From a bacterium (lineage in GTDB: Bacteria; Planctomycetota; UBA1135; GCA-002686595): 39,316 nt of DNA. The notes beneath the pieces were generated by a model. The model was not told the origin of the DNA and searched no databases. It worked only from the letters and a program-made list of their open reading frames with translations. The position numbers and the translations under genes are program-made. This document shows positions 1-39,316 of the stretch, in pieces (within the stretch, counting starts at the first letter, position 1; every line of letters begins with the position of its first letter). Location of the stretch: assembly GCA_024226735.1 (NCBI GenBank), contig JAAELL010000099.1, positions 1 to 39,316 on the forward strand, in the 5' to 3' direction.

Positions 1-3000
1 CTTCTGACCTCGGGCAAGACGAAAACCCAGGCAGACGTCGCGAGCCTCGGGCAAGTAGGCGAGGCGAAACGCCGCGCGCAGGCTGCGCGCAACGACGAGC
101 CACGAGCCGCCGCGGACGACGCGCCGGGACCCCTCTAGGCAAATGGGGTCCCACGCCCCGTCCCGATAGGCAGGGTTCGACAGCAGTTCGTCTCCGACAT
201 CCTCCACGTGGTCCAAGCACCACTCGTGCACGTTTCCCAGCATGTCGTAGAGTCCCCAGGAGTTTGGTCGCCGCTGTCGAACGGGATGCGTCCCGCCATC
301 GCTGTTCCCCGTGTGCCAACCGAGGCCATCCAAAGGCCCCTCGGGGTGATAGGTCGGGGTCGTGGTCCCGGCACGGCATGCGTGCTCCCATTCCGCTTCC
401 GTCGGGAGTCGGAAGACGCGCTCTCCGGAGCCAATGCGACTCGAGAGCGCTTCGCAAAACGAGCGCGCGTCCCCGTGCGAGACGGACGCTACCGGGTGTT
501 CCAGCCCCTGTTGGCCCTGGCTCGGATTCGACCCCATGACTCGCACCCATAGTGCCTGGGTGCACGGCGAGTCGGCCAACCAGTAGCCGCGGGACAGGAC
601 GACCTCGTGCAGATCCTCCTCACCGTATCGTCCCTCCTCGGACTCGGGAGATCCCATCAGGAACCTGCCGGGCGTGACCCACCGCAGGCGCTGCGTCACG
701 CCCTCGACGTCGAGATCCGCCCACAAGCCCATTTTATCGCGACCAAAGGCGTGCGCCCAGTCGGGTTGGACCAGGCTCTCGAAGCCCCATCGCCCCCGAT
801 CGGTCACGACGTGGAAGCTCGGCCGCCGCCCCCGCGGGATGTCGACGGCGCGTCCCGCGCCGCGCTCCACCCCGCTCTCGCTGGAGCGCACTTCCTGACC
901 TCGGGCAAGACGAAAACCCAGGCCGACGTCGCGAGCCCCGGGCAAGCTGGCGTCGCGAAACGCCGCGCGCAGGTGGCGCGCACCGTCGTCCCACGAGCCG
1001 CCGCGGAGGACGCGCCGGGACCCCCCTAGCGCCACCGGGTCGACCGCATCGATTCCCTGCAGGTCGTCCAGCGATCCGATGGCATCGGCGCACCACTCGT
1101 CGACGTTGCCAAGCATGTCGAACAGTCCGGCGGGGTTGGGAGCGAGCTTAGCAACCGAATGCACCGTCCGGCCTGCGTTGCCTGCATACCACCCAATGGG
1201 CGCCAGGACGCTCGCCGCCGAGCCCTCGTCGAAGTCGCCGGCGTACGAAGCGGCCGTCGTGCCGGCGCGACACGCCATCTCCCACTCCGCCTCCGTCGGG
1301 AGTCGAAAGGAGGTCCCATCGTCGACCGTCGACTCCCCGACCTTCCGCAGAAACGACTCGACGTCCCGGAAGGACACCCCCGTGACCGGCCGGCCGGCGC
1401 CGCGACGGCTCGGATCCCGCCCTGTCACCGCTATCCACAACTCCTGGGTACACGGCGTATCGGCGAGCCAGTAGCCACGCGTGACCTCGACCTCGTGCTG
1501 CGGTTCGTCGTCCCATCGCCCCCACTCGTCCTTCGGCGACCCCATCGTGAACCGTCCGGGCGCGAACCACCGGAACCGCTGCGACACCTCTCCCTGGTGC
1601 CAATCGGCCCAGGGCCCAAACCGGTCGAACCCGAAGTCGTCGGCCCAGTCCGGTCGTTCGACCGGCGCGGGCCCCGGGACCGCGGCCGGCAGGCCGAAAC
1701 GCTCCTCTCCGCCAGCCTCGACGACCCGCAGGTCGCCGCCCGCCGAGCCGAGTTGCAGGGCGATGGCCGGCTCGCGGAACTCGACGACACCCAACGGACT
1801 CCCGGAGCCCCCGATCGGTTCGGCCGACGGCGCACAGACCAGCGCCCCCCCGACCTGCCGCAGCAACCAACGCACCGCGGGAAGCCGCGCGTCGCCGGTC
1901 GCCGCGATGGGATCCACGCCCGACGGGACGCGGGTCTTCCTATCCGATCCGTGCACCGCGCGCCATGCGCGTCCCAGGGCACGACCAACGACCGGGTCCC
2001 GCCACACATCGTCCGTCGCGCGCAGGGTCAGACGGCGGAAGTAGGCGTCGTTGCCGGGCAGGTCATCCTGCCGATCGGCCAACCCGGCGGCTAGCCGCAA
2101 GAAGAAGTCGCGCGCGGCGCCCAGAGCGTCCTGCGCGACCGCCCCGGGGTGCTCGGCGGCCAGGCCCAGCACCTCCTCGTGTCCGATCTCCGGGGGCAGG
2201 GCCGCATGCCAACGCCGGATCTCGAGCCAAACGGCGTCGCGCAACCCCGCGGGCTCGCGCGCCCACTGCCGATGCAACACCCGTCGCAGCTCCGGCGCCA
2301 GGACGAGTCCGGTCGAGCTGCCCCGCACGCCCTGGTGACGCCAGACGTCGCACTCGGTGCCGACGTCCGCCCGCTCGGCGGAGAGCGCCAGGCGCGCCGC
2401 ACGCAGCAAACCCGGTTCGACGCGGACGGCGGGCGCCAGCAGCCGCAAGAGCTGCCGCACCGGGTTCTCGCGGTCCGCGCCCACCCGCTTCCCCCGATCC
2501 CAGACCCGCGCCTTCCACACCCGCGCCGTGCGGTCGTCGATACGCTCGAGGGGACACGGGGCGAGAGCGTGGATGCGGTAGCCCCGGTTCACGAGCCGCT
2601 CGCCGTACCGCCGCCACGCCCGCTGCAGGGCACCGGACCCGTACCCACCGAGGTCCCCCAGCAGGAGCACCGGTGTGCGATGCGCCGGCGGAGGTAGCTT
2701 GCTGTGCATCCCGCCGCGATGCAGGGGCTCGAAACCGGGACCGTCGAGGAATACCCACAGCTCGACCGCCCGCGGACCGAAGGCTCGCTCTACCCGAGCG
2801 ACGAACCGATCCTGGTCCTCCCAGAACGGGGTGAGGCGGCGGCCGCGGTCGACGAGGATCCAGAGTTGGTTGGCGGGCGCGGGGCGCATCTCGCGCGGCA
2901 ACCGCCGGATGTGCCGGCCACGGCTCAACTCCTCGACAAGGCGCGGCACGTCCACGTTCTCGCGCGCGAGATCGCGGCGGGCGGACTCGCGCACCCAGCG

Positions 3001-3366
3001 CCACACGCGCGGCCACGGCTCGAGCGGCACCCGGTCGGGAAAGCTGTCCGCGGCCGGTCTCAGCTCTGCCGAGCGCACCGGGTCGTACTCGAGCTCCTTC
3101 TCGGGCTCGCGCGGCTCGTCGTCGCTCGTCTCGGGTGCTTCGAAACGATCGAGCCGCCACAGGGGAAGATCCGCGTCGACCACCTCCGGCAACTCCCACT
3201 GGGGCAGCGGCACAGCGTCGGCCTCGACCTGAACCGTGCGGGCGCTCGAGTCACGATCCGCCGAAGGCCCGGTGAACCCGATCAAACGCGCGGCCGCACC
3301 CGCGACCTCGGGCCCGACGGCGTCGTGAATGCGGACCAGATCGCCGCGCCAAATGCGAGCGTTCAC
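1..3366 (-). CDS. vWA-like protein with two C-terminal FGE-sulfatase/C-type-lectin-fold domains (3' end outside window)
   Basis: This is an uninterrupted frame of 1122 codons from a GTG at 3366, which overlaps the MoxR stop (GTGA), to the window edge. Residues about 165-282 look like a von Willebrand A domain (NQLWILVDRGRR), but the DxSxS metal site is degenerate. After a helical middle come two FGE-sulfatase domains (about 597-822 and 895-1122). Both have the family signatures FRLPTEAEWE, LGNVxEWC, RVxRGGSW and LGFRLARGQ. The two cysteines that make formylglycine in true FGE are missing: after GGSW the residues are DDGARH in domain 1 and LVVARS in domain 2. A binding role is therefore more likely than FGE chemistry. 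Each domain ends in a DGR-like variable region. As the last gene of the conflict operon it is probably the sensor or recruiter. Domain identities come from motif recognition only. Confidence 0.85.
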   Translation of the reverse strand, partial: MNARIWRGDLVRIHDAVGPEVAGAAARLIGFTGPSADRDSSARTVQVEADAVPLPQWELPEVVDADLPLWRLDRFEAPETSDDEPREPEKELEYDPVRSAELRPAADSFPDRVPLEPWPRVWRWVRESARRDLARENVDVPRLVEELSRGRHIRRLPREMRPAPANQLWILVDRGRRLTPFWEDQDRFVARVERAFGPRAVELWVFLDGPGFEPLHRGGMHSKLPPPAHRTPVLLLGDLGGYGSGALQRAWRRYGERLVNRGYRIHALAPCPLERIDDRTARVWKARVWDRGKRVGADRENPVRQLLRLLAPAVRVEPGLLRAARLALSAERADVGTECDVWRHQGVRGSSTGLVLAPELRRVLHRQWAREPAGLRDAVWLEIRRWHAALPPEIGHEEVLGLAAEHPGAVAQDALGAARDFFLRLAAGLADRQDDLPGNDAYFRRLTLRATDDVWRDPVVGRALGRAWRAVHGSDRKTRVPSGVDPIAATGDARLPAVRWLLRQVGGALVCAPSAEPIGGSGSPLGVVEFREPAIALQLGSAGGDLRVVEAGGEERFGLPAAVPGPAPVERPDWADDFGFDRFGPWADWHQGEVSQRFRWFAPGRFTMGSPKDEWGRWDDEPQHEVEVTRGYWLADTPCTQELWIAVTGRDPSRRGAGRPVTGVSFRDVESFLRKVGESTVDDGTSFRLPTEAEWEMACRAGTTAASYAGDFDEGSAASVLAPIGWYAGNAGRTVHSVAKLAPNPAGLFDMLGNVDEWCADAIGSLDDLQGIDAVDPVALGGSRRVLRGGSWDDGARHLRAAFRDASLPGARDVGLGFRLARGQEVRSSESGVERGAGRAVDIPRGRRPSFHVVTDRGRWGFESLVQPDWAHAFGRDKMGLWADLDVEGVTQRLRWVTPGRFLMGSPESEEGRYGEEDLHEVVLSRGYWLADSPCTQALWVRVMGSNPSQGQQGLEHPVASVSHGDARSFCEALSSRIGSGERVFRLPTEAEWEHACRAGTTTPTYHPEGPLDGLGWHTGNSDGGTHPVRQRRPNSWGLYDMLGNVHEWCLDHVEDVGDELLSNPAYRDGAWDPICLEGSRRVVRGGSWLVVARSLRAAFRLAYLPEARDVCLGFRLARGQK
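4..138 (-). repeat. DGR-like variable region 2 (second FGE domain)
   Basis: This is a 135-bp segment, codons 1077-1121 of the vWA/FGE gene, aligned without gaps to 895-1029. 121 of 135 bases match. The 14 differences lie in first or second positions of ten codons and every one changes the amino acid. Variable residues here are E1078, V1084, L1090, V1091, V1092, S1095, L1102, Y1104, E1107 and C1112. A template with A at each variable site (AAC, AAT, ATC, GAG or AGC codons) explains both copies. The DNA upstream of this segment in the two domains is much more diverged, so the similarity is local. Confidence 0.8.
895..1029 (-). repeat. DGR-like variable region 1 (first FGE domain)
   Basis: This is the partner of 4-138, exactly 891 bp (297 codons) upstream in the same gene, covering residues 780-824. 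Variable residues are G781, L787, D793, D794, G795, H798, D805, S807, G810 and G815. They surround invariant framework residues (RGGSW, LRAAFR, LGFRLARGQ). In known DGR variable proteins with this fold the equivalent positions form the ligand-binding face. This copy is internal and is followed by a linker and a second domain; most variable regions sit at the extreme 3' end of a gene. Confidence 0.8.
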
Positions 3367-4370
3367 GCGCCGGATTCGTGAGGGTGCTTCTGGAACGTGA
3401 ATCGCGCGAAGCGCTCGAGCAGCTCGACCTGCTGGCTGGGCTTCCTGCCGTTGCCAGTCACGATCCGCAAGAGGTCGAGGTACTCGGCCTGGCCCGGGGG
3501 CGACCAGCCACGGTCCCGCACGGCGCGGCGGTCGTCGATCAACAGGGCCGCCGCCTTTTCCAGCACCCGTTTCTCGGCCCCGGGGAAATGCGCCCGGCCA
3601 CGATCACACAGCAGGCTCGCGAGCTCGTCGTCGTCGCTCGGCAACGCCAACGTCAGCACGAGACAGCGCCGCAGGAACGCGTCGGGTAGCGCCCGTTCCT
3701 CGTTCGTCGTGATCACGACGAGCGGGGCCGCCTCGGGGTTCATCCGCACGCGCTGCGTCGAGCCGCGCGGCCGGAACTCACCGTGGCCCAACACCTCGAG
3801 CAGGCCGTTGGGTACGTCGGAGTCCGCCTTGTCGATCTCATCGATCAGGACGACGACGCCGTCCTTGTTCGGGTTCCATTTCGAGGGCGGCTCGATGCTG
3901 GCTAGCGCGCCCTCTTCGGAGCACGAGCTCGCCCGTGACTCGGAGTCCGCTCGACCGTGTCGCGCGGCCGACTTCCAGTCGAACCCCCACCAGAGCACGC
4001 CCGGCCGGACGAAGTGCCGCTCGTCGAGCCGATCCATGACATCTTCGGTCGACGATCGCATGGCGCTCAGCATTTGCGCCGTTCCGAGACGCGCGACGTC
4101 GTCGAAGCTCCACAGGAGGTCACGCGATTCGACGCGGGCGTCCATCACGTGTGCGACGCACGGCCGGCCGAGCTCGACCGCGGCCGCGAAAGCGAGTTGG
4201 CTCTTGCCCGTGCCGGGCTCGCCGCGGACCAACAGTGGCCTACGGGCACCGAGGGCCGCCTCGATCGCGAACGCTGAGTCCTCGTCGAAGACGTGCACCT
4301 GCTCGGGGAAAGCGCCGCGCTTCGGCAACTGAACCTTGGCGCCGGCTCGGATGCGGGCAGTCTTCGTCAT
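3363..4370 (-). CDS. MoxR-family AAA+ ATPase
   Basis: This 335-residue ATPase has Walker A GEPGTGKS (residues 50-57), Walker B VLIDEID (about 174-180), a sensor-1 segment ITTNEERALPDAF and the following arginine pair. These fit the MoxR branch, whose members act as chaperone-like remodelers paired with vWA proteins. The ATG at 4370 overlaps the upstream protease stop (ATGA), and its own stop overlaps the GTG of the vWA gene, so the three products are translationally coupled. In vWA-MoxR-VMAP conflict systems this ATPase is thought to act as an NTP-driven switch between sensor and effector. That role is taken from the published family description and is not shown here. Confidence 0.92.
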   Translation of the reverse strand: MTKTARIRAGAKVQLPKRGAFPEQVHVFDEDSAFAIEAALGARRPLLVRGEPGTGKSQLAFAAAVELGRPCVAHVMDARVESRDLLWSFDDVARLGTAQMLSAMRSSTEDVMDRLDERHFVRPGVLWWGFDWKSAARHGRADSESRASSCSEEGALASIEPPSKWNPNKDGVVVLIDEIDKADSDVPNGLLEVLGHGEFRPRGSTQRVRMNPEAAPLVVITTNEERALPDAFLRRCLVLTLALPSDDDELASLLCDRGRAHFPGAEKRVLEKAAALLIDDRRAVRDRGWSPPGQAEYLDLLRIVTGNGRKPSQQVELLERFARFTFQKHPHESGA

Positions 4371-5812
4371 CGGGATCTCTTGGAGTCCTTGTCTCGGGTA
4401 AGCAGCGATCTTAGCGGAATCGAAACCTGTTCCCACTCCCGGCCGCGGTCGTCACTCGTCAGCTCCAGGATGCGGAGCTGCGGGAACCGCCTCTTCACTT
4501 CCGCCCACTCGGCACTTCTACGCCGGCCGTCCTCGGGTCGGTGCAAGACCACGTAGACGGGTAACCGATCGGGGTAGGCGCGCGACGCCAGCACGTTGAG
4601 CTCGGCCTTGATCCGCTCCTCTCGTTTGCTCCCTGATTCGCTCACCTTGAGATAGCTAGCGAGGTCCGCAATCAGTTTGTCGATCAGGCGACCCGGCGTG
4701 ATCCCCGAATCGATGATCTCCGGGTCCTCGATCCGCGCGACCCCCACGGGGTCCTCGCCCTCGTCGGGCTCGCCGAACCGCGTTGCACGCTCGTCGGCCG
4801 CCGCCATGACGACTTCGGCCAGCGTTTGGGTCGCTACCGGGATGGCGATCAGCCCTGGCGACGAACGGGTCTGGCGCCGAACGCCGTACGCGATACCGCG
4901 GTCGAAGAGCAGTGGCATGATGAGATCCAGAACCGTACGCAGCGCAGCGGCATCGTCGTTCCTCGCGAGCCTGCAGAGGCGTGCGTGCGCGTTGTTGACA
5001 ACGGCGATCGCGTCGGCGAGGTCCAGCCCCTCGAGCACGGCAGTCGACAAGAAGCCGGGATCCTCGGCCGAGCCACTCACAGGCTCCTTCTGTCCAGCAC
5101 GCAACACGGTCCGCGCCAGCTCCCGGCAAGCGTGCGGCGCTCCCTCCAGCTTGGCCTCAATCTCCAGGCGCACGTCCTGAAGCAGCTCCTCACGCTCCCA
5201 CTCGTCCCAGCCGACGGTCTTGCGGAAACCGGGACGCTCGAGCAACGCGGCCGTGGTCAGCGCGCGCAGCCGTCCCCCACGAAACGGCTGGGGAGCCTGC
5301 AGAATCATCGCGACGAGTCGACCGTTGGCGAGGACAGGTGCGCCCGAACATCCGCGCCACCCCTCCTGAGCCGGTGCGCCTTCGACGGAGAGGTCCTGGC
5401 GCCCGTCCGTGGCCTCGAACAGCTTGCCCTGCAGCGACAGCACCTGCCACGTGTCGAGCTCGTCCGGGGCCGTCTTCAGATTGGCGACCGGATAGCCCAT
5501 GCCGGTCCATTCCGTGGCGGGCAGCTCGACCTGGGACGACATCAGCACCGGTGTTGGAGGCGGCCCGTCGATCGGCGGCAGACGCAAGAGGACCGCGTCG
5601 ATGTCGTCGTTCTCCCAAGCGATCTCGACATCGAGCCACGGGCGGACGCCGACATGAAAACGGACCTGGACCGCATCCAGTGGATCGTCCCCAGAGGGCG
5701 CGATAACGTGGCGTGCGGTGAGGCAGAGCCCGTCGGCCACGAGGATGCCGGTGCCGATCGAATGCTCGCCGTCGCTGTGGGCGTAGACGATAACGAGACC
5801 ATCCCAGATCAT
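4367..5812 (-). CDS. Trypsin-like serine protease with VMAP-like C-terminal region
   Basis: This is a 481-residue protein. Residues 1-190 form a trypsin-like domain with a complete triad: H35 in LTARHVI, D72 in DDIDAVLLRL and S156 in GCSGAPV. There is no signal peptide, so it should be cytoplasmic, as expected for an effector that cuts host proteins. The remaining 290 residues contain a helical middle part and an alpha/beta tail (PVYVVLHRPEDG, then LRILELTSDD) that resembles the C-terminal module of VMAP proteins. The start is the ATG at 5812, with a GAGGGG ribosome-binding site just upstream and a 7-nt gap to the previous stop. It is paralogous to the preceding gene. The VMAP assignment is by context and pattern only. 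Confidence 0.82.
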   Translation of the reverse strand: MIWDGLVIVYAHSDGEHSIGTGILVADGLCLTARHVIAPSGDDPLDAVQVRFHVGVRPWLDVEIAWENDDIDAVLLRLPPIDGPPPTPVLMSSQVELPATEWTGMGYPVANLKTAPDELDTWQVLSLQGKLFEATDGRQDLSVEGAPAQEGWRGCSGAPVLANGRLVAMILQAPQPFRGGRLRALTTAALLERPGFRKTVGWDEWEREELLQDVRLEIEAKLEGAPHACRELARTVLRAGQKEPVSGSAEDPGFLSTAVLEGLDLADAIAVVNNAHARLCRLARNDDAAALRTVLDLIMPLLFDRGIAYGVRRQTRSSPGLIAIPVATQTLAEVVMAAADERATRFGEPDEGEDPVGVARIEDPEIIDSGITPGRLIDKLIADLASYLKVSESGSKREERIKAELNVLASRAYPDRLPVYVVLHRPEDGRRRSAEWAEVKRRFPQLRILELTSDDRGREWEQVSIPLRSLLTRDKDSKRSR

Positions 5813-5819
5813 TCGCCCC

Positions 5820-7319
5820 TCAATTCTTCCTATTCTCGCGTGCGATCAAACGCTTGAACAACGCGACGACCTCGTGCTCACCGACGAAGCCCTCACCAGT
5901 CAGGCGGATGAAGCGCAGCTCGGGACAGAGCCCTTGGAGGGCGCCGAGCTGCTCCATGAAGCGATCGGGCAGGGACGTCGTCGGAAAGACCAGATAGACG
6001 GGAGCCTCGTCGGACAACTCCTTGAGCCGAACGGCCAACTCCGCGTTCAGTGACTCGAGGTACGGCGCAAGAGCCTCGGGCGAAACATCAGGGTTTGGAT
6101 CGTCCAAGTAGAAGTGGAGTGTCTCCTGCTGCAGCTTGTCCGCGAGAAAGCGCAGGACGTCCGCCACCAGGGTGCCGGACTTGGCACCCTTCAAGACCAA
6201 CGAGAGAGGTGGACAGTACTCCCCGCGGGGCGCGCCCTCGACGACGTCGAAGTTGGCCGCGGTGCCCGTCGCGCCCGAGATGACGGCTTCGGCTCCGAAG
6301 GCTGTCGCCACGGAGATGCGAAAGACCGGTGCGCCTGCATCGGAGGTATCCAGCTTGATTACGATTCCCTGTCGATGAGCAATGACCGGTACGAGGTCCG
6401 AGAACAGGTCCCAAAACGCTCCCTTGTGTTCTGGATTCTCCAGCAACTTCAACCACGCTGGTTGCACGGTCTCGAGCTCCAACAAGTACTCATGTAACCC
6501 CTGTTTGACGATCTTCTCGACGAGCCTCCGCGTCCGGCCTAGGCCTTCGAAGTCCTTCAGGTCGGCGTACCGATCGAGCGCGAGGTAGCACGCCTCGAGG
6601 GCCCTGTGGTCACGCAACACCTTTTCGGCGTGGGTGACCAGGTCCACCGTCGTGCGCTCACCCTGGACGAAGCCGTCGCCGTGACTGTCGTCCAGAATCC
6701 GCGCGAGCTCCTCGATCTCGAGCAGGTCGCCAACGTCGCGGACCTCGACGCCGGCACTAGAATCGGCGTAGCCGACGATTCCCACGACCCGGTCATCGAT
6801 GACCGCCCCCGCGCCGACGAGCGCGCGCCAAACTTCATTGTCACGATCGGAACGAACGAAGCGCACGACGTCCGCCTCGTCGACGACACACTCCCCTTTG
6901 GCCTCGACCAGCGAGAAGGGTTGATCGTCAGGCTGCCGGCCCGAGACCGACTGTCCCGTGGCACGCCAGGAACCGCCCTCGATCGTCCCCTCGTACAAGG
7001 GCGTGAACGAGATCTCGGGCTGGGATGCGGCGATCTCGAGCAACGCGACCCCGTCGTGTCGATCACTCCCGTACCAGACGTCGACGACGTCAAGCCAATC
7101 TGACACTCCCTCGTCCCACGCGTTCGCCGTCGGCTGGTCGGAGAAGCGCACCTGGAGTGGCCTGTCCGTATCCCGTTCCAGAGCACCTCGCACGTGCAGG
7201 GCGCCAGCAGCCGTCAACAGATGGCGCGACGAAACCGGCTGCGCCGAGAGGTACAACCAATACCCGGACTCCCTCAGCGGCACCCGTAACTGGACGCGGA
7301 GGCCGTGCGTCATCGACAC
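5820..7319 (-). CDS. Pseudo-protease (trypsin-like fold) with VMAP-like C-terminal region
   Basis: This 499-residue protein aligns along its length with the following active protease. The first 190 residues keep the trypsin layout, but the catalytic His is Gly (G39 in HLLTAAGAL) and the Ser position is Val (V168 in WRALVGAGAV, against WRGCSGAPV in the neighbour). Asp89 is kept. Proteolysis is therefore unlikely. The tail (PVYLVFPTTSLPDRF, then LRFIRLTGEG) parallels the neighbour's tail. It may regulate or scaffold the active protease (inference). The start may be the GTG at 7319 or the ATG two codons later at 7313; no clear Shine-Dalgarno separates them. Confidence 0.72.
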   Translation of the reverse strand: MSMTHGLRVQLRVPLRESGYWLYLSAQPVSSRHLLTAAGALHVRGALERDTDRPLQVRFSDQPTANAWDEGVSDWLDVVDVWYGSDRHDGVALLEIAASQPEISFTPLYEGTIEGGSWRATGQSVSGRQPDDQPFSLVEAKGECVVDEADVVRFVRSDRDNEVWRALVGAGAVIDDRVVGIVGYADSSAGVEVRDVGDLLEIEELARILDDSHGDGFVQGERTTVDLVTHAEKVLRDHRALEACYLALDRYADLKDFEGLGRTRRLVEKIVKQGLHEYLLELETVQPAWLKLLENPEHKGAFWDLFSDLVPVIAHRQGIVIKLDTSDAGAPVFRISVATAFGAEAVISGATGTAANFDVVEGAPRGEYCPPLSLVLKGAKSGTLVADVLRFLADKLQQETLHFYLDDPNPDVSPEALAPYLESLNAELAVRLKELSDEAPVYLVFPTTSLPDRFMEQLGALQGLCPELRFIRLTGEGFVGEHEVVALFKRLIARENRKN

Positions 7320-7326
7320 GAACCGC

Positions 7327-7635
7327 TCAACCCGGCCTGCCCGCGGCGGACGCGGCGATGTTTGCCGCGCCGCCCCCGGCCAACTTGGGGTGCAGCGTGA
7401 TCTTCAAGGTCTGGCGCTGCGAGTGCGCGAACTCTTCACCGACGCCCGCCTGCAGGACCCAGAACTTCACCCCCACTTCGCCCTGCTCCTTCGATTCGAC
7501 GGCGACCTGAACCTCGAGCTCGACGTCGCCGAGCTCGAAGCGTAACGGCTCGTCGTCGCCCTCCTCCATTGCCGTCAGGAGCTCCCGCCGCAGGGATTGG
7601 ATCATGCTCGCAAGTTCAAGCTGCCGTCTCTCCAT
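7327..7635 (-). CDS. Trypco2-like (trypsin-co-occurring) small protein
   Basis: This is a 102-residue protein with an N-terminal helix (ASMIQSLRRELLTAMEEG) followed by strands (LRFELGDVELEVQVAV, then GVKFWVLQAG) and a basic C-terminal strand (QTLKITLHP). The order and the phrases fit the trypsin-co-occurring domain 2 family, which is found next to trypsin-like conflict effectors. It is the first gene of the operon, 7 nt from the next start. The ATG at 7635 has no obvious Shine-Dalgarno. A TATAGT hexamer lies a few bases before it, so leaderless transcription is possible. The family name rests on recall of the consensus; the exact role is unknown. Confidence 0.75.
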   Translation of the reverse strand: MERRQLELASMIQSLRRELLTAMEEGDDEPLRFELGDVELEVQVAVESKEQGEVGVKFWVLQAGVGEEFAHSQRQTLKITLHPKLAGGGAANIAASAAGRPG

Positions 7636-7980
7636 TCGCGTGACTATAGCAACTGATCCGCGCCGCGATCGCCATCGACGAACGTCAGCACCGGCCGTAG
7701 GGAATCGCAAAAGGCACACGTCCCATCCAGATTGAAGACCACCGGATGGTACACGCCGCCTCGCCATTCCCCGGCTCCGCCGACCGCGAATCGGGGCGCG
7801 GTGATGGGCAAGCGGCCGCACGTGTGCGCGGCGCGTTCAAAACGTAAGACGCACGCCGAGCAAGAAGCCAAGCAGCGCAACGTCGATATCACTCTCCCGA
7901 ATGTCCTCCTCGGTCTCGGAGAGAACCAAGAGATAGTGCCCTCCCCCGACAACGGAAAAGTGCTCGTTCACGGACTAGTA

Positions 7981-8009
7981 CTAGTGGTGTGAGTCACTCA
8001 CACCACTAG
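7981..8009. repeat. Perfect inverted repeat with 3-nt loop
   Basis: The arms ctagtggtgtgag (7981-7993) and ctcacaccactag (7997-8009) are exact reverse complements around the loop tca. An extra actagt lies at the left edge (7975-7986 reads actagtactagt). The element sits inside the beta-barrel pseudogene and brings an in-frame stop on the minus strand, so it looks inserted. There is no U-tract, so a terminator is unlikely. A 17-mer across the arm and loop recurs with one mismatch at 39198-39214. Confidence 0.8.
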
Positions 8010-8207
8010 CTCGTCCCCAACCTCGCATCGAGGAAGCGGATGTCGTCGCTGCCTGTCTCGGCGTCGCCCAGCGGCCGCGCTCCAGGGCGAAGCGCAGCGC
8101 GACGAGCGGTAGGGAGCCCTCGAAACGGTCTCCGGGACGATCTCCAAACCCGGCCCCGGGTTTCATGTCGAGCTCGAGGTCGACGTAGGCGACGCCTACC
8201 CCCAGCC

Positions 8208-8243
8208 CCCAGTCGAGCGCCCAGTCGAGCGCCCAGTCGGCCG
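8208..8243. repeat. 12-bp tandem repeat, three copies
   Basis: The unit cccagtcgagcg occurs at 8208-8219 and 8220-8231, with a third copy at 8232-8243 carrying two mismatches. On the minus strand it encodes the repeated DWALDWALDW segment of the beta-barrel pseudogene. Confidence 0.85.
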
Positions 8244-8321
8244 CGCCGATCGAGCCGACGTCCCAGGTGTACTCCAACCGCGCGGACATCAGGTCGAGCT
8301 CGGTCTTCACCGGGATCTGTT

Positions 8322-8348
8322 TGCCGGTGATGCCGGTGATGCCAGTGA
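8322..8348. repeat. 9-bp tandem repeat, three copies
   Basis: The unit tgccggtga occurs at 8322-8330 and 8331-8339, with one mismatch at 8340-8348. It encodes ITGITG in the beta-barrel pseudogene. Together with the 12-bp repeat it suggests slippage in a gene under little constraint. Confidence 0.8.
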
Positions 8349-8612
8349 ACCTGATCTCCGCGTCAGCGACGCCGTCTCCATCGAACGCGGCGTCGACCAA
8401 CCCCAGCGATAGATCGGAGCGTTCGAACGCGAAACGGGCGTTCACGGACGAACAGGTGCGGAGCACGCCGTGAGAGCGACGGGAGCAGAACGCGCATGGA
8501 GTCTCCGTTCTTGGCCGCCAGGCCCATCGCGATGGTACTCCCGCTCGGCACGAACTTGCTTGCCAGACCCTACAATGGGAGCGCGAGCGAACGATGCCGT
8601 AGGGAACTCACA

Positions 8613-9770
8613 GTGAGCCACCGAACAAGCGATCCGCGGATCTCCTTCTGCATGATGGTGCAGGACGAGGAGGAGCGACTGAGCGCGCTCCTGAAACAGG
8701 CCTTCGAGTTCGTCGACGAGGCGATCGTCGTCGACACCGGATCCAGCGACCGAACGGTCGCGGTCGCCCGTGAGCTCGGATCGACCGTCATCGAGCTCGG
8801 TGGGTTCGACGGTGACTACGGCAAGGCGCGCAACGCGTACATCGAGGCGGCCAGCGGCGACTGGATCCTCTCGCTCGACGCCGACGAGATGCTCGAGGAG
8901 AACGACTGGGCCAAGGCAGTCGAGGACATCCAGGCCTCCCGTGCTCCCGTGCTCGTCTTCGGCCGGCTGACGTACGACGGCAAGGGTCTGTGGGGTTGGG
9001 ACACGCCCGTGCGCGCGTTTCGGAACTCCTCCGGCACTCGCTACGCCCCCGGTGTCTTCGAGGAGGTCCTCGCGCAGCAGTGCTCGCCCGACGACGAGGT
9101 GTTCTCACGAGCCCTGATCCACCACTACTCGTTCGCGGCGGGCGAGCCGGAGGTGACGCGCAAGATCAACCGCTACTACACGCTCAACCGGCGCCGGTGC
9201 TCCCTGAAACCAGAGGCCTTCTGGCGGCACTTCTTCTGCAGCCAGGTCGCCATGCTGCTCGGCGCGCTCGAACGCTCGCGGATGCACCTCAGGCGGGCCA
9301 CCCGGCTTGCGACTTCGGACGTCGCCCTGGCGAAGACGCGGGCACACAGCGGGCGCCTGCACTACCTGCTCGGCGACCTGGAAACGTCCTTGGAACACAC
9401 CCAGCAGGCGAGCGAGCTCGATCCCGTCTCGCCCGACTACAGAAACCAGGTCGGCGTGCTCGAGTACGTGACTGGCAACTTCGAGCGGGCCGCGTCGATC
9501 TTTCGTTCGATGCAGGACGAGCCTGCGCCGTACCGGCAGCCGCCACCACAGTTCCTGATCAACGCCGCCTACGCGGCCGACCGGCTCGGAGACCCAGAGG
9601 AAGCTCGCCGGCTGCTGGGCCGAGTCGTCGAACTGTGCCCGCTGCTGGCACGCAATCACTGGACGCGGGTCGAGCTCAACTCCGCGGTCATCCCGCCGCT
9701 GGTCACGGTGCCCGACTTCACGCCCCCCGTGATCGGTACCGTCGTCGGCAACGGCGCATCGCCTGCATGA
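8613..9770 (+). CDS. Family-2 glycosyltransferase with TPR-like C-terminal region
   Basis: The first 230 residues are a GT-A catalytic domain of the WaaE/SunS type: ISFCMMVQDEEERLSALL, then VDTGSSDRTVAVARELG, then the metal-binding LSLDADEM. The last 150 residues are helical repeats (LHYLLGDLETSLEHTQQASE and following) that look like TPRs. The GTG start at 8613 is preferred because AGGGA lies 7 nt upstream (8601-8605); the frame is open further upstream, but that extension is not protein-like. It is followed 28 nt later by an ABC exporter. GT2-TPR enzymes include peptide S-glycosyltransferases such as SunS, so it could modify the peptide made by the operon at 14312-28016. It could equally belong to glycan assembly. 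Confidence 0.8.
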   Translation: MSHRTSDPRISFCMMVQDEEERLSALLKQAFEFVDEAIVVDTGSSDRTVAVARELGSTVIELGGFDGDYGKARNAYIEAASGDWILSLDADEMLEENDWAKAVEDIQASRAPVLVFGRLTYDGKGLWGWDTPVRAFRNSSGTRYAPGVFEEVLAQQCSPDDEVFSRALIHHYSFAAGEPEVTRKINRYYTLNRRRCSLKPEAFWRHFFCSQVAMLLGALERSRMHLRRATRLATSDVALAKTRAHSGRLHYLLGDLETSLEHTQQASELDPVSPDYRNQVGVLEYVTGNFERAASIFRSMQDEPAPYRQPPPQFLINAAYAADRLGDPEEARRLLGRVVELCPLLARNHWTRVELNSAVIPPLVTVPDFTPPVIGTVVGNGASPA

Positions 9771-9798
9771 CTCGAACGCCAGCCGGCCGAGCCTACGC

Positions 9799-10569
9799 AT
9801 GATCGCGCTCGAAGACGTCACGATGCGGTACCCCGTCCCCAAGCGGTACCGCGAGTACTTGCTGCATCCGCTGCGGGCGCCCAGGCGCGTCGACGCACTG
9901 CGCGACGTCAGCCTCCAGATCGGCGACGGCGACCGCATCGGGATCCTCGGCCCCAACGGCGTCGGCAAGACCACGCTGCTGAAGCTGATCGGCGGCCTGC
10001 TCTATCCGAGCGAGGGAAGCGTGATCATCGACGGTCTCGACTCGACGCGTGACAACCGGAACGCGCGCCGCAAGGTCGGCTTCGTCATCAACGAGGAGCG
10101 CAGCTTCTACTGGCGTCTCACGGGGATCGAGAACCTCGAGTTCTTCGGCGTGCTCGACAACCTTCCCAAGCGAACGCTCGCTGCCCGCATCCCGCGCCTG
10201 CTCGACCTCGTCGGGCTCGACGACGCGGGCACCAAGCGCGTCGCGAGCTACTCATCGGGAATGAAGCAGCGGCTCGCGATCGCGCGCGGCCTCCTGGCCG
10301 ATCCGGAGATCCTGCTCCTCGACGAGCCCACGCGCAGCCTCGATCCGATCGGCGCGCAGTCGATCCGGGAGCTGATCGCGGGCGAGCTCCACGAACAGCG
10401 CCGGCGCACGCTCGTCGTCGCGACCAACAGCCTGGCCGACATCCTGCAGCTGTGCGACCGGCTCAACGTGCTCTCCGACGGCCGCATCGTCGGCACGAAG
10501 GAGACGCGCGGCACCGACGAGCCCGCGCTCGTCGACTACTACCGCGACTGCGTGGAGAGCACGCGATGA
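9799..10569 (+). CDS. ABC transporter ATP-binding protein (ABC-2 exporter type)
   Basis: This 256-residue ATPase has Walker A GPNGVGKT (51-58), signature YSSGMKQRL, Walker B ILLLDEPTRSLDP and an H-loop replaced by ATNS (VVATNSLAD). The N-terminus (YPVPKRYREYLLHPLRAP) resembles ATPases of ABC-2 exporters for glycans, peptides or antibiotics. Its stop overlaps the ATG of the permease (ATGA), so the two form one exporter. Asn replacing the usual switch His is unusual and may affect hydrolysis. The substrate is unknown; a glycan or the neighbouring peptide product are both possible. Confidence 0.92.
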   Translation: MIALEDVTMRYPVPKRYREYLLHPLRAPRRVDALRDVSLQIGDGDRIGILGPNGVGKTTLLKLIGGLLYPSEGSVIIDGLDSTRDNRNARRKVGFVINEERSFYWRLTGIENLEFFGVLDNLPKRTLAARIPRLLDLVGLDDAGTKRVASYSSGMKQRLAIARGLLADPEILLLDEPTRSLDPIGAQSIRELIAGELHEQRRRTLVVATNSLADILQLCDRLNVLSDGRIVGTKETRGTDEPALVDYYRDCVESTR

Positions 10570-11384
10570 TCCTGCTCGCACTCCGCAAGCTGTGGGCCTT
10601 CATCAAGCGCGACTTCCTGATCGAGTCGAGCTACAAGCTGGGCTTCGCGCTGGACCTCATCGGTTCCGTCTTTCCCGTCCTGACCTTCTTCTTCGTCGGG
10701 AAGCTGATTCGCGTGGAGGACAGCCCGTCGCTCGCTCGGTACGGCGGAGACTACTTCTCCTTCGCGCTGGTCGGTATCGCCTTCACGCAGTACTCGATGG
10801 CCGCGCTGCACACCTTCGCGGGCACCGTGCGGCGCGCGCAGACCGCCGGCGTCCTGGAGGCCATGCTCAGCACCCAGACGAGCCCCCAGGCAGTCATTCT
10901 CTACACGTCGGGCTACAGCTTCCTGATGGCGACCGTCCACATCGTCTTCGTGTTCGCCCTGGGCGGACTCGTGCTCGACGTGAACTTCGCTCAGGCCAAC
11001 GTCCCGGCCGCCCTGCTCACGCTCGCCCTTGCGATCGCCGCGATCAGCGCCCTGGGAATCCTCTCTGCCACGGCGATCGTCGTGCTGAAGAAGGGCGACC
11101 CGATCGAGGTGCTCATCGGTTCGGTGAGCTCCTTGCTCGGAGGGGCATTCTTTCCGATCACCGTGATGCCCGATTGGATGCAGCTCGCCGCTCTCGCCCT
11201 GCCGATCACGCACGCGCTCGAAGCCATGCGCCTCGCACTCTTCTCGGGAGCGACCGTGCTGGAGCTTTGGAGGGAGCTCGCCTGCCTCGGCGGGATGGCG
11301 CTCGTCCTCCTTCCGGTGAGCCTCTTGGCCTTCGGCCGCGCGGTCGAGAAAGGCCGCTACGACGGCAGCCTGATGCACTACTGA
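10566..11384 (+). CDS. ABC-2 type transporter permease
   Basis: This 272-residue integral membrane protein has about six hydrophobic segments, among them LGFALDLIGSVFPVLTFFFV, LMATVHIVFVFALGGLVL, ALLTLALAIAAISALGILSA and LGGMALVLLPVSLLAF. A membrane segment holds FFPITVMPDWMQ, a phrase common in ABC-2 permeases before the last helices. Translation is coupled to the ATPase. It ends 30 bp before the convergent cupin-like gene. Confidence 0.9.
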   Translation: MILLALRKLWAFIKRDFLIESSYKLGFALDLIGSVFPVLTFFFVGKLIRVEDSPSLARYGGDYFSFALVGIAFTQYSMAALHTFAGTVRRAQTAGVLEAMLSTQTSPQAVILYTSGYSFLMATVHIVFVFALGGLVLDVNFAQANVPAALLTLALAIAAISALGILSATAIVVLKKGDPIEVLIGSVSSLLGGAFFPITVMPDWMQLAALALPITHALEAMRLALFSGATVLELWRELACLGGMALVLLPVSLLAFGRAVEKGRYDGSLMHY

Positions 11385-11414
11385 GCCCACCGCTGGACCC
11401 ACGACTGAGCAGCT

Positions 11415-12479
11415 TCAGCTCGGGAGCAACTCCGCGATCGACGCGGCCCCGTCGCCAGGACCGGCCCGCAGACGAGCGAGCCGCTCGTCCAGCCACGATT
11501 CCGCTGACACGTCCGGGTAGCGCGCTGCCACCAAGGCTTCGATCCGCCCGCGCGTGTGCGCCACGATCAGAACGCTGAGCAGGAAGCGCAGCTCGGGATC
11601 GTCGGTCGCATCGCGTGCCCGCACGAGCCTGCTCGTACGACGCTCGTGGCGAATGGTCGCGACGAGCTGCCGGACGAGCGCGTCGTCTCCGGCGAAGGCG
11701 CGCCTCAAGATGGCGTTGAGGTCGCTCGCGCGGCCCCGAAACGAGGAGCTCGTCGCCAGCACGAGCTCGACGGCCTCGTCCGCTTCGACGCGTCCGAGCA
11801 GATCCTCCAGACTCCCGTCGAAACCCGCGTGCTCGATCCGCGCGAGAAAGCCGAGGACCTGCACGCGACGGACCTGCTGCTCGCGCAGGTGCGGCGGAAC
11901 GTTGGGCGCCAACGCCAGACCTGGAGGCAAGTAGTAGAACTGCGGCACCGACCACGGCACCGGCGCGCGCACGATGAGCGAGACGGTGGGCTGGTCCAGA
12001 TGGAGCAAGGAGTGGATGAGCTCCTCGCCGGGCTCGATCCGGCGGACGTCGCCCGGCGCGAGCAGCTCGGCCTCGGCCAGCTCCAGCGCGCCGATCCGCA
12101 GGCGATCCCCGCGGTCCTCCGAGCGCCGAAAGGTGTAGTGAGCGTGGAGGCTCGAACCCGCGAGGACGCTGAACACCCCGGTGAACGCATGCTCGTGGAT
12201 CGCCGTCGAGCCCGACAGCCAGTAGATGACCTCGATCGTGAACCTGTCGCTCTTGTAGACCGTCACCGGAGGATGACCGAACGCTGCCGGCAGGTCCGTT
12301 TGCGGCGGCAGAATCGATGCGCTCAGAACCCACTGCGCGGCGTCGAAGGCGCCCAGGGGCTCGCGATCGGTCTCGGCGAGGCCGAGCTCGGCAACCTCCG
12401 CGAAGGCCGCGATCTCGTAGCGCCGCTCGCGCCAGCGTCGATCGATCCTATCCGCCAATCGTTGGATGCTCTCCATCAC
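11415..12479 (-). CDS. Cupin-like hypothetical protein
   Basis: This is a 354-residue protein. The middle has a cupin/cysteine-dioxygenase-like pattern: an HxH pair in STAIHEHAFTGVFSVLAGS, and about 55 residues later a His in EPGEELIHSLLHLDQP. The usual cupin Glu is absent, so any metal site would be three-His. The last 150 residues are helical and rich in Leu and Arg, with no family I recognise. It starts at ATG 12479 or the next ATG at 12476 and is divergent from the M3 peptidase, sharing a 124-bp intergenic region. It could be a tailoring enzyme or a sensor for the adjacent pathway; the function is unassigned. Confidence 0.7.
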   Translation of the reverse strand: MMESIQRLADRIDRRWRERRYEIAAFAEVAELGLAETDREPLGAFDAAQWVLSASILPPQTDLPAAFGHPPVTVYKSDRFTIEVIYWLSGSTAIHEHAFTGVFSVLAGSSLHAHYTFRRSEDRGDRLRIGALELAEAELLAPGDVRRIEPGEELIHSLLHLDQPTVSLIVRAPVPWSVPQFYYLPPGLALAPNVPPHLREQQVRRVQVLGFLARIEHAGFDGSLEDLLGRVEADEAVELVLATSSSFRGRASDLNAILRRAFAGDDALVRQLVATIRHERRTSRLVRARDATDDPELRFLLSVLIVAHTRGRIEALVAARYPDVSAESWLDERLARLRAGPGDGAASIAELLPS

Positions 12480-12590
12480 GACTTCGGCCGCAAGCGCGGT
12501 CGCTTGATGCCCATTTTATCACATGGCAGCATAAGCGTTCGAAGCAACTGTCGGGACCGCCAGGCCCCGCGATCGTCGATCCGGCCAGCT

Positions 12591-12595
12591 AGGAG
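12591..12595 (+). promoter_or_regulatory. Shine-Dalgarno that fixes a TTG start
   Basis: AGGAG lies 8 nt before the TTG at 12604. No ATG or GTG in this frame is as well placed, so TTG is taken as the start of the M3 peptidase. Confidence 0.7.
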
Positions 12596-12603
12596 ATTGC
12601 AAT

Positions 12604-14298
12604 TTGAGTTCCGCCGCCCGCTTCGACGAGCTGCCCTGTTCACGACCCGACGCTCGAGAGCTACGGGAGGAGTCGCAGGCCTTGCTCGCCGCTTTCGAGT
12701 CAGCGGCGAATGCACACGCTCGGGCCGACGTCGTCCGGCGCTGGGACCGGTCGCAGATCCGCTACGAGTCCCAGCGTGCCCTGGCACGCATCCGCCACTG
12801 CCTGGACACTCGGAGCGAGGAACGCCGCGCCGACGAGGACGCCTTCCAGGAGCTCGACACCGAAGTGTCCGAGCTCAACCAACGGTTCGTGACCCGGCTG
12901 CTCTCGTCCCCGGGGCGCGCGGAGCTCGAGACGGAGCTCGGCCCCCAAGCCTTCGCGATCTGGGATCAGTGGCTCACGACCTTCGACCCCGCCATCCGGA
13001 GCGAGCTGCAGGCCGAATCGAAGCTGCGCGGCCGGTACGAGGAGCTCCTCGCGGACACGCGCATCGAGGCGCGCGGGGAGGAGCACTCGCTCTCCTCGAT
13101 CCGGCGGCTCATCGGCCATCGCATGCGCGATCTCCGGCTCGACGCGCGCCGCGCCATGGACGCCGCTCTCGAGGCCCAGCGCGAAGAGCTGGACACGCTC
13201 TTCGAGGAGCTGCTCGCACTGCGCCACGGCATGGCGACGCGACTGGGTTTCGACAGTTTCACGCCACTCGCCTACCGGCGGTTGCGACGCACCGACTACG
13301 GGCCGGACGAGGTGGCCAAGTTCCGCGCGGAGGTGCGGGAGGTCGTCGTGCCGCTCGCCCACCGGCTGCACAGCCAGCGTGCCGCGTCCCTCGGTCTGTT
13401 CGACTACGGGTTCCACGACGAGGCCGTGCGCGACGATGCGCGGGGCGCCCCCAAGCCCTGCGTCGACGCCGAGTCGATGCTGACGGTCACGAAGGACGTA
13501 CTCGGGGACTTCAGCCCCGCGTTCGCCGAGTTCTTCGAGATGATGGCAGCCCGCGGTCTCATCGACCTGACGAGCCGACCGGGCAAGATCACGGGCGGCT
13601 TGCTCGAAGCGCTCCCCGAACACGGCGTGCCCTTCATCCTGGCGAACTTCAACGGCACCCAGGTCGACGTCAGCGTCCTGCTGCACGAGTCGGGACACGC
13701 CTTCCAGTTCTGGAGCGCACGCGACCAGCCCCTCAGGGACTACTTCTGGCCCTCCAACGAGGCGTGCGAGATTCCCTCGACGGGTCTCGAGCTGCTCGCC
13801 CTGCCCTACATGGAGCGCTTCTTCGGCGCGGACGCCGACCGGTTCCGCACCGGTTACCTCGAGGGCACGGTCGTGGCCATGACGTGGGACCTGGCCGTGG
13901 ACGAGTTCCAGCACCGCGTCTACGCGGAGCCGAGCCTCGGACCGGCCGAGTGGGGCCGGCTGTACCGCGACATCGAGAGCGCGTGGCAGCCGTGGCGACG
14001 CTACTCCGCGATGCCGTACTTCGAGAGCGGCAGGGCCTGGCAGCTCTACTCGCAGGTGTACCGCGAGCCGTTCTATGGGATCGACTACTCGCTGGCACTC
14101 ATCTGCGCACTGCAGCTCTGGTGCCGCGCCCAGCGCGATCGGGACGCCGCGCTCGAACAGTACCAGCGGTTGTGCGAGCTCGGCGGCTCGCTTCCCTTCA
14201 CGGGCCTGCTCTCCGAGGTCGGGCTCGACAGCCCGTTCGAGAGCGGCACGGTGGCCAGGGTGATCGGGGAGGTCGAGCGGTTCCTCGCGCTCGACTGA
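12604..14298 (+). CDS. M3-family zinc oligopeptidase (PepF-like)
   Basis: This 564-residue protein has the zinc motif HESGH (H361, E362, H365, in LLHESGHAFQFW) and a downstream Glu ligand candidate in NEACEIPSTGLELL. The length and the order of the helical N-terminal region, HExxH and C-terminal helices fit M3B oligoendopeptidases. There is no signal peptide, so it is cytoplasmic. M3 enzymes cut peptides of roughly 5-20 residues. Beside the RiPP-like operon it is a candidate for degrading the removed leader or trimming the product (inference). It converges on the 2OG-oxygenase fusion with a 13-bp gap between stops. Confidence 0.9.
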   Translation: MSSAARFDELPCSRPDARELREESQALLAAFESAANAHARADVVRRWDRSQIRYESQRALARIRHCLDTRSEERRADEDAFQELDTEVSELNQRFVTRLLSSPGRAELETELGPQAFAIWDQWLTTFDPAIRSELQAESKLRGRYEELLADTRIEARGEEHSLSSIRRLIGHRMRDLRLDARRAMDAALEAQREELDTLFEELLALRHGMATRLGFDSFTPLAYRRLRRTDYGPDEVAKFRAEVREVVVPLAHRLHSQRAASLGLFDYGFHDEAVRDDARGAPKPCVDAESMLTVTKDVLGDFSPAFAEFFEMMAARGLIDLTSRPGKITGGLLEALPEHGVPFILANFNGTQVDVSVLLHESGHAFQFWSARDQPLRDYFWPSNEACEIPSTGLELLALPYMERFFGADADRFRTGYLEGTVVAMTWDLAVDEFQHRVYAEPSLGPAEWGRLYRDIESAWQPWRRYSAMPYFESGRAWQLYSQVYREPFYGIDYSLALICALQLWCRAQRDRDAALEQYQRLCELGGSLPFTGLLSEVGLDSPFESGTVARVIGEVERFLALD

Positions 14299-14311
14299 CG
14301 CGTGCGATGCG

Positions 14312-15907
14312 TCACGTGCCGTGGCGCCTCCACCACCCGTTGACGCACAGTCGCTTGCCGGTCGCGGCGGCGGCGACCGAGCGGACGCAGTGCTGCGAGT
14401 CCTGGGAGACGTTGAAGAGGCTGAGCGTATTGAACGACGGCCGCAGCTCGTGCCCCGTCGGTGCCCAGAACAGTCCTCCTCCCCACTCGCGCGGCCAGTC
14501 CTTCGTCAGGTGCCAGACGAACGCGACCTGTCGCTCGCCGTCGCGATCGTTGTGCGCCGTCGAGTGGTCGCCCGGCCTGTAGTGGCTTGCGGACAGCGCG
14601 ACCTCGCCATCGCAATCGCGGCCCGAGAGGGCGCTCGCCCAGCGGCGCGTCGCGGGGCTGCCGAAGACGAGGAACGCCGTCAGGAGCGACGGCGGATAGT
14701 GACTGAGCTCGTAGACGTTGTGGTGGCGGTACGAGAACGGGGTCGGCCCCGGGTAGGTCCCCTCGTGCAGCTTCCACGCCGTGCAGCGATCGAGATCCTC
14801 CCAGACGGCTTGCGCGAAGTCCGCGCGCAGAGCGTCATGAATCGTCACGAGCTCGCCGGCCTCCAGCGCGGCCCTGACGTCGGCCAACCGGCGCGAGTCG
14901 TCACGAATGCCGGGGTCGAGGTACGTGGTCAGGCTCGAGTGCTCGGACTCCTCGGAGCCGATCCACGTGGCCCACGCACCCGGCACGCGCTCGGTTCCGA
15001 TGGCGCGAGGCGAACCGACGATCCGTTGCCAGCAGAGCGGAAGCCCGCCCGCGAACATCCTTTCCGCCACGCTCCGTGCAAAGCGCTCCAGCACCTCGCG
15101 TCGGCCGCGGTAGACGAGCGTGCACATCGCACGAGCCAGGCTCGCGCGTTGCGCCTCGTCGAGCGCCAGGCCCGCTCCGTGTGGCCCACCGCTGGAGCAA
15201 TCGAACGCTCTCCGGGTCGGCGGCAGTGCGAGCGGACCGGCGCGCAACCGCTCGCCGAGCGCCACGACCGGCAACAGGGGAACGTCCGCACGCGCTGCCT
15301 CGTCACGCAGCGATGAGAGCGCGGACCACGGGGCCCCCTCGAGAGCGGCAACCAGGAAGTCGACGCCCGCCAGGGGACTCGGCCCGCAGGCGCGGTCGGG
15401 CGGCGGCGCAGGGGGCAGCTCCCGGTTGGAGAAGATCAGGTGTCGCTCGCGCGCGGCACGGCACTCCGCTTCCGAAGAGACCCCGAGCCACGGTCCGTTC
15501 AACCGGCGAACCGTCGCCCAGCGCCGCAGCTCGCCTGCGACGGCGTCCGCCATCGCCCCATGGCCGACGACCAGCACACTCGCGGCTCGCATCCGCGCGG
15601 GAGCGATCGGCACCTCGCCCGAGGCCCGCTCGAGCGCGCGCTCGTTCGTACGCTCGAGAACGCCGGCCTTCAGCAAGGCTCTCGCGAGGGCTCGCGTCCG
15701 GCGCGGCGCGGACTGGGTCAGCCAACCCGCCCCACCGCCGTCCTGGGCGGCGCGCAAGACGGCGCGTAGGTCGGCGGTCGCACCGAGCGCGCACGCGTAC
15801 CGTCCGCGCTCGTGATGGAGCACGAGGCGACCGCCGATCCGGAACACGTCGAGCTGCGGGTTCACGCGGATCGCCCCGCGCTCGAAGGGATCAGCGCTCG
15901 AGGACAT
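14312..15907 (-). CDS. PqqD-like / Rossmann (ThiF-like) / 2OG-Fe(II) oxygenase fusion
   Basis: This 531-residue protein has three parts. Residues about 10-85 resemble a PqqD-type RiPP recognition element (FRIGGRLVLHHERGRYACAL, then a helix ending LLKAGVLE). Residues about 100-250 begin with ASVLVVGHGAMADAVAGEL, a Rossmann nucleotide-binding start like the ThiF/YcaO-partner proteins of azole RiPPs. The C-terminal part from about 340 is a 2OG-Fe(II) oxygenase with H452 and D454 (HND), distal H506 and R519 (GKRLCVNGWW), matching prolyl-hydroxylase-type enzymes. All three iron ligands and the 2OG arginine are present. The ATG at 15907 overlaps the deiminase stop by 17 nt. It probably hydroxylates a residue of the peptide (inference). 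Confidence 0.78.
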   Translation of the reverse strand: MSSSADPFERGAIRVNPQLDVFRIGGRLVLHHERGRYACALGATADLRAVLRAAQDGGGAGWLTQSAPRRTRALARALLKAGVLERTNERALERASGEVPIAPARMRAASVLVVGHGAMADAVAGELRRWATVRRLNGPWLGVSSEAECRAARERHLIFSNRELPPAPPPDRACGPSPLAGVDFLVAALEGAPWSALSSLRDEAARADVPLLPVVALGERLRAGPLALPPTRRAFDCSSGGPHGAGLALDEAQRASLARAMCTLVYRGRREVLERFARSVAERMFAGGLPLCWQRIVGSPRAIGTERVPGAWATWIGSEESEHSSLTTYLDPGIRDDSRRLADVRAALEAGELVTIHDALRADFAQAVWEDLDRCTAWKLHEGTYPGPTPFSYRHHNVYELSHYPPSLLTAFLVFGSPATRRWASALSGRDCDGEVALSASHYRPGDHSTAHNDRDGERQVAFVWHLTKDWPREWGGGLFWAPTGHELRPSFNTLSLFNVSQDSQHCVRSVAAAATGKRLCVNGWWRRHGT

Positions 15908-17054
15908 TGGTGATGCAGCGCAAGGAGCCACCGTGCCAACACAGGCGCGTGAACGGGCCGCGGACCGCGACCGGCTCGAAGCCCGCGGCCGCGAAGGCCT
16001 CCGCCGCGACGGCGTTCAGCCTGCTCGGTCCGGCATCTTCCGCCTGCTCGTCGACGTAGGAGGGAAAGTACACGCGCTGCGACGACGGCGTCACCTCGAC
16101 CAGGCTGTTGTTGTAGGTCAGGAACGCGCCGTGCCCCGAGCCGTCGTGCGCGATCGAGAGATCGAGGGGCAGCCGCCGGACTTCGAACCGCGGACCGGGG
16201 CCCGCGTAGGCCGCCAGCCATCCGGCCACGGCATCGAAGGGGCCCGAGACTTGCGGCCCTGGCGCGGGCTCTCCGAGGACGCGCTTCGCGAGCCGCACGT
16301 CGCCGACGAAGACGAGCTCGCGCCCCTGCGCAGTCGTTCCACCCAGGGTGAGGTACGCGTCGATGTGGAAGATCGGCTGCCTCTTGCCCTGGAAGGCGGC
16401 GACAGGAAACTCGATCGGGCCGTCGGATCCGATCGCCAGGACGTGCGGCACGCCCAGCTCCGCCTGGAGACGCTCCACGAGGGCTGCCCGCGTCGCGCGA
16501 CCATGGGCAGAGTGACTCGAGAGAACGTCGCGACCCACGAGGGCGAAGCCCGCGCCCGCCAGGACGTTGCCGCCCTCTAGCGCGAACTCGGACCTGCGCA
16601 GGCGCATGCCCAGGGCGGCCGCGACGCACTCGGCGACGAGGTGATCCCCCGCACGCTCGATGCTGCGCGGAACCAGGAGGGTCGAGACGCCGCTCGCATC
16701 GGACAGGACGCAGGCGACGTCCCGCGCCCAGATCGATGGCGTCGGTTGGCCGTCGGTCGTGACCAGAGTCAGCGACTCGGGACCCAGGCCCTCCCGTGCC
16801 GCCGCGGCACGCAGCGCGGCATGGAGCCGGCCCGGCGCGAGGACGACGTACGCGACATCGGTGTCGAGGGCTCGGAAGAGCCCCCGATACGCCCTGAGGA
16901 GCGCCCGAAACTCGCCGCCGGAGTCGTGCGGGCAGGTGAGCAAAATGCGCCGGATGCGGCCGTGCACCGCCGAAACGATGCACTCCCGTGGCCCCCGTGG
17001 ACCTCGCCAGTCCAGGTGCCGCGACCCTGACGTTCGAGCGTACCCCGCGTTCAT
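15891..17054 (-). CDS. Guanidine-modifying-fold arginine deiminase (agmatine deiminase/PAD-like)
   Basis: This 387-residue protein shows the agmatine-deiminase/peptidyl-arginine-deiminase (pentein) pattern with every catalytic element: D112 in WARD, E160 in FALEGGN, H230 and D232 in HID, and nucleophile C380 in GSLRCITNVL. Such enzymes turn a guanidino group into a ureido group (Arg to citrulline, or agmatine to N-carbamoylputrescine). The ATG at 17054 overlaps the upstream radical SAM stop (ATGA). There is no export signal. Its position among peptide-modifying enzymes, in an operon whose candidate precursor ends in an Arg-rich tail, suggests that it citrullinates the peptide. A free agmatine deiminase remains the alternative. 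Confidence 0.82.
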   Translation of the reverse strand: MNAGYARTSGSRHLDWRGPRGPRECIVSAVHGRIRRILLTCPHDSGGEFRALLRAYRGLFRALDTDVAYVVLAPGRLHAALRAAAAREGLGPESLTLVTTDGQPTPSIWARDVACVLSDASGVSTLLVPRSIERAGDHLVAECVAAALGMRLRRSEFALEGGNVLAGAGFALVGRDVLSSHSAHGRATRAALVERLQAELGVPHVLAIGSDGPIEFPVAAFQGKRQPIFHIDAYLTLGGTTAQGRELVFVGDVRLAKRVLGEPAPGPQVSGPFDAVAGWLAAYAGPGPRFEVRRLPLDLSIAHDGSGHGAFLTYNNSLVEVTPSSQRVYFPSYVDEQAEDAGPSRLNAVAAEAFAAAGFEPVAVRGPFTRLCWHGGSLRCITNVLER

Positions 17055-19327
17055 TCTGAGGCGGCGACCTCGATCATGCCGCGCTTCACCAGACCCCTCA
17101 CGACGCGCTGCACCTTCCGCCGCTCGGACACGTCCCGCGCGCACGAGGCGGTCACCGCATCGAGGGTGCCCGGCTGGCCCTCGAGGCGCTTGAGGATCGC
17201 CGCAGCGTCCTGCTTGCAGGAGTAGACGGCGAAGCACTCGCGGGCGTCGAAGACGACGTTGGTCGGCGATGCCGCGAGCCCCGCGCGGTTCGCGAACTCC
17301 TCTCGGTTCTCCTTGAGCGTGCGCCCCGTGCCCAGCTTGCCGTAGGCCTCACTCATCGTGGTCTGGACGCTCTTGTGGAGCTGCCGGAGATCGAAGCTCA
17401 GCTCGCGAACCCCGATGTTGGAGGGGAGCTTCAAGAGGGTCTCCCCCTCGAGCCCGTTCCCGCCCGGCGCGCCATGGGCGTGGCCGTTGCGACCGTTCTC
17501 GACGGGCTGCGGCTCCCCGGGCCGGTTCCCGTTCCGGGTTCGCTGCTGGGTTCGCTGCTGGGTTCGGGCGCGTTTCTGAGCGTCCAGGAAGTTCGGGTCG
17601 TGCTCGTATTGGATCGCCGCGAACATGAGGCCCCGGTGGAAGTCGAACAGACCGGACTCGGGGTAAGCACTGAAGTCGTTGAACTCGAGCTGGATCGCGC
17701 GGGCCAGCGCGATGGCCCGCTGGGGCGAGATCGCGGGCGGGGCGACCGAGTACATGTAGCTGCGCGCCAAGTCGCGCTCGGGGTGGCGGTAGATCTCGAC
17801 GCCGTACTTCTCGGCCAGAGTGTCGACCTCCGAGTACTTGTTGAGGTTGAAGGGCGAGACAGCGAGCGTGAAGACGTTGCCTCGGTTGCGACGCGCGAAC
17901 TCCCACGTCTCGAGCGCCTCGTCCTCGGTCTCCCCGGGGAAGCCGAGCATCAGGAAGACGTGCGGGGCGATGCCGACGCGGACGGTGTCCTCGATGACCG
18001 ACTCGACGATCGGCATCGGGCAGCCCTTCTTCATCAGCTTGTTGAGCACGCGCTTGTTGATGCTCTCGACGCCGTACTGAATGCGCCTGAGCCCCGACTG
18101 GCTCAGCCGACCGAGCAGATCGCTCGTCATGGGTCGCTCGATCTTCGCCTCGCAGCCCCAGACGATCTCGACATCCTGCTCGATCAGAGCATCCGCAATC
18201 TCGCTCAAGAAGACCGGCGGAATGCCGTTGCCCGCTACGTAGAAGTGGTCCCCGCCGTAGCGCGCCTTCAGCGCCTTGATGTCCTCGACGATCTTCTTCG
18301 GCGTGCGGCAACGAACGGACCCGACGCCTTGGATGCCGTAGCTCAACGTGCAGAACGAGCAGCGCCCCCAGTGACATCCGCGTGCGGCGGTGACGCACAG
18401 CGATCGCTCGGAAGTCAGGTACTTCTCCCAGACGAGACCATCGAAGTCCGGCGTCGGAAGGGCATCGACGTCCTCCATCGACGCGTGCACGCTGACCTGA
18501 ACCTCGCCGTCCTCGAGGTAACTGCAGTTGGGAACGTCCGCGAGCGGATCGCCGTCGCGCAAGACCCGGTGCAACGTTCGAAAGGGCGTCTCCCCCTCGA
18601 AGTAGATGAAGGAGTCCACCAGGTCGTACCAGCGCGCCTGCCCCTGAAAGACCTCGCGCCCGATCGAGATGATGTCGCCCCCGACGGTGATGTGGGCGTC
18701 GGGACACGCCTCGCGCACGTAGCGCGCGAGCGTAAAGCCGGGCAACAGCTGCTGCACCGCGGTGATCGACAGGCCGACGATGTCGGGGGCCTCCGCCCGC
18801 AGCTCGGACAGGAAGTGCGCCTCCACGTACTCTTCCCAAGGGCCGGGTCGAGGGGTCGTCGCCGCCGCGAAGACGTCGTCCGAAGACGCGAGCTCCATCC
18901 CGGGCCGATCGAGTGTCCGCTTGATGGCGCGAATCGCGGTCTCGACGTTTCGGTGCGCACGCCCGAACGTCGTTCGATCCTCCATGCTGTCCTTCGTGCG
19001 CAGGATCGCCACGCACTCCTCGACCTCCTCGATGAGGAACGGCAGGAAGTGGACCTCCTTCGCCAGGGTCTCGTAGTTCTGCTGCTGAGGCGCTCCGAGG
19101 AACGGCCTGCGCTCGAGGTCGGCGAACTCACGCCGTCGCATGTCGAGGAGTTGCGTGAGACCGGCGCGCGTGAGCATGTGGTCGTAGAAATCGATGTTGA
19201 GGTCTTTCTGAATCACCTCGATCCCATCGGGCCGCAACACGCTCGTCAGGCAGGGAAGGCTGTAGTAGGGCTCTTCCTTGTTCCAGTCGGGCGGGAAGAG
19301 GATCATGGTCTTCTGCGGACGCTTCAT
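17051..19327 (-). CDS. B12-binding radical SAM enzyme with C-terminal winged-helix domain
   Basis: This is a 758-residue protein. Residues about 20-275 hold a cobalamin-binding Rossmann region (DIVGLSITAVQQLLPGFTLA, then ITVGGDIISIG). The radical SAM domain has the cluster motif C318-HWGR-C323-SF-C326, with four rather than three residues in the first gap. It continues as a TIM-barrel-like region (VWGCEAKIERPM, then IQYGVESINKRVL, then HVFLMLGFPGETEDE). A linker rich in Arg, Gln, Gly and Asn (RTQQRTQQRT, then NGHAHGAPGGNG) leads to a C-terminal winged-helix domain that resembles a RiPP recognition element. Likely chemistry is C-methylation or another radical change on the peptide. The start overlaps the hydrolase stop (ATGA). 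Confidence 0.9.
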   Translation of the reverse strand: MKRPQKTMILFPPDWNKEEPYYSLPCLTSVLRPDGIEVIQKDLNIDFYDHMLTRAGLTQLLDMRRREFADLERRPFLGAPQQQNYETLAKEVHFLPFLIEEVEECVAILRTKDSMEDRTTFGRAHRNVETAIRAIKRTLDRPGMELASSDDVFAAATTPRPGPWEEYVEAHFLSELRAEAPDIVGLSITAVQQLLPGFTLARYVREACPDAHITVGGDIISIGREVFQGQARWYDLVDSFIYFEGETPFRTLHRVLRDGDPLADVPNCSYLEDGEVQVSVHASMEDVDALPTPDFDGLVWEKYLTSERSLCVTAARGCHWGRCSFCTLSYGIQGVGSVRCRTPKKIVEDIKALKARYGGDHFYVAGNGIPPVFLSEIADALIEQDVEIVWGCEAKIERPMTSDLLGRLSQSGLRRIQYGVESINKRVLNKLMKKGCPMPIVESVIEDTVRVGIAPHVFLMLGFPGETEDEALETWEFARRNRGNVFTLAVSPFNLNKYSEVDTLAEKYGVEIYRHPERDLARSYMYSVAPPAISPQRAIALARAIQLEFNDFSAYPESGLFDFHRGLMFAAIQYEHDPNFLDAQKRARTQQRTQQRTRNGNRPGEPQPVENGRNGHAHGAPGGNGLEGETLLKLPSNIGVRELSFDLRQLHKSVQTTMSEAYGKLGTGRTLKENREEFANRAGLAASPTNVVFDARECFAVYSCKQDAAAILKRLEGQPGTLDAVTASCARDVSERRKVQRVVRGLVKRGMIEVAASE

Positions 19328-21078
19328 CGATCAACCCCTGTTCCTCGCGCCGTTTCCTCGCGGTGACGACGTGTTGCGATTCGGTCGCGGGCCGGTCGAT
19401 TCGTGGACGCTGGCGTCGGCCAATTCGACTGGATCCAGTCCTGGACGATGGCGAGCACCTGATCCTTGGCGCGCACGGAGTACAGTCCCTTGTCCGCGCC
19501 GGTGACGGAGCGGAACTGCTTTGGAGCGGGACAACGCGACAGCTCGCTCTCGAAGTGGCTCCGGCTCCGCCGCGACAGCACGTCGCTGGCGTGGACGAGC
19601 AGTATGGGCGCGGAGACCTTCTCGAGCGCGAGGCCACCGACGTACAGGTCCGTGGAGCTCGCTTCGGACTCGGGGCTCCCATGGCCCACGAGCCCCAGCC
19701 AGTTGCGCAGGTGGAATCCGCGGTCGAACGCGCGGCCCGCGGCGGCGGCGAATCGCGACGCTCCGTAGTACGGGGCGAGTCGCTCCGCGAACAACCGCAC
19801 CCGATCCGCCCTTGAAGGCCGAAGCGCGTTGTTCAAGAGGGAGATCAGGACGAGCCCGTCGACCTTGGGGCTCACCGCCGCGGCGAGGAACCCGACGTCC
19901 GCGCCCGAACACAGCCCCAGCAGGACGATGCGGTGCGGCCTCTTGCGCGAACGCACGTAACGAATGCCAGCCACGGCGTCTTCGACCGCGTGTCGGACGC
20001 TCGCCTCGCGCGGATCTCCTTCGCTGTCGCCGCGCCCGGAGAAGTCGATGCGCAATGCGGCGACGCCGGCGCGCGCGAGCGCGCGCGCGTACTCCACGAA
20101 CATGCGGTGCGGCCCCGTGCGGCAACCGCTCCAGCCGTGCAGGAAGACCACGAGCACGGGCGGTCGCGCCTCCGCGCCGTCGTGCCCGTGGTACACGCCA
20201 CGCAGGAGGCCGTTCCTGGACGGAATCTCGACCAGCTCCTCGCGCGGGCGCCGAGCTCCGTTGCGGCTGGGAACCGGCACGAGGAGGTCGTGCTCGCTCG
20301 CACCCGCCGAACCGGCTTGGCGCTCGGTCGCCGCAAGCCCTTCGATCCACTCCGTCGTGGCGGACACGACGGGTTCAGCGATCGGAACGCGCAGCGAGCG
20401 CCAGAACGGCGCGGCGTCGATGCACCGGAAGTCCGCGTGGGCGGATTGCGCGAAGCGCCGCAGCCCGCGACTCGCACGCTTGCCGCCGATCTGCGCGACG
20501 AGCGTCGGTGCCTTCCGCCCGAGACCGCTCACGTCGACTCGCATCGCCCGCGCCTCGTTCAGGAGCTGGTCGGGCATCGGATACCCACCCGCGTCGACGA
20601 TGCCGTGCGCACGGGCAGAGATCATCTCGCGCAGGTGCAATGCGACGGAGCGGACGGGCTCCAGCAGCACGAGGAATCTGCAGTCGCCGCCGTCCGCCGA
20701 GGCGCGCACGGCCTGGGCCGCGAGGGTCGCCCCCAGTCGCAGACCGATGAGCCCGAACCCTCCCGCCCCGTAGCGTCGCCGAACGAACCCGAAGAGTTCG
20801 ACGAGGTCCGTGGACGTCCGCTCGAGCGACAGCCCGCGCGTTTCCCCCGGACTCTCGCCCGTGCCGAAGTAGTCGACCCTCAGAACCGGAGATCCCCGCG
20901 ACGCCAAGCTCGCGGCGATCTGGTGCAGCACCCGCGCCGAGCACTTGCGCTCCTCGAAGAAGGGCGGGCAGACGAGGATCGGCCGCAGCCCGCCGCTTCC
21001 CCCGGCCGGGCGGTACTCGAGCGCGCGCAACTCGCCCTCTGAAACGGGGACATCGAGCGCTTGGAGCGTGTACTCCAT
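19324..21078 (-). CDS. Two-domain alpha/beta hydrolase (first domain Ser-less, second Cys nucleophile)
   Basis: This 584-residue protein has two alpha/beta-hydrolase domains. Domain 1 (1-250) carries PPFFEERKCSARVL, VDYFGTGES and, at the nucleophile elbow, GLRLG with Arg114 in place of Ser. Domain 2 (about 285-584) has FLHGWSGC, DFSGRGDSEGD and the elbow GLCSG with Cys391 at the nucleophile position. This pair recalls the two exosortase-A-associated hydrolases, which carry the same kinds of elbow, fused in one chain. No exosortase is present here. Possible roles are ester or thioester hydrolysis, acyl transfer, or release of the peptide. The ATG at 21078 shares one base with the upstream TGA. 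The similarity to exosortase hydrolases is from memory. Confidence 0.8.
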   Translation of the reverse strand: MEYTLQALDVPVSEGELRALEYRPAGGSGGLRPILVCPPFFEERKCSARVLHQIAASLASRGSPVLRVDYFGTGESPGETRGLSLERTSTDLVELFGFVRRRYGAGGFGLIGLRLGATLAAQAVRASADGGDCRFLVLLEPVRSVALHLREMISARAHGIVDAGGYPMPDQLLNEARAMRVDVSGLGRKAPTLVAQIGGKRASRGLRRFAQSAHADFRCIDAAPFWRSLRVPIAEPVVSATTEWIEGLAATERQAGSAGASEHDLLVPVPSRNGARRPREELVEIPSRNGLLRGVYHGHDGAEARPPVLVVFLHGWSGCRTGPHRMFVEYARALARAGVAALRIDFSGRGDSEGDPREASVRHAVEDAVAGIRYVRSRKRPHRIVLLGLCSGADVGFLAAAVSPKVDGLVLISLLNNALRPSRADRVRLFAERLAPYYGASRFAAAAGRAFDRGFHLRNWLGLVGHGSPESEASSTDLYVGGLALEKVSAPILLVHASDVLSRRSRSHFESELSRCPAPKQFRSVTGADKGLYSVRAKDQVLAIVQDWIQSNWPTPASTNRPARDRIATRRHREETARGTGVDR

Positions 21079-21710
21079 CAGCGGCTCCCACCCCATTCGC
21101 CCACCGACGACGGACGCTCCTGTTGACGCACGGCGAGCTCCGACCGACGTGCGCGGCGCAGGAACGGGCTGATGATCACGACCGGCGCCATCAGGAGGAT
21201 TCGGGTGGGCACGAGCACGACGGCGACGGGCCAAGCCGCGGCGGTCTTCAGCCAGCGCACCCAGCGCGACGAGCTGTCCCTGCCGAGGATCGACGTGAGC
21301 GACCGGTGGCACCGATCTCGCACGAGCCCGATCGGGTAGTGAACGAACGCGACGTAGCGTCCGACGCGACTCCACGCGCTGGACTCGAGGCTCGTCTCGG
21401 CCGACCCGTTCGCCAGGCGCACGACTCTGCCGTAGACCTGTGTCGCGCGCAGAACGCCGTCGAACGCGATGCAGTGGTCACCACAGGTCAGAAAGCCCGT
21501 CTCCGTGTCGATCGGCCGGCGCCGAATGACGCGATGCACCGCGACGATCTCCTCGCCCTGGTGCGTGCCCTTGTAGAGGACGATGTCCCCCGCGCGGTGG
21601 ATCGGCGCCGACTCGCGAACCAGGACGCAGTCGCCGTCGCGCAAGAGCGGCCACATGCTCGACCCCGTGATCCGAAACCAACGTTCTTTGGGTGGGCGAC
21701 CGTCTCTCAT
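21078..21710 (-). CDS. S24/S26-type signal-peptidase-like protease
   Basis: This 210-residue protein has the S26 Ser motif GSSMWP (S18), then GDCVLVRESAP, and the second catalytic segment VAVHRVIRR with His59 where bacterial LepB has Lys. That is the Ser-His arrangement of Sec11/SipW enzymes. The GDH loop follows (TCGDHCIAFDG). The N-terminal membrane anchor is missing; instead a hydrophobic stretch lies near the C-terminus (WPVAVVLVPTRILLMAPVVI). Short S24/S26 peptidases are common in RiPP operons, and this one may remove the leader. It is separated by 6 bp from the preceding gene. Confidence 0.8.
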   Translation of the reverse strand: MRDGRPPKERWFRITGSSMWPLLRDGDCVLVRESAPIHRAGDIVLYKGTHQGEEIVAVHRVIRRRPIDTETGFLTCGDHCIAFDGVLRATQVYGRVVRLANGSAETSLESSAWSRVGRYVAFVHYPIGLVRDRCHRSLTSILGRDSSSRWVRWLKTAAAWPVAVVLVPTRILLMAPVVIISPFLRRARRSELAVRQQERPSSVGEWGGSR

Positions 21711-21716
21711 CGATCT

Positions 21717-22817
21717 TCACTCCAGCTCGGTCAGCCCTTTGCTCAACACCCACTCGACGTTCCTCTTCAACAACCGGCGCTCCGAGAGGCTCGAAGCCCC
21801 CAGTCGCTCGGTGAGCTCCGGCAGCACCTGGCGGGTCGAGACGCCGGACCGGGCGAGCTGGAGGAGAGAGCGCGTCAACTGCTGCCTGTACCCGCGCGCC
21901 TTCCAGGCCCGAGGGGACGCCGCTTCCACGGCAGCCGGGCTCGGGCACGGCTCAGGCTCGGAATCGAGCCGAGCCCCGAACCGCAGCTCGAGGCCGTCCA
22001 AGCTCAGGTGGGTCACGACCTCGCGCAGCCGAGCGGCGCGGACCGGGCTAGCGAAGGGAAGAAAGAGCCCCCGCTGGCCACCCTCTTGCGCTTCGACACC
22101 GTGCCAATCGTCGGGCGCGAGCTCGCCCTGCCCGAGGAGCATCACCCCGTGGCACGTCGCGTCCCGCAGCACCTCGAACCGACACTCCTGGTCGTAGCGC
22201 GGCAGCTCGAGGGAGCGAGCGATGCGGTACGTCCCCACGGGCACGGCCGACGACACGATCTCGCTGGACCGCACGGTCACCGCCACCGGGCGCCTGCGGC
22301 TCATCTCGTTCAGCGCCTCCACCTCGAGACCGTAGCTGTACTCATGCCAAGGGCACGCGCGAGCGTAGGGTTCCGGAGCCTCCACGAGCACAGCGCGCAG
22401 CGCCACGCGTGCCGGCAGCACGCGCCGCACGTCGCGAAACCACGCACGATCGCGGAGCGGAAGCCACTCCCTCCACAGACTCGGCGCCAGGAGCGCGGAC
22501 GGGAAGATCTTCGTGACCACGACGTCAACGCGGTCCGGATTCAGGTCCTGCAGCGAGCGCACGACCTGCACCTGCCCGCGCAGCTCGCTCGCCCCGACCG
22601 CGGTCTCGAGGTGCGCCGCGAGCTCGGTCGTCTCCACGGCAAAGACCTTCGCTCCCGACGCACGAGCGATTCTCTGCGTGTGGAGCCCGAGCCCCGCATC
22701 CAGCTCGACCACGACGTCGCCGCGTCGGATGACGCGGTCCAGCGCGCACTCGAGCTGCCCGAACGCGGGCTGCTCGTGCAGGCTGAGCACCTCTTGGATC
22801 GCGGCGGTCGTGAACAT
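21717..22817 (-). CDS. Degenerate PRMT-like methyltransferase paralogue
   Basis: This 366-residue protein has the layout of the PRMT-like enzyme two genes upstream, but its sites are altered. The SAM loop reads VVVELDAGLGLHTQRIA (against VVDLGAGSGILGLFA). The acidic double-Glu loop is replaced by VVVTKIFPSALLAP, which lacks the first Glu. The C-terminal beta-rich part remains, and a helical tail (LTRSLLQLARSGVSTRQVL, then NVEWVLSKGLTELE) may be a winged-helix peptide-binding module. It may be a non-catalytic partner, like regulatory PRMT subunits, or a methyltransferase acting elsewhere (inference). Gaps to its neighbours are 6 and 7 bp. Confidence 0.65.
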   Translation of the reverse strand: MFTTAAIQEVLSLHEQPAFGQLECALDRVIRRGDVVVELDAGLGLHTQRIARASGAKVFAVETTELAAHLETAVGASELRGQVQVVRSLQDLNPDRVDVVVTKIFPSALLAPSLWREWLPLRDRAWFRDVRRVLPARVALRAVLVEAPEPYARACPWHEYSYGLEVEALNEMSRRRPVAVTVRSSEIVSSAVPVGTYRIARSLELPRYDQECRFEVLRDATCHGVMLLGQGELAPDDWHGVEAQEGGQRGLFLPFASPVRAARLREVVTHLSLDGLELRFGARLDSEPEPCPSPAAVEAASPRAWKARGYRQQLTRSLLQLARSGVSTRQVLPELTERLGASSLSERRLLKRNVEWVLSKGLTELE

Positions 22818-22824
22818 CGCGTGA

Positions 22825-24333
22825 TCACTCGGCCTGGGTCGTCGTGAGCATCGGCTCCTTGCGCTCGCCAGGCCGCCCCTTGCGCATGCCGAGCCTGCGG
22901 TTGACCATCCAGCCGCGCCACCCGGGAACCCGCGGCCTGCGCGTCGAGGAAGGCCGCAGGTAGGCGAATGCGTTGCGCGCGTCGTAGCGCAGGATCATCC
23001 CCCAGAAGCGCAGGTGGTGCCGCAAGCGGTTCCGCAGGCCCGTGGGGAGGGGCTCGTCGTAGAACGACCGATAGCCCATGCGCAGGTTGCAGATCGCGTG
23101 GGCCTTCTTGACCAAACGCCCGGGGTACTGCTGTGTCTCGAAGAGCGGCATCGTCGAGAGCGAGTTGACGATGTTGTCACCGATGGGCTCACGCAGGATG
23201 ACGGCGTTGTCCTTGACCCACTGGTACAGCGGTGTTCCGTAGTAGGGATTCGCCATCCAGAACGCGGCGTAGTCCATCCCCATCTCCTTGACGTAGCGGA
23301 TCGAGCGCATGTCGCGCTCGAACGTCGACTCCGGCAGGCCGATGACGAAGTAGCCGCCGACGCGCATCCCCTCGCTCTTGGCCAGCTGAACGGCCTTGTC
23401 GATCTTGCTCAGCCTCTCGCCCTTGGAGATGTTCGCGAAGACGTCCTCGTCGACGCTCTCGATGCCGTAGATGACCCACCTGCAGCCCGACTGTTTCATG
23501 AGCTGCAGCAGCTCCGCATCCACTCGGTCGGCACGGAGGCCCTCCATGACCGACCACTCCATGTTGTTCTTCTTCTTGATCAGCAAGCGACAGAACGTCT
23601 TGACGCGCTCCATGTTCAGCGAGAACATCTCGTCCGCGACGAAGAAGCGCTTGATCCCGTAGCGCCGGCGCGCCTCGAGCAGCTCCTCGACGAGGTGTTC
23701 GGGACGTCGCTGCCGCCACGAGCGACCGGAGATCGTGCCGACCGTGCAGAAGTTGCAGTCATAGGGGCAGTCGCGACTCGTGATCAACGGGTACTCGTAG
23801 ATCTCGCTGACTCCGGCGAGCTCGTAGCGCGGGAAGTCGAGGTCGTCGAGGTCGGGAACGTTTACGGCTGGCTCGACGACGACTTCGCCCGCGGGTTCGG
23901 AGGCTCTGCGATGGATGAGCCCCGCGATGCCCTCGTGGCTGCGCCCCTCGCGCAGCGCGTGCACGAGCTCCAGCATCGGCTGCTCGCCTTCACCGTGGAT
24001 CGCGAAGTCGACGCCGGCCGAGTCCAGAATCTCGCCCTTGATCAAGGTGACGTGCAGGCCGCCCAGAACGGTGACGTGGCCGAGGCCTTTGGCGAACTTG
24101 GCCAGCTCGAGGGCCTCGAGCACGTTGCGCGACTCGCACGCGATGCCGACGACCAGAGCGTCGCTCTCGCGCAGCGCCGCGTAGGGGTCCTCACCCGTGA
24201 AGTTGGTGTCGACGATGCGGACGTCGATGCCGTAGCGCGCGAGATGGGCGCCGACGTACCCGAGCCCGACGTTCGGGTACGAGCGGCTGCGGTACACCAG
24301 CGGGCTGACCAAGAGCACTCGGTTCGCATTCAT
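22825..24333 (-). CDS. B12-binding radical SAM enzyme
   Basis: This 502-residue protein starts with a cobalamin-binding domain (NRVLLVSPLVYRSRSYPNVG, then ESDALVVGIAC, then VTVLGGLHVTL). A canonical radical SAM motif follows, C189-PYD-C193-NF-C196, and then FFVADEMFSLN, VIYGIESVDEDVF and GGYFVIGLPEST. The C-terminus is basic and has no recognition domain, unlike the other two radical SAM genes. The ATG at 24333 is preferred because AGAGG lies 7 nt upstream (24341-24345). An alternative ATG at 24366 overlaps the previous stop (ATGA) and would add 11 residues. It is probably a class B peptide C-methyltransferase; the substrate residue is unknown. Confidence 0.9.
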   Translation of the reverse strand: MNANRVLLVSPLVYRSRSYPNVGLGYVGAHLARYGIDVRIVDTNFTGEDPYAALRESDALVVGIACESRNVLEALELAKFAKGLGHVTVLGGLHVTLIKGEILDSAGVDFAIHGEGEQPMLELVHALREGRSHEGIAGLIHRRASEPAGEVVVEPAVNVPDLDDLDFPRYELAGVSEIYEYPLITSRDCPYDCNFCTVGTISGRSWRQRRPEHLVEELLEARRRYGIKRFFVADEMFSLNMERVKTFCRLLIKKKNNMEWSVMEGLRADRVDAELLQLMKQSGCRWVIYGIESVDEDVFANISKGERLSKIDKAVQLAKSEGMRVGGYFVIGLPESTFERDMRSIRYVKEMGMDYAAFWMANPYYGTPLYQWVKDNAVILREPIGDNIVNSLSTMPLFETQQYPGRLVKKAHAICNLRMGYRSFYDEPLPTGLRNRLRHHLRFWGMILRYDARNAFAYLRPSSTRRPRVPGWRGWMVNRRLGMRKGRPGERKEPMLTTTQAE

Positions 24334-24362
24334 GAACACACCTCTTCCGGCCTCCGGAAGAT

Positions 24363-25607
24363 TCATCTCACCGACCTCCGAAGCATCGCCGACACTCTGC
24401 GGTGAGCTGCGTAGGCGGACGCGTAGTGGTCCGGGTCCCGTTCCAAGAGGAACGACATCAGCTCTTCGAAGCTCGCGCCTTCCCCGAACCGCCGCAGCAG
24501 CTCGAGCTCCTCCTCGCCCGCTCGAGTGAGCCGCAGCCGGCGCTCGCCCGGAAGCTGCGTCCGCGCCGGATTGCCGCACCGCCAACGCTCCCCTTCGGCG
24601 GGCGTGACGGCGGACCAGGACCAAACGGTGTTGGCCTCGAGCTGCAGGCCTCGCAGGGAGAACACCACCTCGGAGCCGGGCGCCAAACTGCGCGCCTCCG
24701 GCAGCGGGAAGAGGACCTGGCGCCAGTGCGTGGCCGGCTCCCAGGGCGCCGTGCTGAGCACGATTCCGTCACCGAGGTCGGCCTCGAACCAACCGGCGAT
24801 ACCCGCGACGCTTGCAGCGTCCCCCGCGGCGTCCGCGGCGATGCGGAGCACGGCCTTGCCGGCGACGCGATGTCCGGGTTGGGCGCGCGCGAGGTCCAGC
24901 TCACTGAGCAGGACCGGCTCTCCGAGAAGGTCGGAGGGTGCCACGTCCACGGCCCAACACGTCTCGCGCATCGCGTTCCGCGCGGAGCCGGCGAGCGGCC
25001 CACGCGTCTCGGGAAGGGCGGGTGCGTCCGTGCGCGTGGGTGCGACGAACAGCCGTACCTTCTCGGGCATCAGCCTCCCGCCCGGCTTCAAGAACCGCCT
25101 GCGGGCGTCGAGGAAGTAGCACAGCATCGCCTCCTCGACGGCGAAGTTGCCGAGGATCTCCGCCAGCAGGACGTCGACACGCTGGTCGAGCTCCACCTCG
25201 AGCGAGTCCTTTCCGATCCACACCAGGCGGTCCGCAAATCCGTTCTCCGCGTAGAGCCCGCGCACGAGCGGCTCGAAGGGGCCGCGGTCGATCGCAACAA
25301 CCTGTCTCGCTCCAGCGCGGCAGGCGAAGAGGCCGAGGATGCCGCTGCCGGCGCCGAGGTCCACGACCGAATCGCCGGGGCGCACGACCCCCTCGATCGC
25401 ACGCTGGAAGCAAGTGGTGCGCGCCCGATCAGCGAGGAGCCGGCGGTGCATCGAGAACATCGTGAGCGAGTCCTCGAACGCGTCGTCGACGCTCTTGCGC
25501 GGTGGCGCTCCTCCCGCCTGCTCCCAGGAGTCGGTCGGGTTTGGAACGTACCCGCTCTGGGCACGAGGCCCATTCGCCCACGCCTGAAAGTCCACGCTCT
25601 GGTTCAT
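24363..25607 (-). CDS. PRMT-like SAM methyltransferase (candidate peptide arginine N-methyltransferase)
   Basis: This 414-residue protein has the protein-arginine-methyltransferase order. A helix precedes the SAM loop VVDLGAGSGI (81-90), followed by VVAIDRGPFE and the double-Glu loop with E150 (LLAEILGNF) and E158/E159 (VEEAML), then LKPGGRLMP. The beta-barrel part carries WSWSAVTPAEGERW and related segments. A helical tail (LELLRRFGEGASFEELM) may bind the leader. PRMTs methylate guanidino nitrogens of Arg, often in RG sequences; the candidate precursor 11 bp upstream ends in ...RDRGPRQAF. True PRMTs are uncommon in bacteria. A related small-molecule or ribosomal-protein methyltransferase is possible but does not fit the context as well. 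Confidence 0.8.
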   Translation of the reverse strand: MNQSVDFQAWANGPRAQSGYVPNPTDSWEQAGGAPPRKSVDDAFEDSLTMFSMHRRLLADRARTTCFQRAIEGVVRPGDSVVDLGAGSGILGLFACRAGARQVVAIDRGPFEPLVRGLYAENGFADRLVWIGKDSLEVELDQRVDVLLAEILGNFAVEEAMLCYFLDARRRFLKPGGRLMPEKVRLFVAPTRTDAPALPETRGPLAGSARNAMRETCWAVDVAPSDLLGEPVLLSELDLARAQPGHRVAGKAVLRIAADAAGDAASVAGIAGWFEADLGDGIVLSTAPWEPATHWRQVLFPLPEARSLAPGSEVVFSLRGLQLEANTVWSWSAVTPAEGERWRCGNPARTQLPGERRLRLTRAGEEELELLRRFGEGASFEELMSFLLERDPDHYASAYAAHRRVSAMLRRSVR

Positions 25608-25618
25608 CGACGACGACG

Positions 25619-25834
25619 CTAGAAAGCCTGTCGCGGTCCTCGGTCGCGAGCCGCGACGTCCTCACTCAACGAGTCGAGGTCGTCGTCGATCAGCTCCAGG
25701 CTGTCGTCGAGGACGTCGAGCACCTTCCTCTCCATGTCCCCATGCTCCGTGCGCAGGGTCGCGTTCCCCTCCTTCACTACGAGGACTACGACGCCGCTCT
25801 TCGCGCAACGATAGAATTCACCTGTCTTAGGCAT
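25619..25834 (-). CDS. Candidate RiPP precursor peptide with desulforedoxin-like leader
   Basis: This is a 71-residue peptide. Residues 1-34 (MPKTGEFYRCAKSGVVVLVV, then KEGNATLRTEHGDM) follow the desulforedoxin N-terminal pattern (MPxxGxxYKCxxCGxxVxVxxxGxGxLxCCGxxM), but only one of four metal Cys remains (C10). Residues 36-60 are a highly acidic amphipathic helix (VLDVLDDSLELIDDDLDSLS). The tail AARDRGPRQAF (61-71) abruptly changes to Arg, Gly and Pro, with R63, R65 and R68. Leader, acidic spacer and short distinct core is the usual RiPP layout. The ATG at 25834 is chosen because GGAG precedes it by 6 nt and the desulforedoxin-like MPK begins there; the frame also extends 17 codons upstream. 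It overlaps the radical SAM stop by 8 nt. Confidence 0.72.
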   Translation of the reverse strand: MPKTGEFYRCAKSGVVVLVVKEGNATLRTEHGDMERKVLDVLDDSLELIDDDLDSLSEDVAARDRGPRQAF

Positions 25835-28016
25835 TTCGTTCTCCGGTTTCTCGTGTAACCACGTGGACTTCGGGCCTCTCGGCACGCAGCCGCACGAACC
25901 CTTCTCGATGGAAGCGGCGGAAGATCCGCCGCGCTGCGCCGTCGGTGTACGATTGCTGCCGACGGATGATCTCGTTCATCGTGGCGGTCCCGTCGACCTG
26001 CTCGACGAGTCCCGTCATACGTGCGGACAGGCGGCAACACCTCTGCCGCTCGCCATCGTACAAAACCGTGGTCGGCCGGTGCGCGTACGCTCCATCGCTG
26101 AAGCGCTCGTCCTCGCCCTTGCCGCCCGCGATCATATCGAACAGGTCGTAGCTGAGCCTCAAGAGCAACGTCTTCGGCCCGAGCTCGACCTGCGCGTCGT
26201 GCGCCGCGGGCACGGCGCCCGCCGGCTCCGGCGCGCTCGTCGCGCGCGTGACGCGGTTGAACTCCCCCGGCCCCAACCGCGCGAGATGCAGCAGTCCATG
26301 GGCGCCGATCAGGAGCGACGCATTGCTCGTCACGGGGTACGCCCGCGCGACCTTCTCGCGCGCCGCCGAGAAGAACTCGGCAGCCTCGTCCGAGCTCATC
26401 CCGCTCTCCGCGGTGTACGGCAGGTAGCGGGACACGTTGCCCGGCTCGGAGACCTGGATCTCTTGGACTCCGTACTTCTCGGGGTCGCGCTCGACGGCCG
26501 AGCCAGGGTTCAGTCGGAAGTGTCCGAAGCCGACCGTGCTGATCGAGTCGTTCTCCGCCAGGACCAAGTCCAGGGTTTGCCGCGCCTCCTCGGGAGTCTC
26601 GGTTGGAAAGCCGAAGAAGAACTGCGTGTTGACCCCGATATTGGCGGCGCGGAAGGAACGCAGGATCCGGGTGAGATGCCGTTCGTCGGTCCCCTTCTCC
26701 ATGTGGTCCATCACGCGCTGGACGGAGGACTCGAGGCCCGCGGACACGAAGCGACACCCGCTGTCGTACGCCTGGGCGCAAAACGCGTCGTCGATCTTCG
26801 TCTCGAGGCGCAGGTCGCCCATCCAGTGGATGCGCGTGTCGGACTCGCGCAGCGCCTCGCCCAGCTTGCGCACGAACGAGAGCGAGAGCACGTCGACGGA
26901 GAACATGAACGTGTCCGTCCCGTGTGCCTGCATCAGATGCTGGATGTCGCCCAGCGTCTTCTCGATCGAGCGCTCCCGGTACGCCATCAGCGTCTCGGGC
27001 GAGATGCCGTACGAGCAGAACGCGCACTTGCCCCAGTAGCACCCGCGCGTCACGTCCAGCATCAGCACGGGCTTGGGGGACAGGTAATCCCCCAGCGGCA
27101 TGTCGCCGAACTGCGGGGTTGGATGCTGGTTCAGGTCCTCGATGCGCAGGTCGGTCTTCTTGCTGCACCCGGTTCCGGGCTCGCGGAAGATCAAGTTGGG
27201 CACGTCCGACAGGTCTTCCCGCCCCTCCTCCAGGGCGCGCATCAGCTCGTACAGCGCCGTCTCCCCTTCCGAGTAGACGACGTAGTCGACGAACGGGAAC
27301 CAGTCCTCGAGCTGCAGGAGGTCGCGGGCAATCCCGCCGATCACGCCTCCACCGAGCGCCACCCGCACGCCGGGCAGGCGCTCCTTCACGAGCTTGGCGA
27401 GCGTGAGCCCGGGGATGATCTGCGTCGCGTACGTGATCGAGATCCCGAGCATGTCGACGCCCGACTTCTCGAGCCAGGGCAAACCCACGGCGTCGAAGAA
27501 CTCGACGAACGGATTGTGGTCGAGGTCCTCGACGCCCGCCATCAGCTCCCGGAACGTCTCCGTCCCGTTCGGAAGCGCCAGGTCGAACAGCGACCACGAG
27601 CACGGGTAGAACTCCGTGGAGATGATGCGCAGCGCATCGTTCAGCACCGCGATCGCAGTTGAGTAGCGATCGAAGTCGTAGAACAGCTCCTTCGAACGCA
27701 GGGTCTCCAGCGCCCCGGCGACGTGAGCGGCCGTGTGCTCGACGATCGCGTGGCTCGCCACGATCGCGCGGTACTCGCGCGCTTCTTCCTTCGACAGCAC
27801 CGGCTGCATGTCGAGCTCGGTCAGTCGCGCACGGATCCGCCGGCACGCGGTCTCGATCCGACCCGCACGCAGAAAGTAGACGTACGCGTCGATGTTCAAG
27901 TCGCGCGCCAGCGTGTCTTCGAAACCCTTGGAGCGAACGTAGGACACGAGCTTCGGAACGCTGAGGTAGACCTGGGTCGGGTCACCTTGGGGGACGTTGA
28001 CCAGCGCAAGCCTCAT
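25827..28016 (-). CDS. B12-binding radical SAM enzyme with PqqD-like C-terminal domain
   Basis: This is a 729-residue protein. The cobalamin-binding region (about 185-275) includes VDMLGISITYATQIIPGLTL and VRVALGGGVIGGIA. The cluster motif is C326-YWGK-C331-AF-C334, with the same four-residue first gap as the radical SAM enzyme at 17051-19327. Then come IHWMGDLRLETKI, FVSAGLESSVQRV and NTQFFFGFPTETPEE. The last 90 residues (TVLYDGERQRCCRLSARMTG, then a helix ending FHREGFVRLRA) look like a PqqD-type recognition domain. It is the first gene of the operon. The ATG at 28016 has AGAGGA 8 nt upstream; an in-frame ATG at 28127 would read through the pentamer repeat. It and the 17051-19327 enzyme are paralogues, to judge by layout and shared phrases. 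Confidence 0.9.
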   Translation of the reverse strand: MRLALVNVPQGDPTQVYLSVPKLVSYVRSKGFEDTLARDLNIDAYVYFLRAGRIETACRRIRARLTELDMQPVLSKEEAREYRAIVASHAIVEHTAAHVAGALETLRSKELFYDFDRYSTAIAVLNDALRIISTEFYPCSWSLFDLALPNGTETFRELMAGVEDLDHNPFVEFFDAVGLPWLEKSGVDMLGISITYATQIIPGLTLAKLVKERLPGVRVALGGGVIGGIARDLLQLEDWFPFVDYVVYSEGETALYELMRALEEGREDLSDVPNLIFREPGTGCSKKTDLRIEDLNQHPTPQFGDMPLGDYLSPKPVLMLDVTRGCYWGKCAFCSYGISPETLMAYRERSIEKTLGDIQHLMQAHGTDTFMFSVDVLSLSFVRKLGEALRESDTRIHWMGDLRLETKIDDAFCAQAYDSGCRFVSAGLESSVQRVMDHMEKGTDERHLTRILRSFRAANIGVNTQFFFGFPTETPEEARQTLDLVLAENDSISTVGFGHFRLNPGSAVERDPEKYGVQEIQVSEPGNVSRYLPYTAESGMSSDEAAEFFSAAREKVARAYPVTSNASLLIGAHGLLHLARLGPGEFNRVTRATSAPEPAGAVPAAHDAQVELGPKTLLLRLSYDLFDMIAGGKGEDERFSDGAYAHRPTTVLYDGERQRCCRLSARMTGLVEQVDGTATMNEIIRRQQSYTDGAARRIFRRFHREGFVRLRAERPEVHVVTRETGERNA
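25841..25844 (-). promoter_or_regulatory. Shine-Dalgarno of the precursor gene
   Basis: On the minus strand GGAG stands 6 nt before the ATG at 25834, inside the last codons of the upstream radical SAM gene. It decides the short start over an in-frame start at 25885. Confidence 0.7.
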
Positions 28017-28085
28017 CCGGAGTGTCCTCTGCCCTTCCGCGCGTCGAGCGCGCCTAGATCCGCGAACATGGGAACCGCTCGATCG

Positions 28086-28115
28086 CATTGCATTGCAGTG
28101 CAGTGCAGTGCAGTG
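28086..28115. repeat. Pentanucleotide tandem repeat (cattg x2, cagtg x4)
   Basis: Six consecutive 5-bp units, differing only between the first two (cattg) and the last four (cagtg), lie about 70 bp before the first gene of the operon. Five is not a multiple of three, so slippage would change the spacing of any promoter or leader elements. If translation began at the ATG at 28127, slippage would also change the frame. Confidence 0.9.
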
Positions 28116-28283
28116 TTCCGGCGCCATTGTACATGCGACGCGAGAGTTGGAGCTCGGCGCGCGCAGCCCCGAGTCCCCGTGACGAACGCTTTGCCGCTAC
28201 CGATCTCGGTGCCCGCCGGACCGGCCCCACGTACGAATTGCGAGACGCGACCTCGTGCGGACGCCGGCCTCTGATGGAGCATC

Positions 28284-28309
28284 GTCGCAGAGCCGAGAGG
28301 CTCTGCGAC
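28284..28309. terminator. Hairpin downstream of the secreted-protein gene
   Basis: An 11-bp perfect stem (gtcgcagagcc / ggctctgcgac) around the loop gaga begins 21 nt past the TAG at 28330. It has no clear T-run, so it may be a Rho-assisted or simple mRNA-end hairpin. Confidence 0.55.
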
Positions 28310-28329
28310 TCGAGGCGCACGCGGCTGAC

Positions 28330-29517
28330 CTATTGGAAGTTGACCCGCACCGAGTTCGAGAAGTTGCTGGTCGGTGCGTCGCGGTACCAAGCTTGGAACG
28401 CGCGGCTCTCGCCTGGGCCCACGGCCGGCACCGGTGCGTACGATCCGTCGGTCGGCAGGACCACGACGTCGTCGAGACCGGGACTCGCGGGCGAGGTAGG
28501 AATGCTCTCGCCGGCCCCGTCGAACTGGAACACCTGGCCCAACGCCGCGGTGCTGTACCGGTAGATCGCAGGAGTCGCGATGCAGATCGTGCCGACGGAG
28601 CCAGGGGGCACGATGTACAGGCCGGAGATCGGGCCGGTGATGAAGTAGCCGAAGCCACCCGGCGGCCCTTGAACGACGAACGCCCTGATGTCATCCCCCG
28701 CGACACCGCTGCCCAGGAGCGTCGCCTGGGCCGGGAGCCCGGTGCTGTTGGGAATCACGTTGCACTGCGGGTCGTCCTGGCCGAGCTCGAACGTCTGCGG
28801 CTCCAGGTACATCTCGTCGTAGAACATCGCCGTCGTGTTCGGGGCGCCCGAAACGTCCGGGAACAGGTCGAGCGCCTGAATCGCCAGGTTGCCACCGCCG
28901 GCGCCGAACACTCCCCCCGTCCAACTGTACCCCTGGCCGCCGGTCAGCGAGTTTCCGTTGTAGGAGACGTCGACGAAGTCGTTGTCCAAGTCGATCTGAC
29001 CGCGGATCGGCATCCACGTGTTGCGGATCAGGTCCTGCGGCCCGTTGGGATCGTTGGCACCAGCGCAGTCGCAATCCACGACGTTCTGGTTCCCGTCAAA
29101 CGTCACCTGGATCGACCAGTTGTAGGGACCGCCGAAGCTGTACGTGTTCAGCATGATCCACAGGGTCCTGCCCTGATACTGATTCGAGTTGTACGCGCAC
29201 GCCGCGAAGACCCAGCGCCCGCTCGTCGGATGTTCCTGCTGGCTCCAGTTCGCGACGGTGTCGGCGCCCGGGAGGTTGGCGAGGCTGTTGGGCGGAGAGA
29301 TCGGGAACGGCGCGGGCGCCTGGCCCACGACGATCGATGAGCCGGCCCCCGCACTCCACGATTCCCAGTTGTTGCCGATCGAGGCCTGCCCGCCGGGATC
29401 GACGGGGTCGCCGTTGCTGTAGTCGTCGAAGTCCTCGGTCCACTCCTGAGCGTTGGCCGAGGTGCAAAGCGCAAGGGCCATCCCCGCCAGAGAAACCGTC
29501 GTGTAGCTGATTCGCAT
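28330..29517 (-). CDS. Secreted protein with planctomycete-type C-terminal module
   Basis: This 395-residue protein has a signal peptide (MRISYTTVSLAGMALALCTS, cleaved near ANAQ). The first 220 mature residues look like a lectin/laminin-type jelly roll (EWTEDFDDYSNGD, then ASIGNNWESW, then DLDNDFVDVSYNG). The C-terminal 120 residues (NSTGLPAQATLLGSGVAGDD, then GFGYFITGPISG, then FQAWYRD, then NSVRVNF) match, from memory, a module repeated in secreted proteins of Saltatorellus/Engelhardtia-like planctomycetes. The ATG at 29517 has GAGGAG 5 nt upstream; the GTG two codons earlier overlaps that site and is rejected. The function is unknown, probably extracellular or cell-surface. Confidence 0.82.
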   Translation of the reverse strand: MRISYTTVSLAGMALALCTSANAQEWTEDFDDYSNGDPVDPGGQASIGNNWESWSAGAGSSIVVGQAPAPFPISPPNSLANLPGADTVANWSQQEHPTSGRWVFAACAYNSNQYQGRTLWIMLNTYSFGGPYNWSIQVTFDGNQNVVDCDCAGANDPNGPQDLIRNTWMPIRGQIDLDNDFVDVSYNGNSLTGGQGYSWTGGVFGAGGGNLAIQALDLFPDVSGAPNTTAMFYDEMYLEPQTFELGQDDPQCNVIPNSTGLPAQATLLGSGVAGDDIRAFVVQGPPGGFGYFITGPISGLYIVPPGSVGTICIATPAIYRYSTAALGQVFQFDGAGESIPTSPASPGLDDVVVLPTDGSYAPVPAVGPGESRAFQAWYRDAPTSNFSNSVRVNFQ

Positions 29518-29975
29518 TTTCACTCCTCAGAGCAGGACGTCACGTAGTCGTTTCCAACAGAGCGCTCGATGAGGTGCAGGCGAGATCGCCCCCATCGACC
29601 CTCGCTTCAAGCGTAGCCAGTCTCGAAAACGCGTGTCCGCCAATCGGTGGCCGAATCGCGACCTGCTCCAACAAGATCAAAGACGCATTCGAGGGGCGCG
29701 CGATCGAGCGTCGATCGAAGCCCGCTCGACCGTACGTTCCAAGAGAGGCCACGTTGGCCATGCATTTGCAGCACAAGGAGTTAGGGCGATCCACGCAGAC
29801 TCCTCCGAACCCGATGGTCGCGTCGTTCGGTGCATGCGCTCGGCACATTCTTCGAAGCCCCAATTCAAAGAATCGATCGGTACCGGCGCCAAGAACGGCC
29901 GGTCTGTCCCTTGGGTGCTGCCGCGCCCGTCAATTGCGGATCCCTGAGAGAGCGCATAGGATCGCTCCCCTGGTG
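29518..29975. other. Divergent intergenic region
   Basis: These 458 bp lie between the divergent secreted-protein and SGNH genes. Frames remain open through it, but the translations lack protein-like composition or motifs. It should hold the promoters for both directions; I see no convincing -35/-10 pair, operator or RNA structure. Confidence 0.4.
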
Positions 29976-31082
29976 ATGAGGGCCACGCGCGAGCCACCGA
30001 GTCGCAGTCCCCGCCACCGTCGGCGATGGTGGCGCATCGCGCTACTTCTGTTGCTGGCGCTCCCACTCGCGGCGGAGATCTACCTGCGCGTTCGCCACGG
30101 CGAAGTGCTCGTGCTGCAGTCGCGGCCGATGATCTACGTTCCGGACGACATCCAGGGCTACCGCTACCGTCCGAACGCCGAAGGGCGACTGCGCATCCCG
30201 AGCATCGACAAGCACGTGCGCATCAACTCGCTCGGGTACTCGGGACCGGAGTTCTCGAAGCACAAGGCCGACGGCGTCTACCGCGTCGCCGTTCTCGGCT
30301 CGTCGCTCGCGTCGGGCATCTGGCTCAACTCCGACGAGTGCTACCCCAAGGCCCTGCAGCGCAAACTGACCGACTCGGGTCATCCGATCGAAGTCATCAA
30401 CTGCTCGGTCGATGGCGCCTACCGCGGGCTCGCCAAGATCCGCCAAGCACACGGACCCGTGCTCGACCTCGAACCGGATCTCGTCTTGCTCGCACTCAAC
30501 CTGCCGATCTTGAGGATGTGCTGGATTCGCGAAACGTACTCCGGCTACGTGTTCGAGACCGGCTTCATCGGCATGCCCGAGGAGCAGATCGATCACAACC
30601 GCGGCGAGCTGAAGGGCATGATCGACGCGATCGAGTCACGCTCGCTCCTGCAGGTGCTGAAGCGCAGCTACATCGCCCGAGCCTGGTCGCGTCGCCTCGA
30701 CTCACAGCACTCCGAGGGCACCTTTCCGGGCTGGGCCGCGGCCCTGAACCTCACGCGCCAGAAGCGCATTCACGCCGGCGGATGGGGTGCCTATCTGACC
30801 GAAGCGGAGACGGTGGAGGTCCTGGAGTGGGCGCGCACCGAGGGCTGGCGGCGCGGATCGCGCCTGATGATCATCGCGAACGACGCCGAGACCGTCGCCT
30901 TCTGCCGCAAGCACCGCTTCACTTACGCCCAGGTCGAAGTCCCCGATGACCCCGGCCTGCGCCATGCGCACGACGGCCACCTCAACGAGGCGGGACATGA
31001 CGTCGTCGCGGACTGGCTCGTGCCCGCGGTCGTCGGAATGTGGAACAAGAACCGCCAGTCACTCGAATCCGCGCGAAAGTAG
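29976..31082 (+). CDS. Membrane-anchored SGNH/GDSL-like hydrolase
   Basis: This 368-residue protein has a basic N-terminus and one membrane segment (WWRIALLLLLALPLAAEIYL). The SGNH blocks appear as VAVLGSSLASGIWL (Ser block), VINCSVDGAYRG (Gly block) and HDGHLNEAGHDVVADWL (Asp-His block, DGHLN). Such proteins in polysaccharide loci add or remove O-acetyl groups on exported glycans. The first block is GSSL rather than GDSL. The start is the ATG at 29976; the preceding in-frame GTG at 29973 is equally possible. It is followed 26 bp later by a glycosyltransferase on the same strand. Confidence 0.75.
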   Translation: MRATREPPSRSPRHRRRWWRIALLLLLALPLAAEIYLRVRHGEVLVLQSRPMIYVPDDIQGYRYRPNAEGRLRIPSIDKHVRINSLGYSGPEFSKHKADGVYRVAVLGSSLASGIWLNSDECYPKALQRKLTDSGHPIEVINCSVDGAYRGLAKIRQAHGPVLDLEPDLVLLALNLPILRMCWIRETYSGYVFETGFIGMPEEQIDHNRGELKGMIDAIESRSLLQVLKRSYIARAWSRRLDSQHSEGTFPGWAAALNLTRQKRIHAGGWGAYLTEAETVEVLEWARTEGWRRGSRLMIIANDAETVAFCRKHRFTYAQVEVPDDPGLRHAHDGHLNEAGHDVVADWLVPAVVGMWNKNRQSLESARK

Positions 31083-31108
31083 AGAAGGCACCGCGTGTGC
31101 CCTGCGCC

Positions 31109-32242
31109 ATGATCCGCGTCGTCGAAGTGCTCGAGGCCACCGTCGGTGGAACCCGCAAGTACCTGCGTGCGCTCGTCGAGGCCCTGGCCGGCGACGAGTT
31201 CGACGTCCGCGTGGTCTGCTCGACGCTGCGCGATCCGGGCTACGCCGAGGACATCGAGCACTTCGAGCAGCTGGGCGCGCGCGTGCTCGACCTGCCGATG
31301 GTGCGCGCGCCGCGGCCGCTCGCAGACGCGCGATCGAGCGTCCGACTCCGGCGCCATCTGCGCGAGGAGGGCTGCGACGTTCTACACGTTCACAGCGCCA
31401 AGGCGGGATGGGTCGGGCGGATCGCGGGGTGGGGCAGCGACTGCCAGGTGGTCTATACGCCGCACGCCTTTCCGTTCCTGCAGCAGGGGCGCTGGCCGAC
31501 ACGCCCGATCTACTGGTTCGCCGAACGCCTCGTCGCTCGACGCGCGGACGTCCTGTTGGCCGTCAGCCGGCACGAGGGTGCCGTCGCCGTCGAGTCCGGG
31601 CTCTTTCCAGCCTCCCGAGTTCGCGTGCTCCCCAACGCGGTCGATCCGCGCGCAGTCGCGCACGAAGTTGCGGACCAGCCCGGCGCGGACGTGCCTGAGG
31701 GAGCGCTGCTGGTCGGCTTCCTCGGAGACCTGCGCGAGCAGAAGGATCCGCTGACGTTCGTGCGCGCGGCGCGGCGCGTCCTCCAGCGCTTGCCGCATGT
31801 CCACTTCGCCGTGCCGTGCTGCGGTCCACTCCTTGCAGACGTCGAACGTGCAATCGCGTCGTCCGCCGAGCCGCGGCGCTTTCACGTCGTTCGAAGGCAC
31901 GGTTCGCTCCTGCCGTACTACCGGCAAATGGCCCTCGGCGTGCAGTCTTCGCGCTGGGAGGGGCTGCCCTACACGCTGCTCGAGGCCCTCGCTCTGGGGA
32001 TCCCGGTCGTCGGCAGCGACATTCCACCCGTGGCGGACGTCCTGCGCTCGATCGATGACGACTGGGTCTTTCCGGTGGGCGATGACGAGTGCCTCGCCGA
32101 GCGCATGTTGGAGTGCCTGACCCTCGGAGTCGAGCAGCTTGGCGAGCGGACGCGGCGCGGTCGCGCGTTGGTGGAGGAGCGACACGCGATCGAGCCGTGG
32201 CGTTCGGCCATGCGCGAGTTCTACCGCTCCTTGGTCCGCTAG
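31109..32242 (+). CDS. GT4-family glycosyltransferase
   Basis: This 377-residue GT-B enzyme has an N-terminal acceptor domain (VEVLEATVGGTRKYLRAL, then CDVLHVHSAKAGWVGRIA) and a C-terminal donor domain with EGLPYTLLEALALGIPVVG (the Ex7E motif). It is cytoplasmic, using a nucleotide-activated sugar on a growing lipid-linked glycan. The start is the ATG at 31109; a GTG at 31097 is possible. Its TAG overlaps the stop of the opposing glycosyltransferase in a shared CTAG. Confidence 0.9.
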   Translation: MIRVVEVLEATVGGTRKYLRALVEALAGDEFDVRVVCSTLRDPGYAEDIEHFEQLGARVLDLPMVRAPRPLADARSSVRLRRHLREEGCDVLHVHSAKAGWVGRIAGWGSDCQVVYTPHAFPFLQQGRWPTRPIYWFAERLVARRADVLLAVSRHEGAVAVESGLFPASRVRVLPNAVDPRAVAHEVADQPGADVPEGALLVGFLGDLREQKDPLTFVRAARRVLQRLPHVHFAVPCCGPLLADVERAIASSAEPRRFHVVRRHGSLLPYYRQMALGVQSSRWEGLPYTLLEALALGIPVVGSDIPPVADVLRSIDDDWVFPVGDDECLAERMLECLTLGVEQLGERTRRGRALVEERHAIEPWRSAMREFYRSLVR

Positions 32243-33450
32243 GGATCCGAGGAGCGTGCGAAGAGGGCGTGCATGCGCGCGACGTTCGCCTCGAGCGCGA
32301 ACTCGGCCTCGAACCGAGAGCGGCCACGCTCCGCCAGAGTCCTGCGCAACCTCGCGTCGCCGGCCAACCGTGTGATCGCGCCGGCCAGCGCGGCGGAGTC
32401 TCCCGGCGGCACGAGCAGGCCCGAGCGCCCTCCGTCGAGCGCCTCCTCGATCGCGGGCAGAGCCGAGGCGACGACCGGCAAGCCCATGGCGAGGGCCTCG
32501 ATCAAGGCGTTCGGGATATTGTCGCGGTCACCGTCGCTCGCCACCACGGAGGGGACCGCCAACGCCGCCGCCCGCGCGTACCGCGCGCGGAGCTCGTGCG
32601 GCTCGAGCCACGGCGTCCAGCACACGTGCTCGGCGATGCCCAACTCCTGGGCGACGCCCCGCAGCTCCTCCGCGAGCGGTCCCTCTCCGACGAGCTCGCA
32701 ACGGACCTGGACGCCGCGTGATCGCGCGTGGGCGCACGCTCGGATCAGGTGCTCCAGACCCTTCTTCGGAACGAAGCGGCCGACCGCGAGCACGAGGAAC
32801 GGATCGTCCGCAGGGCGCTCGGGCGTCCAGGTCCAATGGCCACCTTCGATGCCGTGGTAGATGCAGCTCAACTTGCCGCCATCCCCCACTCGCTCCTCGA
32901 GGTCGGCCAACGCCGCCCGCGAGCACAGCACGACGTGCGCCGCCGAACGCACTTTCGGGACGATGTCCGCGGGCTCGGCGTACAGGTCGCGGGCGTGCGC
33001 GCTGAGCCCCCACGGAAGGCGCCGCGCCGCGCCCAAGAGCATTGCGAAGCTCGCCGGCAGCGTGGCGAAGTGCGCGTGCACCAGCGTCGCGTCGGAGCGC
33101 TGCGCCGCGGCGAAGGCCGCGGGGACCCTCAGGAGCATGCGCGCCGTGCGGTGCCAGCTCCCCGCCTCGCCACCGGCGACGAGTGCTCCCGCGGCGCGCG
33201 CCGCGCGGAGCATCCAGACGGGGTGACGGAGCGCTCCGCGGAGTGCGAGCAGCCACGCGCCCCGCAAACGCACGACGGGCCAGCCCTCCGCCTCCGCGAG
33301 CCGCTTGGCCGGCGGCTCGGGGTCCGGGCCGACGACGATCACCGCCCCGCGCACACCCCGCGTCGCGAGCCCGCGCAGCTCACGGACGATGAAGCGCTCC
33401 GAGGGAACGGGATACTGCCACACAACGTACAGGACGACCGGCACCACCAT
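32239..33450 (-). CDS. GT4-family glycosyltransferase (colanic-acid type)
   Basis: This 403-residue GT-B enzyme has the N-terminus WQYPVPSERFIVRELRGLA, typical of WcaL/colanic-acid-type GT4 enzymes (YPxxSExFI). Its donor site DNIPNALIEALAMGLPVVA has Asp in place of the first Glu of Ex7E. It is the last gene of the minus-strand polysaccharide operon, 9 bp after the preceding glycosyltransferase. Confidence 0.9.
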   Translation of the reverse strand: MVVPVVLYVVWQYPVPSERFIVRELRGLATRGVRGAVIVVGPDPEPPAKRLAEAEGWPVVRLRGAWLLALRGALRHPVWMLRAARAAGALVAGGEAGSWHRTARMLLRVPAAFAAAQRSDATLVHAHFATLPASFAMLLGAARRLPWGLSAHARDLYAEPADIVPKVRSAAHVVLCSRAALADLEERVGDGGKLSCIYHGIEGGHWTWTPERPADDPFLVLAVGRFVPKKGLEHLIRACAHARSRGVQVRCELVGEGPLAEELRGVAQELGIAEHVCWTPWLEPHELRARYARAAALAVPSVVASDGDRDNIPNALIEALAMGLPVVASALPAIEEALDGGRSGLLVPPGDSAALAGAITRLAGDARLRRTLAERGRSRFEAEFALEANVARMHALFARSSDP

Positions 33451-33459
33451 CGCCCCTCG

Positions 33460-34554
33460 TCACTCCTCCGCGACTTCGCGGTAGAGATCCCACGTGCGCA
33501 GCGCCGCGCGGTCCCAGGTGAAGTCGTCCGTCGCGACCCTCCCTCTCACCCGCAGGCTCGCGCGCAGCTCCGCGTCCTCCCACAGTCGCCGCGTCCCCGC
33601 GGCGATCGAATCGACGTCGAGCGGATCGACGACCACCGCCGCCTCGGGGTCGGTGTCACGCAGAGCCGGGACGTCCGAGCAGACCACGGGTAGGCCACAG
33701 GCCATCGCCTCGACGACGGGCAGGCCGAGCCCCTCGACCAGGGAGGGAAACACGAGCATGCGCGCCAGGTGGAACAGGTGCAGTAGCTCGGCCGGCGCCA
33801 CGTACGGCAGTCGACGCAGCCAGGCAGGGTCGGCTCCCTGCAACACGTCGCCCCAGCCGGCTCCACCCGTCATGACCAGCTCGCCGTCGAAGTTTCCGCG
33901 CCGCGCCAGCTCGAAGGCGGCGAGCAGGCGGTCGAGGTTCTTCTTGGGCTCGAGGTTGCCGGCAAAGAGCGCGAAGGGCGAGCTCAGGCCGTAGCGCGCT
34001 CGCGTCGCCTCGAGCTCCTCCGCGGACGGCGTTGCGCGGAAGATCGGCTCGATGCCGGGGTGGATCACGACGACGCGCCGCGGATCCGCTTCGAACCGCT
34101 CGATGACCTCACGCCGCACGTCGTGGGAGCAAACGACGATGCGCCGTGCACGCCGCACGGACGCGGGCATGACGGCGCCGTAGTGCAGGCGATTGGCCCG
34201 TTTGCAGTACTCGGGATGCGAGAGCGCCAGGGCATCGTAGAGCGTGAGCACGGTCGGTACGCGCATGCGCAGCGGCATCACGTAGCCGGGCGCGTGGAAG
34301 ACGTCGAGCGCGTCGCGCCGCGCTCGACCGGGTAGCGCGAGCTGCTCCCAGAGAATCCTCCCCGCTCGCGAGCTCGCATAGGAAGACGACTGCACCTGCC
34401 GCCCGCCCTCGAGCTCCGTCCTGGGCTGCTGAACGTAGAAGACGAGCTCGTGCCCCGCACGTCGCTCCGCGAGCGCCATGGCCAGCCCGCGGATGCAGTT
34501 GGAGACGCCGAACGGGTTCCCCGTCAGAAGCTGGCAGTTGTAGCCGACTCGCAT
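33460..34554 (-). CDS. GT4-family glycosyltransferase
   Basis: This 364-residue GT-B enzyme shows VGYNCQLLTGNPFGVSNCIR, the acceptor-domain segment VFHAPGYVMPLRM, the central VIHPGIEPIF, FAGNLEPKKNLDRLLAAF and the donor motif EGLGLPVVEAMACGLPVVC. This is the mannosyltransferase-like pattern common in capsule and O-antigen clusters. The start at ATG 34554 is chosen because homologues begin at MRVGYN; the frame is open further upstream. It follows the small cupin-like gene after 11 bp. Confidence 0.9.
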   Translation of the reverse strand: MRVGYNCQLLTGNPFGVSNCIRGLAMALAERRAGHELVFYVQQPRTELEGGRQVQSSSYASSRAGRILWEQLALPGRARRDALDVFHAPGYVMPLRMRVPTVLTLYDALALSHPEYCKRANRLHYGAVMPASVRRARRIVVCSHDVRREVIERFEADPRRVVVIHPGIEPIFRATPSAEELEATRARYGLSSPFALFAGNLEPKKNLDRLLAAFELARRGNFDGELVMTGGAGWGDVLQGADPAWLRRLPYVAPAELLHLFHLARMLVFPSLVEGLGLPVVEAMACGLPVVCSDVPALRDTDPEAAVVVDPLDVDSIAAGTRRLWEDAELRASLRVRGRVATDDFTWDRAALRTWDLYREVAEE

Positions 34555-34565
34555 CGCCCAAGTGC

Positions 34566-35057
34566 CTACAACACGCTCCCGTACCTCATGTGCCTCCAGC
34601 TCCATCCCCACGTGTCGAAGTACTGCGGCCAGGCGTAAGCCGGCACCCGCTCACGGTCGGGCGGGTAGTAGTACCACATCCGATCGCGGGCCGTCGGCCC
34701 CGTGAGAAACAACGTCAGAGCGCGGCGCGAACCGAGCGACAGGTAGTGTCGGCGCGACGCCCGGCGATAGACCGTGTGACCCAGCCCGACGTCGCTGACG
34801 ACCTCGGAGCCAGCTGCGAGCTCGTGCTCGCGCAGATTGCCCCACAAACACAGCGACCAACTCGCGTACGGGTGACCGTGAAACACGGGCTCATCATCGC
34901 CGACGAACAGGTGCAGATAGACGTTGAACAGCCGGTTCTTGGGAATGAGATGCCAGCACCACAAGCAGCGATGGACGATCAGCATGGGGATGCAGCGCGA
35001 CAGGAGTGCGAGCGCCAGCAGTCCATACAGGAGCGTTTCCACCATGGCCACTCGCAT
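34566..35057 (-). CDS. Small membrane-anchored cupin-like hypothetical protein
   Basis: This 163-residue protein has an N-terminal hydrophobic segment (ETLLYGLLALALL) followed by a compact beta-rich domain. HGH in EPVFHGHPYASWSLCLWG and a later His in LGHTVYRRASRRHYLSLG suggest a cupin-type metal or ligand site. The tail is rich in Trp and Tyr (DRMWYYYPPDRER, then YFDTWGWSWRHMRYG). I do not recognise the family. It lies between the flippase (6-bp gap) and a glycosyltransferase (11-bp gap), so it probably serves glycan assembly or modification. Confidence 0.65.
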   Translation of the reverse strand: MRVAMVETLLYGLLALALLSRCIPMLIVHRCLWCWHLIPKNRLFNVYLHLFVGDDEPVFHGHPYASWSLCLWGNLREHELAAGSEVVSDVGLGHTVYRRASRRHYLSLGSRRALTLFLTGPTARDRMWYYYPPDRERVPAYAWPQYFDTWGWSWRHMRYGSVL

Positions 35058-35063
35058 CGTCGC

Positions 35064-36677
35064 TCAGCGCCCGAGAGCACGCAATAGAGCTGGGGCTGAG
35101 CGCAACAGCTCGCGCTCGCGGGCACCGATCGTCGCCAGCACGACTAGGAAGAGCCCGAGCACCACGGCGCCTCCCGTCACAAGATGCACGGCCACCGCTG
35201 AGCTCGATGCACTCGCCAGCTCCAGGCTCGAGGCGGACCTCCAGGCGTGCAGGCCCCAACCGGCGATGCCCGCCGCGAGGGCGAGCCGCAGCATCGCAGC
35301 CGCGAGCACTGGCCCGTCGACGAACGGTCCCTTGCGCGCCAGGAAGACACCGAGCACGACCACCTTGAGCGTCTTCGAGGCGGTGAGCGCGAGTGCGACT
35401 CCGGCGACGCCCAACGGCTCGACCCACGCCGCGCACAGTCCGATATTGACGACGACGCCGAGGATCCCGACCGCGATCGGAGTCACCGTGTCCTTCAGTG
35501 CGAAGAAGAGGTTCACCAGCACCGTCTCGACCGCGAAGACGACCATGCCGATCCCGTACATGCGCAGCGGCGCCGCGGTCAGAAGCCGTGCATCCGCGTC
35601 GAACGCGCCGCGCTCGAGGGCGAGCGCGACGACCGGCTCTGCCAGGAGCACCAGCGCCAGAGCGAGGGGCGTGAACACGATCGCGAGCCCGTGCGCCGAG
35701 CGCGCGAAGAGCCGCGCCAGTCGAGCGCGCTCTCCCGTGGCGGCGAGCCCCGCGAAGAAGGGGAACAGAATCACGCTCAGCGTGTAGGGCAGCACTTCGA
35801 TCGGCAAGTCGCGGATCTTCTTGGCGAACGTGCGCGCGCTGACTCCTCCCTCTCCGATGAGCGACGAGAAGAAGTTGTCGGCCAGCTCGCTCACGAACGA
35901 GAAGGAAGCGCCGACCATGAGCGGCAGGAGCAGCGCCCCGAACTGACCGAGGTCGGCGCGTGACTCGCGGCCCGGCCAGCCGATGCGGCGTACTTCCGTC
36001 CGCAGTCCGAAGACGTGAATGCCTAGCCGCGCCGCGGCGCCGACCACGAAGCCGACAGCGAGCGCCGCGATCCCGGCTCCCTGCGCAATGGCCAAGACCA
36101 GGACGAGCAGCGGCAGTCCCTTGAGCGCGAGATCCCCGGCGGCCGGCAGCGCAAAGCGCCGGTAGCCGTTCAACGTGATGTACGTCAGCGCCGACAAGCC
36201 GAGAAGCACCGTCGCGGGCGCCATGATGCGCACCATGCGCGCGGCGTGTCCGGCCGCCTCGGTCCCGAACCCCGGGGCCAGACGCCGTACGACGCTCGGA
36301 GCGGCCCAAACGACGTAGCAGGCGTACGCGAGCGTCACGGTCCCCACCAGCAGCGCAACGAAACCGAAGAGTCGCCACGCACGAGCTTCGGAACCGTCGC
36401 GCAGGGCCTGGACGAACACGGGGAGGAACGACGGCTCGACCAGCTCGCGCACGAGCACGAAGAACAAGAACGTCGCGCTGAACGCCACGAAGTAGGCATC
36501 GACACGCGCGTCGATGCCGAAATAGGCCGCGAGCGCCTGCTTCTCGACGAAGCCCAGGACCTTGGCGAGAAGAGCGATGATCATCACGCTCGTCGTCGCG
36601 CGCACGATGCTTCGCTGCGTCTCCCAGCCCAGCGCGGGTTCCGCTGGTCGAGCGTCAGGGTGGCCTTGCGAAGTCAT
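35064..36677 (-). CDS. MurJ/MviN-type lipid-linked glycan flippase
   Basis: This 537-residue MOP-superfamily membrane protein has about 13-14 hydrophobic segments. The N-terminus VRATTSVMIIALLAKVLGFV and the downstream AYFGIDARVDAYFVAF follow the MurJ pattern, as do KIRDLPIEVLPYTLSVILFP and ALERGAFD. It moves lipid-linked saccharide across the inner membrane. Located among four GT4 genes, it more likely serves a surface polysaccharide than lipid II. It is the first gene of the minus-strand operon; the ATG at 36677 is preferred, and it is divergent from the glycosyltransferase at 36782. Confidence 0.9.
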   Translation of the reverse strand: MTSQGHPDARPAEPALGWETQRSIVRATTSVMIIALLAKVLGFVEKQALAAYFGIDARVDAYFVAFSATFLFFVLVRELVEPSFLPVFVQALRDGSEARAWRLFGFVALLVGTVTLAYACYVVWAAPSVVRRLAPGFGTEAAGHAARMVRIMAPATVLLGLSALTYITLNGYRRFALPAAGDLALKGLPLLVLVLAIAQGAGIAALAVGFVVGAAARLGIHVFGLRTEVRRIGWPGRESRADLGQFGALLLPLMVGASFSFVSELADNFFSSLIGEGGVSARTFAKKIRDLPIEVLPYTLSVILFPFFAGLAATGERARLARLFARSAHGLAIVFTPLALALVLLAEPVVALALERGAFDADARLLTAAPLRMYGIGMVVFAVETVLVNLFFALKDTVTPIAVGILGVVVNIGLCAAWVEPLGVAGVALALTASKTLKVVVLGVFLARKGPFVDGPVLAAAMLRLALAAGIAGWGLHAWRSASSLELASASSSAVAVHLVTGGAVVLGLFLVVLATIGARERELLRSAPALLRALGR

Positions 36678-36781
36678 GCGGATGCAGCGGGCCGCGGCCC
36701 ACCCGTGCGCTCCATTCAATCGCAGTGGGAGACCAACGTCCACCGTTGCACCCTGCCCGCGAACGAGTAGCCTCGGTCGCG

Positions 36782-37909
36782 ATGTGTCCCCCGCCACTCG
36801 TCGCCTACATCAACCATGTCGAGGAGCTGGGCGGTGCCGAGCGTTCGCTGCTCGATCTGTTGACCTGCCTCGACCGAACGCGTTGGAGCCCCCTACTGAT
36901 CGCTCCCGGCGGCGGAGAGCTTTCTGAGCGAGCCCGGCACCTCGCGGTACCGACCGTGGCTTGCCCCGCCCTGGGCCGCATTCACCGAGCATCCGGGATG
37001 CGCAGGTGGAAAGAGCTGACACGGCTCGTGCACGGCGGGCGCCAGATCCGACGTGCCCTGCGCGCGGCTCGCCCGGCGCTGGTCCACGCCAACTCGACAC
37101 CCGCCGCGCTCTTCCTTCAGACGAGCGGGAGACGCCTCTCGTCGCCGTTCTTCTGGCACCAGCGCGACCTCGCGCCGCTCGGTCGGACGGGCGCATTCCT
37201 CGCGCGCCGCGCGACGCGGATCATCGTGACCTCGCGCGCGCTCGAAGCACACGCGGCCGACTTCGCGCGTCCGGGGCAGGTCGTCCGCATCCCCAACGGC
37301 GTCGCCGTCGGGGAGCTCCAATCGATGGCGCGAACGGACGTGCCGGCCGCCGCCGCCGGGACGGGCCCGCTCTGCGTCAGCGCGGGCCAGCTCGTGCCGT
37401 GGAAGGGCTACGGGCGCTTGCTCGATGCGGCGGAGCTCGTGCACGAGACGCGTCCCAACGTGCGCTTCCTCGTGCTCGGCGAAGACCGCTTCGGCGACGG
37501 GGCGGGCAGAGCCGAGGTCTGGCGCGAGCGCGTCCGTGCGCGGGGTCTGTCCGACACCGTGGACTTCCTGGGGCACGTCGCGGACGTGCGCCCCTACCTC
37601 GCCGCGAGCGACGTCCTCGTCCACCCGGCCTACCCCGAGCCGTTCGGCCGCATCGTCGTCGAGGCGCTCGCCGTCGGCGTACCGGTGATCTGCCTCGCCG
37701 GAGCGCACGGTCCCGCCGAGATCGTCCGCGACGGCCTCGATGGCGTCCACGTCGAACACACGGCTCGGGCGCTGGCCGACGCGGTCCTCGAGCTCGCGGG
37801 GTCGACGCATCGGCTGACCCAGAATGCCCGCGATCGAGCCCGTGCATTCGATCGCCGGCTCATGACGGAACGATGCATGGACCTCTACGACCGATGGGCG
37901 GCTTCGTGA
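36782..37909 (+). CDS. GT4-family glycosyltransferase
   Basis: This 375-residue GT-B enzyme has N-terminal YINHVEELGGAERSLLDLL (the GGAE motif of GT4), a central SAGQLVPWKGYGRLLDAA and the donor motif EPFGRIVVEALAVGVPVIC. It is transcribed away from the flippase, with 104 bp between the starts, and its stop faces the secreted hydrolase 18 bp away. Like the other three glycosyltransferases here it probably adds one sugar of the same repeat unit. Confidence 0.9.
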   Translation: MCPPPLVAYINHVEELGGAERSLLDLLTCLDRTRWSPLLIAPGGGELSERARHLAVPTVACPALGRIHRASGMRRWKELTRLVHGGRQIRRALRAARPALVHANSTPAALFLQTSGRRLSSPFFWHQRDLAPLGRTGAFLARRATRIIVTSRALEAHAADFARPGQVVRIPNGVAVGELQSMARTDVPAAAAGTGPLCVSAGQLVPWKGYGRLLDAAELVHETRPNVRFLVLGEDRFGDGAGRAEVWRERVRARGLSDTVDFLGHVADVRPYLAASDVLVHPAYPEPFGRIVVEALAVGVPVICLAGAHGPAEIVRDGLDGVHVEHTARALADAVLELAGSTHRLTQNARDRARAFDRRLMTERCMDLYDRWAAS

Positions 37910-37927
37910 TACCGCGCGACCGCGGCG

Positions 37928-38995
37928 TCACTCGTCGTCTCGGCCCTGCACGAAGTTCAGCCCCCGCGCGAATACCTCGCGCCAATTGTCCGGGAACACG
38001 TGCCCACCGCCGTGCACCTCGACGTGAGCACGCCCGCCCGCGGCCTCGACGCCCTGTCGGAAACGGCGGACGTTGCCATGCACGCCGGGTCCTTCCGCGG
38101 AGCCATAGACGAGAAAGAGCGGCCGAGCGAGCTTTCCGTCCGCGGGGCGCGGAACGGTCAGCGGGCCACCGGGCGAGATCGGGACGGCCCCGGAGTACAG
38201 CTCGGGGTGTACCGACACGAGATAGGTCGCCACCAACCCGCCCTGGCTGAACCCCGCCGTATAGACGAGATCGGTGTTCGCGCTCGGATCCTGGCGGTAG
38301 GGCTTCAGGACACCCTGAAGGTACGCGTGGATCGCGGGTCCCTCGTTCGGCCAAGCGTGCCGCCCTGGCGAGACCGGCCGGTACCCAGCGACGCTGATCG
38401 CGAGGAAGCCCTGCGCGGAGCCGACCTCCAGCAACCCGCTGAGGTCGTTGTGGTCGGTCCCGTAGCCGTGCATGCAGAGCAAGACCGGCCAACCTCCGGC
38501 GGGCGCCTCCCCCTGCGGACGTCGCACGAGAGTCTGGCCACGAAGCTCCGGCAGCGCCTTCGCGTAGTTCTCCCGCACGCGTGCCGCGAGCTGGCGGTAG
38601 CCCTCCCGTTGGCGCAGCGGAGCCAAGAGCGAGTCCTGCCTCATCCGCTCCTCGCTCCAATAGCCCGCGTCGACCGCGTGTCCGAGCCAGGTCCATCCGA
38701 TGTCGATCTCGTCCCAGGCCAGGAACAGCCGGGCGATCTCGAAGGCCGCGTCGTTGCGGCTGCCGTCCATGCGGAAGGCCGTGAGAAACGCGATCAGGGC
38801 GGTGGAGATCTCTTCCCGGTCGCGTGCCGCGCAGCCCCTCTCGAAGAAGTCCTGCGCCGACTCGTTCGTCAGGAGCAGGTTGACGACCTCGACGCGTGTC
38901 TCCCGCACGACATCCGTGGAAGGCCGCGGGTCTTGTGTGGGCGACGAGGCGAGGGGCGTGACGAGCGGGAGCAAACCGCAGAGGCAGAGCAGCAT
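37928..38995 (-). CDS. Secreted carboxylesterase/phospholipase-family alpha/beta hydrolase
   Basis: This 355-residue protein begins with a signal peptide (MLLCLCGLLPLVTPLASS). Residues about 35-140 are helical (ALIAFLTAFRMDGSRNDAAF). The hydrolase domain has PVLLCMHGYGTDHNDL, the nucleophile elbow GFSQGG and the catalytic His in HGGGHVFPDN; the likely Asp lies near LVYGSAEGPGVHG. The pattern fits the PF02230-type or feruloyl-esterase-like hydrolases. GGAG lies about 9 nt before the ATG. It could be involved in glycan or lipid ester turnover outside the cell; the substrate is unknown. Confidence 0.85.
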   Translation of the reverse strand: MLLCLCGLLPLVTPLASSPTQDPRPSTDVVRETRVEVVNLLLTNESAQDFFERGCAARDREEISTALIAFLTAFRMDGSRNDAAFEIARLFLAWDEIDIGWTWLGHAVDAGYWSEERMRQDSLLAPLRQREGYRQLAARVRENYAKALPELRGQTLVRRPQGEAPAGGWPVLLCMHGYGTDHNDLSGLLEVGSAQGFLAISVAGYRPVSPGRHAWPNEGPAIHAYLQGVLKPYRQDPSANTDLVYTAGFSQGGLVATYLVSVHPELYSGAVPISPGGPLTVPRPADGKLARPLFLVYGSAEGPGVHGNVRRFRQGVEAAGGRAHVEVHGGGHVFPDNWREVFARGLNFVQGRDDE

Positions 38996-39316
38996 GGATC
39001 AAAAACTCCGGAAAGGGCCGTCCGGATGATGGCAGACCTCCAGATCCTTCACCACCCAGGGATCGACATCCTCCTCACCGGCGGAGTCGGAGGTGCACCC
39101 AGCCCGCGATGCGGCCGGCTTCCCCTCGTTCGGTTCCACCCACAAACAGAACCGCCACGGTCTTCCCGACCTCCAGCCGGCCCGTCGGCGCGTGGCCAGT
39201 GGTGTGATTCACTCTGATGGGGCATGATCGGCGGTTCGTACGGGATGCGATGCAAGGCGCGCCGACGACGCGACTCCTCTGCCAATACGGTGATACTGGG
39301 ATTGGTCGGAGGAGGC
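38996..39316. other. Right-end region without a supported gene
   Basis: These 321 bp should hold the promoter of the secreted hydrolase. A short open frame exists on the minus strand (39285-39049), but its composition and lack of a ribosome-binding site do not support it. The 17-mer at 39198-39214 (agtggtgtgattcactc) nearly repeats the palindrome at 7983-7999. Confidence 0.4.

What the first reader, a model, noticed from the sequence alone, without database searches (positions are those of the whole stretch)
4..1029. Two DGR-type variable regions inside one gene
Segments 4-138 and 895-1029 align without gaps: 121/135 bases match, and all 14 differences are at first or second positions of ten codons, all non-silent. 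Most variable codons are NNC or NNT, such as gac/ctc, gac/gtc, ggt/gtt, cac/agc and agc/tac. The flanking codons are identical even at third positions, while the rest of the two FGE domains is diverged in DNA. Adenine-specific mutation from a template carrying AAC/AAT/ATC/GAG/AGC codons explains every site. Two variable regions in tandem domains of one sensor protein, one internal, is unusual and would allow two-site recognition.
Basis: partly seen in the sequence, partly recalled or inferred. Interest (0 to 1): 0.93.

Follow-up and report, generated by a model that had tools for sequence, protein, structure and literature searches.

The report
Sensor gene with two hypermutated sites
One bacterial gene carries two 125-base segments that match a single template elsewhere in the genome at every base except where the template has an adenine, so a reverse transcriptase likely rewrites both recognition sites of what is predicted to be a defence sensor; this is a clear new case of a known kind of system.

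Summary
The window is a whole contig (C99). The missing parts lie on contig C98 of the same genome: an HRDC accessory gene, a DGR-type reverse transcriptase (IGAVTSQ, YMDD), a template repeat (TR) and a second FGE target gene. Against the 125-base TR core, VRa (9-133) differs at 15 sites and VRb (900-1024) at 13. All 28 are at TR adenines, and none of the other 105 positions differs. The C98 target (10 sites) and an FGE gene on contig C122 (15 sites) behave the same way, so one TR fits four VRs in three genes. The window gene follows a MoxR-type ATPase, a trypsin-like protease and Trypco2, the known setting of DGR-diversified "ternary" conflict systems. Several VRs in one target gene are already in print (Marichromatium; Thiohalocapsa), so this is a new member, not a new kind. 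I add three things: the tandem two-VR gene recurs with contiguous TR and RT in three other genomes; across 53 aligned family members the two VRs agree as if co-templated; and one VR beside its own complete DGR carries the other DGR's template. Activity, ligand and defence role are untested. C98-C99 adjacency is inferred.

The parts
1..3366 (-). DGR target gene, at least 1122 aa (3' end beyond the contig): N-terminal extension plus two tandem FGE/C-type-lectin domains
   Evidence: Open frame to the contig edge; Pfam FGE-sulfatase 1e-79, 2 stretches; AlphaFold mean pLDDT 82
9..133 (-). VRa, variable region of FGE domain 2 (repeat reported as 4-138)
   Evidence: 125 nt against the C98 TR: 15 substitutions, all at TR A, 0 elsewhere
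900..1024 (-). VRb, internal variable region of FGE domain 1 (repeat reported as 895-1029)
   Evidence: 125 nt against the C98 TR: 13 substitutions, all at TR A, 0 elsewhere
1..714 (-). FGE / C-type-lectin domain 2 (residues about 885-1122)
901..1563 (-). FGE / C-type-lectin domain 1 (Pfam residues 602-822)
2485..2898 (-). vWA-like Rossmann part of the N-terminal extension (about residues 157-294), tentative
6..14 (-). 3' anchor of VRa: CCCGAG followed by GTC (TR has CCCGAG followed by CGC)
   Evidence: Sequence; same kind of TR/VR contrast in relatives
897..905 (-). 3' anchor of VRb: CCCGAG followed by GTC
   Evidence: Sequence
862..889 (.). 8-bp perfect inverted repeat (862-869 / 882-889, 12-nt loop) just 3' of VRb, candidate target-site hairpin
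   Evidence: Read from the sequence; not tested further
3363..4436 (-). MoxR-type AAA+ ATPase gene, directly upstream of the target
   Evidence: AAA_5 9e-11; bpMoxR 2e-4, below its cut-off
4367..5812 (-). trypsin-like peptidase gene, candidate effector
   Evidence: Trypsin_2 7e-9; N-terminal similarity to the Avs1b protease
5820..7319 (-). 499-aa gene of unknown family in the same array
   Evidence: No match in Pfam, NCBIfam or PADLOC at the limits used
7327..7821 (-). Trypco2 (trypsin-co-occurring domain 2) gene
   Evidence: PF19631 4e-26

Best explanation
Both FGE (C-type-lectin) domains of the window gene end in a variable region that equals the template repeat on contig C98 at all 105 non-adenine positions of the 125-base core and differs only at template adenines, so an HRDC-type diversity-generating retroelement likely writes adenine-mutagenised cDNA of that single template into both. 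Shown: the template, reverse transcriptase and accessory gene in the same genome; 28 of 28 substitutions at adenines; third codon positions untouched; no stop codon reachable; the VR end (CGAGGTC) differs from the TR end (CGAGCGC) as recipient and donor should. Inferred: that C98 lies directly downstream of the window gene, that the element still works, that the two lectin domains bind foreign ligands, and that binding is passed through the MoxR ATPase to the trypsin-like protease of the same array.
For: TR-VR counts: 15/15, 13/13, 10/10 (C98 target) and 15/15 (C122 target) substitutions at A, 0 elsewhere. RT with IGAVTSQ and YMDD and HRDC PF00570 3e-19 on C98. The held assembly has five copies of the 15-nt anchor TTCGTCTTGCCCGAG: the TR and these four VRs. 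About 1.9e11 protein variants per VR and 0 stop-reachable codons. The same gene order on one contiguous contig in a Thermoanaerobaculia MAG (L053): trypsin-like (Trypsin_2 1e-4, below its cut-off), MoxR-type, tandem-FGE gene with two VRs, HRDC, RT, TR, short FGE gene with a VR. Two-VR genes upstream of RT and TR also in L112 and L152. In all four tandem-VR genes found, 0 of 37 third positions in the VR motif differ, while 35 of 87, 43 of 103, 31 of 145 and 10 of 106 shared residues upstream use another third base. In 53 of 57 aligned family members (4 dropped for gaps; the window protein included) constant VR positions agree within a protein 0.852 against 0.714 between proteins, 0 of 10000 permutations; excess 0.138 against 0.031 for entropy-matched non-VR sites, 0 of 200 sets. 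Best fold match is TvpA.
Against: No within-species or read-level variation could be examined, so current activity is not shown. C98 and C99 adjacency is not proven: no exact end overlap of 16-200 bases was found in the three end pairings tested. The VMAP protein itself was not found in the window array, and bpMoxR scores below its cut-off. The vWA reading of the N-terminus is tied with another fold by VIA-align. No PADLOC model hits the target. Two-VR genes are a minority: 3 of the 52 surveyed loci with a TR/VR pair.
Confidence: 0.93

Rival explanations
1. A recent tandem duplication or gene conversion between the two FGE domains, followed by diversifying selection on a ligand loop, without any retroelement.
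For: The domains are paralogous and gene conversion can homogenise short tracts; FGE proteins share the RGGSW...GFR motif in general.
Against: An outside template agrees with both copies at all 105 non-A sites and all 28 changes sit on its adenines. 0 of 37 third positions changed, against 35 of 87 shared residues upstream. Conversion would not mark adenines.
Confidence: 0.02
2. A DGR origin, but dead: the VRs are frozen products of past mutagenesis and the machinery no longer acts.
For: The assembly is fragmented; one decayed DGR relic exists on C116; no population data.
Against: The RT, HRDC and target frames on C98 and the target frame in the window are open; four VRs show 0 non-A differences from the TR over 105 sites each, so little ordinary drift has accumulated.
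Confidence: 0.15
3. The two VRs of the window gene are served by the C122 DGR (another complete element in the genome) rather than by C98.
For: C122 also has HRDC, RT, a TR and a MoxR-linked FGE target.
Against: The C122 TR gives no row in the window at the call's settings, and in L010 only itself and its own VR (12 A-substitutions, 1 other); the C98 TR matches perfectly off adenines.
Confidence: 0.05

Closest known systems
Clade 5A / DGR 8-type loci of multicellular bacteria (Thiohalocapsa PB-PSB1; Dore et al. 2024, PMC10907252; section 5 and passages seen)
   Different: Here the long target has two lectin domains, each with a VR. RT clade membership was not tested by a tree. The VR of C122's short target matches a foreign template although a complete DGR sits next to it; in the passages seen, the trans cases (DGR 4 and 5) are loci whose RT gene was replaced by repeats.
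Marichromatium purpuratum three-FGE target with three VRs (2012 DiGReF survey, PMC3521204; passages seen)
   Same: Tandem FGE-sulfatase units in one ORF, with three VRs
   Different: Those authors left open artefact or pseudogene; here the architecture recurs in other lineages with open frames and a contiguous TR and RT
VMAP ternary conflict systems with DGR-diversified vWA-FGS proteins (Kaur et al. 2020, PMC7159879; section 25 and passages seen)
   Same: MoxR ATPase, trypsin-like peptidase, Trypco2, FGS domain related to TvpA, associated DGR
   Different: No VMAP domain found here and the vWA identity of the N-terminus is only suggested by fold; two FGS domains
Treponema denticola TvpA DGR (structure 2y3c; PMC4891356, passages seen)
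   Different: The passages list seven VRs with target coordinates, so apparently one VR per target; no tandem-domain target was seen there

Membership tests
Diversity-generating retroelement (DGR) | TR/VR pair with substitutions confined to TR adenines | tested here: met
   28 of 28 in the two window VRs, 53 of 53 over all four VRs of this TR, 0 of 105 other sites in each
Diversity-generating retroelement (DGR) | RT with (I/V/L)GxxxSQ motif and YxDD | tested here: met
   IGAVTSQ and YMDD in the C98 RT; motif definition from PMC3521204 passages
Diversity-generating retroelement (DGR) | Accessory protein | tested here: met
   HRDC-domain gene overlapping the RT gene on C98, PF00570 3e-19; HRDC accessory known in T. 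denticola DGRs
Diversity-generating retroelement (DGR) | C-type-lectin (or Ig-like) target domain with the VR at the ligand face | tested here: met
Diversity-generating retroelement (DGR) | Donor and recipient ends differ (IMH* versus IMH, recalled terms) | tested here: met
   TR CGAGC (CGAGA in L111) versus VR CGAG(G/T)TC in C98/C99, C122, L047, L049, L053, L111, L135; L112 also differs there, with more changes
Diversity-generating retroelement (DGR) | Active diversification in a population | not testable with these tools
   No same-species genomes or reads available
MoxR ternary conflict system | MoxR-type AAA+ ATPase adjacent to the sensor | tested here: met
   AAA_5 9e-11 at window 3363-4436; bpMoxR 2e-4, below its cut-off
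MoxR ternary conflict system | vWA domain in the sensor | tested here: inconclusive
MoxR ternary conflict system | VMAP protein (VMAP-C/M domain) | tested here: inconclusive
   No Pfam VMAP match in the five array genes; one 499-aa gene unassigned
MoxR ternary conflict system | Trypsin-like effector with Trypco1/2 | tested here: met
   Trypsin_2 7e-9 and Trypco2 4e-26
Formylglycine-generating enzyme (catalytic) | Catalytic cysteine pair | not tested
   Fold shared; catalysis not examined

The most novel reading that the evidence does not exclude
Tandem-lectin, two-VR receptors are a widespread class of bivalent, antibody-like sensors whose two binding faces are rewritten together from one template, and separate DGRs in one cell form a shared template network: the C98 template, through a 13-base 3' anchor common to both templates, has overwritten a VR that sits beside another complete DGR.
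Probability: 0.4. Interest if true: 0.72.

Novelty: new member of a known kind. Interest (0 to 1): 0.5.

Why it matters
It gives a clean, checkable rule for a two-site diversified sensor: one 125-base template core, four recipients, 20 adenines, about 2e11 variants per site and so about 4e22 for the two-site gene. Multi-VR genes had been reported as cases or counts. Here the two-VR tandem-lectin architecture recurs in different lineages and its two VRs evolve in concert, which argues that two diversified sites are selected for and not an assembly artefact. The C122 case makes template exchange between co-resident DGRs a testable question.

Tried and rejected
Gene conversion or plain paralogy was rejected by the external template. 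The C122, C540 and C179 templates were tested and give no row in the window at the call's settings. Other RTs of the genome: no TR/VR pair was found in the fetched 8-14 kb around those on C227, C583, C519 and C116. C116 holds a decayed relic; C3 scored below cut-off and was not fetched.

My first motif scan of the 121 proteins used too strict a spacing and found only 1 with two motifs. With corrected spacing 82 of 121 have two or more, including P0001 and P0002, which are the same protein. RGGSW...GFR is common to FGE proteins, so that count alone does not prove VRs; hence the concerted-evolution tests and the DNA tests.

Searching the N-terminal extension in relatives gave few hits (4 of 151 and 5 of 392 genomes, own genome included in both). 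Of five loci fetched for these (L165-L169), none had a TR/VR pair or a two-motif ORF. A hairpin 3' of the VRs comparable to the phage one was not established; only one inverted repeat after VRb is noted. PADLOC gave no model for the target. Plasmid records gave 288 matches, all under 60% identity and none covering 80% of the protein.

Literature searches. Wu et al. 2018 is not held and was not read. I make no claim that co-homogenised VRs or cross-template use are absent from print.

Full report
WHAT WAS CLAIMED. Two 135-base segments at the left end of the window differ only at first and second codon positions and look like two variable regions (VRs) of a diversity-generating retroelement (DGR) inside one gene.

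THE OBSERVATION. It is as described. One ungapped direct repeat of 135 nt, copies 4-138 and 895-1029, is found. The gene is on the minus strand, starts near 3366 and runs off the left end of the contig with at least 1122 residues and two FGE-sulfatase stretches. The window is the whole contig C99 of a 612-contig, 9.0 Mb genome.

THE TEMPLATE. A search of the genome with VRb (40 of 143 first-look candidates scored) returned itself, VRa and three further strong matches at E below 1e-40, two on contig C98 and one on C122; the next match scored 7e-6. On C98 (8446 bp) the minus strand reads: HRDC gene (8244-7723 as an ORF; PF00570 3e-19), RT gene (7736-6732, IGAVTSQ and YMDD), template repeat (6705-6581) and a 323-residue FGE target gene (6500-5529) with its own VR (5733-5609). 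Against the 125-nt template core, which has 20 adenines, the substitutions are: VRa 15, VRb 13, C98 target 10, C122 FGE gene 15. All are at adenines, with none at the other 105 sites. Between any two of the four VRs 13 to 16 of the 20 adenine sites differ and nothing else does. The bases found at those 80 sites are G 28, A 27, T 20, C 5. No stop codon can be reached, and one VR can encode about 1.9e11 proteins. A 15-nt piece of the 3' anchor occurs five times in the held assembly: the template and the four VRs.

DIRECTION. In the C98/C99, C122, L047, L049, L053, L111 and L135 loci the template ends CGAG followed by C (A in L111), and the VRs end CGAG followed by G or T and then TC; L112 also differs between template and VRs at this place, with more changes. 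This is the donor/recipient difference expected of IMH* and IMH (recalled DGR biology).

GENE ARRAY. Upstream of the target in the window lie a MoxR-type AAA ATPase (3363-4436), a trypsin-like protease (4367-5812), a 499-aa gene of no known family (5820-7319) and Trypco2 (7327-7821). Kaur et al. 2020 (PMC7159879; section 25 and passages) describe such ternary systems with DGR-diversified FGS domains. Dore et al. 2024 (PMC10907252; section 5 and passages) describe DGR 8 and clade 5A loci with a MoxR ATPase, a long-extension target, a short lectin-only target, Trypco and trypsin neighbours, and propose the target as antigen sensor, untested. The present locus fits that description. No VMAP domain was detected here.

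IS THE TWO-VR GENE REAL ELSEWHERE? I took RT relatives from named genomes (10 loci) and unnamed ones (22 of 151 and 27 of 392 genomes matched, own genome included in both and some genomes shared). All 53 places listed outside this genome were fetched as stretches. One TR/VR finder was run over 71 loci, 8 of them from this genome. 52 of 71 gave a TR/VR pair (4 of the 8 own); three had two VRs in one ORF: L053, L112 and L152. The window gene is not in that count because its TR is on another contig. The finder allowed at most two non-A mismatches, so older VRs may be missed. Independently, ORFs with two FGE end motifs were sought in 77 sources: four were found (window, L053, L112, L152), and in all four the motif copies differ only at codon positions 1 and 2. 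Third positions: 0 of 37 differ in each, while the preceding FGE stretch shows 35 of 87, 43 of 103, 31 of 145 and 10 of 106 shared residues with another third base. L053, a Thermoanaerobaculia MAG, has the whole order on one contig: trypsin-like (below cut-off), MoxR-type, two-VR gene, HRDC, RT, TR, short FGE target. L112 has the two-VR gene, a 157-aa ORF of HRDC size (not tested), the RT and the TR in line. By that order C98 would lie directly left of the window. This is inference: no exact end overlap was found in the three pairings tested.

FAMILY-WIDE TEST. The protein search scored 7989 candidates, found 2717 proteins at E up to 1e-3, and listed 120. I aligned P0001 with 56 of them; 53 of 57 rows had no gap in either motif (4 dropped). 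Mean entropy at the template-adenine positions is 3.2 and 3.1 bits in the two domains, against 0.9 and 0.9 at the constant ones. Constant VR positions agree 0.852 within a protein and 0.714 between proteins (0 of 10000 permutations); the rest of the FGE domains 0.585 against 0.531. Against entropy-matched non-VR positions the excess is 0.138 versus 0.031, 0 of 200 sets as high; 48 of 53 proteins have a positive excess. This is what a common template for both VRs would do; for these proteins no DNA was examined, apart from the window's own.

CROSS-TEMPLATE USE. C122 holds a second complete DGR: MoxR-type ATPase, 995-aa FGE target, HRDC, RT, its own TR, and a short FGE gene. Its long target matches the C122 TR (12 A-substitutions of 28 A, 1 other), but the short gene's VR, next to that TR, matches the C98 TR (15 of 15 at A). 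The two templates share 13 bases at the 3' end (CGTCTTGCCCGAG) and the two C122 VRs share their 3' flank but for one base of the 22 shown. Trans action of a DGR is in print for loci that lost their RT (passages); here the recipient sits beside an intact one.

COMPARISON AND VERDICT. Multiple VRs in one target are known: 31 of 271 multi-VR DGRs (PMC6642488, passages), three VRs in a three-FGE ORF (PMC3521204, passages), three in one Thiohalocapsa target and 21 VRs in 15 targets. So the finding is true and well explained, a new member of a known kind. What is added is the complete template set, the recurrence and co-homogenisation of the two-VR tandem-lectin class, and the cross-template case. 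Not shown: activity, ligand, defence function, adjacency of C98, bivalent binding.

Noticed in passing
L009 8228-8413; window 7981-8009; genome-wide: The end motif CTAGTGGTGTGA(G/T)T of a palindromic MITE-like element occurs 377 times in this genome (two ends per full element; reversed-pattern control 0); more than 30 of the first 100 or so places listed lie within about 165 bases of a contig start. One copy sits just upstream of the C98 HRDC gene and the window holds a minimal 29-base palindromic copy.
   Followed up: partly
L009 6553-6576 (minus) and the matching places in L010, L049, L111, L112, L135: A hairpin of 7 or more pairs with a GGAT (or GGAC) loop lies 15-19 bases 3' of the TR in 6 of 52 loci and after 0 of 73 VRs by the same rule. 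On these six, chosen for having it, 6 of 8 pairs change on both sides and 93.8% of cells pair, 0 of 500 shuffles as high. Likely a structured part of the template RNA of this DGR's closest relatives.
   Followed up: partly
L010 6495-6619 versus TR at L010 7500-7626: The short FGE gene of the C122 DGR has a VR that matches the C98 template, not the complete DGR next to it.
   Followed up: partly
L011 (C179) and L013 (C540): Two further DGRs in the genome, with a SIR2-NACHT-FGE target (C179) and two convergent NACHT-FGE targets served by one TR (C540; one of them with DUF4062).
   Followed up: no
L016 5423-7192: A decayed DGR relic on C116, read by eye: a NACHT-like remnant and the first half of a DGR-type RT in one open frame, with a template-like remnant in the next frame (RT match).
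   Followed up: no
window 2485-2898: The long N-terminal extension of this target family may hide a degenerate vWA domain, which would fit its MoxR partner.
   Followed up: partly
window 11556-14582: A 1008-residue open frame with no Pfam match at E 0.01.
   Followed up: no
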